Assembly (NCBI RefSeq): GCF_900078335.1
Contig: NZ_FKBR01000018.1
Coordinates: 1 to 64,000, forward strand
Direction of reading: 5' to 3'
Length of the DNA: 64,000 nucleotides
Source of the DNA: Bordetella trematum
GTDB lineage: Bacteria > Pseudomonadota > Gammaproteobacteria > Burkholderiales > Burkholderiaceae_B
In this document: in pieces, positions 1 through 64,000 of the stretch
How positions within the stretch are numbered: the first letter of the stretch is position 1
How the letters are laid out: each line of letters opens with the position of its first letter
Notes under the pieces: generated by a model
The model's input: the letters and a program-made list of their open reading frames with translations, nothing else
What the model was told of the DNA's origin: nothing
Database searches by the model: none
Position numbers and translations under genes: made by a program

Positions 1-22
1 GCTGGCCATGGCCGCATAGTTT

Positions 23-688
23 CTACTTTTGAAACCCGTGCAAAACGGGGGCATTACCGCGCCATCCCCCGGTGTCGATGAAAAACACGTTACCCAATTG
101 CGCCATCTTGCTCACGGTCATGTGACCATGCACGATGGCGCGAACACTGCGGACTGGCTGCTTGTACCCGGTACGGTAGCGGTCGATAGACCACAGGCAG
201 GTATCTTCGTCCTCGGCGCTGAATTGGTGTTCGTATACGGCTTGCCAATCGTCATATGGGAAGTCGGCATGGATGATGCCTACTGGCCCATCTGCCGTGT
301 CCACTTCAATCGCTAACGGCAACTCACGCAGACTTTGTGCAATGCGTTGGTGCGTCAGTTCATCCAGACTGTCGAGCCATTCCCCGCCGTGCGCGGCATG
401 GTCAATATCTGGCAGTGGATCACCCGACGCCCGGCGCCATGTCATCAGGTCGTGATTGCCACAGACGGGATGAAACCAAGGTTGCGCAAGCCATTCCAGC
501 ACCAGAGCTGACTCTGGCCCCCGGTCTACCAGATCACCAACGGCAAACAGCCGATCACGTTCCGCTGAAAAGCGCACCTTACGCAGCGCAGTATCCAGCT
601 TGCTGAAACAGCCGTGAATGTCGCCAACTGCGAAGTCTCGTCCCTGTGTATTCAGATTGAAGCGGCGCAGGCGTAACGTGTCTTGCAT
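23..688 (-). CDS. PP-type metallophosphoesterase (lambda/PrpA-like protein phosphatase), copy A
   Basis: A complete 221-residue protein of the calcineurin-like phosphoesterase superfamily. It shows the dimetal-site motifs in order: GDIHG at 22-26, GDLVDRG at 51-57, GNHD at 77-80, a conserved HADFPYDDW block, and HGH near the C-terminus. Members of this PP family (lambda phosphatase, PrpA/PrpB) dephosphorylate Ser/Thr or Tyr residues with Mn2+; the substrate here is unknown. It is clearly paralogous to the gene at 6929-7597, with near-identical motif spacing. The gene reads leftwards, away from the retron, and its promoter must lie in the structured block at 689-950. If the tRNA scar at 2946-2992 marks the right end of an integrative element, this copy may be element cargo; that is inference. 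Confidence 0.85.
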   Translation of the reverse strand: MQDTLRLRRFNLNTQGRDFAVGDIHGCFSKLDTALRKVRFSAERDRLFAVGDLVDRGPESALVLEWLAQPWFHPVCGNHDLMTWRRASGDPLPDIDHAAHGGEWLDSLDELTHQRIAQSLRELPLAIEVDTADGPVGIIHADFPYDDWQAVYEHQFSAEDEDTCLWSIDRYRTGYKQPVRSVRAIVHGHMTVSKMAQLGNVFFIDTGGWRGNAPVLHGFQK

Positions 689-732
689 TGTCTATCGTCG
701 GAGAGAACATAACAGAGCAACTTACCTAGACT

Positions 733-837
733 GCGTGTGCCATGTCAAGGACGGGCACGGAAGCCGCAGCCCGGCTTGCCGGGACCGGGTGAGTACCCGG
801 CGAAGCGAATCCTTGACACACCTCTGATCACACACGC
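733..837. other. Highly structured untranslated block, possible noncoding RNA
   Basis: Nested inverted repeats are visible. The outer arms GCGTGTG (733-739) and CACACGC (831-837) enclose TGTCAAGGA (743-751) and TCCTTGACA (810-818). Inside are CGGGC/GCCCG (752-756/769-773), an alternative CCCGG/CCGGG (770-774/779-783), and CCGGGT-GAGT-ACCCGG (785-800). Four stacked or branching helices in about 105 bases with no open frame of note suggest a folded RNA or a palindromic DNA element. I do not recognise the family with confidence. HEARO-type (IscB-associated) RNA remnants are one idea to test, but no IscB gene is present. Confidence 0.45.
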
Positions 838-846
838 TGTTGGTTG

Positions 847-876
847 GGTTGCAGGGTGTTTTTACCCTGCAACCCT
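847..876. other. Perfect 12-bp inverted repeat, 6-base loop
   Basis: GGGTTGCAGGGT (847-858) and ACCCTGCAACCC (865-876) pair perfectly around the loop GTTTTT. No U-tract follows on either strand, so this is not a classical intrinsic terminator. It sits between the structured block at 733-837 and the retron promoter, and may insulate the retron from upstream transcription. Confidence 0.6.
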
Positions 877-918
877 GCCAAGCGGCGAGCGTGGAGCTAT
901 CTGATGTCAAACTTTGAA

Positions 919-947
919 TTGAATCAAAGCGATACTGCTGGTATCAT
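919..947 (+). promoter_or_regulatory. Sigma-70-type promoter of the retron
   Basis: The -35 hexamer TTGAAT (919-924), a 17-base spacer and the -10 hexamer TATCAT (942-947) predict a start near 953-954. That is exactly where the a1 arm of the retron noncoding RNA begins. The coincidence between promoter geometry and RNA boundary supports both calls. Confidence 0.7.
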
Positions 948-952
948 AGTTT

Positions 953-1092
953 TGGCCCATAAGCAGATTTTTTTGCCATTGTTTCGTGGCAAGTGACAAC
1001 AACGGCAGGAGCATTGCTCCTGTACGCCCCATAATCCCTAGTAGTTGACTGGGATATATCCATTGCATACGCTTAGGAGTGCTTGTGGGCCA
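953..1092 (+). ncRNA. Retron msr-msd noncoding RNA, Ec67-like
   Basis: The ends of the RNA form a 13-bp a1/a2 helix: TGGCCCATAAGCA (953-965) pairs with TGCTTGTGGGCCA (1080-1092), with a single G-U wobble. The base after a1, G966, is in the position of the branching guanosine. The msr hairpin is TTGCCA/TGGCAA (973-978/987-992). A second hairpin, CAGGAGC/GCTCCTG (1006-1012/1016-1022), opens the putative msd, and a third pairs 1034-1042 with 1048-1055. From memory, three short words match the Ec67 (Retron-Eco2) RNA at equivalent places: GCAGATTT at the branch, GGCAGGAG at the msd 5' end, and AGGAGTGC at a2. By that analogy the template is about 1004-1078, giving an msDNA of roughly 75 nucleotides. 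The a2 arm ends 17 bases before the reverse transcriptase start codon. Confidence 0.82.
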
Positions 1093-1109
1093 CCCATCCC
1101 CCTCCCTTT

Positions 1110-2813
1110 ATGACACAATTAAAAAAACTTAAAGCGGCCAAAGATATTTACGATATTTCTACCTTGTTGAATTACAAGGCAGGAAAATTGTCTTATATTT
1201 TGTATGTCATTGATGAATCTGATAAATACTCATCTTTTGAAATACCGAAGAAGGGTGGTGGCACTAGAACAATAAAATCACCAATCCCTAAGCTTAAGCG
1301 TCTACAAAAGAATCTTTCTAATTTATTGCAGAACTGCCTAGATGAACTGCGATCAGAAAATAGTTATGTTGATCCCATGTCGCATGGATTTGAGAAAAAA
1401 AGAAACATAATTACAAACGCAGAGGTTCATAGAGCGAAGCGCTATATTTTTAATATTGACATTAAAGATTTTTTTGGGTCAATAAATTTTGGTAGGGTGC
1501 GTGGGTTTTTCATAAAAGACAATCGGTTTGAACTTGATCCAAAGATAGCAACCATAATTGCACAGATATGTTGCCACGAAAACTCGTTGCCACAAGGAAG
1601 TCCTTGCTCTCCTGTTATATCTAATATAATTGGACATATTTTAGATGTGCGATTACTATCTTTAGCCATTAAAAATGGTTGCTCTTACACTCGCTATGCT
1701 GACGACATAACCTTTTCAACAAACAAAAAAAAATTTCCTTCTTCCATAGCAGCCAAAGATGATGAGGGGCATGGATGGAGTGTCGGAAAAGAATTATCTG
1801 ATATATTGAAAACAAATAAGTTTTCTGAGAATAAAAATAAAACCAGAATGCAATACAAAACATCCAGACAAAGCGTTACTGGTTTGGTTGTGAATAAAAA
1901 AATAAACGTTAGATCAGAGTATAGAAAGCAAGTTCGAGCTATGGTGCATAGCCTTTTTTCAAAAGGAACCTTTTTTATCCCAAAAGCAGGGGTTGCACCA
2001 ATGGACGAGTTTCCTGAGGGAACGCTGAATCAGTTGCATGGAATGCTTGGATTTATTGATAGCATCGACCAAAACAACGTTCTTAGGCAGGGACTTGAGG
2101 CAGCAAGCATCACGCAAAAAGAAAAAACATATAGAAAATTTCTTCTTTACAAGGATTTCTATCTATCTACGAGACCTATAATTCTTTGCGAAGGAAAGAC
2201 AGATAATATTTATCTGAAATGTGCTATTAAAAGTCTGGCTGGTCAACATCAATTGCTTGGGGAGAGGGTTGGTGTCGATAGTTTTAAAATGAAAGTCAGG
2301 TTTTATAAATATGCTGAAACCAGTACGGGCCGGATACTGGGCTTGAGTGGTGGTACTGGAGATTTTCCGAAGTTTATTAATTCTTATTTGAGCGGAATAA
2401 GTAAATTTACAGCATTGGAACTAAATCATCCAGTTATCATGATTATAGATAATGATTCTGGTGCGAAGGGAATCTACTCTAAGTTAAGGGAAATTCTAAA
2501 TAGGCAAATTTCCCCTGCTGAGGAATATATATATGCTGGGGAAAATTTATATATAGTACCTACCCCAATAGCTAAACATGGTCAACACTCCATGATTGAA
2601 GATTGTTTTGATAAAGACACAAAAAAAATTTTGGTTGATGGGAAAAAATTTAATCCAGACGATAAAGCAAGCATAGATATGTTTTATGGGAAATCTGTTT
2701 TTGCAACTCAGGTAATTGAAAGATTCTCTGAAAAAATCAACTTTAACGGATTCTCAGTTTTTTTATCTAGAATTGAATCGGCAATAAATCACTTTCATAA
2801 TATGAAAGGTTAG
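1110..2813 (+). CDS. Retron reverse transcriptase with fused C-terminal TOPRIM domain
   Basis: A 567-residue protein; I chose ATG 1110 because the upstream in-frame TTG at 1083 lies inside the a2 arm of the RNA. The N-terminal half is a retron RT. It carries the retron-specific NAxxH motif (NAEVH 103-107, region X), catalytic DIKDFF (117-122), QGSP (162-165), YADD (196-199) and VTG (256-258, region Y). The C-terminal part has TOPRIM hallmarks: the Glu in ILCEGKTD (E361) and the DxD in IIDNDSG (D447, D449). RT-TOPRIM fusion is the architecture of retron Ec67, and the length is close to its RT. Retrons of this kind are known or proposed anti-phage systems in which the msDNA-RT complex restrains a toxic effector, here probably the TOPRIM nuclease domain. 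Base composition is far more AT-rich than in the core genes, which indicates transfer. Confidence 0.93.
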   Translation: MTQLKKLKAAKDIYDISTLLNYKAGKLSYILYVIDESDKYSSFEIPKKGGGTRTIKSPIPKLKRLQKNLSNLLQNCLDELRSENSYVDPMSHGFEKKRNIITNAEVHRAKRYIFNIDIKDFFGSINFGRVRGFFIKDNRFELDPKIATIIAQICCHENSLPQGSPCSPVISNIIGHILDVRLLSLAIKNGCSYTRYADDITFSTNKKKFPSSIAAKDDEGHGWSVGKELSDILKTNKFSENKNKTRMQYKTSRQSVTGLVVNKKINVRSEYRKQVRAMVHSLFSKGTFFIPKAGVAPMDEFPEGTLNQLHGMLGFIDSIDQNNVLRQGLEAASITQKEKTYRKFLLYKDFYLSTRPIILCEGKTDNIYLKCAIKSLAGQHQLLGERVGVDSFKMKVRFYKYAETSTGRILGLSGGTGDFPKFINSYLSGISKFTALELNHPVIMIIDNDSGAKGIYSKLREILNRQISPAEEYIYAGENLYIVPTPIAKHGQHSMIEDCFDKDTKKILVDGKKFNPDDKASIDMFYGKSVFATQVIERFSEKINFNGFSVFLSRIESAINHFHNMKG

Positions 2814-2846
2814 TTGGTGTATGAGATTTTGGTGTCAACAAAGCGT

Positions 2847-2884
2847 CAACCGCATAGCAAAACATAGCATATGCATAGCGGTTG
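2847..2884. repeat. Inverted repeat with CATAGC repeats between retron and tRNA scar
   Basis: CAACCGC (2847-2853) and GCGGTTG (2878-2884) flank a 24-base core with three CATAGC words and the palindrome GCATATGC. It may be the retron transcript end or part of the recombination region next to the tRNA fragment. No function can be assigned. Confidence 0.4.
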
Positions 2885-2945
2885 AAGAATGACCTAACAA
2901 ATTGATTGCAAAGACAAAGCACCATCAATGCGTTGCCATCAAACT

Positions 2946-2992
2946 GAATCATAATCCGCAGGTCCCCTGTTCGAATCAGGGATGCGCCACCA
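2946..2992 (+). pseudogene. 3' fragment of tRNA-Met(CAU): attachment-site scar
   Basis: From the 3' end, the segment contains CCA (2990-2992), discriminator A, the acceptor strand ATGCGCC (2982-2988), a perfect T-arm (CCCTG 2965-2969, loop TTCGAAT, CAGGG 2977-2981), variable loop AGGTC, the anticodon 3' strand TCCGC (2955-2959) and an anticodon loop with CAT at 2950-2952. Upstream of about 2946 the anticodon 5' strand is wrong and no D-arm or 5' acceptor exists. It is therefore a displaced 3' half, as left at the far end of an element integrated in a tRNA gene. The intact tRNA should lie left of the window. Confidence 0.8.
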
Positions 2993-3000
2993 GAGAATTC

Positions 3001-3033
3001 AAGGCCCTCACTTCGGTGAGGGCCTTTTGTTTT
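3001..3033 (+). terminator. Intrinsic terminator of the tRNA locus
   Basis: AAGGCCCTCAC (3001-3011), a TTCG tetraloop and GTGAGGGCCTT (3016-3026) are followed by TTGTTTT. Its position 8 bases after the CCA end is that of a native tRNA terminator, so sequence to the right was originally host flank. Confidence 0.85.
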
Positions 3034-3525
3034 GCTCCGCAACTACCCCAGTGCTCCGCATACTATGAAGTCAGGCGGTACATCCACAAGAAGCTGAAAA
3101 ATTGGGGCTGAAAAGCTCATCGTCAAAAAGAAGAAAGCTCCGCAGGCCAAGGTCGCGTACAACACCCTCACCGGCAGCGGCGAGGCAGTTCCAGAATTTG
3201 AGGCCATCATTGGCCGCTGAGACCTGACCAGTGCAATGACCAAAGCAGACAGCATGAGCAGGGCTGTATGGACCCAGCAGAACCTGCTCAGGTTGAGCAG
3301 CTAATGAAAATTGCGCTGTGCCAGTAGAGTTAGACGTTATTTGCCGACGGATCTCGGCTACGCCTTGTCACTGCCTCAGTCGAGATAGAACGTATTCTGG
3401 ACATCTTGGGCAGTCAGCCCAAATAGATCGCTGCTTGCCCGGGATCTCACACACAACAGATAATGAGATGGCTGCAGCACGGGAGAACCGCAAGAAAAAT
3501 CGGCATCTGAAGGAGCCAGATCAGG
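3034..3525. other. Degenerate region without an intact gene
   Basis: No convincing gene is present. Short coding-like runs occur in different frames. One ends with VRRYIHKKLKNWG at 3111. A lysine-rich run continues in another frame to the stop at 3220. A run at 3349-3426 has a transposase-like tail. The pattern suggests one or more decayed genes at the edge of the integrated element. Confidence 0.45.
3349..3426 (+). pseudogene. Possible C-terminal remnant of a transposase
   Basis: The frame reads RLRLVTASVEIERILDILG before a stop. It recalls the xVIxRILxHLG segment near the C-terminus of IS91/ISCR-type transposases. The resemblance is from memory, covers only about 20 residues, and nothing upstream in frame is open, so this is weak. 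Confidence 0.25.
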
Positions 3526-3963
3526 ATGAAAAATTACTGCAATGTAGTAGCCGCAAGCCTCATCACCCTCGCAAGCTCAGGGGCGGCAGCAGAAGAAATT
3601 TTTTCTTGCACTATAGAAAAAAACAAGAAATTTCTTCAAATCACGCAAAAAAATGAAAATCTTACATATTCTTATGGGCCAAAAAAAGGAACGCCCGAGT
3701 TGAGAATCACGGTTCCAAAAAGAAATATCGAACTTTTTGCATGGGACGGTTTCGGGAGATACCACAACCATTCGTTGACATTCCCGAATGGGGAATATAA
3801 ATACATAGTATCAACATCCTACGACTCTCATGAGCAGACAACGACGACAGGAGTGAATGTTCTCAAAGGGAGCCCTAGCATCGCAGAACTGACATGCAAC
3901 CCGCGCTCAATTAAGGGCAGCTTAGAAGACTATGTATCGGAATTGAAGCTATCCGACGGATAG
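3526..3963 (+). CDS. Secreted protein of unknown function
   Basis: A 145-residue protein. An N-terminal signal peptide is clear: MKN, then a hydrophobic stretch ending in Ala-rich GAAAEE near residue 22. The mature part has two cysteines (in FSCTI and LTCNP) that could form one disulphide, and is predicted mostly beta from alternating polar and hydrophobic residues. I recognise no family. AAGGAG lies 10 bases before the ATG. Composition is AT-richer than the core genes, consistent with recent acquisition. It is a single gene ending in a bidirectional terminator shared with the convergent lipoprotein gene. Confidence 0.7.
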   Translation: MKNYCNVVAASLITLASSGAAAEEIFSCTIEKNKKFLQITQKNENLTYSYGPKKGTPELRITVPKRNIELFAWDGFGRYHNHSLTFPNGEYKYIVSTSYDSHEQTTTTGVNVLKGSPSIAELTCNPRSIKGSLEDYVSELKLSDG

Positions 3964-3993
3964 TTGTCCCGCTGCACCCCGCACACGAATCAA

Positions 3994-4036
3994 CAAAAAA
4001 AGCCGGCCCCTCATGATTGCAGGAGCCGGCTTTTTT
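3994..4036. terminator. Bidirectional intrinsic terminator
   Basis: A run of A, then AGCCGGC with an imperfect extension, a short loop, then GCCGGCT followed by T6. It serves the genes at 3526-3963 and 4048-4602, which converge here. Confidence 0.85.
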
Positions 4037-4047
4037 GAGATGCAGGA

Positions 4048-4602
4048 TTACTTCAAGCGCGGCAACCCTGGCACACCCTTGACCAGTTTGTAATAGGTTT
4101 CGTCTTCCATTCTCAGGAAAATATATTTCCTGTTATCCGTCTTGCCATCGCCTTCAAACTGAACGGCAAGTCGCTTGCCATCCAGCATGTACATCTTGGT
4201 TTTATAGTCCTTTACCTCGTTTATTTTTTCAATCTTTTCCGGCTTTCCATTCACGACCGATTTTCTCTCGGTGGAATGCATGGTGAACACCCGGGTTTTC
4301 TCGTTGAACTTCCAGGTCAACGCCTCCGTATAGACGGATTCCGGCTTGCCATCCTTTTCATCCATGGTGAGATAAAGCACGCCCATGTGATTCGGCATGA
4401 AAACCACCAGATAGAGGAAATCGATGGGGTCTTCATCCGAGATCGCCCAGGCCCCATAGAGATCGCTGGTCTTTATCGAGTCGGCAAGCTGCATGCGTGC
4501 CACTTTCTCGTCATTAACCCCTTCGAAGGGAGAAGACAGCATCCCGCAGGCGGCGACCAGCAAGCTCAAGGAAAACATCAAAGCCTTGCCAAACAATCTC
4601 AT
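4048..4602 (-). CDS. Lipoprotein of unknown function
   Basis: A 184-residue protein. The signal peptide ends in the lipobox LVAAC, so Cys19 should be lipidated and the protein anchored to a membrane. The remainder reads like a small lipocalin- or DUF-type beta protein: residues about 47-58 (DLYGAWAISDED) followed by strand-like segments ending in a YIFLRMEDETYYKL motif. No family is recognised. The gene is monocistronic and converges on 3526-3963. Confidence 0.75.
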   Translation of the reverse strand: MRLFGKALMFSLSLLVAACGMLSSPFEGVNDEKVARMQLADSIKTSDLYGAWAISDEDPIDFLYLVVFMPNHMGVLYLTMDEKDGKPESVYTEALTWKFNEKTRVFTMHSTERKSVVNGKPEKIEKINEVKDYKTKMYMLDGKRLAVQFEGDGKTDNRKYIFLRMEDETYYKLVKGVPGLPRLK

Positions 4603-5084
4603 CCCGGATTCCTTTTTAATGGATGATTGGAGAACTGCTCCCCGATTCGACCCACGATAGTGAACCTGAAAATGGGTGCCAATCGAATTAATTCGGCTTT
4701 GGCCATAAATATCCCCCCGCAGAAACGTACGATCAGGACAAGAGGGAAACTATAGCGGGACAAATACGTGCTCCGCGCTCACCCCAAGCCCTCCCCTCTC
4801 CCCGCAGGGCAATCCACGAACGACAGCCCCCCGGCTCGTATTTTCCGTGCATAGAAAAGAAGTACGACTACGCGAACGCACTGGCCGCTCGCCAGCTGGC
4901 CCGACACCCCGTTGAGCGGGCGTTCTTGCCGGCCTCATGATCTCCGGCATCACCGCTTCGGGTGATGCGCATCCCCCGCTGCGTGGCATGATGCTCGCAC
5001 ATCGCCATGACGCCATCGCGAGGGCGAGCCGGACATTGATAAAACGAGGGCGCGGCCTGTGTGCCGGCGCCCATGGGGGAGAAA
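4603..5084. other. Intergenic region, no gene supported
   Basis: It should contain divergent promoters for the lipoprotein genes at 4048-4602 and 5085-5762. Visible structures are the palindrome CGAATTAATTCG near 4685 and a hairpin GCATCACC/GGTGATGC around 4948-4970. A short frame ending at about 4939 looks coding-like but lacks a start. Nothing else is seen. Confidence 0.5.
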
Positions 5085-5762
5085 ATGAAAACCATCCTGT
5101 CGCTGCTGGGTGCAGCCGCTATCAGCGCTCTTGCCGGTTGCGCATCGGTACCGGGCACGCAAGATTCTGAAGACTTTGCCACGCTCAAGCGTGGGTACCA
5201 TCCCCCCACGTCCAGCGAACAGGCCTATACCCATGCCGACACCTTGTTGCGCAAGCGAGGCACCCCGGTATACGTTGCGGTCCGCATGGGCGGCAACAGC
5301 AGCGGCATGGTCAACATCGACCCTTCACGCACACGGCCCTGGCAGGAATTCGTTGCCCTGAACACTGGCCGCGACAACGTTCGGCCCTTCACGAACAACC
5401 AGGGTTTCATCTATACCTTTTTCTACGACCATGAGCCCAATCGCGCCGCCCAGCAACAGGAGGGCATGGTTCAACGCTACTCGGCCAATCTGTATCTAAG
5501 CTATGTGCTGCCGGACGGCAAGCGCATCGACATGGGCGACACCAGGGCGCTGCTCGATACCGCCTGCCTCAACCTGGATGTGATCTATCAATACATGGGG
5601 CGGGAACTGATCGGCGTGCTCCACAAAAGACGCACGGAAAATTCCCCCTACGTCCGGGCGGACGACGGCGAGTTCTTCCCCATTCCCTGGGAATCAGAGG
5701 AATTCAAGTCACTCTGCGCCCGGCCGACCTCGCCGAACTCTCCCTTTGCGCCACGCTCCTGA
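5085..5762 (+). CDS. Lipoprotein of unknown function
   Basis: A 225-residue protein. I start at ATG 5085, after the ribosome site GGGGGAG, because MKTILSLLGAAAISALAGC is a clean lipoprotein signal with Cys19 as lipidation site. The mature protein has no transmembrane segment and no motif I recognise. Its 3' end overlaps the convergent LuxR-type gene by 115 bases, so the two mRNAs are complementary there. Confidence 0.75.
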   Translation: MKTILSLLGAAAISALAGCASVPGTQDSEDFATLKRGYHPPTSSEQAYTHADTLLRKRGTPVYVAVRMGGNSSGMVNIDPSRTRPWQEFVALNTGRDNVRPFTNNQGFIYTFFYDHEPNRAAQQQEGMVQRYSANLYLSYVLPDGKRIDMGDTRALLDTACLNLDVIYQYMGRELIGVLHKRRTENSPYVRADDGEFFPIPWESEEFKSLCARPTSPNSPFAPRS

Positions 5763-6862
5763 TCCGCAGAGCAGGCAGCCCCGAAGAGCCCCAGTTGATC
5801 CACCAGCCGCAGCAGGTCGGACTGCCGTCGGCAATGGGTCTTCTGAAAGATCGCCTTCAGCTGCGTGCGCAGCGTGTTCAAGGACAACTGCAACTGACCG
5901 GCGTGCTCCGTCAGGGGTGCGTCATGCAGCGCCAATTGCCTGAGCAACCGGGATTCCGCCGGCGTCAGGCCGAACAGCGCCCGCAACATCTCGCCCGGCA
6001 CCGCCGCACGCCAGCGCACGCCCTGCACCGCCACCAGCGCCAGGGCGTCGCGCCCGGCCTGCTCACGCGGCGCCAGGGGCAAGGCCACGAGCACCTCCCC
6101 CGGGCCCAACAGCAACGTCCCCGCCGCAGCCATCTCCACCCCCTCGCCGCAAGCGCGCCGCAGCAAACCACGCAGCGCCCTGGACGGTTCGCCCTTGCCA
6201 AGGGGGCAGTCCGCCTGCGCCAGCCATTGTCTGCCCGCCGCATTGGCCATGACGATATCGCCCCGCAGGGAACAGGCCAGGACCGGGCTGCGCAGCGCAT
6301 CGAGACTGCGCTCGACCCAATGCGTTCGCGCCTGCCACCGTGACAGCTGCTGACGCAGATCAAGGGCATGCCGCAAGTGCGGCTGCAGGAGCCGCATCAG
6401 GCGTCGCTCTTCGATGCTGAAGCCGCCCCGACCGGCCTCTCGCAAGACCGACACCACATGGGTGTATTGCGCATCCGCGCCGGCCGGCAATACGGCATAA
6501 CGCCCCATGCCCAACGGATTCAGAAAATCGCGATAGAACGCCAGGCGCTGCAGGGCGGCCTCGCCGTGAAACTCATGATCGACATAGATGTGACCGGCCG
6601 CCAGGCTGGACGCCGCCGCACGGGCCGGATCGCTGGCGTTCATTTCCTGGAAACCTGCCATGACCCCGTCGGGCAACGTCCCCGCATCGACGATGCTCAG
6701 GCGGTCGGAGGGCCGGTGATGCGTCAGGACGGACACCGCCACACCTCCCAGCGCCACCCCGAGGCCACGCACGGCCTGCGGCCACGCCTCAGGGGAAGCC
6801 ACGCCGCCATACAGGTCATCGAGCAATCTGAACGCCAAGGGAATCAATGCATCCTGGGACAT
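5648..6862 (-). CDS. LuxR-family transcriptional regulator
   Basis: A 404-residue protein when started at ATG 6862 (MSQDALIPLAF); an upstream start would add 20 Cys/Arg-rich residues that look non-coding. The C-terminal region holds a LuxR-type helix-turn-helix with the typical LTPAESRLLRQLA, LSLNTLRTQLKAIFQKT and RQSDLLRLV blocks (about residues 300-365). The N-terminal 290 residues look like a PAS/GAF-like sensing region with no metal or haem ligands that I can identify. The last 35 residues, antisense to the neighbouring lipoprotein gene, are low-complexity. The gene it controls is unknown; the nearest candidate is the phosphatase gene upstream at 6929-7597. Confidence 0.85.
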   Translation of the reverse strand: MSQDALIPLAFRLLDDLYGGVASPEAWPQAVRGLGVALGGVAVSVLTHHRPSDRLSIVDAGTLPDGVMAGFQEMNASDPARAAASSLAAGHIYVDHEFHGEAALQRLAFYRDFLNPLGMGRYAVLPAGADAQYTHVVSVLREAGRGGFSIEERRLMRLLQPHLRHALDLRQQLSRWQARTHWVERSLDALRSPVLACSLRGDIVMANAAGRQWLAQADCPLGKGEPSRALRGLLRRACGEGVEMAAAGTLLLGPGEVLVALPLAPREQAGRDALALVAVQGVRWRAAVPGEMLRALFGLTPAESRLLRQLALHDAPLTEHAGQLQLSLNTLRTQLKAIFQKTHCRRQSDLLRLVDQLGLFGAACSADQERGAKGEFGEVGRAQSDLNSSDSQGMGKNSPSSART

Positions 6863-6928
6863 GGGCGCACGAGCGAAAGGGAACCTGCCCGACATACTAC
6901 AGGGTCGCCGGCAGCACGCCACTACGGA

Positions 6929-7597
6929 TCAACGGGCAGGCTTCAGCGTATGCAGATCAAGCAGCGTGAAATGGCCGTCGTTACGCCAGCCGCCGGTGTC
7001 GATATAAAGGACGTTGCCCAGTTGCGTCATGCGCGGCAGGGTCAGATGCCCGTGCACCACGGCGCGCACATGACGAATGGGCTGATGGTATTGGCTGCGG
7101 TAGCGGGCCATGGACCAAAGACAGGTTTCCTCGTCCTCGACGCTGAATCCCCCCGTATGGGCGACGCGCCAATCGTCATAAGGGAAGTCGGCGTGCACCA
7201 ACCCGACCGGCCCCAGGCGGGTCTCGACCTCGATGAGCAGCGGCAAGGCGCGCAACTGCCGGCCAAGCTCCAGCTGTTCAGGCGTATCCAGGAGATCCAG
7301 CCATTGCCCGCCATGCCTCACATGGTCGATGTCCGGCACGGGGTCGCCCAAGGCCCTGCGCCACGCCAGCTGCTCGTGGTTGCCGCTCACGGCATGAAAC
7401 CACGGGTAGCGCAGCCACTCCATCACCCGATGCGATTCAGGCCCGCGATCGACCAGGTCGCCCACGGCGAACAAGCGATCCGTTTCTGCGGCAAAGCCGA
7501 TCCGGCGCAAGGCGGCCTCCAGCTTGCCGAAGCAGCCATGGATATCCCCCACGGCGATATCGCGCCCTGCCTGGTTGCACGAAAACTGCTGCAGCAT
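6929..7597 (-). CDS. PP-type metallophosphoesterase (protein phosphatase), copy B
   Basis: A 222-residue protein when started at ATG 7597. It has GDIHG (17-21), GDLVDRG, GNHE, HADFPYDDW and HGH, the full set of dimetal phosphoesterase motifs. It differs from copy A (23-688) by GNHE instead of GNHD and is roughly 60% identical by eye. It is the resident core copy, judging by its GC-rich composition and neighbours. The role is probably regulatory dephosphorylation of proteins; diadenosine tetraphosphatase activity of a related fold is a less likely alternative because of the short length. Confidence 0.87.
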   Translation of the reverse strand: MLQQFSCNQAGRDIAVGDIHGCFGKLEAALRRIGFAAETDRLFAVGDLVDRGPESHRVMEWLRYPWFHAVSGNHEQLAWRRALGDPVPDIDHVRHGGQWLDLLDTPEQLELGRQLRALPLLIEVETRLGPVGLVHADFPYDDWRVAHTGGFSVEDEETCLWSMARYRSQYHQPIRHVRAVVHGHLTLPRMTQLGNVLYIDTGGWRNDGHFTLLDLHTLKPAR

Positions 7598-7836
7598 GGC
7601 CGGGCGACACGAAGAATCAGAATTGGAAAGAAGGTTCACAGTGGGGCAAGTTACCGAGCGCGGCGCAGACCTGTCAACCGGCATGCCGCAACGCAACAGG
7701 AAAGGCGGCTGGCAACGGCCCCATGCCGGCGCATCAGAGTGGACCTGTCCGCAAACGCGCAGTCTTTCTATCATGGCCTCTTTACCTCGCGCGCGGCGTC
7801 CCCCGCGCCTGTCCAACGCAAACCACGGATCTACCC

Positions 7837-9396
7837 ATGAACGGTGCTGATAGTCTTTGCGATACCCTGCTTGCCAACGATGTCGATGTCTGCTTTGCCA
7901 ATCCTGGCACCTCCGAGATGCATTTCGTCGCGGCACTGGATCGCAAACCGCGCATGCGCTGCGTTCTGGGCCTGTTCGAAGGCGTCGTGACCGGCGCCGC
8001 CGATGGCTATGCGCGCATGGCCGACAAACCGGCCGCCACGTTGCTGCACCTGGGCCCCGGCCTGGGCAATGGTCTGGCCAATCTGCATAATGCCAAGCGC
8101 GCGCGCACGCCCATGGTCAATGTCGTGGGCGATCACGCCACCTACCACGTTCGGTACGACGCGCCGCTCACCAGCGACGTCGAAGGCGTGGCGCAACCGA
8201 TGTCGCATTGGGTGCACCGCAGCCTGACGGCGCAGGCGCTGTCGGCAGACACCGCCGAAGCGGTGCGCATTGCCCGCCAGGCGCCGGGCAACATCGCCAC
8301 CCTGATCCTGCCGGCCGACGCGGCCTGGGGCGAGCTGCCCGCCAACTCCCCTGCTCCGGTCGTTGCTGCGCAAGAAGCAGCCGCTCCCGCCGATGCGGCC
8401 ATGCTGCGCGCGGCCGCCCAGGCCATTCGCAGCGGCAAGCGCACGGCCTTGCTGTTGGGCGGCACGGCCCTGCGCGAGCCGGCGCTGTCGGTCGCCGGCC
8501 GTATCGCACAGGCCACCGGGGTGCGCCTGCTGTCGCCGACCTCGAACCGCCGCGTGCAGCGCGGATTGGGGCGTACGCCCGTCACCCGCATTCCCTACCC
8601 CGTCGACCAGGCGCTGGCTGCCCTGAATGACGTGCAACAACTGATCCTGGTCGGCGCCGCCGCCCCGGTCGCCTTCTTCGCCTATCCGGGCAAGCCCAGC
8701 CTGCTGGCCCCTCAGGAGCACGCCCCCATCGTGATGGCCACGCCCGAACAGGATCTGCTCCAGGCGCTGGAATGGCTGGCCGATGAACTGGGCGTGTCCC
8801 CCAGCGCGCCCGGCCTGCCCCCCGTCGAGATCGCCACCGAGATCCCGCGATCCGGTGCGCTCACCGGTGCAGCCGTATGCCTGATCACCGCCAGGCGACT
8901 GCCGGAGAACGCCATCGTTTGCGACGAATCGATCACGCAGGGGCGCGAATTCGGCATCAGCAATGCCGTTTCCGCCCCCCACGACTGGCTGCAACTGACC
9001 GGCGGCGCCATCGGTATCGGGCTGCCCATGGCCACCGGGGCCGCTGTCGCCTGCCCCGACCGCAAGGTCATCACCCTGCAGGCCGACGGCAGCGGCATGT
9101 ACACCGTGCAGGCGCTCTGGACCCAGGCCCGCGAGCATCTCGACTGTCTGACCATCGTGCTGGCCAACCGCTCATACGCCACACTGCACGGCGAGATGAA
9201 AAACGTCGGCGTGCAATCGCCCGGCCACAACGCGTTGCGCATGCTGGACATCCAGGATCCCAGCCTGAACTGGGTCCATCTGGCCGCGGGCATGGGCGTC
9301 GAGGCCGTCAGGGTCGACACTGTCGAAGCCTTTACCCAGGCACTGGAGCAAGGCCTGTCCCGCAAGGGGCCATATCTGATCGAAGCGCTGATCTGA
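7837..9396 (+). CDS. Thiamine diphosphate-dependent enzyme (acetolactate synthase / benzoylformate decarboxylase family)
   Basis: A 519-residue protein starting at ATG 7837. It has the three-domain layout of the family: an N-terminal pyrimidine-binding domain with the catalytic Glu in GLFEGVVTGAADGYARM (E48), a central domain, and a C-terminal pyrophosphate-binding domain with ADGSGMYTVQALW and the Asn of LANRSY. It is shorter than acetolactate synthase IlvB (about 570) and lacks its FAD-site signature, and no small subunit gene is adjacent. Such stand-alone enzymes are often annotated acetolactate synthase-like; a 2-oxoacid decarboxylase is equally possible. It is flanked by unrelated genes, so the substrate is open. 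Confidence 0.85.
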   Translation: MNGADSLCDTLLANDVDVCFANPGTSEMHFVAALDRKPRMRCVLGLFEGVVTGAADGYARMADKPAATLLHLGPGLGNGLANLHNAKRARTPMVNVVGDHATYHVRYDAPLTSDVEGVAQPMSHWVHRSLTAQALSADTAEAVRIARQAPGNIATLILPADAAWGELPANSPAPVVAAQEAAAPADAAMLRAAAQAIRSGKRTALLLGGTALREPALSVAGRIAQATGVRLLSPTSNRRVQRGLGRTPVTRIPYPVDQALAALNDVQQLILVGAAAPVAFFAYPGKPSLLAPQEHAPIVMATPEQDLLQALEWLADELGVSPSAPGLPPVEIATEIPRSGALTGAAVCLITARRLPENAIVCDESITQGREFGISNAVSAPHDWLQLTGGAIGIGLPMATGAAVACPDRKVITLQADGSGMYTVQALWTQAREHLDCLTIVLANRSYATLHGEMKNVGVQSPGHNALRMLDIQDPSLNWVHLAAGMGVEAVRVDTVEAFTQALEQGLSRKGPYLIEALI

Positions 9397-9551
9397 ACCC
9401 GCTGCCCCGCAAGGCCCCGGGCTACCCTGCCACGCGGCAGCCCGGGCCCGCTCCGCATTGACGCCAGACTACGGGGGATTTAGGTGTTTTCTCGGCCCTT
9501 TGCGGGCCGGGACGACGCCGATAATGGGGCTTTCCCTGCACCACGACCCCC

Positions 9552-9974
9552 ATGGCAAACACCCGCGCTCACGCTACTCCCCAATCAGATGCTTTTCTGC
9601 AATTCCTGGTAAACCTGGTCAACAACGGCGACGGCCTGCAAGGAATCGGGGTGACCCTGCAGATGGGCGGCATGTTGTTGGGCGGGACCATCATCTCGGG
9701 CGCAGATTATTTCGACCGCTTTGCCGACGGGTTCGCCAGCGCCCTGCAAGCTGACACGGATGACCGCGAAAGCGTGCGCCGCACGTTGGCCGAACTGGGC
9801 GACGTTTTCCGCCTGCCACAGCCTGTCGAGCCCCTGCCCAACTACATCCATCTGAGCGATGCGCTGTTTTTCACCACGGATGGTGAACCCATCAGCGAGC
9901 AACCGACTTTGTGGCGAGGCCGGCTGAGCGAGGTCGACGGCTTTGTATTGGGCCGCCTGCAGCCCAAGGGCTGA
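9552..9974 (+). CDS. GvpU-like protein
   Basis: A 140-residue protein. The segment FLQFLVNLVNNGDGLQGIGVTLQMGGMLLGGTIISGADYF resembles the core of GvpU, an accessory protein of gas-vesicle clusters, in length and in the LVNxxGxxIGVTLxxGGxxxxGxxISG pattern. No other gas-vesicle gene is in the window, and orphan homologues occur in many proteobacteria that make no vesicles, so its role is unknown. No signal peptide is present. A GC-rich hairpin follows the stop codon. Confidence 0.55.
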   Translation: MANTRAHATPQSDAFLQFLVNLVNNGDGLQGIGVTLQMGGMLLGGTIISGADYFDRFADGFASALQADTDDRESVRRTLAELGDVFRLPQPVEPLPNYIHLSDALFFTTDGEPISEQPTLWRGRLSEVDGFVLGRLQPKG

Positions 9975-9980
9975 TACCCC

Positions 9981-10006
9981 CTGCCGGCCCCCTCCGGGGC
10001 CGGCAG
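9981..10006 (+). terminator. GC-rich hairpin, probable terminator
   Basis: CTGCCGGCCCC and GGGGCCGGCAG form an 11-bp perfect stem with loop CTCC just after the stop of the GvpU-like gene. There is no U-tract, so termination may be weak. Confidence 0.6.
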
Positions 10007-10046
10007 TCCGGAATACGGAAAAAATCAAATATTTACCGACAGATGA

Positions 10047-10254
10047 ATTAATGTGAATTAATCTGAAAACAATAAAACATTAATCACGAATCATCTCTGC
10101 CGATACATGGAGATTAATAGAGGAATTAATATGGATTTGAAACAGGCCCATATTAATTTACTCCCAACTGCGGTACGATACTGCGCTGCGCGTCCCATTA
10201 TCGATCCCGGAATTGTGCAACAACTAATAGGGCCAACGCCCCCGGGGCATTAAT
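10047..10254. promoter_or_regulatory. AT-rich block with seven ATTAAT palindromes
   Basis: The hexamer ATTAAT occurs at 10047, 10057, 10079, 10113, 10125, 10152 and 10249, seven times in 208 bases of otherwise GC-rich genome. The first two copies are exactly 10 bases apart, one helical turn. This looks like an AT-tract for H-NS-like silencing or a cluster of binding sites. It lies 375-580 bases upstream of two diguanylate cyclase genes. Confidence 0.5.
10131..10253 (+). CDS. Possible 40-residue small protein
   Basis: An ATG at 10131 follows AGAGGA by 7 bases and opens a 40-codon frame (MDLKQAHINLL to GPTPPGH) ending with TAA at 10251-10253. The spacing to a ribosome site is the only positive evidence; the peptide matches nothing I know. 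It overlaps the ATTAAT cluster, so it may be chance. Confidence 0.3.
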   Translation: MDLKQAHINLLPTAVRYCAARPIIDPGIVQQLIGPTPPGH

Positions 10255-10457
10255 CAGGCGCAGCCCTGGCCAGAATGCCAGCTGCCTGTCCGCTCCGATC
10301 AAAGCCTCGCCATCCCCCCACGATGCGACCAGGCAGCCGTGAGATCGAGATTGACATTACCCGCGCAACGGGTTTCCGACCCGCCCAGCAAGATTCACGC
10401 ATTGCCTTCTACTGACTGATGCCAGGCGCGACCGCGCGCCCTTTACAGGAGTCGTTG

Positions 10458-10556
10458 ATGGATCGCCCGCTGTTTTCCGCGAATGCCGCTTCGGCGCCAC
10501 TCGCCCTTCCCGCCCCGCAGGTCAGACCTGGCGCGGCCCCCACCATTTCCGCATAG
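10458..10556 (+). CDS. Possible 32-residue leader peptide upstream of the diguanylate cyclase gene
   Basis: AGGAG at 10447-10451 is 6 bases before ATG 10458, a better ribosome site than that of the following gene. The frame (MDRPLFSANAASAPLALPAP onwards) ends at TAG 10554-10556. It lies 72 bases before the GTG start of the cyclase gene and could couple or tune its translation. The peptide is Ala/Pro-rich and not recognisable. Confidence 0.35.
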   Translation: MDRPLFSANAASAPLALPAPQVRPGAAPTISA

Positions 10557-10628
10557 TCCCCCAACGCAGCACCCGATCTGGCCAGGGCCGCGCCGCGCCT
10601 GGCCCATTGCCTTACTTGGCTTGCCGCC

Positions 10629-11789
10629 GTGATTCAGAATTTAAGCACCACGCAGGTCCTGACGCTGGGAAGCCCAGCCATTGCCATTGTCATCTCAGGC
10701 ACCTTTTTCTGCCTCTGGAAGTTCCATGATCGCCGCAGCTATCTCATTCTGCTGGCAAGCGCCTTCCTGCTTTACGCAACGGGTGCGGCGATGCAGATCC
10801 TGCGCTGGCCGGCCGACCCGGGCCTGAACAACATCGTTTCAACCGCCGCCATGCTGGCCAGCATTACCAGCCTGGCAGCCGGACTCGCCGTGCGCTACGG
10901 CCGGCGCGCCAAACGCTGGCTGATCCTCGCCATGGCCGGGATCTGGCTGGTGAACAGCTACTTCTGCTATGCCTCGCCCGAGCCCGCTCTGCGCAGCTAT
11001 GCCTTGAATTTCGGCATCGGGCTGGTGCTGTGCGCCGTCGCCTGGCGCATCCGCCACGCCTTGCGCGGCAGCCTCATTGACCGGGGCATCTTCTGGATCC
11101 TCCTGCTGTTCGGCCTGAGCTTCTTTGGCCGCCCCCTGCTCACCCAGGCCCTGCCAGCCTATCTGATCGTGCCGGATTGGCTGGGCAGCCAGGCCTTCGA
11201 CCTCATCCTGCAGGTGTCCCTGGTTCTCATGGGCCTGGTGCTGGCGCTGCTGCTGTTTGCCGCCAGCGTGGCCGATATGTTCACCCGGATGCGCAACGAT
11301 CGCGATATCGATGGCCTGACCGGCCTGTGGAACCGACGCGCGTTCGACGAAAGACTGGAAGCCCTGATCACGCGGGCCCCACGCCAGCCCTACACGCTGC
11401 TGCTCATCGACATCGATCACTTCAAGTCCTTCAATGACCGCTACGGCCACGCCGTGGGCGACACAGTATTGCGCCTGATGGGCCGCTTGATCCGGGACTG
11501 CGCGGGCGATCAGGCGCTGACCGGCCGGGTGGGCGGCGAAGAGTTCGCCGTCGTCGTGCCCGCAGAACCTGCCGAAGCCCACGAGCTTGCCCTTTGCCTG
11601 AGCCGGGCGCTGCACGACAGCAAAATCCCCGACATCCACGAAGACCACCAGATTACCGCCAGCACGGGCCTGACTATGCTACAAACTGGGGACACGGTGT
11701 CCATCTGGATGCGGCGCGCCGATATCCTGCTGTACCAGGCAAAACACGGTGGCAGAAACCGTATCGTGCGACAAGCCTCAACAACCTGA
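10629..11789 (+). CDS. Membrane-bound diguanylate cyclase (GGDEF)
   Basis: A 386-residue protein with a GTG start. The N-terminal 220 residues contain about seven hydrophobic segments, ending near LVLMGLVLALLLFAAS. A GGDEF domain follows (about 225-380): DGLTGLWNRRAFDE, LLLIDIDHFKSFND, and active-site GGEEF within GRVGGEEFAVV. It should make cyclic di-GMP from two GTP at the inner membrane face. The inhibitory RxxD site expected five residues before GGEEF is absent, so product feedback at that site is unlikely. The membrane region probably senses an unknown signal. The next gene is a second cyclase. Confidence 0.9.
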   Translation: MIQNLSTTQVLTLGSPAIAIVISGTFFCLWKFHDRRSYLILLASAFLLYATGAAMQILRWPADPGLNNIVSTAAMLASITSLAAGLAVRYGRRAKRWLILAMAGIWLVNSYFCYASPEPALRSYALNFGIGLVLCAVAWRIRHALRGSLIDRGIFWILLLFGLSFFGRPLLTQALPAYLIVPDWLGSQAFDLILQVSLVLMGLVLALLLFAASVADMFTRMRNDRDIDGLTGLWNRRAFDERLEALITRAPRQPYTLLLIDIDHFKSFNDRYGHAVGDTVLRLMGRLIRDCAGDQALTGRVGGEEFAVVVPAEPAEAHELALCLSRALHDSKIPDIHEDHQITASTGLTMLQTGDTVSIWMRRADILLYQAKHGGRNRIVRQASTT

Positions 11790-11842
11790 ATGCCCCACCG
11801 CCAGCACTCCGAGCCTGGCCCACTTTTGACATCTCCGACGTC

Positions 11843-13210
11843 TTGAACTCCCCAACCGCCACGTATGTCCTGCGCTGGAAAGCCACTTGTGCCCAGTACT
11901 CCAGCGAAACCATCCATCTTGCGCACGAGCGTGTCGTCGAACACGCCAGGAGCCTCGCTGATTATTTCTATGAGTCGATGCTGGCTGATGACGCGGCCGC
12001 TTTTTTCCTTTCCGACAAACTGGTCCAGGAAAAACTGCACGCATCCCTGCAGGCATGGATGCGCTCGATCTTCGGCGCCGCGCTGACACAGGAATTCGAA
12101 GCGACCGTCGCTTTCCAGCAACGGGTGGGCGAAGTGCATGCGCGCATCAACATCCCCGTTCATCTGGTCATGCGCGGCACCCGTGCGCTTATCCGGCGCA
12201 TGCAGAGCATCCTCGCCGACGACGCCAGCCTGAGCCCGGCCCAACGCTGGAGCACAGGCAACTTCATCAGCGAAATCATGCTGTTTGCGGTCGAACTGAT
12301 GTCGATGGCCTACGCCGCCTCGCATGACCGCAATGCCCGCGCCGAAGAAGGCTATCGCCTGCTGAGCCTGTCGCAGAACATCGGCACCGAAAAAGAACGC
12401 CAACGCGCCGCACTGCTGGACTGGGAAAACCAGTTGCTTTTCGGTCTGTCTGTCGGGCAGAACGGCAGCTCGCTGCCGCGCCTGAGCAAATCCGAGTTCG
12501 GTCTGTGGTTCAACCACAAGGCAGCCCACGCCTTCGAAGGCACGCGCGAGGCGGAAGAGGCCAAGCAGAACATCATCGAGCTCGACCGCATGCTCGACGA
12601 AGCCGATACCGCCGACACCACCAGCCGAATTGAATTGCTGCACGCTTTGCGCGACGGCGCGAAAGCCATCGGCTATCTGGTCGATGCGCTGTTCGAGAAA
12701 GCCAGCCAGCTGGAGTCGGGTCGCGACACCCTGACCCATCTGCTCAACCGAAAATACCTGCATGTCGTGATGAGCAAGGAGGTCGCCTACGCACGCAAGA
12801 CCGGCTCGCCGCTGTCGGTGCTGATGGTCGATGTCGACTTCTTCAAGCGCGTCAATGATGAGCATGGTCATGATGCCGGCGACTTCGTGCTGCAACAGGT
12901 GGCCAGCCTGATCTCGACCTATAGCCGCGGCGGCGACTATACCTTCCGCCTGGGTGGCGAAGAGTTTCTGGTGGTGCTGGTCGATGCCACCGCGCAGCAG
13001 GCCTTGCAGGTCGCCGAGAGCCTGCGCCTGCGGCTGGCCGACAAGCCCATGTCGCTGCCCGACGGTTCGCAGCAACGCGTCACCATGAGCGTCGGCGTGG
13101 CCGCCCATGACGGGCATCCCGACTACCAGCGCCTGCTCAAGCGCGCCGATCAGGCGCTCTATGCGGCCAAGGCGCGCGGTCGCAATGCCTGCGTGCTCGA
13201 AGGCATGTAA
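11843..13210 (+). CDS. Globin-coupled diguanylate cyclase (BpeGReg/DosC type)
   Basis: About 455 residues from TTG 11843. The start is uncertain because the frame has no ATG near the expected N-terminus; a CTG at 11786 would give 474. The N-terminal 155 residues are a sensor globin: LADYFYESML supplies the distal Tyr and VGEVHARI the proximal haem His. A central linker of about 120 residues follows, then a GGDEF domain with DTLTHLLNRKY, VLMVDVDFFKRVND and RLGGEEF. The inhibitory site RGGD sits exactly five residues before GGEEF. By analogy with BpeGReg of Bordetella pertussis, oxygen binding to haem should raise cyclic di-GMP output and biofilm formation. It lies 53 bases after the membrane cyclase and is probably co-transcribed. 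Confidence 0.92.
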   Translation: MNSPTATYVLRWKATCAQYSSETIHLAHERVVEHARSLADYFYESMLADDAAAFFLSDKLVQEKLHASLQAWMRSIFGAALTQEFEATVAFQQRVGEVHARINIPVHLVMRGTRALIRRMQSILADDASLSPAQRWSTGNFISEIMLFAVELMSMAYAASHDRNARAEEGYRLLSLSQNIGTEKERQRAALLDWENQLLFGLSVGQNGSSLPRLSKSEFGLWFNHKAAHAFEGTREAEEAKQNIIELDRMLDEADTADTTSRIELLHALRDGAKAIGYLVDALFEKASQLESGRDTLTHLLNRKYLHVVMSKEVAYARKTGSPLSVLMVDVDFFKRVNDEHGHDAGDFVLQQVASLISTYSRGGDYTFRLGGEEFLVVLVDATAQQALQVAESLRLRLADKPMSLPDGSQQRVTMSVGVAAHDGHPDYQRLLKRADQALYAAKARGRNACVLEGM

Positions 13211-13267
13211 CCCCTCCGCAGGGCAGGCAGGAACGCCAGCCCTGCGGCCAGCCCAGCCTGTCGCGTC

Positions 13268-13600
13268 ATGTTCGCTCTACTGAAACTCGCCCTTCTGTTT
13301 GCCGTCACCGCCGTGGCTGAAATTGTCGGTTGCTATCTGCCGTGGCTGGTCGTGACCCAGGGGCGCAGCCCCTGGTTGCTGGTCCCGGCCGCCCTGGCGC
13401 TGGCGCTGTTCGCCGGGTTGCTGACCCTGCACCCCAGCGCGGCCGGACGCACCTACGCCGCCTATGGCGGCATGTACATCACCATCGCCTTGCTGTGGCT
13501 GTACTGGGTAGAGGGTGTGCCGCTGACCCGCTGGGACATCGCCGGCGCGCTGCTGGCGCTGGGGGGCATGGCGCTGATCGGGCTGCAGCCGCGCCACTGA
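13268..13600 (+). CDS. ynfA: YnfA-family small membrane protein
   Basis: A 110-residue protein of the UPF0060/YnfA family. It has four hydrophobic segments and the family signature [13 protein letters not shown] near the N-terminus, plus [12 protein letters not shown] and [17 protein letters not shown]. The family is related to small multidrug resistance exporters and sits in the inner membrane; a transport role is plausible but not established. The gene follows the globin cyclase and converges on speG with only 6 bases between stops. Confidence 0.93.
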
Positions 13601-13606
13601 CGCGCC

Positions 13607-14191
13607 TCAGGCGGTATTCTGGGTACGCCAGTCGTGCAGCACCGACGCGTGATCGGGAATGCCGCCATAGCTCTGCAGGTATTCGGCCTGCAGGATCCCC
13701 ATGCGCAAGGCGTCCCGGTAGCGCCCATTGGAGAAGAACTCCTCGCGCAGCTCCCCTTCGACCGAAAACCCGCAAGCCTGATAGATGTGCACGGCGGCGA
13801 GGTTGTCCTTGTCGACCACCAGAAAGACTTTATGCAGGTTCAGAACGCGGAAGGCATAGCCGATGGCCACCCGCGTCGCCGCCTTGGCGTAGCCATGGCC
13901 CTGAAAGGACGGCGCAATGATGATCTGGAACTCGGCCCGCCGGTGAATATGGTTGATCTCGACCAGCTCGACCAGGCCGATACGCTCGCCACCGCTGCGC
14001 TCGACGATGAAGCGCCGCTCGAACTGATCATGGATGTGCCGGTCATACAGGGCGACCAGTTCGTCGTACGCCTCGTAGGGCTCCTCGAACCAGTAACGCA
14101 TGATGGCGTCATTGTTGTTCAGCACATGCACGAAGTGCAGATCGCTGCGCTCCAAGGGGCGCAGATGGATGGTGTCAGCGGCCTCGCCCAT
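13607..14191 (-). CDS. speG: Spermidine N1-acetyltransferase
   Basis: A 194-residue GNAT acetyltransferase, very close to E. coli SpeG by recall. Shared blocks are [56 protein letters not shown], the acetyl-CoA loop [10 protein letters not shown], and [19 protein letters not shown]. It transfers acetyl from acetyl-CoA to spermidine or spermine in the cytoplasm, limiting polyamine toxicity. It is followed upstream by the nicotinamidase-like gene on the same strand. Confidence 0.95.
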
Positions 14192-14206
14192 CGCGAATAT
14201 CCTTTC

Positions 14207-14854
14207 TCAAGCCCGGGCCGGCGCCAGACACGAAGCGTCGGCGACGTTGCGCACCCCGGCCTGCGCCAGCTCGACCATCGCGCTGGCCGCGCTTTGCGGC
14301 GCAATCGCCCGGCAGGCGGCGAGATTGATCACCACATCCAGACCGGCGCGGCGCAACTGCAGCGCCGTGGTCTTGACGCAGTAATCCAGCGCCAGGCCGC
14401 CCACGATGACCGTCGTGATTCCCCGTGCGCGCAGGAACTCGATCACGCCGGTCGAACGCCGCTCTTGCAAATCGTGATAACAGGCGCCGTAGGGATGCAT
14501 GTCGGGTTCCACGCCTTTCCAGACGAAGAAATCGTAGTCCACCGGCGCCGGCAGCCCATCGAGCAACTCGAAGCCCGGCGTTCCTGGCACACAATGCATA
14601 TTCCAGTGCAGATCGGCCTGCGCCGCATCCAGCGGGGTCAGCATGGGTGTCTGCGCGGTGGCGCGCCAGATCGCCATGGGGCTGTGCGCATCCTTGGAGC
14701 CCAGACGGCAGGCGGCCAGACCGGCCTGAGCATTCAATTCGGCCACGATCTCGTGCCCGCCAGGCACGGGCAGCTCATCCGGGCACAGCGGCGTGAAACT
14801 CTTCTGCGCATCCACATCGAAGGCTGCGATTAGGGTCTTTTCCGGCAAAAACAT
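14207..14854 (-). CDS. Nicotinamidase / isochorismatase-family hydrolase
   Basis: A 215-residue isochorismatase-like hydrolase. It contains the catalytic Asp in AAFDVDAQKSF, the Lys region around VWKGVEPDMHPYGAC and the nucleophilic Cys in GGLALDYCVKTTALQL. The GLALDYCV motif and the length match PncA, which deamidates nicotinamide to nicotinate in the NAD salvage pathway. The metal-binding residues in the canonical DxH motif are not obvious by eye, so another amide substrate is possible. It is probably co-transcribed with speG, which lies 15 bases downstream. Confidence 0.8.
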   Translation of the reverse strand: MFLPEKTLIAAFDVDAQKSFTPLCPDELPVPGGHEIVAELNAQAGLAACRLGSKDAHSPMAIWRATAQTPMLTPLDAAQADLHWNMHCVPGTPGFELLDGLPAPVDYDFFVWKGVEPDMHPYGACYHDLQERRSTGVIEFLRARGITTVIVGGLALDYCVKTTALQLRRAGLDVVINLAACRAIAPQSAASAMVELAQAGVRNVADASCLAPARA

Positions 14855-14890
14855 GACAACCTCTCTGACGATGCCGCCGCGACGGGCCGC

Positions 14891-15988
14891 CTACGGCCGG
14901 GCATCCTTGTGTTTATCGTCCTTGTCCTGGGGCGGCAGGTCTGCAGGATCCGGCGGAGAGAAAAGATCCCAACAAGCCACAAAAAGCGCCGCGATCAGCG
15001 GGCCGATGACAAAGCCGTTCAGGCCGAAAATCGACATCCCGCCCAATGTCGATATCAGAATCACATAATCGGGCAGCTTGGTGTCCTTGCCCACCAGCAC
15101 CGGACGCAGCACATTGTCGACCATCCCGATGACCAGCACGCCGACCAGAATCAGCACCACGCCCTGCCAGACCGCCCCCGACACCAGGAAATAGACGGCC
15201 ACCGGAGCCCAGATCAGGCCCGCCCCGACCGCAGGCAGCAACGACAGAAATGCCATGACTACGCCCCAGAGCAAAGCCCCCTGGATGCCAAGCGCCCAGA
15301 AGGTCACGCCTCCCAGCGCCCCCTGCACCGCGGCCACGGCAATATTGCCTTTGACCGTGGCGCGCACCACCGTCGTGAACTTGCGAAACAGGTGCGCCTT
15401 GTAGCTGTCTTCCAGGGGAACGGCCCGGCGCAGCCGGCGCGACAGGCGCGACCCATCGCGCAACAGGAAAAACAGCAGGTACAGCATGATCCCGAAGCCG
15501 ATCAGGAAGTGCGCGGTGTCCTGGCCGATATCCAGCAGCTGGGTTGCCATGAACTGGCTGGCCTGCATGGCGCCGTTGGAGAGTTTCTCCTGCACGCTAC
15601 CCAGATCGGCCAGGTCAAATCGTGCCAGCAGCGAGTGGACCGCCGGCGGCATGGCTTCCATGACCTGTTGAAAATACGCGCCGAAGTTCAGCGAGCCCGA
15701 CTTCATGCGCTGATACAGGGCCATGCCTTCCTGCGCCAGCGAGCCCGTAATGAGCGTCAGCGGAACGATCACCACCATCAGCACCAGCAACAGCGACAAC
15801 AGGGCCGCCAGGTTGTTGCGCGGCGCCAGCCGGGCGGCCAGCTTGCGGTGCAGCGGTGAAAAGATGATGGCGAGGATGGTGCCCCAGAAAATCGCCCCAT
15901 AGAAGGGCCACAATAACCAGATGAATGCCAGCGATACGGCGATCAGCAGCGCAATGAAGGTCTTGCTGTGATGAAACGGTGAATGCAT
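14891..15988 (-). CDS. AI-2E family transporter (PerM/YdiK type)
   Basis: A 365-residue membrane protein started at ATG 15988 (MHSPFHHSKTF). It has about eight hydrophobic segments in the 2+6 pattern of the PF01594 family, an amphipathic middle region (residues 75-150), and the family-typical segments VVMAFLSLLPAVGAGLIWAP and GMVDNVLRPVLVG, then FIGPLIAALF-like residues. Family members export or exchange diverse solutes including Na+ for H+; the AI-2 link is historical, so no substrate is claimed. The C-terminus is charged (PPQDKDDKHKDARP). Confidence 0.9.
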   Translation of the reverse strand: MHSPFHHSKTFIALLIAVSLAFIWLLWPFYGAIFWGTILAIIFSPLHRKLAARLAPRNNLAALLSLLLVLMVVIVPLTLITGSLAQEGMALYQRMKSGSLNFGAYFQQVMEAMPPAVHSLLARFDLADLGSVQEKLSNGAMQASQFMATQLLDIGQDTAHFLIGFGIMLYLLFFLLRDGSRLSRRLRRAVPLEDSYKAHLFRKFTTVVRATVKGNIAVAAVQGALGGVTFWALGIQGALLWGVVMAFLSLLPAVGAGLIWAPVAVYFLVSGAVWQGVVLILVGVLVIGMVDNVLRPVLVGKDTKLPDYVILISTLGGMSIFGLNGFVIGPLIAALFVACWDLFSPPDPADLPPQDKDDKHKDARP

Positions 15989-16073
15989 CGTAAGTCCGTC
16001 GTTGGGTGGGGCACCCGGCCTGCCGATTGTAGGCCAAGCCATGCCAGGCTAAATCGTACCTGGGTCGAAGTAC

Positions 16074-16102
16074 TTGACATAACTATCTTTACCTCTTAGT
16101 AT
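16074..16102 (+). promoter_or_regulatory. Strong sigma-70-type promoter with no gene immediately downstream
   Basis: A perfect TTGACA (16074-16079), a 17-base spacer and TAGTAT (16097-16102) predict a start near 16109. The next supported gene begins at 16686, so it drives either a long leader or a small RNA. A hairpin GGCTGC/GCAGCC follows at about 16134-16153. Confidence 0.5.
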
Positions 16103-16685
16103 TACCTATTGGCAAAAATCTGCCCACCTGAACTGGCTGCATTGAAAGCAGCCCGCCGTCAGAACCAAAGCTCCGGCTTTGCCTCGCAGACCCCAGCGCC
16201 GGGTTCACCCCCGACGCGCCAAGCCGAAAGCAATAAGATGACGGCAACGGCATGCGCTCCGAAGATACCTGATCGCATTCCTCCCTCCGGCTCCGAAACC
16301 GGATACTGGCGCCAGACGCCAACTGCCTGAATCCTGCGATGGCCACCCCTGGCCACTCCCCTGACGGCCCCGCCCAGGGCCAACCCGAGCCGCCACCTAA
16401 TAACACCGACTTCCCGGCCCGGGTCCCGCAAGCATGCGCCTGTCTGCTGCACGCAGCCAGAACGCCTGACGCAACGGGCACGTCCGCCATTTCCCCACAG
16501 GGATCTTGCCGACATCCGTGAATCGTTCCGCCTTTGGCTTATGTCATGGCTGAACCCATAAAAATCCGGCATCGTAGCCACATGGCTCACGCCGGCAATC
16601 AGGCGCACCTTCGCGCCGACAGAAGTACGCTCTCCGGAATACCGGAACCGTGTTTCCCTAAAAACAACTCTAACGAGGAAAACAT
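16103..16685. other. 583-base region with no supported gene
   Basis: Open frames on both strands here have poor codon structure and no ribosome site. There are two small hairpins, GGCTGC/GCAGCC around 16134-16153 and CAAAGC-TCCG-GCTTTG near 16167-16185. With the promoter at 16074 it could encode a small RNA or a long 5' leader of the gene at 16686. Confidence 0.4.
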
Positions 16686-16958
16686 ATGAATACGCAATTC
16701 AACACGCAAAACCTGGTTCGACGCCCGGCTCATTTGCAACTGGACGACACTCCCATCAATGTGGGCGATGTCGTGCATCTGAAACTCGCCGATGGCCCCG
16801 CGATCCGCGCTGCCGTCATTTACAACGCGCCCATCAACGGCACGACGACCTACACTACCGAGCTCATCCGCCCGCGTGGCGCCAGCCGCGGTGAACGCAT
16901 CCGCTTTCGCCACGAGCACGTGCATTGCATCGAGCCGGTTGCTCACGCCTGCGCTTAA
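16686..16958 (+). CDS. Small conserved-looking protein of unknown function
   Basis: A 90-residue soluble protein. The ribosome site GAGGAAA is well placed before ATG 16686. The sequence has a strand-rich pattern, with INVGDVVHLKLADG followed by RAAVIYN and TYTTELIRPRGASRGERIRFRHEHVHCIEP, like a small beta-barrel binding fold, but no family is recognised. It stands alone between a long leader region and the cytochrome b561 gene. Confidence 0.65.
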   Translation: MNTQFNTQNLVRRPAHLQLDDTPINVGDVVHLKLADGPAIRAAVIYNAPINGTTTYTTELIRPRGASRGERIRFRHEHVHCIEPVAHACA

Positions 16959-17065
16959 GCCCTTGAGGCCGCGCCCGAGGCGGCAGGCCGCAGCCATGCT
17001 AAATTCCTGGCACGCTCATTCCTGCCGGCCCCGCGCCGGTGTCTGCCTCTAGGAAACCTGCCCCC

Positions 17066-17737
17066 ATGCCCCGTGCACTGCGTATCTGGGATCTGCCGAC
17101 CCGACTCTTTCACTGGGCGCTGGTCGTCTGTGTCACAGGGGCCTTCGTCAGCGTCAAGCTCGGCGGCCTCTACATGGACTGGCATATGCGTTTCGGGCTG
17201 GCGACGCTGGGCCTGATCCTGTTCCGCCTCATCTGGGGCATTCTCGGCCCGCGCTACGCCCGGTTTACGCAATTTGTGCGTGGACCTCGCGCCCTGGCCG
17301 CCTATCTGCGGGGCACCCTCCCGACGGCCGGCCATAATCCCCTGGGTGCGCTGTCGGTCATCGCCATGCTGGCGGCGATCGGCTTTCAGGCGGTCAGCGG
17401 CCTGTTCATCAGTGATGACATCATGGTTGAAGGCCCGCTGTATGGCCGCCTGGACGGCAGCCTGACCAGCACGCTCGCCGCCCTGCACCGTGCCAACGAG
17501 GTCGTGATCCTCGCCCTGATCGGCCTGCATGTGGTGGCGCTGGCCTGGTACGGGCTGATCAGGCGCAAGCCGCTGGTACCGGCCATGATCACCGGCGACC
17601 TGGATGCCCGGCACGCCCCGGCCGACGCTCTGCCCGCCCGCGACGACCTGGCCGTCTGGATACGCGCCCTGGTGATCGCGGTCTGCTGCACGGTGTTCGT
17701 TCTGTGGGTCCAGAGCCTCGCACCCAGCTTCTACTGA
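17066..17737 (+). CDS. Cytochrome b561-family protein
   Basis: A 223-residue integral membrane protein from ATG 17066. It has about five hydrophobic segments and histidines in FHWALVV, DWHMRFG, LHRANEVV and GLHVVALAWYG, positioned to bind two b-type haems. The RIWDLPTRLFHW start is typical of the Ni/Fe-hydrogenase cytochrome b/CybB superfamily. It probably moves electrons between the quinone pool and a periplasmic acceptor. The adjacent convergent gene encodes cytochrome c', a frequent partner, so the two may form a small redox pair. Confidence 0.88.
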   Translation: MPRALRIWDLPTRLFHWALVVCVTGAFVSVKLGGLYMDWHMRFGLATLGLILFRLIWGILGPRYARFTQFVRGPRALAAYLRGTLPTAGHNPLGALSVIAMLAAIGFQAVSGLFISDDIMVEGPLYGRLDGSLTSTLAALHRANEVVILALIGLHVVALAWYGLIRRKPLVPAMITGDLDARHAPADALPARDDLAVWIRALVIAVCCTVFVLWVQSLAPSFY

Positions 17738-17744
17738 CACCAGG

Positions 17745-17799
17745 CACAGCCCCCCATGAAAAACGCCTCTTGAAGAGGCGTTTTTCATGGGGGGCTGTG
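17745..17799. terminator. Bidirectional terminator formed by a 27-bp perfect palindrome
   Basis: The arms at 17745-17771 and 17773-17799 are exact reverse complements with a single central base; each carries GCCCCCCATGAAAAACG or its complement. The A5/T5 tracts inside the stem allow termination in both directions. It lies between the convergent cytochrome b561 and cytochrome c' genes. Confidence 0.85.
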
Positions 17800-17805
17800 G
17801 CGGCG

Positions 17806-18246
17806 TTACTTGCGATAGGCGTCGTGACAGGCCTTGCAGCTTGCACCCACCGCGCCGAAGGCAGCGCGGACCTTGGCCAGATCACCACTGTCGGCAGCCG
17901 CAGAGAGATTGGCCACCCCGTCCTGGAAGGCCTGTTCTTTCTGTTTGAAGCCGGCCGCATCCGACCAGATTTCCGGCTTGGCGTTGCCCCCTTCCATGCC
18001 CGGGCCGAAGGCGCCCCACGGCAGGGTCGCCAGCGTCTTCAGGATGTCGACGTTGGCCTTGATCTGGGCGGCATCGTACGGGGCCTGCCCGCGAATCACC
18101 GGCTGCATGCGACTGAAGTTCGAAGCCAGTACCGTGAATGCTGCCTGGCGGTACTTGACGGCGTCTTCCGGCTTGGCGAATTGCGCCGCGGCCGGCAGCG
18201 CCAAGGAGGTACAGGCCAACGCCAGAACGGCGGTCAATTTCTTCAT
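17806..18246 (-). CDS. Cytochrome c' (class II)
   Basis: A 146-residue exported protein started at ATG 18246 (MKKLTAVLALACTSLALPAAAQ, a clean signal peptide cleaved after AAA). The mature protein is a four-helix type II cytochrome c with the haem attachment motif CKACHDAYR at the extreme C-terminus. Cytochromes c' bind NO or CO in the periplasm and help resist nitrosative stress. It converges on the cytochrome b561 gene, which could reduce it. Confidence 0.92.
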   Translation of the reverse strand: MKKLTAVLALACTSLALPAAAQFAKPEDAVKYRQAAFTVLASNFSRMQPVIRGQAPYDAAQIKANVDILKTLATLPWGAFGPGMEGGNAKPEIWSDAAGFKQKEQAFQDGVANLSAAADSGDLAKVRAAFGAVGASCKACHDAYRK

Positions 18247-18305
18247 GAAATGTTCTCCTGGGATGGGGAAGCCTGCCGGCAGGATCAACCTGCCGGCGGG
18301 CATCA

Positions 18306-19787
<1,482 letters not shown>

Positions 19788-19829
19788 CTATACTGCGGCC
19801 GCTTTCCGACTACGTCTTTCCGTGCCCAC

Positions 19830-20444
19830 ATGAAACTGATTGGTTCGCTTACCAGCCCTTATGTACGCAAAGTACGCGTGGTAATGGCCGAGAAGAAGTT
19901 GGATTACCAGCTTGAACTCGAAAACGTCTGGTCTCCCGACAGCCAAATCCAACAGTTCAACCCGCTGGGCAAGGTGCCATGCCTGATCATGGAGGATGGC
20001 GGCGCGCTGTTCGATTCGCGCGTCATCGTCGAATACCTCGATACGCTGTCGCCGGTCGCCCGGCTGATTCCGCAATCGGGTCGCGATCGGGCCGCGGTCA
20101 AATGCTGGGAAGCCATCGCCGATGGCATGCAGGACGCCTGCGTGGCCATCGTACGGGAAAATGCGCGCCCCGAGGCGCAGCGCAGCCCCGACTGGATTGA
20201 GCGTCAGTACTCCAAGATCCATGCCGCCCTGCGCGCGATGGAAGACAGCCTGGGCGAGAACGCCCACTGCATGGGCGTGAACTACACCCTGGCCGATATC
20301 GCCGTGGGCTGCGCCCTGAGCTACCTCGACCTGCGATTTGCCGCGCTCAATTGGCGCCACGACCATGCCAACCTGGCGCGCCTGGACGAAAAACTGGCCG
20401 CCCGTCCCTCCTTCATGGATACGGCGCCCCCGCCAGCCGCCTGA
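19830..20444 (+). CDS. Glutathione S-transferase, YibF-like
   Basis: A 204-residue protein. The thioredoxin-like N-terminal domain starts with LIGSLTSPYVRKVRVVMAEKK, contains FNPLGKVPCLI and DSRVIVEYLD, and is followed by an all-helical domain with LADIAVGCALSYLDLR. The pattern is close to E. coli YibF. It probably conjugates or reduces electrophiles with glutathione in the cytoplasm; the substrate is unknown. It is divergent from purB and ends in a strong hairpin. Confidence 0.9.
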   Translation: MKLIGSLTSPYVRKVRVVMAEKKLDYQLELENVWSPDSQIQQFNPLGKVPCLIMEDGGALFDSRVIVEYLDTLSPVARLIPQSGRDRAAVKCWEAIADGMQDACVAIVRENARPEAQRSPDWIERQYSKIHAALRAMEDSLGENAHCMGVNYTLADIAVGCALSYLDLRFAALNWRHDHANLARLDEKLAARPSFMDTAPPPAA

Positions 20445-20457
20445 GCCGCCATCAAAA

Positions 20458-20499
20458 GCCCAAAGAAAAGCCCTGCGCATGCAGGGCTTTTCTTTGGGC
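20458..20499. terminator. Bidirectional intrinsic terminator, 19-bp stem
   Basis: GCCCAAAGAAAAGCCCTGC (20458-20476) pairs perfectly with 20481-20499 around the loop GCAT. A- and T-rich tracts lie inside the stem. It separates the GST gene from the convergent TSUP gene. Confidence 0.88.
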
Positions 20500-20530
20500 G
20501 GGCCCGCCATGGCAGGCCCGGTCTTGCCGC

Positions 20531-21355
20531 CTACACCATGAAGGCCTGCCAGGCCTTGACCAGCATGTAGGCCGACAGCACGAACAACAGGCCGGCAAAA
20601 ACGCGCTTGAGCGTACCGACCGGCAGACGATGCGCCATGGCGGCACCCACCGGCGCCGTCAGCACGCTGGCGCAGATCAGCACCAGCAGCGCCGGCCAGT
20701 AAATAAAGCCCAGCATGCCGGGGCGGTGCATGCCTTCGGCCACGCCCGAGACCACATAGCCGATACTGTTGGCCAGCGCGATCGGAAAGCCCAGCGCTGC
20801 CGAGGTCGACACCGCCGTGTGCAGGGCCACGTTGCACCACACCATGAAAGGCACCGAGAGAAAACCGCCGCCCGCGCCCACCAGACCGGAAACGAAGCCG
20901 ATCCCGGCGCCGACCGTGCTGGTGCCGACCACGCCCGGCAGTTGGCGGCTGGGCTTGGGCTTCTTGTTGCGCAGCATGTTCCAGCCCGAATAGCCCACGA
21001 ACAAGGCAAAGAACAACGACAGCCAGGCCGTGCTGAGCGCCGCGAAAGCCGCGCCGCCCGAAAGCAGGCCGCCGACGATGATGCCCGGGGCCATGGTCAT
21101 CACGAGTTTCCAGTTGATGGTGCCCTTCTTCTGGTGCGCCCGCACGCTCGAGATCGACGTAAACAGAATGGAGGTCATGGAGGTGGCGATCGCTGCATGC
21201 ACCACCAGATCGACCGGCATGCCCTGCCAGCTGAACAACATCGTCAGCAAAGGCACCAGCAGCATGCCGCCGCCGATGCCCAGCAGGCCCGCGGCAAAGC
21301 CGCCGACCGCCCCCAGCGCCAGCAGCGCTATCACCATTGGAATATCCATACCCAC
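20531..21355 (-). CDS. TSUP/TauE-SafE family anion permease
   Basis: A 274-residue membrane protein. A GTG start at 21355 is favoured because GAGGAG lies about 8 bases upstream. About eight hydrophobic segments form two repeats. The typical GxxxGFxxGLLGIGGGMLLVPLL occurs at the N-terminus, and its echo GFVSGLVGAGGGFLSVPF in the second half. TSUP proteins export or import sulphite, sulphoacetate or other organosulphur anions; no neighbouring gene indicates which one. Confidence 0.9.
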   Translation of the reverse strand: MGMDIPMVIALLALGAVGGFAAGLLGIGGGMLLVPLLTMLFSWQGMPVDLVVHAAIATSMTSILFTSISSVRAHQKKGTINWKLVMTMAPGIIVGGLLSGGAAFAALSTAWLSLFFALFVGYSGWNMLRNKKPKPSRQLPGVVGTSTVGAGIGFVSGLVGAGGGFLSVPFMVWCNVALHTAVSTSAALGFPIALANSIGYVVSGVAEGMHRPGMLGFIYWPALLVLICASVLTAPVGAAMAHRLPVGTLKRVFAGLLFVLSAYMLVKAWQAFMV

Positions 21356-21451
21356 GTTGCAACTCCTCGAGATTGATGATTGATATTGAAATAGGAAATC
21401 ACGGCAGGGCCGGCCTCCTTCCCCGGAAGGCCTGATGGCGCTGCCCGCTAA

Positions 21452-22567
21452 TCAGATGATGATGCCGCCGCCCAGGCAGACGTCGCCGTCGTAAAGCACC
21501 GCCGACTGGCCCGGCGTGACGGCCCACTGCGGCTGAGCAAAGGTCAGTTGGAAACCCGCCTCGCAGAGCGCCAGGCGGCAGGCGGCATCGGCCTGGCGGT
21601 AGCGCGTCTTGGCGCCATAACCACCCGCTGCGGGGGCCTGACCATCGATCCAGCTGACGTCCTGCGCCTGCAATTGCTGCGACAGCAACCAGGGATGGTC
21701 ATGCCCTTGCACCACGTAAAGCGTATTGTTTTCCAGATCCTTGCGAGCCGTGTACCAGGCGTCGGCGGTACCGTCGTCGCGTTGCTGGCCCTTCACGCCA
21801 CCGATGCCCAGGCCCTTGCGCTGGCCCAGGGTATAGAAGGCCAGACCATGATGCTGCCCCACCCGCTGGCCTTGCGGCGTCAGCATCGGGCCGGGCGCGG
21901 TCGGCAGGTAGCGGTTGAGAAACTCGCGAAACGGCCGCTCGCCGATGAAGCAGATCCCGGTGGAGTCTTTCTTGGCGGCATTGTGCAGGCCGATCTCGTG
22001 GGCAATGCGGCGCACTTCGGTTTTATGCAGCTCGCCCAGCGGAAACAACGTACGCGCCAATTGAGCCTGATTGAGCCGATGCAGGAAGTAGCTCTGGTCC
22101 TTGGAGGCATCGAGCGCCTTGAGCAACTGGAAGCGGCGCCCGTGCGGGGCATCGACCGCACGCACGCGCGCATAGTGGCCGGTGGCAATATGCTCGGCGC
22201 CCAGCGTCATGGCATGGTCCAGGAAGGCCTTGAACTTGATCTCGGCATTGCACAGCACGTCCGGGTTCGGCGTGCGCCCGGCTGAGTATTCCCGCAGAAA
22301 GTCGGCAAACACCCGGTCCTTGTATTCGGCCGCGAAGTTCACATACTCGAACTCCACGCCGATGAGATCGGCGACGCTGGCCGCGTCCAGCAGATCCTGG
22401 CGCGTCGAACAATACTCGTCGTTGTCGTCATCCTCCCAGTTCTTCATGAACAGGCCGATGACCTCGTAGCCCTGCTGTTTCAACAGCCAGGCGGTGACCG
22501 AAGAGTCCACGCCGCCGGACATGCCGACCACGACACGGGGCTTTTTATGTGCAGTAGTTTGAACCAT
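21452..22567 (-). CDS. mnmA: tRNA-specific 2-thiouridylase MnmA
   Basis: A 371-residue protein. It has the PP-loop [14 protein letters not shown], the [13 protein letters not shown] block, and the two catalytic cysteines in [12 protein letters not shown] and [12 protein letters not shown]. MnmA thiolates U34 of tRNA-Lys, -Glu and -Gln using sulphur passed from IscS and the Tus relay. Full length compared with E. coli (368). It is downstream of a LysR-type gene with 7 bases between, so the two may be co-transcribed. Confidence 0.97.
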
Positions 22568-22574
22568 GATGCGG

Positions 22575-23510
22575 TTATTTTAGTGCTGTCGCGCCTTGGC
22601 TGCCGTCCGGGGTCGGCTCAGGCTCGGCCGCGCGCGAAACTTCCATGAGCCAGCGCCGGAATGCCTGCAGGGTCGGCTGGCCGGCTTTCTGCTCGGGATA
22701 GCACAGGTAATACCCCTGACGCGCCCGGATCGGCAGATGCAGCGGCACGATCAGTTTGGCGTCGCGCAGTTCGTCTTCGATCAGGCAACGCGGGATCAGC
22801 GCGATGCCGAAACCGGCCGCCGCCGCCTGCGAGAGCAGGGAATACTGATCGAAACGCGCCCCCTCCAGGGTGCGCCGCGTCGCGCAACCCGCCTTCTCGA
22901 ACCAATCGCGCCAGCCCTCCAGGGCCGAAGTATGGTGCAGCAGCGGCAGGCGCAGCAGTGCGGCGGGATCCTCGCAGCCGCCCGGCATCAGCTTGGGGCT
23001 GCACACCGGCAGCACCTCGCGCCCGACGATATAGTCCGCGCCGCTGCCCGGCCACATCCCTTCGCCGAAACGCACCGCAGCGTCGAGTTCCGGCACCGAG
23101 AAGTCATAACCCTGCCGGTGCGGCAGGAACTCCACCTGGATATCCGGGCGCAGACGGCGGAATTCGCTCAAACGCGGGATCAGCCAGCGCGCACCGAAGG
23201 TGGGCATGCAGGTCAATTGCAGTCGCCCGCCGCGCCCCTGGTGCGCGATCAATTCCATCGTAGCCGCCTCGATCAGGCTCAGGCCGGCCTGAACCTGCTT
23301 CAGATAGCTGCGCCCGGCATCGGTCAGAACCAGGCCTTGCCTGATACGCAGGAATAGCTGCACCCCGACAAACTGTTCAAGATGCTTGATCTGCTTGCTG
23401 ACCGCGCCCTGCGTGACGCACAGCTCCTGGGCCGCGCGCGTAAAACTGCTATATCTGGCAGCAACTTCGAAAGCCTGCAGATCCGTCAAAGAAGGGCAGA
23501 AGCGACGCAT
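22575..23510 (-). CDS. LysR-type transcriptional regulator, GcvA-like
   Basis: A 311-residue protein. The N-terminal winged helix-turn-helix contains [35 protein letters not shown], which with the PSLTDL start is characteristic of the GcvA/AmpR branch. A two-lobed effector-binding domain follows (about 95-300). It is divergent from the Bug-receptor gene at 23677 with 166 bases between the starts, the usual arrangement for a LysR regulator and its target. The effector is not known; if the target is the Bug receptor and deformylase pair, an amino-acid derivative is possible. Confidence 0.9.
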
Positions 23511-23676
23511 GGTGGCAGGAGAGCGTTAAGATGACCTGGACAGCGGCGCTGTCAGGCATGAAAAAAAGTAATAGCTTACGGAGAATCTTTCGTTTGCGCA
23601 AACCTTCCGCCACCCAGAGAATGGGTGGGTCAGTATGACGTCTTCGTGTCCAAAACTCAGCCAAACAAGGGGAATC

Positions 23677-24663
23677 ATGCAACGTCGAAATCTCATCCTG
23701 GGCCTGTCCATGGCCGCCGCGCTGGCTTCGCCTTTTGCCGCCTGTGTGGCGCAGGCCAATGACAGCTATCCCAACAAACCGATCCGCCTGGTCGTGCCCT
23801 TCCCGCCCGGCGGCACCACCGATATCGTCGGCCGTCTGTTCGCCGACAAGCTGACCAAGGAGCTGGGCCAGGCCGTGGTGGTCGAGAACCGCGGCGGCGC
23901 CGGCGGCTCGATCGGCAGCGCCTACCTCGCGGGCAGCCCGCCCGATGGCTACACCCTGGGCATCGCCACGGTCAGCACTCACGGCATCAACCCGGCCATC
24001 TATACCAACCTGTCGTTCGATGCCGAGAAGGACTTCACGCCCATCTCCAATCTGGCCGCCGTGCCCAATGTGATGTCGGTCAACCCCAAGGTTGGGCCGA
24101 AGAACATGGAAGAGTTCGTCAAACAGGCCAAGAGCCAACCGGGCAAGATCAGTTTTGCCTCGGCCGGCAATGGCTCGGTGTCGCACATGATGGGCGAGCT
24201 CTTCAAGACGGCCTCCGGCACCGAGCTCATGCACGTGCCCTACCGCGGCGTCGGCCCGGCGCTCAACGATACGCTGGGCGGCCAGGTCGACGTGCTGTTC
24301 GACAATCTGCCTTCGTCGTTGCCGCATATCCAGTCCGGCGCGCTGATCGCGCTGGCGGTCGCCTCGCCCCAGCGTGTGGCCGCCCTGCCGGACGTGCCGA
24401 CTTTCGCCGAAGCGGGCCTGGCGCCGGTCAATGACTCGTCCTGGTTCGGCCTGATCGGTCCGGCCAAGCTGCCGCAGCCGATCACCGACAAGGTCTACGC
24501 GGCCGTGCGCAAGGTCAGCGCCGATCCCGAAGTGGTGGAACGCCTGGCCGGCCTGGGCGCCGCCCCGGTGGCGAACGCCCCGGCCGATTTCGCCAAGCAG
24601 ATTTCGACCGAAATCGCCAAGAACAAGCGCATCGCCAAAGAAGCCAACATCAAGATCGACTAA
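23677..24663 (+). CDS. Bug-family (TctC-like) periplasmic solute receptor
   Basis: A 328-residue protein from ATG 23677, preceded by AAGGGGA. The signal peptide ends near VAQA. The Bug signature is clear: YPNKPIRLVVPFPPGGTTDIVGR, VVVENRGGAGG, then PPDGYTLG, and the later HVPYRGVGPALNDTLGGQVD. Bug proteins bind carboxylated metabolites in the periplasm; only some work with a TctAB permease and none is nearby. The following gene is an N-formylglutamate deformylase, hinting at an amidated or formylated acidic amino acid as ligand. A terminator lies between the two genes. Confidence 0.93.
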   Translation: MQRRNLILGLSMAAALASPFAACVAQANDSYPNKPIRLVVPFPPGGTTDIVGRLFADKLTKELGQAVVVENRGGAGGSIGSAYLAGSPPDGYTLGIATVSTHGINPAIYTNLSFDAEKDFTPISNLAAVPNVMSVNPKVGPKNMEEFVKQAKSQPGKISFASAGNGSVSHMMGELFKTASGTELMHVPYRGVGPALNDTLGGQVDVLFDNLPSSLPHIQSGALIALAVASPQRVAALPDVPTFAEAGLAPVNDSSWFGLIGPAKLPQPITDKVYAAVRKVSADPEVVERLAGLGAAPVANAPADFAKQISTEIAKNKRIAKEANIKID

Positions 24664-24672
24664 GCCGTTCAT

Positions 24673-24705
24673 GGCCCCCGCGTCCCGCGGGGGCCCTACT
24701 TTTTT
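24673..24705 (+). terminator. Intrinsic terminator between Bug receptor and deformylase
   Basis: GGCCCCCGCG (24673-24682), loop TCC, CGCGGGGGCC (24686-24695), then CTAC and T6. It ends 20 bases before the next start codon, so the downstream gene depends on read-through or its own promoter. Confidence 0.8.
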
Positions 24706-24724
24706 ACCGCCGCCGCATTTTTTC

Positions 24725-25591
24725 ATGCCTATCATCAAACCGCTGTCCTATCGGCTCGACCTGCCCCAGGACTTCCCACAAGCCAGCCCCTTGGTGCTCG
24801 ACTCGCCGCATAGCGGCACCAGCTATCCACCCGATTTCGCGCCCGCCGCGTCGCTGGGTGCGCTGCGTACCGCAGAAGACACCTGGGTCGATGACCTGTG
24901 GAGCGATGCGATCGATCTGGGGGTGCCCCTGATCGCGGCAAGTTTTCCGCGTGCCTACATCGATGCCAACCGCGCTATCGACGAGGTTGACCCCGAGCTG
25001 CTGGAACAAGCCTGGCCCGGGCCCATGAGCCACTCATCCAAGGTGCGCCTGGGAAAGGGCCTGATCTGGCGCATGCTCGATGACGGCACGCCGCTCTATG
25101 ACCGCAAGCTGTCGATCGAAGAGGTCCGGCACCGCATCGAGGCCTGCTGGAAGCCTTATCACGCCCGCCTGGCCCAGTTGCTGGACGACACCCACGCGCA
25201 GCACGGCAAGGTGTGGCATATCAACTGCCACTCCATGCCCAGCGTCGCCGGTGCCTACGCCACCGATCAGCCGGGTCTGGTGCACCCCGACTTCGTGCTC
25301 GGCGACCGCGACGGCACGACCAGCGATCCCGCCTTTCCGGCCTTCATCGCCGATTGGCTGCGCGCCCGGGGCTACCAGGTGCAGGTCAATGATCCGTACA
25401 AGGGCGTCGAACTGGTGCGCGCCTATGGCCGCCCCGAACAGGGCCGCCACAGCCTGCAGATCGAGATCAACCGCAAGCTGTACATGGACGAAGTCACGCT
25501 GCGTCCGCACGCCGGCTACGCCCGACTCAAATCCGATTTGCGCGACCTGACCGCCGCGCTGATCGACTGGACGCGCGCGCAAACCGTCTGA
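24725..25591 (+). CDS. N-formylglutamate amidohydrolase family protein
   Basis: A 288-residue protein from ATG 24725. It has the FGase family motifs LVLDSPHSGTSYPPDF near the N-terminus, the catalytic/metal region around INCHSMPS, DFVLGDRDG and the late LQIEINRKLYMDE. The enzyme hydrolyses N-formyl-L-glutamate to glutamate and formate, the last step of one histidine-degradation route (HutG), but no hut genes are near. With the upstream Bug receptor it may instead handle an imported N-acylated amino acid. Confidence 0.88.
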   Translation: MPIIKPLSYRLDLPQDFPQASPLVLDSPHSGTSYPPDFAPAASLGALRTAEDTWVDDLWSDAIDLGVPLIAASFPRAYIDANRAIDEVDPELLEQAWPGPMSHSSKVRLGKGLIWRMLDDGTPLYDRKLSIEEVRHRIEACWKPYHARLAQLLDDTHAQHGKVWHINCHSMPSVAGAYATDQPGLVHPDFVLGDRDGTTSDPAFPAFIADWLRARGYQVQVNDPYKGVELVRAYGRPEQGRHSLQIEINRKLYMDEVTLRPHAGYARLKSDLRDLTAALIDWTRAQTV

Positions 25592-25674
25592 CTCCGGACG
25601 TCAGCGCGCGCCTCGATCCGGGCAGCGGCATCCGCCGCCTGCCCTGTCCTCCTCCCCCGTCGACCCAAAAGATC

Positions 25675-25699
25675 GCCGGGGGATTTCTTTTTCCCCGGC
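25675..25699 (+). terminator. Possible terminator after the deformylase gene
   Basis: GCCGGGG (25675-25681) and CCCCGGC (25693-25699) form a 7-bp stem with a T-rich loop, followed by C-rich then T-rich sequence. Moderate evidence only. Confidence 0.5.
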
Positions 25700-25791
25700 C
25701 CCCTTCTCTTTTTGCAGACGCAGCGCGCAAGCTTCTTACTCGAGCGGGCTTCGTGTATAAACAACCCTCGCCTTCTGGAGGAGGAGCAACA

Positions 25792-26910
25792 ATGCACATC
25801 GGGATCCCACGAGAAACCCGAGACGGGGAGACGCGCGTCGCCGCAACCCCTGAAACCGTCAAGAAGTACGTGGCCGCCGGCCACGCGGTAGTTCTCGAAC
25901 GCGGCGCCGGACTGGCCGCTCATTATCGCGACGAAGATTACGAGGCGGCTGGCGCCACCCTGGGCGATGCGGCCCAGGCCCTGGGCGCCGAGCTGGTCCT
26001 CAAGGTACGCGCGCCCTCGGAACAGGAACTGCCCGCCATGAAACGCGGCGCGGTGCTGGTCGGCATGCTCGACCCCTTTGACCGCGAAGGCCTGCAACGG
26101 CTGGCCGATGCGGGCCTGACCGCCTTTGCGCTGGAAGCCGCGCCGCGCATCACGCGGGCACAAAGCCTGGACGTGCTGTCTTCGCAGGCCAACCTGGCCG
26201 GTTACAAGGCTGTGCTGCTGGCTGCCAGTCACAGCGCCCGCCTGTTCCCGATGATGATGACCGCCGCCGGCACGCTCAAGGCCACCCGGGTGGTCGTGCT
26301 CGGGGCAGGCGTGGCAGGCCTTCAGGCCATCGCCACCGCACGCCGCCTGGGCGCCGTGGTCGAGGCCTCCGATGTTCGCCCGGCCGTCAAGGAACAGATC
26401 GAGTCCCTGGGCGCGAAATTCATCGACGTGCCTTTCGAGACCGATGAAGAACGCGAGATCGCCCAGGGCGCGGGCGGCTATGCCCGGCCCATGCCGCCGG
26501 CCTGGATGGCGCGCCAGGCCGAACTGGTCGCGCAACGTTGCCGCCAGGCCGACGTGGTCATCACGACAGCGCTGATCCCCGGACGCCCGGCCCCCACACT
26601 GGTGACGGCCGAGACCGTGGCAGCGATGAAGCCGGGCTCCGTCGTGGTCGATCTGGCCATCGAGCGCGGCGGCAACTGCCCGCTGAGCGAAAAAGGCCAG
26701 GTCACCGTCAAACACGGCGTCACCCTTATCGGCCTGACCAACCTGCCCGGCATGCTGGCCACCGATGCCTCGGCGCTCTACGCCCGCAATCTGCAGGATT
26801 TCCTCAAACTCATCATCGGCGATGGCGCGGCCCTGGCGGTGCGCCGCGACGACGAAATCGTGGCGGCCTGCCTGATGTGCGAAGACGGCCAGCTCGTGCA
26901 AAGGACTTGA
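25792..26910 (+). CDS. pntAA: NAD(P) transhydrogenase subunit alpha, domain I
   Basis: A 372-residue soluble subunit from ATG 25792, behind the strong ribosome site GGAGGAGGA. It has IGIPRETRDGETRVAATPE, the NAD-binding loop VLGAGVAGLQAIATARRLGA, and the conserved DVRPAVKEQIESLGAKF and IPGRPAPTLV. This is the NAD(H)-binding domain I. In this organism the alpha chain is split in two genes, as in Rhodospirillum rubrum. The complex couples hydride transfer from NADH to NADP+ with proton entry, supplying NADPH. It is first in a three-gene operon. Confidence 0.95.
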   Translation: MHIGIPRETRDGETRVAATPETVKKYVAAGHAVVLERGAGLAAHYRDEDYEAAGATLGDAAQALGAELVLKVRAPSEQELPAMKRGAVLVGMLDPFDREGLQRLADAGLTAFALEAAPRITRAQSLDVLSSQANLAGYKAVLLAASHSARLFPMMMTAAGTLKATRVVVLGAGVAGLQAIATARRLGAVVEASDVRPAVKEQIESLGAKFIDVPFETDEEREIAQGAGGYARPMPPAWMARQAELVAQRCRQADVVITTALIPGRPAPTLVTAETVAAMKPGSVVVDLAIERGGNCPLSEKGQVTVKHGVTLIGLTNLPGMLATDASALYARNLQDFLKLIIGDGAALAVRRDDEIVAACLMCEDGQLVQRT

Positions 26911-26911
26911 G

Positions 26912-27226
26912 ATGGAAAGCATCAGCCCTACCCTGATCAACCTGATCATCTTCGTGCTGGCCATCTACGTCGGCTATCACGTGGTGTGGAACGTCACCCC
27001 GGCGCTGCACACTCCCCTCATGGCGGTCACCAACGCCATTTCCGCCATCATCATCGTCGGCGCCATGCTGGCTGCCGCGCTCACTGAAGGCGGCCTGGCT
27101 CGCGGCATGGGCGTACTGGCGGTGGCCCTGGCTGCCGTCAACGTGTTCGGCGGCTTTCTCGTCACCCGCCGCATGCTGGAAATGTTCAAGAAGAAAGAGC
27201 GCCCGGCCAAGGAGAACAGCCGATGA
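26912..27226 (+). CDS. pntAB: NAD(P) transhydrogenase subunit alpha part 2, membrane domain
   Basis: A 104-residue integral membrane protein, one base after the pntAA stop. Three to four hydrophobic segments are visible: LINLIIFVLAIYVGYHVVW, AISAIIIVGAMLAAAL, and GMGVLAVALAAVNVFGGFLVTRRML. It forms part of the proton channel (domain II) with PntB. Its stop overlaps the PntB start by four bases. Confidence 0.94.
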   Translation: MESISPTLINLIIFVLAIYVGYHVVWNVTPALHTPLMAVTNAISAIIIVGAMLAAALTEGGLARGMGVLAVALAAVNVFGGFLVTRRMLEMFKKKERPAKENSR

Positions 27227-28659
27227 TCTCCCTCAATCTCGTCACCCTGCTTTACCTGGTGGCTTCCGTCTGCTTCATCCAGGCGCTCAAGGGGCTGTCG
27301 CATCCTGCGACTTCGCGCCGGGGCAATGCCTTCGGCATGGTCGGCATGGCCATCGCGGTACTCACCACCGGCGCACTCATCTATGCCCTGGCACGTGAAA
27401 GCGCAGCCATCGGCCTGGGCTGGGTGGTGCTTGGCCTGCTGGTCGGCGGCGTCATCGGCACCGTCATGGCCAAGCGCGTCGAAATGACCAAGATGCCCGA
27501 ACTGGTGGCCTTCATGCACAGCATGATCGGCCTGGCCGCCGTCGCCATCGCCGTCGCCGTGGTAGCCGAGCCGCAGGCCTTCGGCATCGCCGAGGCCGGC
27601 AGCCTCATCCCGGTAGGCAACCGCTTCGAGCTCTTCATCGGTACCTTCGTGGGCGCCATCACCTTCTCCGGATCGGTGATCGCCTTCGGGAAATTGTCGG
27701 GCAAGTACAAGTTCCGTCTCTTCCAGGGGGCTCCGGTCACCTTCCGCGGTCAGCACTGGCTGAACCTGGTGCTGGCGCTGGTCATGCTGGGCTGCGGCCT
27801 GTGGTTCATGGTGACGCAATCCTGGACGCCCTTCATCATCATGACGGCCCTGGCTTTCGTGCTGGGCGTGCTGATCATCATCCCGATCGGCGGGGCCGAC
27901 ATGCCGGTGGTGGTGTCGATGCTCAACAGCTACTCCGGCTGGGCGGCGGCGGGGATCGGCTTTTCGCTGAACAACCCCATGCTCATCATTGCCGGTTCGC
28001 TGGTCGGCTCTTCGGGCGCGATCCTTTCGTACATCATGTGCCGCGCGATGAACCGCTCGTTCTTCAATGTCATCCTGGGTGGCTTCGGCGGCCAGGCGGC
28101 AGCGGCCAGCGGCGGCGCGCAACAGGCGCAACGTCCGGTCAAGAGCGGCAGCCCCGACGATGCGGCCTTCCTGCTGGCCAACGCCGAAAGCGTCATTATC
28201 GTTCCGGGTTACGGCCTGGCCGTGGCGCGCGCGCAGCATGCGCTGAAGGAACTGACCGACAAGCTCACCGCCAATGGCGTCACCGTGAAATACGCCATCC
28301 ATCCGGTGGCAGGCCGCATGCCGGGCCACATGAACGTGCTGCTGGCCGAAGCCGAAGTGTCGTACGAACAGGTCTTCGAGATGGACGAGATCAACGGCGA
28401 ATTCGGTCAGACCGACGTGGTGCTGGTGCTGGGCGCCAACGACGTGGTGAACCCCGCCGCCAAGAACGATCCGGCTTCGCCGATCGCAGGCATGCCCATC
28501 CTGGAGGCCTACAAGGCACGCAACATCATCGTCAACAAGCGCTCGATGGCCGCCGGCTACGCCGGGCTGGACAACGAACTGTTCTACATGGACCGTACGT
28601 TGATGGTGTTCGGCGACGCCAAGAAGGTGGTCGAGGACATGGGCAAAGCCATCGACTAG
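27223..28659 (+). CDS. pntB: NAD(P) transhydrogenase subunit beta
   Basis: A 478-residue protein starting in an ATGA overlap with pntAB. The N-terminal 270 residues carry about nine membrane helices. The C-terminal NADP(H)-binding domain III has IIVPGYGLAVARAQHAL, FAVHPVAGRMPGH-like (YAIHPVAGRMPGHMNVLL), and GANDVVNPAAKND. It completes the proton-pumping transhydrogenase. The gene converges on glcF with a 4-base overlap of stop codons, and its transcript terminator hairpin is inside the 3' end of glcF. Confidence 0.96.
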   Translation: MISLNLVTLLYLVASVCFIQALKGLSHPATSRRGNAFGMVGMAIAVLTTGALIYALARESAAIGLGWVVLGLLVGGVIGTVMAKRVEMTKMPELVAFMHSMIGLAAVAIAVAVVAEPQAFGIAEAGSLIPVGNRFELFIGTFVGAITFSGSVIAFGKLSGKYKFRLFQGAPVTFRGQHWLNLVLALVMLGCGLWFMVTQSWTPFIIMTALAFVLGVLIIIPIGGADMPVVVSMLNSYSGWAAAGIGFSLNNPMLIIAGSLVGSSGAILSYIMCRAMNRSFFNVILGGFGGQAAAASGGAQQAQRPVKSGSPDDAAFLLANAESVIIVPGYGLAVARAQHALKELTDKLTANGVTVKYAIHPVAGRMPGHMNVLLAEAEVSYEQVFEMDEINGEFGQTDVVLVLGANDVVNPAAKNDPASPIAGMPILEAYKARNIIVNKRSMAAGYAGLDNELFYMDRTLMVFGDAKKVVEDMGKAID

Positions 28660-29894
28660 GCCCGTGCTGGACCAGCGCTCAGGCGCTGGTCCAGCACCTC
28701 GATCCAATGCCTGACCGGCGTCTGCGTGCCGGCTTGCAAATGGCCGATGCATCCTACGTTGGCCGACAGAATCACCTGCGGCTGCGCCGCCTCGATGGCG
28801 GCCAGCTTGCGCTGGCGCAATCGCCCCGACAGGTCGGGCTGCAACAGGGCATACGCCCCTGCCGATCCGCAGCACAGATGCTCATCGCCAAACGGCTGCA
28901 ACACGAATCCCAACGCCCGCAACAATTGCTCGTTGACCTCGCGCAGGCCCTGCCAGTGCTGCAGGGTGCAAGGGGGATGAAACGCCGCCACCGGCGCCTG
29001 GCCCAGGCGTGGCGCCAGCTGCGCAGCCTGCGGCGCGATCAGTTCGGCCAGATCGCGCACCCGCTCCACCACATAGGCGGCCTTGTCTGCGTAGTCGGGA
29101 TCATCCCGCAGGTGACGCGCGTACTCCTTGATCATGGCGCCACAGCCCGAGGCATTGATCACCAGCGCTTCGGCGCCGCCCGCCTGCAACAGCGGCCACC
29201 AGGCATCGACATTGGCGCGCATCTGCTCGAGCGCGGCCGCCTGTGCGTCCAGATGAAAACTCAGGGCGCCGCAGCACGCCGCGCCCGGCGCCATGCTCGC
29301 CCCGATTCCCAGGGCGTCCAGCACCCGTATGGTCGCCGCATCGATCGACGGCATCATCCCGGGCTGGGCACAGCCATCGAGCAGCAGCACCTGGCGCGCA
29401 TGATGTCCCACCTGAGGAAGCGCCCCGGCCGGCCGCCGCGCCGGCACCTTCGCCCGCCATGACGGCGGCAGCGCCTGGCGCAAGGCCTGCGCCAGGCGCA
29501 CGGCCGGGCCGAAGGCCGGCGACGTCACGGCATGCCGCAGCAGCCAGCGCTGCAGGCGCTGCGGCCACGGACGCGCCAGCCGCTCGGCCACCGCCTGGCG
29601 CCCCAGGTCCAGCAGCTCGCCATAGGCTACACCGGACGGACAAGTGGTTTCGCAATTACGGCAGGTCAGGCAGCGATCCAGATGCTGCTGGGTGGAGGCA
29701 CTGGGGCTGGCTCCCTCCATCACCTGCTTGATGAGATAGATCCGTCCGCGCGGGCTGTCGCGCTCATCGCCCAGTTCCAGATAGGTCGGGCAGGTCGCCG
29801 CACAAAAGCCGCAATGCACGCAACGGCGCAGAATGGCTTCGGCCTGTTCACCTTGCGTCGTACCGCGCGCCCAGGAGGCCAGACGGGTTTGCAT
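28656..29894 (-). CDS. glcF: Glycolate oxidase iron-sulphur subunit
   Basis: A 412-residue protein from ATG 29894. Two [4Fe-4S] motifs, CVHCGFCAATCPTY and CLTCRNCETTCPSG, lie in the first 80 residues, and two CCG-domain motifs, CCGALSF and CCGSAGAY, in the second half. It passes electrons from the GlcD-GlcE flavoprotein to the quinone pool at the inner membrane. It is last in the glcD-glcE-glcF operon, 11 bases after glcE. Its 3' coding end contains a 15-bp hairpin also usable as the pntB terminator. Confidence 0.96.
   Translation of the reverse strand: MQTRLASWARGTTQGEQAEAILRRCVHCGFCAATCPTYLELGDERDSPRGRIYLIKQVMEGASPSASTQQHLDRCLTCRNCETTCPSGVAYGELLDLGRQAVAERLARPWPQRLQRWLLRHAVTSPAFGPAVRLAQALRQALPPSWRAKVPARRPAGALPQVGHHARQVLLLDGCAQPGMMPSIDAATIRVLDALGIGASMAPGAACCGALSFHLDAQAAALEQMRANVDAWWPLLQAGGAEALVINASGCGAMIKEYARHLRDDPDYADKAAYVVERVRDLAELIAPQAAQLAPRLGQAPVAAFHPPCTLQHWQGLREVNEQLLRALGFVLQPFGDEHLCCGSAGAYALLQPDLSGRLRQRKLAAIEAAQPQVILSANVGCIGHLQAGTQTPVRHWIEVLDQRLSAGPARA
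28664..28697. terminator. 15-bp hairpin inside the 3' end of glcF, probable pntB terminator
   Basis: GTGCTGGACCAGCGC (28664-28678) pairs perfectly with 28683-28697 around loop TCAG. It begins 5 bases after the pntB stop. No U-tract is present on either strand. Confidence 0.6.
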
Positions 29895-29905
29895 TGAAAG
29901 CGCTC

Positions 29906-31009
29906 CTAGAGCTCCGGCACCATGCGGCCGGGGTTGAACAAGCCAGCCGGATCCAGCTCCTGCTTCAATCGTCGGGTAATGCCAGCCACTCCCGCAGACA
30001 AGGGATGAAACACGCCGTCGGCCGGTACCCCGGCGCCGTAGGCACGAAACAGCGTGGCGTGCCCCCCCGCAGCCTGGGCGGCCGCGCGCAGGGCGGCCGC
30101 ATCCGCGCGCGCACTGAGCCAGCGCACGCCGCCACCCCATTCCAGCAGCATCGGCCCGACCTCCAGCGGCGGCGTGGTGGGCGCAACGGCGAGGCGCCAC
30201 AGCGGCACGCCTCCCTGAAAAAACGCATGCGTCTGCTCCCGCAACGCCGACCAGATCGCCTGTCCGCTCGCTTCATCGAGCTGTTGTCCATCCAGAGCGA
30301 GGCAGGCCGCGCGAACGGCAGGCAACGAGCCGCTCAGTCGCGCCAGCCAGCGTCCACCATCACTCTGGCCGTCCTCGGGTATCCAGGCCGTGGCCGAGAT
30401 CGGCAACGGCTGGCTGCGCCAGCGCGCAAAACGATGCAGGGCCTCGGCCTGGGTGCTCATGCCATAGACGGTGATCTCCACCGGCGGGCAGGGCACCACC
30501 TTCAGCGAGACCTCCAGCAAGGCGCCAAAAATCCCCAGCGAGCCCGCCATCAGACGCGAAACATCGTAGCCAGCGACGTTCTTCATCACTTCACCGCCGA
30601 AAGAGAGCACGCGGCCCTGGGCGTCCAGCAGGCGGACGCCCAGCAGGTAATCGCTGATGCCCCCGCACGCAACGCGGCGCGGCCCGGCCAGCCCGGCCGC
30701 CACGCAGCCCCCTATCGTCGCGGTGGTATCGAAGTGGGGTGGCTCGAAGGCCAGCATCTGCCCGCGTTCCGCGAGAATCTGTTGCAGTTCGCTCAAGGGC
30801 GTGCCGGCACGCGCGGTGACGACCAATTCGGAAGGCTGATAGTTGACGATGCCGCGATAGGCCGTCATGTCCAGCACATAATGGCTGTCTGCCGTCAGCG
30901 GCGCATTGCCATAGAAGCGCTTGCTGCCTCCGCCCGCAATGGTCAAGGGCTTGTGGCCGCCTCGCGCCGTCATGACCTGATCGCACAGTTCGGAAAGAAC
31001 GAATTCCAT
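29906..31009 (-). CDS. glcE: Glycolate oxidase FAD-binding subunit
   Basis: A 367-residue protein from ATG 31009. It contains a half PCMH-type FAD-binding domain: PLTIAGGGSKRFYG, LVVTARAGTPLSELQQILAE, FDTTATIGGCVAAGLAGP and GGEVMKNVAGYDVSRLM. GlcE is a truncated paralogue of GlcD and works with it in the glycolate dehydrogenase complex. It sits 11 bases downstream of glcD and 11 upstream of glcF. Confidence 0.95.
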   Translation of the reverse strand: MEFVLSELCDQVMTARGGHKPLTIAGGGSKRFYGNAPLTADSHYVLDMTAYRGIVNYQPSELVVTARAGTPLSELQQILAERGQMLAFEPPHFDTTATIGGCVAAGLAGPRRVACGGISDYLLGVRLLDAQGRVLSFGGEVMKNVAGYDVSRLMAGSLGIFGALLEVSLKVVPCPPVEITVYGMSTQAEALHRFARWRSQPLPISATAWIPEDGQSDGGRWLARLSGSLPAVRAACLALDGQQLDEASGQAIWSALREQTHAFFQGGVPLWRLAVAPTTPPLEVGPMLLEWGGGVRWLSARADAAALRAAAQAAGGHATLFRAYGAGVPADGVFHPLSAGVAGITRRLKQELDPAGLFNPGRMVPEL

Positions 31010-31020
31010 GATGGGCGGCC

Positions 31021-32520
31021 TCAGAAACGTGCCAGGTCCGGGAAACGCAGCTCGCCGCCATGGACATGCATCTTGCCGTACTCGGCACAGCGCGCCAGCG
31101 TCGGCACCACCTTGTCGGGATTGAGCAGACCCGGCGGATCGAACGCGCGCTTGACGCCAAAGAACGTATCCAGCTCGTCGCGCGAGAACTGCACGCACAT
31201 CTGATTGATCTTCTCCATGCCCACCCCGTGTTCGCCAGTGACGGTGCCGCCTACCTGGATACACAGCTCCAGGATGGCGGCGCCGAATTTCTCGGCGCGC
31301 TCGACTTCGTCGGGCTTGTTGGCGTCGAACAGAATGAGGGGGTGAAGATTGCCATCTCCGGCATGAAAGACGTTGGCACAACGCAGGCCGAACTCGTCTT
31401 CCATCTGCTCTATCGCACCCAGCACACGCGCCAGATGACGACGCGGAATGGTGCCGTCCATGCAGTAGTAGTCCGGCGATATCCGGCCGGCGGCAGGAAA
31501 CGCGTTCTTGCGACCGGCCCAGAATCTGAGGCGCTCGGCCTCCGAGCCAGAGACCTGGCAGGCCGTCGCACCTGCGGCACGACAGATGGCCTCGACGCGC
31601 GCCACCTCATCGGCAACCTCCTCGGGATTGCCATCGGATTCGCACAACAGAATGGCCTGTGCGCTCAGGTCATAGCCCGCTTGCACGAAGGGCTCGACCA
31701 TGTGGGTCGCCTGACGGTCCATCATTTCGAGACCGGCCGGAATGATGCCCGCACCGATGATGCGCGTGACGGCATTGCCCGCAGCCTCGACGCTGGCAAA
31801 GCTGGCCATCACCACCTGCGCGCGGACCGGCAGTGGCAGCAGCCGCACCGTGACTTCGGTGACGACCCCCAGCATGCCCTCCGAGCCGATGAACAACGGC
31901 AGCAATGCGGGCCCGGGCGCATCGGGCGCATCGCCGCCCAGTTCGACGACCTGCCCGTCGATGGTCACTACCCGCAGCTTGATCACGTTGTGCACGGTCA
32001 AGCCGTACTTAAGACAATGCACGCCGCCGGCATTCTCGGCCACGTTACCGCCGATCGAACAGGCGATCTGGCTCGACGGATCGGGCGCGTAATACAAGCC
32101 ATGCGGGGCTGCCGCCTGCGAAATGGCAAGGTTCCGCACACCTGGCTCAACCACCGCCACGGCGGCCAGCGGGTCGATGTGCTTGATGCGATTCAGTTTG
32201 GACAGCCCCAGCAACACTCCCTGCGCATGTGGGAGGGCGCCCCCCGACAGGCCGGTTCCCGCGCCACGGGCCACCACCGGCACATTCAAGCGCCGGCAGA
32301 CCTGCATGACCGCACAGATCTGCGCCTCGTCCTCCGGCAACACCACGGCTGCCGGCAGGCAGCGCATCAGCGTCAACCCATCGCACTCATAGGGCCGGGT
32401 ATCCTCCTCGCGATACAGCACGCAATGGGCGGGCAACACCGAACGCAGGGCCTGCAGCAGATTCTGCAGGGAGAAAGACGTCGAAGAGGCGCTCAGGCCG
32501 GCGTCGGCGATGGAGGTCAT
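31021..32520 (-). CDS. glcD: Glycolate oxidase subunit GlcD
   Basis: A 499-residue flavoprotein from ATG 32520. It has the PCMH FAD domain (VVARGAGTGLSGGALPHAQG, GGNVAENAGGVHCLKYG, GSEGMLGVVTEVTVRLLPLP) and the C-terminal oxidase domain with NVFHAGDGNLHPLI and GEHGVGMEKI. It oxidises glycolate to glyoxylate, feeding C2 metabolism. It opens the glcDEF operon. A separate, related flavoprotein gene lies just upstream, behind a terminator. Confidence 0.95.
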   Translation of the reverse strand: MTSIADAGLSASSTSFSLQNLLQALRSVLPAHCVLYREEDTRPYECDGLTLMRCLPAAVVLPEDEAQICAVMQVCRRLNVPVVARGAGTGLSGGALPHAQGVLLGLSKLNRIKHIDPLAAVAVVEPGVRNLAISQAAAPHGLYYAPDPSSQIACSIGGNVAENAGGVHCLKYGLTVHNVIKLRVVTIDGQVVELGGDAPDAPGPALLPLFIGSEGMLGVVTEVTVRLLPLPVRAQVVMASFASVEAAGNAVTRIIGAGIIPAGLEMMDRQATHMVEPFVQAGYDLSAQAILLCESDGNPEEVADEVARVEAICRAAGATACQVSGSEAERLRFWAGRKNAFPAAGRISPDYYCMDGTIPRRHLARVLGAIEQMEDEFGLRCANVFHAGDGNLHPLILFDANKPDEVERAEKFGAAILELCIQVGGTVTGEHGVGMEKINQMCVQFSRDELDTFFGVKRAFDPPGLLNPDKVVPTLARCAEYGKMHVHGGELRFPDLARF

Positions 32521-32624
32521 CCTCAGAAGATAGCGCGCACCCTGCGATTGTTCACGCCGGTATTTACCCGGGGATGTCGACACGCCCATGCGAGCGCCTC
32601 GCGCGCCAGGCGCCAGGCATAAAA

Positions 32625-32658
32625 AAACACCCAGCGCCTGGCGATGCGCTGGGTGTTT
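32625..32658. terminator. Intrinsic terminator, 13-bp stem
   Basis: AAACACCCAGCGC (32625-32637) pairs with GCGCTGGGTGTTT (32646-32658). On the minus strand the stem is followed by T-rich sequence (the A7 at 32621-32627), so it ends transcription of the 32682-34085 gene before glcD. Confidence 0.85.
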
Positions 32659-32681
32659 CGGCCTGCCCTGCCCGGGATGGA

Positions 32682-34085
32682 TTACCAGGCGATGATCTTG
32701 CCCGGGTTGAGAATGTTGTTCGGGTCGAAAGCATGCTTGAGACTGCGCATCAGGGCCAGCGCGTCGTCACCATGCTCCTGCTGCATGAACTGCATCTTGT
32801 GCAGACCCACGCCATGCTCGCCGGTGCAGGTGCCATCGGCCGCGATGGCGCGTCGTACCAGATTGTGATTGATGGTTTCCGACTCTTGCCATTCGGCTTC
32901 GTTGTCGCCATCCAGCAGCATCAACACGTGGAAATTGCCATCGCCCACGTGACCGACGATCGTGTACGGGAAGCTGGCCTGATCCAGTTCGTCGACGGTT
33001 TCACGCACGCAGTCGGCCAGACGCGAAATCGGCACGCAGACATCGGTCGTGCTGGCACGGCAACCCGGGCGCAGCTGCAACCCGGCAAAGTAGGCATTGT
33101 GACGCGCCGTCCAGAGGCGGTTGCGGTCCTCGGGGCGTTCGGCCCATTCAAAGTCCATGCCGCCATGCTCAGCCGTGATGGCCTGCACGGTTTCTGCCTG
33201 TTCCTGGACGCCCGCCGGGCTGCCATGAAACTCGAACACCAGCATGGGTGTCTCGCGCAGCGTCAATTTGCTGTAGAGATTGACCGCCCTGACCGCCGCC
33301 GCATCCATGAATTCCACGCGCGCAACGGGTACCCCCATCTGGATGATCTCGATCACGCTTTGTACCGCGTCATCCAGCGAGGGGAAATTGCAAACCGCCG
33401 CCGATACGGCTTCGGGCTGCGGATACAGCCGGACCGTGACTTCGGTAATGATGCCCAGCGTGCCTTCGCTGCCCACGAAAATGCGGGTGAGGTCATAGCC
33501 GGCCGAAGACTTGCGCGCCCGCCCGGCCGTGCGCACCACCCGCCCGTCGGCCGTCACCACGGTCAGCGACATGACGTTCTCGCGCATCGTGCCGTAGCGC
33601 ACGGCGTTGGTGCCGGAAGCACGCGTGGCGGCCATGCCGCCCAGGCTGGCGTCGGCGCCCGGATCAATCGGGAAGAAGAGCCCGGTGCTGCGGATTTCTT
33701 CATTCAGTTGCTTGCGCGTCACGCCGGCCTGCACGGTGGCCGTGAGATCTTCCGCATTGACCGACAGCACCTGATTCATCTGCGAGAGATCCAGGCTGAT
33801 GCCACCTTCGATGGCCAGCAGGTGGCCCTCCAGCGAAGAGCCTGCGCCATAGGGGATCAGGGGCACGCGGTGTTCGTTGCACAGCCGCGCCACCTGCGCC
33901 ACCTCATCGGTGTTCTGGGCGAACACGACGGCATCCGGCAGCATGGGCGGATACGGCGACTCATCACGCCCATGATGCTCGCGAACCGCCGCGGACACGG
34001 ACAAGCGATCGCCGAAAATGGCACCAAGCGCCTCCAGACAGGCGGGCGGCACAGGACGGCGCAGGTCAGGCAAGGGAGCATTCAT
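32682..34085 (-). CDS. FAD-linked D-lactate dehydrogenase (cytochrome)-like oxidase
   Basis: A 467-residue protein from ATG 34085 (MNAPLPDLRR). The PCMH domain shows LIPYGAGSSLEGHLLAIEGGISLDL, GADASLGGMAATRASGTNAVRYGTM, and GSEGTLGIITEVTVRLYPQPE. The C-terminal part has HVGDGNFHVLMLLD and GEHGVGLHKMQFM. This pattern is closer to mitochondrial-type D-lactate dehydrogenase (LDHD/DLD1) than to GlcD. It likely oxidises D-lactate or another D-2-hydroxyacid and reduces a cytochrome or quinone. It lies between aroG and glcDEF on the same strand, but a terminator isolates it from glcD. Confidence 0.9.
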   Translation of the reverse strand: MNAPLPDLRRPVPPACLEALGAIFGDRLSVSAAVREHHGRDESPYPPMLPDAVVFAQNTDEVAQVARLCNEHRVPLIPYGAGSSLEGHLLAIEGGISLDLSQMNQVLSVNAEDLTATVQAGVTRKQLNEEIRSTGLFFPIDPGADASLGGMAATRASGTNAVRYGTMRENVMSLTVVTADGRVVRTAGRARKSSAGYDLTRIFVGSEGTLGIITEVTVRLYPQPEAVSAAVCNFPSLDDAVQSVIEIIQMGVPVARVEFMDAAAVRAVNLYSKLTLRETPMLVFEFHGSPAGVQEQAETVQAITAEHGGMDFEWAERPEDRNRLWTARHNAYFAGLQLRPGCRASTTDVCVPISRLADCVRETVDELDQASFPYTIVGHVGDGNFHVLMLLDGDNEAEWQESETINHNLVRRAIAADGTCTGEHGVGLHKMQFMQQEHGDDALALMRSLKHAFDPNNILNPGKIIAW

Positions 34086-34183
34086 GGTCAAAGGCAGAAG
34101 TGGGTTGCAAACCCGGCCATTCTACGCCCCCTGCGGCGGAAGCAGGCATCCCCCCCTGCTCCGGCCGGCCTTGCCGCGGCCGC

Positions 34184-35257
34184 CTACTTGCCGCTGGCCA
34201 GCGTCACGCGACGACGCTCGCGCACCCCTTGCGCCAGGCGCTCCAGGGTTTGCACCGAAGCCTCCCAGTCGATGCAGCCATCGGTGATGCTTTGCCCGTA
34301 GGTGAGCGCCTGCCCGGGCACCATGTCCTGACGCCCGGCCACCAGATGGCTTTCGATCATGATCCCGACGATGCGGCTATCGCCCTTGGCCATCTGGCCC
34401 GCCACGTCATCGGCCACCATCGGCTGGTTCTCGGGCTTTTTGCTGCTGTTGGCATGGCTGGCGTCGATCATGACGCGCTGGGCCAGGCCGGACTTGGCCA
34501 GGTCCTGGCAAGCGGCCTCGACGCTGGCGGCATCGTAGTTGGGAGCCTTGCCGCCACGCAGAATCACATGGCAGTCTTCGTTGCCGGCGGTCGAGACGAT
34601 GGCCGAATGGCCGCCCTTGGTCACCGACAGGAAATGATGCGGTTGCGAGGCCGCCTTGATGGCGTCCACGGCGATCTTCACATTGCCGTCGGTGCCATTC
34701 TTGAAACCCACCGGACATGACAGGCCCGATGCCAGCTCACGATGCACCTGGCTCTCGGTCGTACGCGCGCCGATGGCGCCCCACGCCACCAGATCGGCAA
34801 TGTACTGCGGCGTGATCATGTCCAGGAATTCGCACCCGGCAGGCAGGCCCATGCTGTTGATGTCCAGCAGCAGCTCGCGGGCCACGCGCACGCCCTGGTT
34901 GATATCGAAGCTGCCATCCAGGCCGGGATCGTTGATCAGGCCCTTCCAGCCGACGGTGGTACGCGGCTTCTCGAAGTAGACCCGCATGACGATTTCGAGA
35001 TCGGCGCCCAGTTTGTCGCGCATCGGCTTCAGGCGCGCCGCGTAGTCCAGGGCGGCGGCTGTGTCGTGAATCGAGCAAGGGCCGATGACGACGATGAGAC
35101 GATCATCCATGCCGTGCAGGATGCGGTGCATCGCGCTGCGCGCGGCGTACACGGTTTCCGATGCCTCCTTGGTGCAAGGGAATTCGCGCATGACGTGAGC
35201 GGGCGGATTCAGCTCCTTGATTTCACGGATACGAAGGTCGTCTGTATTGTGTGACAC
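34184..35257 (-). CDS. aroG: 3-deoxy-7-phosphoheptulonate (DAHP) synthase, class I
   Basis: A 357-residue protein with the AroFGH-type signatures: VVIGPCSIHD, VMRVYFEKPRTTVGWKG, GARTTESQVHRELASGLSCPVGFKNGT, VILRGG, and MIDASHANSSKKPENQ with the metal ligands. It condenses phosphoenolpyruvate and erythrose 4-phosphate, the first step of aromatic amino acid synthesis. The paralogue type (Phe-, Tyr- or Trp-sensitive) cannot be fixed from sequence alone. Upstream sits a leader peptide with clustered Phe and Tyr codons plus an attenuator, which points to control by charged tRNA-Phe and/or tRNA-Tyr. Confidence 0.95.
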   Translation of the reverse strand: MSHNTDDLRIREIKELNPPAHVMREFPCTKEASETVYAARSAMHRILHGMDDRLIVVIGPCSIHDTAAALDYAARLKPMRDKLGADLEIVMRVYFEKPRTTVGWKGLINDPGLDGSFDINQGVRVARELLLDINSMGLPAGCEFLDMITPQYIADLVAWGAIGARTTESQVHRELASGLSCPVGFKNGTDGNVKIAVDAIKAASQPHHFLSVTKGGHSAIVSTAGNEDCHVILRGGKAPNYDAASVEAACQDLAKSGLAQRVMIDASHANSSKKPENQPMVADDVAGQMAKGDSRIVGIMIESHLVAGRQDMVPGQALTYGQSITDGCIDWEASVQTLERLAQGVRERRRVTLASGK

Positions 35258-35352
35258 GGTAAGGCTCCTGGGATGTCTCGGATTGCAATGGCCCGGCTTG
35301 CAGGCCTGTCGGCTGTGTGATCCCGAAGGGCCCCGCCTTCACCGACGGCAAC

Positions 35353-35383
35353 AAAAAAAGCCGCCAGTGACGCTGGCGGCTTT
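35353..35383 (-). terminator. Attenuator terminator hairpin of aroG
   Basis: On the minus strand AAAGCCGCCAG, a 5-base loop and CTGGCGGCTTT (11 bp) are followed by an uninterrupted U-tract (A7 at 35353-35359 on the plus strand). It ends about 95 bases before the aroG start codon. Confidence 0.88.
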
Positions 35384-35401
35384 CTTCGGGGGGATCTTTT
35401 A

Positions 35402-35485
35402 CTAGGTTAAGCGCGTCCCTTCCTCCGCCAGCGGCTTCAGAAAACCAAAAAAATAAAAGTAAAAAGCGGGGGACGCGAATTTCAT
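35402..35485 (-). CDS. Phe/Tyr-rich leader peptide of aroG
   Basis: A 27-codon frame: ATG at 35485, TAG at 35402-35404. The peptide reads MKFASPAFYFYFFGF and then LKPLAEEGTRLT. Eight of residues 3-15 are Phe or Tyr (six Phe, two Tyr), seven of them within residues 8-15. That density is typical of regulatory leaders such as PheL of enterobacteria. Its ribosome site is weak (AGAG about 10 bases upstream). The stop lies about 20 bases before the terminator stem, appropriate for attenuation. Confidence 0.85.
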   Translation of the reverse strand: MKFASPAFYFYFFGFLKPLAEEGTRLT

Positions 35486-35548
35486 AGTGAAAAACTCTAG
35501 CACAAAAAAGACCACGCGTCATCCACGCGATGGCAGGCGGAAGCCTTC

Positions 35549-37009
35549 TCAGGCCGTGCCGCCCACGGTCAGACCCTCCATGCGCAAGGTCGGCATCCCG
35601 ACTCCGACCGGTACGCTCTGGCCTTCCTTGCCACACGTGCCGACGCCGGAATCCAGGCGCATGTCGTTGCCGATCATGTCGACCCGGGTCATGGCGTCCG
35701 GCCCGTTGCCAATGAGCGTGGCGCCCTTGACCGGGTAGGTCACCTTGCCATTCTCGATCATGTAGGCCTCCGATGCGGAGAACACGAACTTGCCGCTGGT
35801 GATATCGACCTGGCCACCCCCGAAATTGACGGCATACAGGCCTTTCTTGACCGATGCGATGATTTCCTCGGGAGCCTTGTCGCCACCCAGCATGTAGGTG
35901 TTGGTCATGCGCGGCATGGGCAGATGCGCGAACGATTCGCGCCGGCCATTGCCCGTGGCCTGGGTCTTCATGAGACGCGCATTGAGGGTGTCCTGCATGT
36001 AGCCGCGCAAGATACCGTCTTCGATCAGCACATTGCGCTGCGTGGCATTGCCTTCGTCATCGATGTTGAGCGAGCCCCGGCGTCCCGGCAACGTACCGTC
36101 GTCGATGACCGTCACGCCCTTGGAAGCCACCCGCTGCCCGACCCGCCCGGAGAATACGCTGGAGCCCTTGCGGTTGAAATCGCCTTCCAGACCATGCCCG
36201 ACGGCCTCGTGCAGCAGAATCCCGGGCCAGCCCGAACCCAGCACCACGGTCATTTCCCCGGCGGGCGCGGGACGCGCCTCCAGGTTGACCAGGGCCTCGT
36301 GCACCGCGCGTTCGACGTAATCGCGCAACACCTCTTCGGAAAAGAACTCCAGACCGCTGCGCCCGCCGCCGCCGGCATGCCCCATTTCGCGCCGGCCATC
36401 GCGCTCGGCGATCACGGTCAGCGACAAGCGCACCAGGGGACGAACATCTGCGGCCAGCCGGCCATCGCTGCCGGCCACCAGCACCACGTCGTACTCGGCG
36501 CCCAGCCCGGCCATGACTTGTATGACATGTGGATCGCGGGCGCGCGCCATCCGCTCCAGCCGCTCCAGCAAGGCCACCTTGTCGGCGGCGCTTAGCGTGG
36601 TCAGCGGATCGATGCTCGCGTAAAGGCTGCGGCTGTCATCGACCGGACGGTGCGCGGCCACCTTCACCTTGCCTGCGCCTTGCCGGGCAATCCCGCGCAC
36701 GGCCTGCGCCGAGGACAGCAAAGCCTGCGGCGAAAGCGAATCGGAATAGGCGAAGGCGGTCTTTTCGCCGCAGACCGCACGCACACCGACACCCTGCCCG
36801 ATAGAGAAGCTGCCCGTCTTGACGATGCCCTCCTCCAGGCTCCAACCCTCGCTGCGCGTGTATTGGAAATACAGGTCTGCGTAATCGACCTTGTGCGTAA
36901 AAATCTCACCCAGGGCACGGGCCAGGTCAGCCTCGGTCAGCATCCAGGGGTCGAGCAGCAGCGACTTGGCCGTCGCCAGGGATTGAATCGCGGGATCGTT
37001 CAGTTTCAT
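35549..37009 (-). CDS. tldD: TldD metalloprotease subunit
   Basis: A 486-residue protein from ATG 37009. It has the TldD-family active site [12 protein letters not shown] (HExxxH) and the conserved [17 protein letters not shown] and [26 protein letters not shown] segments. TldD pairs with TldE/PmbA to form a heterodimeric protease that trims peptides such as microcin precursors and degrades CcdA. The pmbA gene is not in the window. Its stop lies 64 bases before the aroG leader peptide start. Confidence 0.95.
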
Positions 37010-37643
37010 GGAATTCCGTTGAGATAACTCGGCGGCCCACCTGCCGATGCAGGACAAGGGCGCGGCGTTCAGCCGCTATCGTACCGCTGTTCGGGGGCTC
37101 GCTGGAACGGCGCCATTTCAGGCGACCATGACAATAGCATTCACTGCTGTATTCAATTAAGCGCACGACAACTCATCATACGACCTGACCAATACGAAAA
37201 TAGAGAACGCCCTTATTAAGCAAAATAGAACACTGCGTTGCACGCATCGCAATAGCGTATTAATCGCTTTACAGACATGAATAGATCCTGAACATGGCTC
37301 GGAATCTTCCCTTTATGCGCGGCGATAACATAACCGGCAGCGCTCTTTCGCCTCCTGGCTCATGCGCAAGGCCATGCCTGAAGCGGCATGCCTATGCAGG
37401 CAAAACAAACTGCCTAGGCAAGATTCCCGGCCTGATGAAAGGGGAATCGGGAGGAAAACCACATGAGGAGAACTTTCTGATAAATACGCATGAATAGTCA
37501 CTTCCGAACACTTCTGAAACAACTATCCTTTGAATGACGCGAAAGAAAATACAGACTACCGAAGACAATTTCTGTATTATTGAAAAACAACTAAAACATA
37601 ACAAGTAAACCGGCGAATCCAAGTCCATAACTAGGAAACAGAC
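37010..37643. other. 634-base AT-rich intergenic region
   Basis: No gene is supported. The sequence is AT-rich compared with the surroundings, contains TATTAAT at about 37258, a palindrome TGCCTAGGCA near 37410 and several short frames without good starts. It should carry the tldD promoter at its left and the promoter of the H-NS-like gene at its right. Long AT-rich leaders are common before H-NS-type genes, which usually regulate themselves. Confidence 0.5.
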
Positions 37644-38006
37644 ATGCCCCGAGAGAGTTACGCAGCGCAGCAAGCCAAGATTGAAAAAGAGATCACCCGC
37701 CTCCAGAAGCGCGCCGAAGCCCTTCAAACGCGCCGCCGCAAACCGGTGATCGCCGACATCGTGAAGCTGATGCGCGAGTACAGCATCACGCCCGAAGAAA
37801 TCGTCGCCGCCATGGGCAGCGCGGGCAAAACCACCCGCACGCCGCGCCGCAAAACCGCCGCAGAAACCCCGGCCAAGCGCGCCGTCGCCCCCAAGTACCG
37901 CCACCCCCAGACCGGCGAAACCTGGAGCGGGCGAGGCAAAGCGCCGCGCTGGCTGGCTGCCGAAGAAAGCAAGGGCGTCAGCCGCGAGGACTTCCTCATT
38001 AAGTAA
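37644..38006 (+). CDS. H-NS family histone-like DNA-binding protein
   Basis: A 120-residue protein. The N-terminal coiled coil (about 8-60: QAKIEKEITRLQKRAEALQTRRRK) mediates dimerisation. A basic Ala/Pro/Lys linker follows, and the C-terminal DNA-binding domain has the H-NS hallmark PKYRHPQTGETWSGRGKAPRWL. The form matches the short H-NS-like proteins of Bordetella and Burkholderia. It would silence AT-rich foreign DNA, possibly including the retron region at 1-4 kb and the ATTAAT block at 10 kb. A strong terminator follows. Confidence 0.94.
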   Translation: MPRESYAAQQAKIEKEITRLQKRAEALQTRRRKPVIADIVKLMREYSITPEEIVAAMGSAGKTTRTPRRKTAAETPAKRAVAPKYRHPQTGETWSGRGKAPRWLAAEESKGVSREDFLIK

Positions 38007-38025
38007 TCCCGTTGATTCCATAACG

Positions 38026-38064
38026 GCAAAAGCAACGGCGCCCAATGGGCGCCGTTGCTTTTGC
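38026..38064. terminator. Intrinsic terminator, 18-bp stem
   Basis: GCAAAAGCAACGGCGCCC (38026-38043), loop AAT, and the exact complement at 38047-38064. The A4/T4 tracts within the stem allow use in both directions between two convergent genes. Confidence 0.87.
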
Positions 38065-38096
38065 GGCAGTCGTCTGCCTTCCGCAAAACAGGGACG

Positions 38097-38744
38097 CTAT
38101 AGTCCGGCGGGCAATTCCACCTCGCGTTCGGAACCATTATTGCCCGGGAAGTTATCGAAAATGGCGCGTACCAGATACGGCATCGCACGCAGCAGGTCCT
38201 GTTGCTCGCTGACGATATAGGCACGCGATCGATATACCTCAGCTCCGCCGCGCTCCATGTCACGGATATGCAGGTCGAGGTTGTTCCTGAAAGCCACCGC
38301 AGGCACCTCCACCCAATCCGGTCCCCAGAACGGCCCCCAGGGCCCTGGCCAGCGCGGGCCGTAGCCGTAGCCCCCATAAAAATAGGGATCATAAGGACGC
38401 GGCACCATGACCTGCGTCTGCGTCACGCCATAAGTGAAACTGACGGTGAACCGTGGTTTCTGACCTTCACGCGCTTCTACCAGCCCGGTCGCCCCGATCC
38501 CCGCTCTCACCATGTCCTGAAACGACTGATATTCGAGGTTGTTCACCTGCGACGCGTCAGCGGGCTGGAAACCATAGGTCTGCCCCTGGACGCCCTGCGG
38601 CCATTGCTGAAAAGACGTCACGCGGGCGGCGACCGTAGGCGTGGCGCAACCGCTGGCAAGGGAAACCGCAGCCACGGCCAACGACATGGCCGCCACCCTG
38701 CGCCATAATGGCCGCTGCAAGGCGACACCTAATTTGTTGCTCAT
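38097..38744 (-). CDS. DUF4136-type lipoprotein
   Basis: A 215-residue protein. The signal peptide ends in lipobox LASGC (Cys33), so it is a lipoprotein. The mature part has the DUF4136 layout: TVAARVTSFQQWP near the start, TYGFQPADASQVNNLEYQS, and a long Gly/Pro/Tyr/Trp-rich segment (PYDPYFYGGYGYGPRWPG) in place of a domain linker. The function of the family is unknown; an envelope role is likely. It converges on the H-NS-like gene. Confidence 0.85.
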   Translation of the reverse strand: MSNKLGVALQRPLWRRVAAMSLAVAAVSLASGCATPTVAARVTSFQQWPQGVQGQTYGFQPADASQVNNLEYQSFQDMVRAGIGATGLVEAREGQKPRFTVSFTYGVTQTQVMVPRPYDPYFYGGYGYGPRWPGPWGPFWGPDWVEVPAVAFRNNLDLHIRDMERGGAEVYRSRAYIVSEQQDLLRAMPYLVRAIFDNFPGNNGSEREVELPAGL

Positions 38745-38893
38745 CTTCGCACTCCCTTGAGTTCCATCCGCGACGTAAATTCGACCGATAAGGCTGAAAA
38801 AGGTTTCTTACCACGATGGTGGATGCCTACCGTAGCAGCGCCGCCGCCTGCAACTACAATACGGCCTCACCGATTGTTTATTCGAGGGTTTTC

Positions 38894-41602
38894 ATGCGCA
38901 CTGACTCGTCGCCCACCGTCTATCGCAAGGACTATCAACCCTATCCTTTTGCGATTCCCGACATCGCCCTTGAATTCGATCTGGACCCCGACAACACACT
39001 GGTGAGCAGCACCATGCGCCTGGAGCGCCGCCCCGAAGCCGCCGCCGACGCGGTGCTGGAGCTCGATGGCGAAGCGCTGGAACTGGTTTCCCTGCGCGTC
39101 GATGGCCGCGACTGGCCGGCTTCGCAATACCAGCTGGATGACACGCGCCTGCTCGTGCACGGGCTGCCGCCGCTGTGCACGCTGCAAATTGCCAGCCGCT
39201 GCCGGCCTGCGGCCAATTCTACGCTGATGGGCCTGTACGTGTCGGGCGGCAGTTTCTTCACGCAATGCGAAGCGGAGGGGTTCCGACGCATCACCTGGTT
39301 TGCCGATCGCCCCGATGTGATGGCGCGCTACCGGGTGACGCTGCGCGCCGATGCACGCTACCCCATGCTGCTGTCCAACGGCAATCTGCTCGAAACCACA
39401 CAGCTGCCAGACGGGCGCCAGCAAGCCTGCTGGGAAGACCCCCACCCCAAGCCTTCCTATCTGTTTGCGCTGGTGGCCGGCAACTTCGACCTGCGCGAGA
39501 AAACCGTGCGCACCCGCTCCGGGCGCGAAGTCCTGCTTCAGATCTACGTCGATCCGGGCGCGGCCGCGCGCAGCCAATGGGCCCTCGAATCCCTCGAACG
39601 CGCCTTGCGCTGGGACGAGACCCGCTTCGGCCTCGAACTGGACCTGGATCGCTTCATGGTGGTCGCTGTGCGCGACTTCAACATGGGTGCGATGGAAAAC
39701 AAAGGCCTGAATATTTTCAACGCGGCCTATGTCCTGGCCGATCCCCAGACCGCCACTGACGCCAACTACGAAGCCATTGAATCGGTCATCGGGCACGAGT
39801 ATTTCCATAATTGGACCGGCAACCGCGTCACCTGCCGCGACTGGTTCCAGCTCAGCCTCAAGGAAGGCTTGACCGTCTTCCGTGACCAGGAATTCAGCGC
39901 CGATATGATGGCGCAGGGCCTGCCGCCGGCCGCAGCCGCAAGCGCCCGCGCCGTCAAGCGCATCGACGATGTGGTGGCCCTGCGCGCCGCGCAGTTTCCC
40001 GAAGACGCCGGCCCCATGGCACACCCCATCCGGCCTGACAGCTACCAGGAGATCGGCAACTTCTACACTGCCACGGTCTACGAGAAAGGCGCCGAAGTCA
40101 TCCGCATGCAGCACACCCTGCTGGGCGCAGAAGGTTTTCGCGCCGGCATGGACGAGTATTTCCGGCGCCACGACGGCCAGGCCGTCACCTGCGATGATTT
40201 CGTCAATGCCATGGAAGCGGTGTACCAGGAACTGCATCCGGGCCGCGATCTGGCCGTATTCCGCAACTGGTACCGCCAGGCCGGCACGCCGCGCGTGACC
40301 GTCACGCTCGAACATAACGCCGCCAACCGACGCCTGACTGTCACCCTGGCGCAACACTGCGCACCGGTCGGGGTGGAAAAACGCGCCGGCGAATCCCTGC
40401 AGAAGCAGCCTTTTCACATTCCGTTCGCCCTCGGCCTGCTTGACCGGCAGGGCCGTGCCCTGCCCTTGCGCCTGGCGGATGCCGCGCCCCAAGACACCGT
40501 ACTGCTGGAGCTGCGCGAGGCCCGTGCCAGCTGGACGTTCGACGATATCGCCGAGCCGCCCGTCCCATCTTTGCTGCGCGGGTTCTCCGCGCCGGTGATC
40601 GTGGAGTACGACTGGCAGGACGCCGAGCTGGCGCTGTTGTCGGCCCATGACACCGATCCGTTCGCGCGCTGGGAAGCCGGCCAGGAGCTGGCCAGCAGGC
40701 AGTTGCTGGCGCTGACCGCGCAGTACCAGGCCGGACAGCCGATGCAGGTTGCGCCCGCTTTCGTGGCGGCCTGGCACGCGCTGCTGAGCGACCCGACGCT
40801 GGACGCCGGCTATCGCGCCCGCGCCCTGACGCTGCCGGCGGAAAGAACCCTTGCCGAGCGCATGACGGCCATCGACCCGTGCGCGCTGGCCCAGGCCCGC
40901 AATCATCTGCGCGCCGAACTCGGCCGGGGGCTGGCTGCGTCCTGGCAAGCCGCATTTGCCGCCAACCAGGTGAGCGGCGCCTACAGCCCCGCTCCCGGGC
41001 CGGCTGGCCAACGCGCGCTCAAGAATCTCGCGCTGGCCTATCTCATGGCCGGCGGCGTCGAAGGCGCCCAGGCACTGGCGCAGCAGCAGTATGCCCAGGC
41101 CGACAACATGACCGACAGCCTGGCTGCGCTGGGCTGCCTGGCCAACGACGCCGAGCCGGCCGCGGCAAAGGCCGCGCTGGAAGAGTTCTATACTCGCTGG
41201 CAGGAAGACCCCCTGGTGGTCGACAAGTGGTTCGCACTGCAGGCCACGGTGCGCCGCCACGGCCTGACCGAGATCCGCCAGCTGATGGCCCACCCGGCCT
41301 TCACGCTGCGCAATCCGAACCGCGCCCGCGCCCTGATTTTCCAGTTCTGCCTCAACAACCCGAGCGGCATGCACCAGCCCGACGGCAGCGGCTATGCCTT
41401 CTGGGCCGAGCAAGTGCTGGCGCTGGACGCCCTGAACCCCGAGATCGCCGCGCGCCTGACTCGCGTGCTGGACAACTGGTCGCGCTACACCCCGGTGTTG
41501 CGCCAATCCATGCGCGCCGCGCTGGAGCGGGTGCAGGCGCATGCCGGCCTGTCGCGCAACGTCGCCGAAATCGTATCCAAAGCCCTTGAGTTTTCCGCAT
41601 AG
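38894..41602 (+). CDS. pepN: Aminopeptidase N
   Basis: A 902-residue M1 zinc aminopeptidase from ATG 38894. It shows [13 protein letters not shown] (exopeptidase motif), [25 protein letters not shown] (HExxH with the distal Glu ligand), and [11 protein letters not shown] with the catalytic Tyr region. It removes N-terminal residues from peptides in the cytoplasm. Domain order and length match E. coli PepN (870). The fbp gene follows after 8 bases, so the two are likely co-transcribed. Confidence 0.97.
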
Positions 41603-41610
41603 GAACCCGA

Positions 41611-42627
41611 ATGAAACGCAAAACCCTCACTCAATATCTGGTCGAACAGCAACGTTCGGCCAAAGCGATCGCGCCCGAAGTCCGGTTGCTGATCGAAGTC
41701 GTGGCGCGCGCCTGCAAGGCCATCAGCCATGCCGTCAGCAAAGGTGCGCTGGGCGGCGTGCTGGGCAGCCTGCAAAGCGAGAACGTACAGGGCGAAGTGC
41801 AGAAGAAGCTGGACGTCATGTCCAATGAAATCCTGCTCGAAGCCAATGAATGGGGCGGCCATCTGGCGGCCATGGCCTCCGAGGAAATGGAGACCATCCA
41901 TCGCATTCCGAACCGCTATCCCAAAGGCGAATACCTGTTGTTGTTCGACCCGCTCGATGGCTCCTCGAACATCGACGTGAACGTGTCGATCGGTACCATC
42001 TTCTCGGTGCTGCGCGCCCCGCATCATGTGGCCGGTTCCGAAGTGACCGAAGCCGACTTCCTGCAGCCGGGACGCGATCAGGTGGTGGCCGGCTATGCCG
42101 TCTATGGCCCGCAGACCATGCTGGTGCTGACCATCGGCAATGGCGTGGTCGGCTTCACGCTCGACCGCGAGATGGGCTCCTGGGTGCTGACCCACGAAGA
42201 GATGACCATCCCTGCGGACACCAAGGAGTTCGCCATCAACATGTCGAACATGCGCCACTGGGCACCCCCGGTAAAGCGCTATATCGACGATTGCCTGGCC
42301 GGCAAGACCGGCCCCCTGGGCAAGGACTACAACATGCGCTGGATCGCCTCCATGGTGGCCGACGTGCATCGCATCCTGACCCGCGGCGGCATTTTCATGT
42401 ATCCCTGGGATGCCCGCGAGCCGGGCAAGGCCGGCAAGCTGCGCCTCATGTACGAAGCCAACCCGATGAGCTTCATCGTGGAGCAGGCCGGCGGCGCCTC
42501 GATCAATGGCGATCAGCGCATCATGGACATCCAGCCCGACCAACTGCACCAGCGTGTCAGCGTGATCCTCGGCTCGCGCAACGAGGTCGAACGCGTGGCC
42601 CAGTACCACGCCCAGGCCAAGGACTGA
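41611..42627 (+). CDS. fbp: Fructose-1,6-bisphosphatase class I
   Basis: A 338-residue enzyme. It has the metal-binding signature [26 protein letters not shown], the ligand-binding [10 protein letters not shown] and the C-terminal [21 protein letters not shown]. It hydrolyses fructose 1,6-bisphosphate to fructose 6-phosphate in gluconeogenesis. It lies 8 bases after pepN and ends in a GC-rich hairpin. Confidence 0.97.
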
Positions 42628-42635
42628 GCGACCAG

Positions 42636-42668
42636 CCCTGGCCGGCGGCAAGATGCCGCCGGCCAGGG
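42636..42668. terminator. GC-rich hairpin between fbp and the small lipoprotein gene
   Basis: CCCTGGCCGGCGGC (42636-42649) pairs with GCCGCCGGCCAGGG (42655-42668) over 14 bp, with loop AAGAT. No U-tract is present. It probably ends both convergent transcripts. Confidence 0.7.
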
Positions 42669-42670
42669 GC

Positions 42671-42886
42671 TTATTTCACTTCCTCGATCGACTTGACGTC
42701 GTCCTTGTTGATCTGGACCTTGCGTCCGTCGCGCTCGGTTTCGTACATCCCGGAATCTTCGTCGTACTTCGGTGTATCCGGAGTGATCACCTGACTGCCA
42801 TCTTCGCGCTCGATCACCGACGGCGAAGAGCAGGCGGCCAACAGGGCAAAGCCAGCCGCAGCCGGGAGCAGAAAAATCCGTTTCAT
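42671..42886 (-). CDS. Small DUF903 (YgdI/YgdR-like) lipoprotein
   Basis: A 71-residue lipoprotein. The signal MKRIFLLPAAAGFALLAAC ends in lipobox LLAAC (Cys19). The mature 50 residues have the YgdI/YgdR pattern: an INGG-like strand (REDGSQVITPDTPKYD), DSGMYETERDGRKVQINKDDVKSIEE. The fold is a small SH3-like barrel; the role in the envelope is unknown. Confidence 0.9.
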   Translation of the reverse strand: MKRIFLLPAAAGFALLAACSSPSVIEREDGSQVITPDTPKYDEDSGMYETERDGRKVQINKDDVKSIEEVK

Positions 42887-43020
42887 GGCATTTCCTCCTG
42901 AGTTCTACGTCCAACCACTGTAGGCCGGATCAAAATCGCAGGCCGTGACGGGTTGTCGGGAAATTGCGAACGGCTGTAATCAAAAATCGGGGCAGGCACG
43001 GTACACGTAACATGCCGAAT

Positions 43021-43050
43021 AAAAAAACCCCGCCCATCGCTGGGCGGGGT
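43021..43050 (-). terminator. Intrinsic terminator of the alaC-hom-thrC operon
   Basis: ACCCCGCCCA (43027-43036), loop TCGC, TGGGCGGGGT (43041-43050). On the minus strand the stem is followed by seven T residues (A7 at 43021-43027). Confidence 0.9.
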
Positions 43051-43076
43051 CTTGACATGCAGAAGCGAACCGGACT

Positions 43077-44486
43077 TCAGACCTTGGCGTGTGCCTCGAT
43101 GAAAGCGCGCACCTGTTGCAGGTCGCAATCCATCACCGTGACCCGCTGCGGCAGGGACTCCAGATCGGCCAGCTCGGCAGGCGGCGGCACCGGACGGCCC
43201 AGCGCCTCCTCGATGGTTTCGCTGAACTTTGCCGGCAGCGCCGTCTCGAGCACCAGCATGGGCACGCCCGGCTCGATGTAATCGCGCGCCACCTTCACGC
43301 CATCGGCGGTGTGGGGATCGATCAGCACGCCCGTCTCGTCGAACACGTTGCGAATGGTGCCGACACGTTCTTCGTGCGAGCTCTGCCCCGCCACGAAGCC
43401 ATACTGCTCGGCAAACGAGGCCTGGTGCGCCGACAGATCGAAGCTGCCCTTGTCTGCCAGCTCGGCCCACAGGGCCCGCACACGCTCGCCATCGCGACCC
43501 ACCAGATCGTAGACAAAGCGCTCGAAGTTGGAGGCGCGCGAAATGTCCATCGACGGGCTGGACGTCGCGTAGGTCTGGGCCGGGCTGCGCGGACGATACA
43601 CGCCGGTACGGAAGAACTCTTCCAGGACGTTGTTCTCGTTGGTGGCCAACACCAGACGACGGATGGGCAAGCCCATGCTGCGCGCAATATGGCCCGACAG
43701 GATGTTGCCGAAGTTGCCCGAAGGCACCGCGAACGAGACTTCCTGTCCGGCCTGCGTGGTGGCGCGCAGCCAGCCGTGGAAGTAATACACCACCTGGGCT
43801 GCGATACGGGCCCAATTGATGGAGTTGACGGCTCCGATGCGATAACGACTCTTGAAGGCCAGATCGCCAGCCAGCGCCTTGACGATATCCTGCGCCTGGT
43901 CGAACACGCCCTTGACTGCCAGGTTGTGAATGTTCTCGTCCTGCAGCGAGTACATCTGGGCGCGCTGGAAGGCGCTCATGCGGCCATGCGGCGAGAGCAT
44001 GAACACCCCGATCCCCTGCTTGCCACGCAGCGCGTACTCGGCGGCCGAGCCGGTGTCGCCCGAGGTGGCGCCGACAATGTTCAACGTCGTGCCGCGACGG
44101 GTCAGCACATACTCGAACACCTGGCCCAGGAACTGCATCGCCATGTCCTTGAAGGCCAACGTCGGCCCTTCGGACAGACCCAGCAGCTGCAGCCCGCCGG
44201 CCAAGGGCCGCAACGGCACGATGTCCTCGCTGGAGAACACCTGATCGTTGTAGGCCGCCTCGGTCAGGCGGGCCAGATCCTCGCGCGGGATGTCGGTGGC
44301 AAAGCGCGACAGCACTTCGCAGGCCAGCTCTGCATAGGACAGGCCGCGCCAGGACGCCAGCGTCGCGGCGTCGATCTGCGGCAATGATTCGGGCACGGCC
44401 AGCCCGCCATCGGGCGCCAGGCCCTCCAGCAGGATGTCCGAGAAGGCCTGCGGCGCCATGCCGCCACGGGTGGACACATACTTCAC
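43077..44486 (-). CDS. thrC: Threonine synthase
   Basis: A 469-residue PLP enzyme. The start is GTG 44486, supported by GGAG 8 bases upstream and a GTGA overlap with the hom stop. The N-terminus MKYVSTRGG is typical of class ThrC, and the PLP lysine lies in LSEGPTLAFKDMAMQFL. GATSGDTGSAAEYA and SGNFGNILSG follow. It converts O-phosphohomoserine to threonine. Translational coupling to hom keeps the pathway enzymes together. No thrB is present in this cluster. Confidence 0.97.
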   Translation of the reverse strand: MKYVSTRGGMAPQAFSDILLEGLAPDGGLAVPESLPQIDAATLASWRGLSYAELACEVLSRFATDIPREDLARLTEAAYNDQVFSSEDIVPLRPLAGGLQLLGLSEGPTLAFKDMAMQFLGQVFEYVLTRRGTTLNIVGATSGDTGSAAEYALRGKQGIGVFMLSPHGRMSAFQRAQMYSLQDENIHNLAVKGVFDQAQDIVKALAGDLAFKSRYRIGAVNSINWARIAAQVVYYFHGWLRATTQAGQEVSFAVPSGNFGNILSGHIARSMGLPIRRLVLATNENNVLEEFFRTGVYRPRSPAQTYATSSPSMDISRASNFERFVYDLVGRDGERVRALWAELADKGSFDLSAHQASFAEQYGFVAGQSSHEERVGTIRNVFDETGVLIDPHTADGVKVARDYIEPGVPMLVLETALPAKFSETIEEALGRPVPPPAELADLESLPQRVTVMDCDLQQVRAFIEAHAKV

Positions 44487-45787
44487 GTGAGATTCTCCAT
44501 GCGCAGGCGCGTCACCTTCGAACGCACGAAAGGCAGCGCCTCGATGCACTCGATGGCCTGGTTCACATTGCCTTCGAGCGCTTCGTGGGTCAGGAAGATG
44601 ATATCGGCGCCTTCGGTGGCCGAGGGTTCCTGGATCATCGAGCCGATAGAAATGCCGCGGTCGGCCAGGATGCGGGCGATATCGGCCAGCACGCCCGGGC
44701 GGTCTTCCACGCGCAGGCGCAAATAGTAGGAGGTGTTGACCTCCTCGATGGGCAGGATGGGGGTATCCGACATCGCGTCCGGCTGGAAGGCCAGGTGCGG
44801 CACGCGATTGCCCGGATCGGCCGTGTGCAGGCGCGTGACGTCCACCAGATCGGCCACCACGGCCGAGGCGGTCGGTTCCTCACCGGCGCCCTGGCCGTAA
44901 TACAGCGTCGGGCCGACCGCGTCGCCGGAGACCAGCACCGCGTTCATCGCGCCTTCGACATTGGCCAACAGCCGCTCGGCCGGCACCAGTGCCGGATGCA
45001 CGCGAAGCTCGATGCCGTTGGGGCATCGCTTGGTGATCCCCAGCAGTTTGATGCGATAGCCCAGTCGCTCGGCATGGGCAATGTCTTCCTGGGCCAGTTG
45101 CGAGATCCCTTCGATGTGGGCGCGCTCGAACTGCACCGGAATGCCAAAGGCCAGCGAAGCGAGCAGCGTCAGCTTGTGGGCGGCATCCACGCCCTCGACG
45201 TCGAACGTCGGATCGGCCTCGGCATAGCCCAGGCGTTGCGCCTCGGCCAGCACCTCGGCGAACGGCAGCCCGCGCGAACGCATTTCCGAGAGAATGAAAT
45301 TGGTGGTGCCGTTGATGATGCCGGCCACCCACTGGATGCGGTTGGCCGTCAGGCCCTCGCGAATCGCCTTGATGATGGGCACGCCACCGGCCACGGCGGC
45401 CTCGAAAACCACCATCACGCCGCGCTCGGACGCCGCGGCGAAAATCTCGTTGCCATGCTTGGCCAGCAAGGCCTTGTTGGCCGTGACCACATGCTTGCCA
45501 TTGGCAATCGCCTCGAGCACCAGCTCACGGGCCAGGGTATCGCCGCCGATCAACTCGACCACGATATCGACCTCGGGATCGCGCACCAGACCGTGCACGT
45601 CGGTCGAGATGTCCACGCCCTCGCCTACCCGGGCACGCGCCTTGGCCACATCGCGCACGGCGATGCGGCTGACTTCGATGCGACGCCCGGCGCGGCGCGC
45701 AATCTCCTCGGCGTTACGAGTCAGCACGCTCCACGTGCCGCCGCCCACGACGCCCAGGCCCAACAAACCTACCTTCATCGGATTCAT
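44483..45787 (-). CDS. hom: Homoserine dehydrogenase
   Basis: A 434-residue protein from ATG 45787, which overlaps the alaC stop (ATGA). It has an N-terminal NAD(P) loop ([14 protein letters not shown]), the central catalytic block [30 protein letters not shown] and [20 protein letters not shown], and a C-terminal ACT domain (about 350-430) that gives threonine feedback control. It reduces aspartate semialdehyde to homoserine. Confidence 0.97.
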
Positions 45788-46971
45788 TTCAACAAACCGT
45801 CCTTGCGGAACATATCTTTGATGCCGCGCACCGCCTGTCGGGTGCGCTGCTCGTTTTCGATAAGAGCGAAGCGGACATAATCGTCGCCATATTCGCCGAA
45901 GCCGATCCCGGGAGAGACGGCCACTTTCGCATCCGACAGGACACGCTTGGCAAACTCCAAAGAGCCCATCGCCCTGTAGGGTTCTGGGATCTGCGCCCAT
46001 ATGTACATGGACGCCTTCGGAATCTCCACATTCCAACCGGCTTCATGCAGGCCGCGCGCCAACACGTCGCGACGGCTCTGATACTGCTGCACGATTTCCG
46101 ACACGCAATCCTGCGGGCCGTCCAGGGCGGCGATCGAAGCCACCTGGATCGGCGTGAAGGTGCCGTAGTCGTGATAACTCTTGATGCGCGCCAGCGCGCT
46201 CACCAGTTCGCGATTGCCCACCATGTAGCCGATACGCCAGCCCGCCATGTTGTAGCTCTTGCTCATGGTGAAAAACTCGACAGCCACATCGCGCGCGCCC
46301 GGCACCTGCATGATGGACGGCGCCACATAGCCGTCAAAGCAGATGTCGGCATAGGCCAGATCATGCACCACCAGGATGTCATGCTCTTTGGCCAGCGCTA
46401 CCACGCGCTCGAAGAACGACAGATCGACGCACTGCGCGGTCGGGTTGCTGGGGAAGCCGAGAATCATCATCTTCGGCTTGGGAATGGACTCGCGCACGGC
46501 GCGCTCCAGTTCCTCGAAGAAATCCACGCCCGGCGTCATGCGAACCGAGCGGATATTGGCGCCGGCGATGACGGCGCCATAGATATGGATCGGATAGCTC
46601 GGATTGGGCACCAGCACGGTATCGCCCCGATCCATGGTTGCCAGCATCAGGTGCGCCAGGCCCTCCTTGGAACCGATGGTGACGATGGCTTCGGAATCGG
46701 GGTCCAGCTCGACATCATAGCGGCGCAGATACCAGTCACAGATTGCCTTGCGCAGACGCGGAATGCCGCGCGACACCGAATAGCCATGGGTGGTCGGCCG
46801 CGTGGATGCCTCGACCAGCTTGTCGACGATATGCTTGGGCGTGGGCCCGTCGGGGTTGCCCATCGACATGTCGATGATGTCCTCCCCGCGCCGCCGTGCT
46901 GCCATCTTGAGCTCACCGGTAATGTTGAAAACGTAGGGCGGCAGGCGCTCAATGCGGGAGAACTTCCTCAT
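45784..46971 (-). CDS. alaC: Alanine aminotransferase-type PLP enzyme
   Basis: A 395-residue class I aminotransferase. It contains [14 protein letters not shown], the substrate loop [27 protein letters not shown], and the PLP-binding lysine in [18 protein letters not shown]. The sequence is of the AlaC (YfdZ) type that often precedes hom in betaproteobacteria. It transfers amino groups between glutamate and pyruvate or a related 2-oxoacid. It is first gene of the operon alaC-hom-thrC, coupled by four-base overlaps. Confidence 0.93.
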
Positions 46972-47192
46972 GATGGGATGGATCCTAAGTGGCGAGGGCG
47001 GGATGAAGGAATGGCGCGAGGCGGGGAAAATCGGCTGCCGCGCGCTTGCAGTGCAACAAAACCTTGTAATCTATCGCAAGCCCGCCTGCCCGGCAAATGC
47101 CGTAGGTTCCGTCCCCCGACTGCGAGTGGATCTGCAGCAACATGCAGAAAGTCCGATGCGCTATCATGGGACACGTCTAGCCGGAGTATTTA

Positions 47193-47654
47193 TTGAAGCT
47201 GCATACCGACCCTGCGACGACGCTCAACACTGTCACCGCCTATGGCGAGGACTACGTTGAGGTCAACAAGATCAAGTATTCCCACTCGGTCGCCTTCGGC
47301 CCCGAGGGCGAAGTCGCCGAGTGGCCCGTGCGCGCCGCCGCCGACATCACCGCCGCCCATCTTCAGCAGGCCGCTGGCCTGGTCGCCGCCCCCGCCGATC
47401 CCCTGGCATTCCTGGACGCACCCGAAATCCCGGGCCTGCAGCGCACCGAGCGCACCCCGGAAGTCCTGATCGTCGGCACCGGCCTGCGCCAGCGTCTGCT
47501 GGCGCCCAGCCTGCTCACCCCACTGCTGATCGCCGGGGTGGGCGTCGAAGTCATGGACACCCAGGCCGCCGCCCGCACTTACAACATCCTGATGGCGGAA
47601 GGCCGGCGCGTGGTCGTCGCCCTGCTGCCCACCCACGGAGACCTCCCCGCATGA
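47193..47654 (+). CDS. Mth938-like domain protein (DUF498/DUF598)
   Basis: A 153-residue protein starting at TTG 47193, with CCGGAGT upstream. The Mth938 pattern is present: a start around NTVTAYGEDYVEVNKIKYSHSVAF, then EVLIVGTGLRQRLLAPSL, GVGVEVMDTQAAARTYNILMAEGRRVVVALLP. The human homologue NDUFAF3 assists complex I assembly; the bacterial role is unknown. The last codons overlap the peroxiredoxin start (ATGA), so the two are translationally coupled. Confidence 0.9.
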   Translation: MKLHTDPATTLNTVTAYGEDYVEVNKIKYSHSVAFGPEGEVAEWPVRAAADITAAHLQQAAGLVAAPADPLAFLDAPEIPGLQRTERTPEVLIVGTGLRQRLLAPSLLTPLLIAGVGVEVMDTQAAARTYNILMAEGRRVVVALLPTHGDLPA

Positions 47655-48115
47655 CTGCCATCATCGGCAAGCCCGCGCCCCAGTTCAGCGCAGAAAGCAC
47701 CATCGGCCCCATCAGCCTCGAGCAATGCCTGGGCCGTACCGTCGTGCTTTATTTCTACCCCAAGGACAACACGCCCGGCTGCACCACGGAAAGCCAGGAC
47801 TTCCGCGACCTGCATGCGGACTTCCTGGCCAGTGGCGCAATCGTGATCGGCGTGTCGCGCGACTCGCTCAAGTCGCACGAGAACTTCAAGACCAAGCACG
47901 AACTGCCCTTCCCCCTGATTGCCGACACCGACGAAGCCGTGTGCAATCTGTTCGGCGTCATGAAGCAGAAGAATATGTATGGCAAACAGGTACGTGGAAT
48001 CGAGCGCAGCACGTTTCTGATCGACGCCCAGGGCGTTCTGGTGCAGGCATGGCGCGGGGTCAAGGTCCCGGGTCACGCCAAGGAAGTTCTCCAGGCGGCC
48101 CAGAGCATCGGTTGA
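47651..48115 (+). CDS. bcp: Thiol peroxidase of the BCP/PrxQ family
   Basis: A 154-residue protein from ATG 47651. It has the peroxidatic Cys44 in YPKDNTPGCTTES. The resolving Cys five residues later, found in E. coli Bcp, is absent (SQDFRD instead). It is therefore either a 1-Cys enzyme resolved by another thiol or uses a more distant Cys (one lies in EAVCNLFG). It reduces hydrogen peroxide and organic peroxides with thioredoxin. Confidence 0.95.
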   Translation: MTAIIGKPAPQFSAESTIGPISLEQCLGRTVVLYFYPKDNTPGCTTESQDFRDLHADFLASGAIVIGVSRDSLKSHENFKTKHELPFPLIADTDEAVCNLFGVMKQKNMYGKQVRGIERSTFLIDAQGVLVQAWRGVKVPGHAKEVLQAAQSIG

Positions 48116-48173
48116 TCCGCCAGCGCATCCACGTACCGCCATTTCAGCAGGCCCACACAGGAGATCGACCCTC

Positions 48174-49877
48174 ATGCCGCTTCCGAAGATGCCGACTCGC
48201 CCCGCAGCGATTCTGAGCTTCCCCTCGGGGGAAGCCGCCGACGCTGCCGCAGCCCCCGCCGAGGCGCCCAGCGCCGCCCCGCTGCAACCGGAGCTCGACG
48301 GTATCGCGCCGGCCCAGGCCCGCCAGAAGACCGCAACGGCCAAGACCGCTGCCCCTGCGGGCGCGCCTGCGCCTGCAGCCAAGAAGACTGCGCCACGCGC
48401 AACCAAGGCCGCCCAGCCGAAAGCGGCCGCGCCCGCCAAGACGCCGGCCCCGAGCACGCGCACCAGCAAGAGCAAGCCCGCCGGCAAGACGCAGGAAGCG
48501 CCCAAGCTGTTCGTGCTCGACACCAACGTGCTGCTGCACGACCCGTCATCGCTGTTCCGCTTCGAGGAACACGACATCTTCCTGCCCATGATGACGCTGG
48601 AAGAACTCGACCATCAGAAAAAGGGCATGTCGGAAGTGGCGCGCAACGCGCGTCAGGTCAGCCGCTCGCTGGACGCGCTGGTGCAGGACACCACCCAGCT
48701 CGACGAAGGCATCCCGCTGGACAAGCTGGGCAACAAAGACGCCACCGGCCGCCTGCGCCTGCAGACGACCGCGATCCACAGCACCCTGCCCTCGGATCTG
48801 CCCATGGGCAAGGCCGACAACCAGATCCTGGGCGTGGTGCGGGCGCTGGCCGAGAAATTCCCGCAACGCGAAGTGACGTTGGTGTCCAAGGACATCAACA
48901 TGCGCCTGAAGGCGCGCGCACTCGGCCTGGCCGCGGAAGATTACTTCAACGACCAGGTACTGGAAGACTCCGACCTGCTCTACAGCGGCGTGATGGCGCT
49001 GCCCGAAAGCTTCTGGAACCGGCACGGCAAGGATGTCGAATCCTGGCAGCAAGGCGGCACGACCTTCTACCGCATCCGCGGGCCGCTGTGCGCCCAGTTC
49101 GTGGTCAACCAGTTCGTGTACTTCGAAGGCCAGATGCCGCTCTACGCGCAGGTGCGCGAAGTCAGCGGCAAGACGGCCGTGCTGGCGACCCTGCGCGACT
49201 ACACCCACGGCAAGAACAATGTCTGGGGCATCACGGCGCGCAACCGCGAGCAGAACTTCGCCATGAACCTGCTGATGAACCCGGAATGCGATTTCGTGTC
49301 GCTGCTCGGTCAGGCCGGCACCGGCAAGACCCTGCTGGCCCTGGCCGCCGGCATCACCCAGGTGCTGGAGACCAAGCGTTACACCGAAATCATCATGACC
49401 CGCGTGACCGTCCCGGTGGGCGAAGATATCGGCTTCCTGCCGGGCACCGAAGAAGAGAAGATGCTGCCCTGGATGGGCGCGCTCGAGGACAACCTCGACG
49501 TGCTCAACATGGGCGATGGCGAAGGCAATGCCGACTGGGGCCGCGCCGCCACCATGGAGCTGATCCGTTCGCGCATCAAGGTCAAGTCACTGAACTTCAT
49601 GCGTGGGCGCACCTTCCTCAACAAGTACCTCATCATCGACGAAGCGCAGAACCTCACGCCCAAGCAGATGAAGACGCTCATTACCCGCGCCGGCCCGGGC
49701 ACCAAGGTAGTCTGCCTGGGCAACATCGCCCAGATCGACACGCCCTACCTTACCGAGGGCAGCTCGGGCCTGACTTTCGTGGTCGACCGCTTCAAGGGCT
49801 GGCCGCATGCCGGTCACGTCACGCTGCAGCGTGGCGAACGCTCGCGCCTGGCCGACTACGCCGGCGACGTGCTCTGA
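48174..49877 (+). CDS. PIN-domain / PhoH-family ATPase
   Basis: A 567-residue protein. An Ala/Pro/Lys-rich, probably disordered N-terminal 110 residues precede a PIN nuclease domain starting at LFVLDTNVLLHDP. The PhoH-like P-loop ATPase domain has Walker A LLGQAGTGKT, VGEDIGFLPG and Walker B YLIIDEAQNLT. PIN-PhoH (PhoH2) fusions act as RNA helicase-ribonucleases. The gene follows bcp at a 58-base distance and ends at a strong terminator. Confidence 0.93.
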   Translation: MPLPKMPTRPAAILSFPSGEAADAAAAPAEAPSAAPLQPELDGIAPAQARQKTATAKTAAPAGAPAPAAKKTAPRATKAAQPKAAAPAKTPAPSTRTSKSKPAGKTQEAPKLFVLDTNVLLHDPSSLFRFEEHDIFLPMMTLEELDHQKKGMSEVARNARQVSRSLDALVQDTTQLDEGIPLDKLGNKDATGRLRLQTTAIHSTLPSDLPMGKADNQILGVVRALAEKFPQREVTLVSKDINMRLKARALGLAAEDYFNDQVLEDSDLLYSGVMALPESFWNRHGKDVESWQQGGTTFYRIRGPLCAQFVVNQFVYFEGQMPLYAQVREVSGKTAVLATLRDYTHGKNNVWGITARNREQNFAMNLLMNPECDFVSLLGQAGTGKTLLALAAGITQVLETKRYTEIIMTRVTVPVGEDIGFLPGTEEEKMLPWMGALEDNLDVLNMGDGEGNADWGRAATMELIRSRIKVKSLNFMRGRTFLNKYLIIDEAQNLTPKQMKTLITRAGPGTKVVCLGNIAQIDTPYLTEGSSGLTFVVDRFKGWPHAGHVTLQRGERSRLADYAGDVL

Positions 49878-49897
49878 CCGCCCCTCAGCCCGCCACG

Positions 49898-49929
49898 ACG
49901 GCCCTGCACACGCAGGGCCGTTTTTTTTT
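49898..49929 (+). terminator. Intrinsic terminator
   Basis: ACGGCCCTGC (49898-49907), loop ACAC, GCAGGGCCGT (49912-49921), followed by a run of nine T. It ends the PIN-PhoH transcript. Confidence 0.92.
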
Positions 49930-49982
49930 CCGGTGTAGCATCTGCCTGATCGATTGTTTTCAACCCTGACCCCGCTTCCATC

Positions 49983-50957
49983 ATGCTGCCTGTCGGCTTC
50001 ACCATGGGCGATGCCGCCGGCATCGGCCCCGAAATCATCGTCAAGGCCTTTGCTCACGGCCTGCCGGCGCCCGCAATCGTGTTCGGCGACGCAGGCGCGC
50101 TCAGGCGCGCGGCCAGGATGCTCGGCATCGCGTGCCGCGTTCGCGAAATCGCTTCCCCCGCGCAAGCCGCCTGCACACCGGGCCAGATCGAGGTGATACA
50201 GGCCGGCGCCGCCCTGCCGGCCGATCTCCCCCCGGGACGCCCGACGGCAGTCGCCGGCCAGGGCGTCTACGACTACCTTTGCCGCGCCATCGATGCGGCC
50301 CAGGCCGGCCAGATCCGTGCCATCGTCACTGCCCCCTTGAGCAAGCACTCCATGCATCTGGCCGGCATCGACCAACCCGGCCACACCGAGATCCTGGCCG
50401 AACGATCCGGCACCGAGCATTACGCCATGATGCTGGCCAACGACGAGCTGCGCGTGCTGCTGGTGACCATCCATATCGCCCTGGCCGAGGTACCTGCGCG
50501 CATTACTGCGCAGGCCGAGATGCAGGCCATCCGCCTGGCCGACCAGGCCTGCCGCCGGATGGGCGTGGCGCAGCCGCGCGTCGCCGTGGCGGGGCTGAAT
50601 CCGCACGCCGGCGAGGACGGGAAATTCGGCCGCGAAGACATCGACATCATCGCACCGGCAGTGGCTGCGGCACGCGCCCAGGGCATCGACGCCAGCGGCC
50701 CCTGGCCGGGCGACACCATTTTCATGCGCGCACGGCGCGGCGAATTCGATATCGTGGTCGCGCAGTATCACGACCAGGGGCTCATCCCGGTGAAGTATCT
50801 CGGCATCGACCACGGCGTGAACGTGACCGTCGGCCTGCCTTTCGTACGCACCAGCGTGGATCACGGCACCGCCTTTGACATTGCGGGCCAAGGCCTTGCG
50901 GATGCACGGTCGCTGCAGGCGGCCTTTGATCTGGCGCTATCCATGACGCCAGCCTGA
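49983..50957 (+). CDS. PdxA-family 4-phosphohydroxy-acid dehydrogenase
   Basis: A 324-residue protein. It has the PdxA motifs FTMGDAAGIGPEIIVKAF, TAPLSKHSMH, GHTEILAE, GLNPHAGEDGKFGREDIDII and YHDQGLIPVKYLGIDHGVNVTVGLPFVRTSVDHGTAFDIAG. PdxA oxidises 4-phosphohydroxythreonine in pyridoxal phosphate synthesis. The MGDAAGIGPE variant of the usual MGDPAGIGPE is, from memory, more common in PdxA2, which acts on 4-phospho-D-threonate or erythronate. No pdxJ, ksgA, surA or dtnK is adjacent, so the assignment between the two is open. Confidence 0.88.
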   Translation: MLPVGFTMGDAAGIGPEIIVKAFAHGLPAPAIVFGDAGALRRAARMLGIACRVREIASPAQAACTPGQIEVIQAGAALPADLPPGRPTAVAGQGVYDYLCRAIDAAQAGQIRAIVTAPLSKHSMHLAGIDQPGHTEILAERSGTEHYAMMLANDELRVLLVTIHIALAEVPARITAQAEMQAIRLADQACRRMGVAQPRVAVAGLNPHAGEDGKFGREDIDIIAPAVAAARAQGIDASGPWPGDTIFMRARRGEFDIVVAQYHDQGLIPVKYLGIDHGVNVTVGLPFVRTSVDHGTAFDIAGQGLADARSLQAAFDLALSMTPA

Positions 50958-51033
50958 CATTGCGCTGACCGCTCCGGCCGGCAGGGCCTCCTACAATACC
51001 GTTCACTTTTTCCGCAGACCGGTTTCCTGTCCC

Positions 51034-51999
51034 ATGTCCCTTCGCTTCCTGCCTGACCGCTTCACCCTGATGCTGATCTTTACCGTCGCGCTGGCCAGCA
51101 TGCTGCCGGCACACGGCCAGGGTGTGGAAATATTCAGCTGGATCACCAACCTGGCCGTGGCGCTGCTGTTCTTCCTGCACGGCGCCCGGCTGTCGCGCGA
51201 GGCCATCGTCGCCGGCGTGACCCACTGGCGCCTGCATCTGACGATCTTCTCGGCCACCTTTGTGATGTTCCCGCTGCTGGGTCTGGCGTTGCGGCCGCTG
51301 CTCGAACCGCTGGTCACCACCGAGCTGTACCTCGGGGTGCTGTTTCTCTGCTGCCTGCCGGCCACCGTGCAGTCGGCCATCGCCTTTACTTCGATGGCGC
51401 GCGGCAACGTCCCAGCCGCGGTATGCAGCGCCTCGGCCTCCAGCCTGCTGGGCATCTTCGTGACGCCCCTGCTGGTGGGCCTGGTGCTGGCCAGCGCCGC
51501 GTCGTCGGCGCCGATATCCTTCGATGCGGTCGGCAAGATCATGCTGCAGCTGCTGTTGCCTTTCGTGCTGGGCCAGGTGCTGCGTCCCTGGCTGGGGGCC
51601 TGGGTGCATCGGCGCAAGGCCCTGCTCAAATGGGTGGACCAGGGTTCGATCCTGCTGGTGGTCTATACAGCCTTCTCGGAGGCCGTCAACGAAGGGCTCT
51701 GGCACACCACCCCCATCCCCGCACTGCTGGCCCTGCTGCTGGCCTGCGCGCTGCTGCTGGCGCTGGCACTGGCCGGCTCCGAAGTGCTCGGGCGGGTGCT
51801 GGGTTTCAGCCTCGAAGATCGCATCACGCTGTTGTTCTGCGGATCCAAGAAAAGCCTGGCCAGCGGGATCCCGATGGCTCAGGTGATTTTCGCCGGCCAG
51901 GCGGTCGGCGCGATCGTGCTGCCGCTGATGCTGTTCCACCAGTTGCAACTGATGGTATGCGCCGTGCTGGCCACGCGCTACGGACGCCGCGCCGGCTGA
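51034..51999 (+). CDS. Bile acid:sodium symporter-like permease (SBF_like)
   Basis: A 321-residue membrane protein with about nine or ten hydrophobic segments. It has the family-typical FFLHGARLSREAIVAG, CCLPATVQSAIAFTSMARGNVPAAVC, and FCGSKKSLASGIPMAQVIF. PF13593 proteins resemble the YfeH and ASBT group that carries sodium-coupled organic anions. The substrate is unknown. It is convergent with dnaB, 25 bases apart. Confidence 0.9.
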   Translation: MSLRFLPDRFTLMLIFTVALASMLPAHGQGVEIFSWITNLAVALLFFLHGARLSREAIVAGVTHWRLHLTIFSATFVMFPLLGLALRPLLEPLVTTELYLGVLFLCCLPATVQSAIAFTSMARGNVPAAVCSASASSLLGIFVTPLLVGLVLASAASSAPISFDAVGKIMLQLLLPFVLGQVLRPWLGAWVHRRKALLKWVDQGSILLVVYTAFSEAVNEGLWHTTPIPALLALLLACALLLALALAGSEVLGRVLGFSLEDRITLLFCGSKKSLASGIPMAQVIFAGQAVGAIVLPLMLFHQLQLMVCAVLATRYGRRAG

Positions 52000-52024
52000 C
52001 GGCCCGGCGCAACCGCCAACGGCC

Positions 52025-53398
52025 TCAGTATTGCGGCGCCGCCGAGAAATTCAGGAAGCGCGTGCTCATGCCCTGGAAGGTCAGGCGCACGGTGCCGATG
52101 GGGCCGTTACGCTGCTTGCCGATGATGATCTCGGCCGTGCCCTTGTCCGGCGAATCGGGGTTGTAGACCTCGTCGCGATAGATGAACAGAATCACGTCAG
52201 CGTCCTGTTCAATGGCGCCCGATTCGCGCAGGTCGCTCATCACCGGACGTTTGTTGGGGCGTTGCTCCAGACTGCGGTTGAGCTGCGACAGCGCGATCAA
52301 CGGGCAGTTCAACTCCTTGGCCAGCCCCTTGAGAGACCGGCTGATCTCGGAAATCTCCGTGGCCCGGTTCTCACCCGGAATGCTGGCCGACATCAGCTGA
52401 ATATAGTCGATGATGATCAGGCCCAACTGGCCGCACTGACGTGCCAGCCGGCGTGAGCGCGCGCGCACCTCCATGGCCGACAGCGCCGGGGTTTCATCGA
52501 TATAGACCTGTGCATCCTGCATCAGCTGCACGGCGTGTGTGACGCGGGGCCAGTCTTCGGCCACCAGCTTGCCGGTCCGCATGCGGTGCTGATCCAGCAT
52601 CCCGACCGAGCCCAGCATACGCATGGCGAGCTGTACCGCACCCATTTCCATGGAGAACACGGCCACCGGCAGCCCCTGCTCGATCGCCACGTGCTCGCCG
52701 ATGTTCATGGAGAACGAGGTTTTCCCCATCGAGGGACGCCCGGCCACGATGACCAGGTCGCCCGGCTGCAACCCGGAAGTCATCTTGTCCAGATCGGCAA
52801 AACCGGTAGGCACGCCGGTGACATCGGATTCCGAATCCCGGTGATACAGCTCATCGATGCGCTCGACCACCTGTGTGAGCAGCGGCTGGATTTCCTGAAA
52901 GCCGCCCGAACCCTTGGCGCCCTCCTGGGCAATCTTGAAAACCTTGGACTCGGCCTCGTCGAGCAGCTGGCGCGCCTCCTTGCCTTGCGGATTGAGCGCC
53001 GCCGCCGAGATCTCATCGGCAATCGACACCAGCTTGCGCAGGGTGGCGCGCTCGGCCACGATTTCCGCATAGCGGCGGATGTTGGCTGCCGAAGGCGTGT
53101 TGTGCGCCAGGGCATTCAGATAGGCCAGCCCGCCCACTTCTTCGGATTTCCCGGCACTGGCCAGCGACTCGTTGACCGTAATCACGTCAGCCGGGCGAGC
53201 CAGGGAAATCAGGCGTGCGATGTGCTGCCAGATCAGGCGGTGGTCATGGCGATAGAACTCTTCTTCGGTCAGGACATCGGCAATGCGATCCCAGGCACTG
53301 TTGTCCAGCAACAGCCCCCCCAGGACCGATTGTTCAGCCTCGATCGAGTGCGGCGGTACGCGCAGGTACTCGAGTTGGGGATCGGCGGACGTATTCAT
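52025..53398 (-). CDS. dnaB: Replicative DNA helicase DnaB
   Basis: A 457-residue protein from ATG 53398. The N-terminal primase-interaction domain (PPHSIEAEQSVLGGLLLDN) is followed by the RecA-like ATPase with Walker A AGRPSMGKTSFSMNIG, DYIQLMS (Walker B) and the arginine-finger region. It unwinds DNA ahead of the replication fork as a hexamer. Its ATG overlaps the stop of the upstream kinase-like gene (ATGA). Confidence 0.97.
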   Translation of the reverse strand: MNTSADPQLEYLRVPPHSIEAEQSVLGGLLLDNSAWDRIADVLTEEEFYRHDHRLIWQHIARLISLARPADVITVNESLASAGKSEEVGGLAYLNALAHNTPSAANIRRYAEIVAERATLRKLVSIADEISAAALNPQGKEARQLLDEAESKVFKIAQEGAKGSGGFQEIQPLLTQVVERIDELYHRDSESDVTGVPTGFADLDKMTSGLQPGDLVIVAGRPSMGKTSFSMNIGEHVAIEQGLPVAVFSMEMGAVQLAMRMLGSVGMLDQHRMRTGKLVAEDWPRVTHAVQLMQDAQVYIDETPALSAMEVRARSRRLARQCGQLGLIIIDYIQLMSASIPGENRATEISEISRSLKGLAKELNCPLIALSQLNRSLEQRPNKRPVMSDLRESGAIEQDADVILFIYRDEVYNPDSPDKGTAEIIIGKQRNGPIGTVRLTFQGMSTRFLNFSAAPQY

Positions 53399-54255
53399 TG
53401 CAGTACTAACCTCAGCGTATCGGTCACCTGGAAAAAGGCGCGCACATCGCGCCACGGCATTTTGCCGGCCAGGGGTTTGAGCAGACGGGCCACCCCGCAG
53501 GTCACGCACGCCATGCGTTTCAAGGCGTTGCGCACGGCGGGGTCGGGATTGACCTCGAAATAGGTATCTAAGACCAGTTTACCCATCACGGGCACCTGTT
53601 CGGGCGGCATCTTGCTCAAGGACACGACGGAACTCAAGGTCTGATAGAGATCATAGGCCTGGGTCAGCGGCAGCGACAGCGCGGCGCCAATGTTCTCTTC
53701 GAAATCGATGCGCCACAGCAGGGCGTCGCGCATGGTGACGTTGCGCACCTGCGCACCGCCATGCCAGAACCCCCGCACGTGAAACGCCGCCAGATCGGCG
53801 GCCAGCATGCGGATCAGGCGCAGCCGCGACGCATCATCCGTGCGGCGCAGAAAATACGGCAGGTCGTCGCCGACATGCTCCAGCACCACCAGCCCGGGCT
53901 CCTGCCACCAGACCTCCGGCACCCGGCAACCGGCCTGCGCCAGGCGGCGCAGGCGCGCCGCCTCATAATCCAGGCCATTGCGCAACAGCACGCCCGGCCG
54001 GGGAAACTCGCCCAACGTTATTTTGCAGGCGATGGCCAGCAACAGTGCGCGCACATAGCGCAGCACATAGCTGACGCCGCGCCCGACGCCAGGTCTGCGC
54101 CGCTTGACGACACAGCGCACCCCATCGATGGTGACTTCCTTGACCGATTTCACCTGTGCGGCTTCAGGGCCTTGCAACCACTCCCGCAAACCAGGCGGCG
54201 CATTATGGTGTAACGGTCTTTGAGTCACGCAATTCCTCGACAATTCTGACGGCAA
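53395..54255 (-). CDS. Kinase-like protein coupled to dnaB
   Basis: A 286-residue protein. It resembles small bacterial Ser/Thr or lipopolysaccharide kinases: VKSVKEVTIDGVRCVVKRRRPG would supply the nucleotide-binding Lys, LVVLEHVGDDLPYFL the hinge, FHVRGFWHGGAQVRNVTM the catalytic loop (with Gln for the usual Asp position uncertain), and WRIDFEENIG the metal-binding DFE. No transmembrane segment is strong. The target is unknown. The four-base overlap with dnaB makes them one translational unit. Confidence 0.75.
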   Translation of the reverse strand: MPSELSRNCVTQRPLHHNAPPGLREWLQGPEAAQVKSVKEVTIDGVRCVVKRRRPGVGRGVSYVLRYVRALLLAIACKITLGEFPRPGVLLRNGLDYEAARLRRLAQAGCRVPEVWWQEPGLVVLEHVGDDLPYFLRRTDDASRLRLIRMLAADLAAFHVRGFWHGGAQVRNVTMRDALLWRIDFEENIGAALSLPLTQAYDLYQTLSSVVSLSKMPPEQVPVMGKLVLDTYFEVNPDPAVRNALKRMACVTCGVARLLKPLAGKMPWRDVRAFFQVTDTLRLVLQ

Positions 54256-54304
54256 TCGCGGCGCGGCGCCGCAGGCTCAACTATAAGCAATCGCAGGCGT
54301 TAAG

Positions 54305-54333
54305 AAAAAAGCCGGCACCCGGCCGGCTTTTTT
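54305..54333. terminator. Intrinsic terminator of the ribosomal protein operon
   Basis: AAAAAAGCCGGC (54305-54316), loop ACCCG, GCCGGCTTTTTT (54322-54333). On the minus strand it ends the rpsF-priB-rpsR-rplI transcript 20 bases after the rplI stop. Confidence 0.92.
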
Positions 54334-54352
54334 CAACGCGGATCGCGGGCGA

Positions 54353-54808
54353 TCAGTGCATGTCGCCTTCGACCAGCACCACCACGTCGACCACGACGTC
54401 GGCGTGCAGGGCGAGCTGGATGGGGAACTCGCCAATGGTCTTGAGCTGGCCGTTGGGCAGGCGGACCTGACCCTTTTCGATGTCGGCAAAGCCGGCGGCG
54501 CGCAGGCCTTCGGCGATGTCGGCATTGGTGACCGAGCCGAACAGACGGCCGTCAACGCCGGCCTTCTGGGCAACCTTCAGCTGATAGCCAGCCAGACGCT
54601 CACCCAGAGCCTGGGCGGCAGCCAGCTTCTCGGCCTGAACTTTTTCCAGTTCGGCACGACGGGCTTCGAATTCCTTCAGCGCGGCTTCGGTGGCGCGACG
54701 GGCCTTCTTCTGGGGGATCAGGAAGTTGCGGGCGTAGCCATCACGCACACGCACGACTTCACCGAGGTTGCCCACATTAACGACTTTTTCGAGCAGGATA
54801 ACTTGCAT
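54353..54808 (-). CDS. rplI: Ribosomal protein bL9
   Basis: A 151-residue protein with the bL9 signature [37 protein letters not shown] long central helix (residues about 40-75) connects the rRNA-binding N-domain to the C-domain. It binds 23S rRNA near the L1 stalk. It is last gene of the rpsF-priB-rpsR-rplI operon. Confidence 0.98.
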
Positions 54809-54822
54809 GACGTTGCCCCGGA

Positions 54823-55095
54823 TTAGTTGTGGTTGTCGGTGTAGGGCAGCAGAGCCAGGAAGCGCGCGCGCTTGATGGCGGAGTCCAGCTGGCGCTGGTA
54901 GATTGCCCGGGTACCGGTCAGACGAGCCGGAATGATCTTGCCGTTTTCTTGCACGAAGTCGCGCAGGGTATCGAGATCCTTGTAGTCGATCTCTTCAACG
55001 CCGGCGGCCGTGAAGCGGCAGAACTTGCGGCGCTTGAACAGCGGGTTCTGCTGCGTAAATTTGCGTTTCTCTTTGCGTTTTCCGAAGAAAGCCAT
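54823..55095 (-). CDS. rpsR: Ribosomal protein bS18
   Basis: A 90-residue basic protein from ATG 55095. The signature [19 protein letters not shown] and [29 protein letters not shown] are those of bS18. It binds with bS6 to the central domain of 16S rRNA. It has the extended N-terminus [20 protein letters not shown] seen in betaproteobacteria. Confidence 0.98.
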
Positions 55096-55180
55096 GATAT
55101 GTGCCTCTAAGTTTGTTTGGGACCGGGCGCTTGACGAGCCTGGCCGCCATGATCTGTCCTGGGTCGGAGCCTGTCGGGCC

Positions 55181-55504
55181 TCAGGCTGACACCGGATCGG
55201 CGCCACCGCTGCCGCCCGTTTTACGGGCTCGCTGCAGATGCAGCTTCAGCTTGACGGCGTCTTTGCGGACCGGGGCAAGAAACCCCGTCACCTGCAATTC
55301 CGTGCCTAGTGCCACACCGGCCAGCATCTGCGCGATATCCCCAAGCGCCACTGCATTGATGGTCAGTTCCACCCGGCGGGGCATGCCCGCCTCGATGACT
55401 TCCGACTCATGGCCCAGAAGCAATTCCAGGGCCGCGACCCCTGCCGGGGTATGCCGCAGCGGCTCGCATTCAAGTACGCGCACGCTGAGCTGCAGTTGAT
55501 TCAT
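55181..55504 (-). CDS. priB: Primosomal replication protein N
   Basis: A 107-residue OB-fold protein with [39 protein letters not shown] and [28 protein letters not shown]. PriB binds single-stranded DNA and stabilises the PriA complex for replication restart. It lies between rpsF and rpsR, as in most betaproteobacteria and gammaproteobacteria. Confidence 0.94.
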
Positions 55505-55578
55505 GGTTTTCCGCGCATCGGGCGCCGCACTGCCGCGCCCGCTTGCCGATTCAGCTTCGACGATTCCGACCTTATCCT

Positions 55579-55953
55579 TTATTCAGCCTGGGCAGCGGCG
55601 GCTTCTGCCGACGCCTTGCGGGCTTCTTCACGCTCGACCGACTTCATCATGACCGAAGCGCCGGCGGGGGCCTTCTTGGTCTTGATGACGAGGTGACGCA
55701 GCACGGCGTCGTTGTAGCGGAAGGAATGCTCCAGTTCGTCCAGAGTGCTTTGGTTGCACTCGATGTTCATGCACACGTAGTGTGCCTTGACGAGCTTCTG
55801 GATCGGATAGGCCAGTTGACGACGGCCCCAGTCTTCCAGACGATGCACCGTGCCTTCCTGGCCGGTGACGAGACCTTGGTAGCGCTCGACCATGGCGGGC
55901 ACTTGCTCGCTCTGATCGGGGTGCACGATGAACACTACTTCGTAGTGACGCAT
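55579..55953 (-). CDS. rpsF: Ribosomal protein bS6
   Basis: A 124-residue protein with the bS6 pattern [53 protein letters not shown] and [12 protein letters not shown]. The C-terminus is a Lys/Ala/Glu-rich tail (EAAAAQAE). It is first gene of the operon. Confidence 0.98.
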
Positions 55954-56090
55954 GTATTACTCCTTGTGGATGTCTCGCGCAGGAACATGTAAAACCCACG
56001 CAAGGGGCAGCCCGCCATGAAAATGGTGCGAGCAAGAAAGCCCTCGATTATCACTCATGCGCTTTCTTTACGCAAGCGGATAAAAGAGGG

Positions 56091-56987
56091 TCAACGCGCC
56101 GGGGCCATCCGGACGATGGCGCCCGAATATCGTTGGGGCCGGTTCACCAGGCACACCAGGGTATAGCTGATGATCATCAGCAGGAACCAGGAGCCCAGCT
56201 TCGCCAGCGACACCAGCTGCCAGCCGTCGGCCTGGTTGGGATAGCGCCAGGCCTGCGCAAACGTGCCGATATTCTCTGCCAGCCAGATGAAAAGCGCCAC
56301 CAGAACAAATCCCAGCAGCAAAGGCATGCGCCGGTGGACACGCCAGATGCGGAAATGCACCCAGGTGCGACGGAACATCCAGGCCGTCCAGCCAAAGAGC
56401 AGGTAACGCAGATCCGGGATGTAATGATGCGAAAAGAAATTGAGGTAAATCGCCCCCGAAAGCAACAACAGCATCCCCATCGGAGGATGCTGGCTGAACC
56501 GGAAATCGAACAGCCGCCAGACGCGCGCCAGATAGCTGCCGACGGCCGCATACATGAAACCGGTAAAAAGCGGCACGCCGCCGACACGCAACAGACTGGC
56601 CTCAGGGTAGAGCCACGAACCGGCAGCGGTTTTGAACAGCTCCATGGCCGTGCCGGTGAGGTGAAACAGCAGGATGACCTTGGCTTCGTCCCAGGTCTCC
56701 AGCCGCGCCATGATGAGCGCCCCCTGCAGGCCGATGGCTGCCAGGGTCAGGAAATCGTAGCGGGCCAGCTCCGCCTGCGCCGGATACCACCAATGGGTGG
56801 CCAGCAGCAAGGCGCACATCAGCCCGCCGAACAGACAGGCCCAGGCTTGCTTGAGCCCGAAACGCAGAAACTCATAAAGCGCCGTGCGCCAGCGGCTGCC
56901 CGCGGTGAAGCGCTCGGCCAGCAAGGCCTCGCGACGCTGAAAACGGGCAATCAGGGGCCACTCGCGGGCGGCGGCATCCAAAGGCAT
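56091..56987 (-). CDS. DUF817 family membrane protein
   Basis: A 298-residue membrane protein from ATG 56987. It has about seven to eight hydrophobic segments and the DUF817 hallmarks: EFLRFGLKQAWACLFGGLM, RYDFLTLAAIGLQ, LETWDEAKVILLFHLTGTAMELFKT, and NFFSHHYIPDLRYLLF. The function is unknown. It lies alone between rpsF and folE2. Confidence 0.88.
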   Translation of the reverse strand: MPLDAAAREWPLIARFQRREALLAERFTAGSRWRTALYEFLRFGLKQAWACLFGGLMCALLLATHWWYPAQAELARYDFLTLAAIGLQGALIMARLETWDEAKVILLFHLTGTAMELFKTAAGSWLYPEASLLRVGGVPLFTGFMYAAVGSYLARVWRLFDFRFSQHPPMGMLLLLSGAIYLNFFSHHYIPDLRYLLFGWTAWMFRRTWVHFRIWRVHRRMPLLLGFVLVALFIWLAENIGTFAQAWRYPNQADGWQLVSLAKLGSWFLLMIISYTLVCLVNRPQRYSGAIVRMAPAR

Positions 56988-57137
56988 ATCGATACGACAA
57001 CAGACAGAAGTGAAATCCGACGCCACCCGGCGCCGGCCGGCCGCATCTTACACGCCTGGCCTGAACACGGGCTGGCGTGCCAGACGCACGCAACGGCTGC
57101 CCCGTGCTTGCTCCCCCGCCCGCAGAAGGCCGGACGC

Positions 57138-57171
57138 AAAAAAGGCCACGAAATTTCCGTGGCCTTTTTTT
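57138..57171. terminator. Bidirectional intrinsic terminator
   Basis: AAAAAAGGCCACG (57138-57150), loop AAATTTC, CGTGGCC then T7 (57158-57171). On the minus strand it ends the folE2 transcript, 28 bases after the stop. Confidence 0.9.
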
Positions 57172-57199
57172 ATGCCGACCCTGCGGCCGGAGTCGTCGG

Positions 57200-57997
57200 T
57201 CAGCCCTCGACCACCGCGTAGGCGGAATGGTTGTGGATGGACTCGAAATTTTCGGCCTCGACACAGAAGCGCGCAATCTGCGGCGCGGCCTTCAGGCGGG
57301 CCGCCACATCGCGCACCAGGTCTTCGACGAATTTGGGGTTGTCGTAGGCGCGCTCAGTGACGAATTTCTCGTCCGGACGCTTGAGCAGGCCCCACAACTC
57401 GCAGGAAGCCTCGTCCTCGACCAGGCGGATGATGGCATCCAGGCTGATCTCATCCTGCAGGATGGCCGACACCGTGACGTGCGAGCGCTGGTTGTGCGCG
57501 CCATACTCGGAGATCGCCTTGGAGCAGGGGCACAGGCTGGTGACCGGAACGAGCACGCGCAGCTCGAACTCCACCTGGTCACCGGCAGCACGCGCCACCC
57601 AGGTCGTCTCGTAGTCCAGCAGGCTCTGCACACCGGACACCGGCGCCGATTTGTTCACGAAGTACGGGAAGGTTGCGGTCAGGTCGCCTCGCTCGGCTTG
57701 CAGCAGGGGCAGCATTTCGCGCGCCATCTCGGCAAACAGCGCCGGCGTCATGGGAATGCTGCGGTACTTCTCCAGCAAGGCCACGAAGCGGGACATATGG
57801 GTGCCCTTTTCTTCGGCCGACAGCGCGACCGTGAGGGTCCAGTTGGCCACGGTGGGCTGGACCGAGCCGTCGCCGGCCTGCACGAGCATGGGGTGGCGCA
57901 CACCACGGATGCCCACGCGCTGGATCGGGATGTGCCGCGTGTCAAGCGAACTCTGGACATCGGGCATCACGATGGCGGGATCAATCGGGGAATTCAT
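57200..57997 (-). CDS. folE2: GTP cyclohydrolase FolE2 (type IB)
   Basis: A 265-residue protein. It has the FolE2 motifs [12 protein letters not shown], the catalytic Cys in [25 protein letters not shown] and [25 protein letters not shown]. It makes dihydroneopterin triphosphate from GTP and works with Zn2+ or other metals, so it can replace the strictly Zn-dependent FolE. It is downstream of dxs, separated by a hairpin. Confidence 0.97.
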
Positions 57998-58110
57998 GTC
58001 GCTTACCTGTCGGGGGATGGGCTTGCTCCACCCCCAGAAATTGAGAAATGACTGGCATTATCGCCCAAACTTGCGGCGCAAGCCGGTAAAACCCTTCCGT
58101 TCGTGGGTTG

Positions 58111-58139
58111 CCTGGGCGCAACAATGCGTTGCGCCCAGG
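58111..58139 (-). terminator. Hairpin after dxs
   Basis: CCTGGGCGCAAC (58111-58122) pairs with GTTGCGCCCAGG (58128-58139) over 12 bp, with loop AATGC. It lies 8 bases after the dxs stop. There is no U-tract. Confidence 0.6.
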
Positions 58140-58146
58140 TTGGCAA

Positions 58147-60054
58147 TCAGGCGCGGGCGGCCGTGACCGGCGCGGCAGCGCCTTCAGGAGCGCCCTGAAG
58201 CAAGTCGCCATAGCGCGCGCGGATGGCGCGCTCGATACCGGCGGCATCCAGGCCCACCCCCGCCAGCAAGGCCGCCTGGTCGCCATGATCGATGAAAAGA
58301 TCGGGCAGCCCCAGCTGCAGCACCGGCATGGCCAGGCCGCTGGCCGCCAGGGTTTCCAGCACCGCGCTGCCGGCCCCACCCATGATGGCGGCTTCTTCGA
58401 GGGTGACCAGGGCGTCATGGCTGGCTGCCAGCTCGCGTACCAGGGCCTCGTCGATCGGCTTGACGAAACGCATGTCGGCCACCGTCGCACCCAGGGCCTC
58501 GGCCGCTTTCAGCGCCGGCTGCACCAGTGTGCCAAAGCCCAGGATGGCAATCCGACTGCCCTGACGCAGCACGCGCCCCTTGCCCAGCGGCACTGTCTGC
58601 AGATCCGTCGAAACGGCCGCGCCGCAGCCAGCCCCGCGCGGATAGCGCACCGAAGCCGGCCCCGGATGCGCATAACAGGTCGACAGCAGCAGGCGCGCCT
58701 CGTTTTCGTCCGACGGCGTAGCCACCACCATATTCGGCACGCAGCGCAGGAAGGCGATGTCATAGTTGCCGGCATGGGTCGCGCCATCGGCGCCGACCAG
58801 GCCGGCACGGTCCAGCGCAAAGGTGACGTCCAGGTTCTGCAGGGCCACATCATGGATCAACTGATCGTAGCCGCGCTGCAGGAAGGTGGAATAGATCGCC
58901 ACCACCGGCTTCTGCCCCTCACAGGCCAGACCGGCGGCGAACGTGACAGCATGCTGCTCGGCGATGCCGACGTCGAAATAACGCGTGGGAAAGCGTTTCT
59001 CGAATTCGACCAGGCCGCTGCCCTCGCGCATTGCCGGCGTGATGCCGGCCAGACGGCTGTCGGCCTGCGCCTGATCGCACAACCACTGGCCGAACACCTG
59101 GGTAAACGTGGTCTTGGAAGGCGCCTTGGCCTGCTGGATGCCCACGGCAGGATCGAATTTTCCTGGCCCGTGATACAGCACCGGATCGGCCTCGGCCAGC
59201 TTGTAGCCCTGGCCTTTCTTCGTCACCACATGCAGGAACTGCAGTCCCTGCAGGGCCCTGAGGTTCTGCAGGGTGGGGATCAGGGCATCGAGGTCATGAC
59301 CGTCGATGGGACCCACGTAATTGAAACCGAACTCCTCGAACATGGTTGCCGGCGTGACCATGCCCTTGGCATGCTCTTCGATGCGGCGCGCCAGTTCCAG
59401 CACGGGCGGGACATGCTGCAACACCGCCCGGCCGACGTTCTTGGCCGTGGCGTAGAAGCGCCCCGACATCAGCCGCGCGAGATAGCGATTGAGCGCCCCG
59501 ACCGGCGGCGAGATCGACATATCGTTGTCGTTCAGGATCACCAGCAAATTGACGTTGGGTGTCACGCCAGCGTTGTTCATGGCCTCAAAGGCCATGCCCG
59601 CGGTCATGGCGCCGTCACCGATCACGGCAATGTGCTGGCGTGCAATGCCGGCATTGCGTGAGGCCACCGCCATCCCCAGCGCCGCCGAGATCGAGGTCGA
59701 GGAGTGCGCCGTGCCGAAGGCGTCATATTCCGACTCGCTGCGCTTGGGAAAACCGGAAATCCCGCCTTCCTGGCGCAGGCTGGCCATTCCGGCCCGTCGG
59801 CCCGTGAGAATTTTATGCGGGTAGGACTGATGCCCGACATCCCACACGATCCGGTCGTGAGGCGTGTCAAAGACATAGTGCATGGCGAGCGTCAGTTCGA
59901 CCGTGCCGAGATTGGACGACAGATGGCCGCCGGTTTTGGATACCGACTCCAGGATGAAGCCGCGCAGCTCCTTGGCCACGGCGTCAAGATCGCGACGTTC
60001 CAGTTTGCGCAGGTCGGCCGGCGTTTGGATACGGTCCAGGTGTTCTGTCGTCAT
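58147..60054 (-). CDS. dxs: 1-deoxy-D-xylulose-5-phosphate synthase
   Basis: A 635-residue ThDP enzyme; I use ATG 60054 ([15 protein letters not shown]), while an in-frame ATG at 60063 would add three residues. It shows [19 protein letters not shown], the ThDP motif [29 protein letters not shown], and transketolase-type [15 protein letters not shown]. It condenses pyruvate and glyceraldehyde 3-phosphate, the first step of the MEP isoprenoid route. It follows ispA by 51 bases. Confidence 0.97.
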
Positions 60055-60105
60055 GTGATGCATACGGTGATTGGCGCGGGCTGCCTGCAGCGCCGCGCGG
60101 AAAGG

Positions 60106-61017
60106 TCAACGATCGCGCAATACGATGAAATCGGCAAGCTGGCCCAGCCGCGCGCCCGATTCGCCCAGCGGGCCCAGCGCCTGGTGCGCGGCCTGCCTCA
60201 GTTCCTCGGCCAGCGCTTGTGCCGCCTCCAGGCCCAGCAGGGATACATAGGTGGGTTTGTTCTCGACCGCGTCCTTGCCCGCCGTTTTGCCCAGGCTGGC
60301 GCTGTCGGCGGTGACATCGAGAATATCGTCCACGACCTGAAAAGCCAGGCCCATAGCCTGCGCGTAGCTGTCCAGTGCGGCACGCGCCGTGGAGCTGGCC
60401 CCCGCCACGATGCCGCCCAGCGTCACGCTGGCCGCCAGCATCGCGCCGGTTTTCATGCTGTGCATGACCTGCAGCTCATCGCGGGTGAGCGTCTTGCCCA
60501 CGCTGTGCAGATCGATCGCCTGTCCGCCCGCCATGCCCAGGCTGCCGGCCGCACGCGCCAGCACCTGCGTGGCCTGGACGACCAGCGCCGGCGCGATGGG
60601 CATGCCCGCCAGCAGCTCGAAGGCCAGCGGCTGCAATGCATCGCCGGCCAGCATGGCGGTAGCCTCGTCATAATGGATGTGGGCAGTCGGACGGCCACGG
60701 CGCAGGGTGTCATTGTCCATGCAGGGCAGATCATCGTGCACCAGCGAATAGGCGTGGATCAGCTCAACCGCCGCCGCAGCGCGATCCATGGACGCCTCCA
60801 CGGCCAGCACACTGCCGCTGACCGGGCAGGCCTGCCCGGCAGCGTATACCAGGGCAGCGCGCACGCGCTTGCCCCCCCCCAGCACGGCGTAGCGCATGGC
60901 CTCGTGCAGGCGTTCGGGCGCGGTTTGCGCCGCGGGCATCAGCTCTTTGAGCACCTGCTCAATATGCAAGGCACGTTCGCGCAGCCAATCGGCGCAGGCA
61001 AGATGGGGTTGCTTCAT
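60106..61017 (-). CDS. ispA: Farnesyl diphosphate synthase (polyprenyl synthetase)
   Basis: A 303-residue protein from ATG 61017. It has the first Asp-rich motif LVHDDLPCMDND and the second FQVVDDILDVT, plus GGGKRVRAALVY near the N-terminus. It condenses isopentenyl diphosphate with dimethylallyl/geranyl diphosphate to farnesyl diphosphate. It starts 4 bases after the xseB stop, in the conserved xseB-ispA-dxs cluster. Confidence 0.96.
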   Translation of the reverse strand: MKQPHLACADWLRERALHIEQVLKELMPAAQTAPERLHEAMRYAVLGGGKRVRAALVYAAGQACPVSGSVLAVEASMDRAAAAVELIHAYSLVHDDLPCMDNDTLRRGRPTAHIHYDEATAMLAGDALQPLAFELLAGMPIAPALVVQATQVLARAAGSLGMAGGQAIDLHSVGKTLTRDELQVMHSMKTGAMLAASVTLGGIVAGASSTARAALDSYAQAMGLAFQVVDDILDVTADSASLGKTAGKDAVENKPTYVSLLGLEAAQALAEELRQAAHQALGPLGESGARLGQLADFIVLRDR

Positions 61018-61021
61018 GCAG

Positions 61022-61264
61022 TTATTCGTCGTCAATGGCACCGGCCTGCAGCGGCCGCAACAGATCGCCTTCCAGCACTTTGACCTGCTGCTCGGCCTGG
61101 GACAGGCGCTCCTGGCAGATGCGGGTCAGCTCCACGCCGCGCCGGTAGGCAGCCAGCGACTGCTCCAGCGGCAGCGAACCGTTTTCCATGGTTTGCACCA
61201 GCGCTTCCAATTCGGCCAGCGCGGTTTCAAAATCTTGAGGCAAGGCCTGCGGCGATGAAGACAA
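61022..61264 (-). CDS. xseB: Exodeoxyribonuclease VII small subunit
   Basis: An 80-residue protein with the XseB pattern [50 protein letters not shown] (two amphipathic helices). It binds XseA as a multimer to form the single-strand-specific exonuclease. xseA is not in the window. It is first gene of the xseB-ispA-dxs operon. Confidence 0.96.
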
Positions 61265-61343
61265 GCGTAACTCCGGAACGCGGAAAGAAATGATTTAGCA
61301 ATCTTCGAATTGTACGAGATAGCGACAGCCCCCGCCGCAGGCC

Positions 61344-62135
61344 TTATTTCCCAGACAACCGCGCCGCCACGCGGACCAGCGCCGGAGCAACCTGGTCGTG
61401 CAGCAACGCCGGCGGCAGGAGCTCTGCCGGCCCGCCGCAACTGAGCACAAAAACGCCTTCGCCGGTCAGGGCCGGAAAGGCCACCGCCGCCGCGTTGATT
61501 CCCGACTGCCATTGCCCGATGGCAAAGCAGCAACCGTGGCGCTCGTAGTCGCGCAGCGCTTCCTGCACCACTTGCTCGCCCGGCGCCGAGGGCGAAGCCA
61601 TCAGGGCTTCACGCGCAGCCGGCGCGAGCGCAGCCAGATAGGCCCGCCCCATGGCGGTATCGAGGCTGGCTCGGTAGCCCACCGGCAGGCGCAGATAAAG
61701 CGCGGGCGAACCATGCATCGCCTCCACGTACACCATTGCATCGCCGTCGAAGGCCCCCAGCGCGACCGCCCCGCCGGTCTGGGTGGCCAGCGCGGTCATG
61801 TCGGCCTTGGCCAGGTCACGGATGGCCAATCCGGCCAGCAGACCGAATCCCAGCGCCAGCGCCGCATGGCCGGGCGAATACTTGCCGCTCTCGGCGTGAT
61901 ACCGCAGATAGCCCAACTCGGTCAGGGTGAAAGTGATACGGCTGATGGTGGGCTTGGGCAGCCCTGTCAGACGCGCCAGCTCCTGATTGCCCAGTGTCTT
62001 CGGCTCGCTGCGAAAGCAGCGCAGAACATCCAGCCCGCGCGCCAACGCCGTAATGAAATCTGGCGACGCCGTTCCGGCGCCCCCCGTCTGGCGTTTGCGC
62101 CGGGCCGGGCCTGAAACCGGTGATTGTTGTTGCAT
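61344..62135 (-). CDS. IclR-family transcriptional regulator
   Basis: A 263-residue protein from ATG 62135 (MQQQSPVSG). The N-terminal winged helix-turn-helix reads ARGLDVLRCFRSE, NQELARLTGLPKPTISRITFTLTELGYL. The C-terminal effector domain has GVAVGAFDGD-like (GGAVALGAFDGDAMVYVEAM), MGRAYLAAL, GINAAAVAFPAL. It is divergent from a Bug receptor gene with two palindromic operators between, so it most likely represses that gene and itself until an effector binds. Confidence 0.92.
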   Translation of the reverse strand: MQQQSPVSGPARRKRQTGGAGTASPDFITALARGLDVLRCFRSEPKTLGNQELARLTGLPKPTISRITFTLTELGYLRYHAESGKYSPGHAALALGFGLLAGLAIRDLAKADMTALATQTGGAVALGAFDGDAMVYVEAMHGSPALYLRLPVGYRASLDTAMGRAYLAALAPAAREALMASPSAPGEQVVQEALRDYERHGCCFAIGQWQSGINAAAVAFPALTGEGVFVLSCGGPAELLPPALLHDQVAPALVRVAARLSGK

Positions 62136-62201
62136 TTCGCCCCCAGGATTTCTATATTCCAATTTCGGAATACAAAATTAAATTCCGCCATACGGAATTT
62201 A
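62130..62201 (+). promoter_or_regulatory. Bug-gene promoter with two IclR-type operators
   Basis: A promoter is formed by TTGCAT (62130-62135), a 17-base spacer and TATATT (62153-62158). Operator 1, TATTCC-AATTTC-GGAATA (62155-62172), overlaps the -10. Operator 2, TAAATTCCG-CCATA-CGGAATTTA (62179-62201), has 9-bp perfect arms. Both share the half-site TTCC(G)/(C)GGAA, similar to the E. coli IclR box TGGAAAnnnnTTTCCA. The centres lie about 26-27 bases apart. Confidence 0.75.
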
Positions 62202-62253
62202 TAGCAAGGCTGGCTCAAAGAAAAGCCCCGCCCCACCACTGAAGGAAGACACT

Positions 62254-63222
62254 ATGCGCCGACAAACCCTGAAACTCTGCCTTACAGCCCTGCTGGCCGC
62301 AGCCACCCTGCCCGCCTGGGCCGATACGTATCCGAGCCGTCCCATCAAGGTGGTTTCCCCCTTCCCCGCCGGCGGCGCCACGGATGTCCTGACCCGCATC
62401 CTGGCCGAGCGCATGGCCAAGGAACTGCAGCAATCCCTGATCGTCGAGAACAAGGCCGGCGCCAGCACCTCCATCGGCGCCGCCTCGGTAGCCCGCGAGC
62501 AACCGGATGGCTACACCATCCTCATGGCAACCAATTCCACGCTGGTCACCAACCGTTTCCTCTATAAAGAACTGCCCTATGATCCGGACAGCTTCGCGCC
62601 CATCGGCATGGTCGGCGTCGGGCCGCTGGTACTGCTGTCCAGCCCCAAACGCCCCTTCAAGAACACCGCCGAGGTGGTCGCCTATGCCAAGGCGCATCCA
62701 GGCGAGCTCACCTACGCCACCTTCGGCCCGGGCACGTCCTCGCACCTGGCTGGCGAACGCTTCAAGCAGGACGCGGGCGTGGACATCCTGCACGTGCCGT
62801 TCAAAGGCGCCACCCAGGCCCTTCCGGCCGTGATCAGCGGCGACGTGGATCTGTTCTTCGACATGGTTGCCACCGGTATGCCGCAGGCCAAGGCCGGCAA
62901 AGTGAACGTGTTCGGCATTGCCAGCACCGCACGCCTGCCGACCGAACCGCAACTGCCCACCCTGGCTGAACAGGGCTACACCGGCTCGGACATGAGCGCC
63001 TGGTTCAGTTTCGTCGCACCCAAGGGAACGCCGCCGCAGGTGCTGGCACGACTGCAGACGGCGCTGCAGAACACCCTCAAGGACGAAGCCGTACGCAGCA
63101 AGATGCTGGACATGGGCATCGACCCGCGCTCCGGTTCGGCCCAGGAGCTGCAAAAACAGATCGAAACCGAGCAACCCATCGTCGAGCAGCTCATCAAACA
63201 GGCCAACGTGGTGCTGCAGTAA
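62254..63222 (+). CDS. Bug-family (TctC-like) periplasmic solute receptor
   Basis: A 322-residue protein. The signal peptide ends near LPAWA. The Bug signature is clear: YPSRPIKVVSPFPAGGATDVLTRILAERMAKEL, LIVENKAGASTSIGAA, EQPDGYTILMATNSTL and HVPFKGATQALPAVISGDVDLFFD. It should bind a small carboxylate in the periplasm. No TctAB permease is adjacent. The divergent IclR regulator and two operators indicate induction by a substrate. Confidence 0.93.
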   Translation: MRRQTLKLCLTALLAAATLPAWADTYPSRPIKVVSPFPAGGATDVLTRILAERMAKELQQSLIVENKAGASTSIGAASVAREQPDGYTILMATNSTLVTNRFLYKELPYDPDSFAPIGMVGVGPLVLLSSPKRPFKNTAEVVAYAKAHPGELTYATFGPGTSSHLAGERFKQDAGVDILHVPFKGATQALPAVISGDVDLFFDMVATGMPQAKAGKVNVFGIASTARLPTEPQLPTLAEQGYTGSDMSAWFSFVAPKGTPPQVLARLQTALQNTLKDEAVRSKMLDMGIDPRSGSAQELQKQIETEQPIVEQLIKQANVVLQ

Positions 63223-63342
63223 CCGACCGCGGCTCACCGGGACATACAGCCCTTAACGCCTGGAAACAGGCGCAAGGGCACGGGGTTGCTATGGTTGAGG
63301 CAGGTGCCCCCTTTGGGGCATCGCCCCCCCCAGAGGAGTGCC

Positions 63343-64000
63343 ATGAGCCCGCAGTCACCCTGCCCCGCGCGGCTGGATGCGGCGCGCTGGCTGGCTGCCT
63401 TTGCGGTAGTCATGTTGCATAGCGCCGCACAGACCGTTTCCGACCCCACTGGCTATGCCAGCCAAGGCTGGCTGGCCGCCAACCTGTACGATTCGGCGGC
63501 ACGCTGGTGCGTGCCGGTCTTTGTGATGATCAGCGGCGCGCTGCTGCTCGATCCCGGGCGCAATCAGCCGGCCGGTGAGTTCTACCGGCGCCGCCTGGCC
63601 CGCATCCAATGGCCGCTGGCCTTCTGGACACTGTTCTATCTGAGCTGGAGCACCCTGCGGGCCGACGGGCTGGACCTGTCGTTCTGGCCGCAGAAGATCG
63701 CCCAGGGTCAGCCCTACTATCACCTCTGGTATCTGTACATGATCGTCGGCCTGTACGCGGCCGCCCCCGCCGTGCGCCTGCTCTACGCGCGCGGCAGCCC
63801 AGCCAGCCGCAGCTTCTGGACCCTGGCCATTCTGGGCGTGGCGACACTGGACAGCCTGTATCGCCAGGCCCTGGATGCCGGGCCGGGTTTTTTCCTGACC
63901 TGGTTCCTGCCCTACCTGGGCTACTTCCTTGCCGGACGCCTGATCTTCGAAGGGCAATGGCGGTTGCCACGCCCGGGCCTGATCACCCTGGCGGGTATCG
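63343..64000 (+). CDS. Acyltransferase 3 family membrane protein, truncated by the window end
   Basis: The frame opens at ATG 63343, with GAGGAG 6-7 bases upstream, and runs through position 64000 without a stop (219 codons seen). Residues 8-26 (PARLDAARWLAAFAVVMLH) hold the RxDxxRxxAxxxVVxxH motif of acyltransferase 3, with a likely catalytic His in VVMLHSAAQ. Several membrane segments follow (CVPVFVMISGALLLD, PLAFWTLFYLSW, WYLYMIVGLYAAAPAV). Family members acylate surface sugars or, as in WecH, carry O-acetyl groups. Confidence 0.85.
   Translation, partial: MSPQSPCPARLDAARWLAAFAVVMLHSAAQTVSDPTGYASQGWLAANLYDSAARWCVPVFVMISGALLLDPGRNQPAGEFYRRRLARIQWPLAFWTLFYLSWSTLRADGLDLSFWPQKIAQGQPYYHLWYLYMIVGLYAAAPAVRLLYARGSPASRSFWTLAILGVATLDSLYRQALDAGPGFFLTWFLPYLGYFLAGRLIFEGQWRLPRPGLITLAGI

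Follow-up and report, generated by a model that had tools for sequence, protein, structure and literature searches.

A type I-C (Ec67/Eco2-type) retron with an RT-Toprim fusion protein at a tRNA-Met island end in Bordetella trematum

Results

The RT-Toprim protein and its relatives

The window, by which is meant the whole stretch of 64,000 nucleotides that was analysed (positions 1 to 64,000 of the forward strand of contig NZ_FKBR01000018.1, Bordetella trematum assembly GCF_900078335.1), carries a retron composed of a structured RNA and a single protein-coding gene, both on the forward strand. The gene (1110..2813) encodes an RT-Toprim fusion protein of 567 aa, identified through its ORF, PADLOC, NCBIfam and PDB matches and the protein alignment, with the boundary between the RT domain (approximately residues 1–345) and the Toprim domain (approximately residues 355–567) set by alignment with Eco2. 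The preferred start is the ATG at 1110; the alternative TTG at 1083 falls within the a2 arm of the RNA. The best PADLOC family was RT-Toprim_I-C (2.2e-226, 751 bits), and the top family of another type, RT-TIR_XII, reached about half that score (366 bits). The protein also scored 702 bits against the NCBIfam model NF038237 (retron_Ec67_fus), for which the curated cut-off is 450, while a phmmer search of the PDB matched residues 3–563 to the Retron Ec67/Eco2 chains 9i2f/9lm3 (5.7e-124). Pfam listed the RT domain alone and not the Toprim domain.

Relatives were pooled from genomes (80 of 402 kept) and from a viral collection (80 of 86 kept), giving a set of 134 proteins, 127 of them full-length, after three more without a start codon were dropped; removal of identical proteins and of second copies of one locus left a final alignment of 117 proteins, including that of the window. 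Full-length relatives occur in four of the 200 family genomes searched, counting the window's own, and one additional match among these genomes covers the RT part only. The NAxxH, QGSP, YADD and VTG motifs and the residues Glu361 and Asp447/Asp449 named in the original prediction were located at N103-A104-H107, Q162-GSP, Y196-ADD and V256-TG in the RT domain and at E361/G362/D365 and D447/D449 in the Toprim domain, to which E497 and K528 can be added, and the catalytic columns are invariant or nearly so. E361, G362, D365, D447, E497, K528, N103, H107, Q162, Y196, D198 and D199 are found in all 117 proteins; D449 is present in 116 of them and the VTG valine in 106.

Compared with Eco2, the window protein is the same RT-Toprim fusion from end to end at approximately 40% identity (measured on row L118 of the alignment), and F46, Y199–D202, E374, D378, D460/D462, E515 and K546 of Eco2 are all matched, with E374, D378, D460/D462, E515 and K546 corresponding to E361, D365, D447/D449, E497 and K528 of the window. 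The available text of the Eco2 study names the catalytic lysine as K562 (PMC12405507). Position 562 of the printed Eco2 PDB chain is Asp, not Lys, and the alignment indicates that the catalytic lysine is likely the invariant K546 (window K528), which is our own reading and not that of the paper. That text also reports S513 as needed in Eco2 (PMC12405507). A broken metal-B site was considered at the corresponding M495 of the window and was rejected, as this alignment column varies between C, A, D, S and M; at the preceding position, S494, 102 of the 117 proteins have Ser or Thr.

A quick tree of 48 RTs was constructed from 37 type I-C proteins, chosen from the 117, and 11 RTs of other types, nine of which were typed by PADLOC and two (L143 and L161) labelled from their likeness to L142 and L148. 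All 37 type I-C proteins lie on one side of a branch with an SH-aLRT support of 88, which is below the program's mark of 95, and the three long branches of the tree are all within the other types. The window RT groups with that of L011, a locus of the same genus (SH-aLRT 98). By profile, the closest single-gene retron RTs of other types are those of the RT-TIR (type XII) and RT-protease (type XI) retrons, which score about half as much as RT-Toprim_I-C for the window, are joined to effector domains other than Toprim and fall outside of the I-C group. The original prediction of an Ec67-like retron with an RT-TOPRIM fusion can thus be given a type, I-C, by protein profile and by the RNA model described below, with the RT tree in agreement; the retron RT profile search that it proposed returned RT-Toprim_I-C as best, and the RT phylogeny placed the RT inside the I-C group at the support of 88.

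The msr-msd RNA and the predicted msDNA

The RNA occupies 140 nt (953–1092) upstream of the gene and begins and ends with the inverted repeats a1 (953..965) and a2 (1080..1092), which pair with each other and were identified through an arm search and a covariance model; all 11 of the helix pairs change on both sides in relatives. Between the arms lie the predicted branching guanosine (966), which corresponds to rG15 in the Eco2 numbering given in the available text of PMC12405507 and belongs to an A-G column pair that is invariant in 53 aligned relatives, a single msr stem-loop (973..992; RSL in Eco2), supported by folding and by alignment to the model, with six of seven helix pairs changing on both sides in relatives, and the msd template (1004..1078). 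The predicted folding energy of the RNA is −58.6 kcal/mol (z = −4.94), a value equalled by none of 200 shuffles. As the original prediction had placed the retron at 953..2813, its limits were correct, with a1 starting at 953 and the ORF ending at 2813. A promoter-like site (919..947, forward strand; TTGAAT-17-TATCAT with a TG before the −10) matches the consensus at nine of 12 positions and ends 6 nt upstream of the RNA, but the region holds five such sites against a mean of 6.6 in shuffles, so that position is all that favors this one.

The same organization recurs in relatives. Of 115 upstream regions, including that of the window, 113 yielded arms with a score of 20 or more, against 15 of 115 mononucleotide shuffles, and 109 of the 115 scored above the best shuffled score of 27.0. 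A few of the 113 RNAs (e.g., L073, L070, L066 and L029) were wrongly trimmed by the arm search, which also scored L108 and L096 below the limit; all six were recovered by the covariance model. This model (R1) was built from 53 of 83 chosen RNAs, with the window and L011 outside of the 83, and the A-G after a1 and the GAG-T at a2 are invariant among the 53. With the window thus excluded from its construction, the model matched 954–1091 at 87 bits (E = 1.7e-20), the sole match in the 64 kb, and a search of the 4.4-Mb genome reported the window RNA as its only match (150 of 271 first-look candidates scored). Among 11 I-C loci given from outside of the alignment, which are not all such loci, the model matched nine and missed L138, which has room for the RNA, and L049, whose contig stops 84 bases short of the match; it matched none of 35 loci whose resemblance to the window is confined to the RT part. 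In the consensus structure, 99.1% of 1,056 cells are paired and 17 of 20 pairs show changes on both sides, figures which are favored by the alignment because the structure was drawn from it. With the partners slid as a control, 28–46% of cells were paired and both-side changes were seen in eight to 12 pairs. Among 500 shuffles, four attained 17 pairs with both-side changes and none attained the values of the four other measures. The matching msr-msd RNA reported upstream in the original prediction is therefore borne out by the a1/a2 pairing at 953–1092, the 87-bit match of a model built without the window, and covariation.

The plan of the RNA is that of Eco2: a1, the branching G, a single msr stem-loop, an msd starting with GGCAG and a GAG before a2. 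For Eco2, the available text describes a branch at rG15 and a 67-nt msd that starts with dT and ends with CTGCC (PMC12405507). Across 586 aligned residues, the protein of L118 shows no visible difference from the Eco2 PDB chain, and its RNA fits the Eco2 numbering as far as it is given in that text, the rule derived from it yielding 67 nt that end in CTGCC, as published. Applied to the window, the Eco2 rule predicts an msDNA of 75 nt, copied from A1078 back to G1004 and branched at G966, which would lie on the opposite strand, begin with T and end with CTGCC. The length agrees with the earlier estimate of about 75 nt, compares with 67 nt in Eco2, and falls amongst the 61 to 82 nt predicted by the same rule for 53 relatives. 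Predicted single-strand folds of the msd were uninformative, giving two stems for L118, where the available text of the paper has one long hairpin, and three for the window.

The tRNA-Met island

The GC content drops to ~37% at 1001–3000, compared to ~60–70% across most of the window, and the retron is followed by the 3′ 50 nt of a tRNA-Met(CAT) gene (2943..2992, forward strand; sharing 95% identity with the intact copy on contig C45), at which the tRNA finder called no gene and which is the attachment-site scar left where an island ends. Past the island, the first chromosomal sequence is the terminator of the tRNA-Met gene (3001..3026, forward strand), which follows tRNA-Met in three genomes (G036, G200 and G201). 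An empty site is present in G036, of the same genus, where the C45 flank is contiguous with window 2943–3042. In seven of 14 further genomes from the genus, the match continues beyond the tRNA and reaches the window's terminator; in six it stops at or near the tRNA, and in one it is absent. Based on the scar and the empty site, the retron is cargo of a tRNA-Met island with one end here and the other on C45, and the AT-rich island of the original prediction is upheld on composition. No Rfam family reached the gathering threshold anywhere in the window, and near the retron the only sub-threshold hit, suhB/mmgR at 27.7 bits against a threshold of 41 across the tRNA fragment and the terminator, was rejected as sequence resemblance.

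At the other end of the island, a gene for an AlpA-type regulator (L002 803–1156; Pfam Phage_AlpA, 4.5e-17) adjoins the intact tRNA-Met on C45. Regulators of this type are frequent on integrated islands. No integrase was recognized among the few ORFs scanned in the two visible pieces of the island. The window begins with an IS end (1–58). Further copies of this end open contigs C50, C19 and C12, with a second copy on C12, and the start of C45 (L002 1–60) has an IS end that is similar, though by eye not identical. With IS ends closing both island contigs, the middle of the island is probably hidden by IS copies at an assembly break.

Two metallophosphatase genes on the reverse strand, at 23–688 on the island and at 6929–7936, are 64% identical over 204 residues. 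The likeness of the island copy ends where the IS end begins, suggesting that its C-terminal end was cut off by the IS. The upstream phosphatase was considered as a partner of the retron and rejected, as among the loci compared its relatives occur only in those of the window's own genome. Nor is a location at tRNA ends claimed as a general rule for these retrons: a whole tRNA gene was found in nine of 60 scanned loci, and within 500 bases of the retron in three of the 60 (L026, L058 and L068).

The window retron thus differs in setting from Ec67, which sits in a prophage, and also from its nearest relative in the tree. L011 (genome G148) encodes a protein 60% identical to that of the window, with an equally short loop (see below) and an RNA matched by the model at 91.8 bits. 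It is located on contig C2, while the tRNA-Met gene of G148 is on C11, and, lying away from tRNA-Met, it was therefore acquired separately or has moved.

Departures from Eco2

According to the available text of the Eco2 study, the RT trimer is joined by a loop at 328–342 and R332A abolished defence, although the trimer is held mainly by msDNA and not by the loop, and R332A impaired assembly only partly (PMC12405507). This trimer-interface loop, including Arg332, is absent from the window protein, in which the segment I316–F344 has 29 residues against 45 in Eco2. Such a short segment is not peculiar to the window: it has 30 or fewer residues in 29 of the 117 proteins, and the R332 column is gapped in 93, which means that the absence of the loop bears on whether the complex is Eco2-like and not on membership in type I-C. 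The loop lies within a variable region, making its alignment uncertain, and the neighboring D331 and Y333 columns are gapped in 61 and 69 of the 117, respectively. Further, several contacts between the Toprim domain and the duplex are altered, with R555, K557 and K418 of Eco2 replaced by E537, F539 and T404, where the basic residues are not kept; K383 and H387, in contrast, correspond to K370 and K374.

Discussion

The locus is a complete-looking member of a known anti-phage family and is ordinary apart from the absence of the trimer loop. Its I-C identity, its catalytic residues and its RNA plan make an Eco2-type mechanism the most likely one, in which msDNA would restrain the Toprim RNase until disturbed by a phage, and we hold with high confidence the combined reading of a type I-C (Ec67/Eco2-type) retron that resides on a tRNA-Met island and works as Eco2 does. 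While the gene, its motifs, the RNA anatomy with its covariation, the placement of the RT and the island scar were established for this locus, we infer msDNA synthesis, RNase activity, autoinhibition, trigger and defence from Eco2. In the available text on Eco2, msDNA bound to the RT-Toprim protein keeps the Toprim RNase inactive and anti-phage defence was measured, with the ssDNA nuclease DenB indicated as the trigger by escape mutants, though DenB could not be directly assayed there (PMC12405507); tRNA cleavage is cited for Eco2 in the available text of a separate report (PMC12956279).

By analogy, the ends of the 140-nt RNA at 953–1092 would pair (a1/a2) and the RT-Toprim protein would bind the RNA, after which the RT domain would prime from the 2′-OH of G966 and copy from A1078 to G1004, leaving the 75-nt msDNA on the protein. 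Within this complex the Toprim domain, a putative metal-dependent RNase, would be inactive. A phage product that damages or removes the msDNA would then free the Toprim domain to cut RNA, and the infected cell would be stopped. The earlier reading of the TOPRIM domain as the effector gains support from the likeness to the solved Eco2, as described in the available text (PMC12405507).

The retron is probably functional. A decayed or silent unit, in which the anatomy is intact but the retron no longer works and persists as a remnant at the end of an IS-broken island, seems quite unlikely: the island is damaged, with the IS end cutting the neighboring phosphatase gene and no integrase recognized in the ORFs scanned, and visual inspection showed no obvious ribosome-binding site ahead of the ATG at 1110, but the ORF is open for 567 codons, the catalytic residues are kept, both arms of the RNA pair, and the relative in the same genus has retained the fusion and the RNA at 60% protein identity. 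A role for RT-Toprim outside of phage defence, such as island maintenance with the Toprim domain acting on cells that lose the island, is highly improbable. The retron is on an island and adjoins an attachment scar, a position in which addiction modules are also common. Against this role, Eco2 has the same set of domains and the same RNA plan and confers measured anti-phage defence, as reported in the available text (PMC12405507).

A retron of the Eco2 kind whose complex is built or switched differently in the absence of the trimer loop, with msDNA alone holding the oligomer or with a form other than a trimer, is possible, if on balance doubtful. The short I316–F344 segment, in the window and in relatives, and the widespread gap at R332 argue for it. 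Conversely, the Eco2 trimer is, by the available text, held mainly by msDNA (PMC12405507), so that loss of the loop need not alter assembly and a loop-less protein may form the same ring; the loop alignment in this variable region is uncertain, and the columns flanking R332 are gapped less often. The broader proposition, that the loop-less type I-C retrons, including that of the window, form a different complex that is held inactive and released otherwise than Eco2, is unlikely. Should it hold, one domain fusion and one RNA plan would serve two switches, possibly with different phage triggers. The reading preferred here remains the Eco2-type mechanism, though the published Eco2 architecture should not be assumed for all of type I-C.

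The alignment of 117 proteins separates the parts of Eco2 that are general, specifically the active sites, F46, the branching G and the GAG before a2, from those that are not, the trimer loop and several of the Toprim-duplex contacts, and makes it possible to test whether all of type I-C adopts the autoinhibited trimer published for Eco2. A literature search revealed no paper on the window locus or on loop-less type I-C retrons among the matches listed, as judged from titles and the starts of abstracts. The locus adds a well-defined Eco2-type retron on a genomic island, with a precise msDNA prediction (75 nt, branched at G966).

A palindromic intergenic element

Upstream of the retron, an intergenic element of ~150 nt (739–890) consists of a stem formed by TGTCAAGG...CCTTGACA, followed by a 13-bp hairpin. 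An Rfam search of the element returned no match at E up to 1. It is present as a single copy in the window's genome and has matches at 60–95% identity, many over the first half only, in 60 of 72,556 plasmid records. As a guess, the element may be a single-strand promoter (Frpo-like) or a regulator site. Eight copies occur in pP33-1 of P. aeruginosa and seven in pK1219-2 of C. koseri, located between listed genes and in both orientations.
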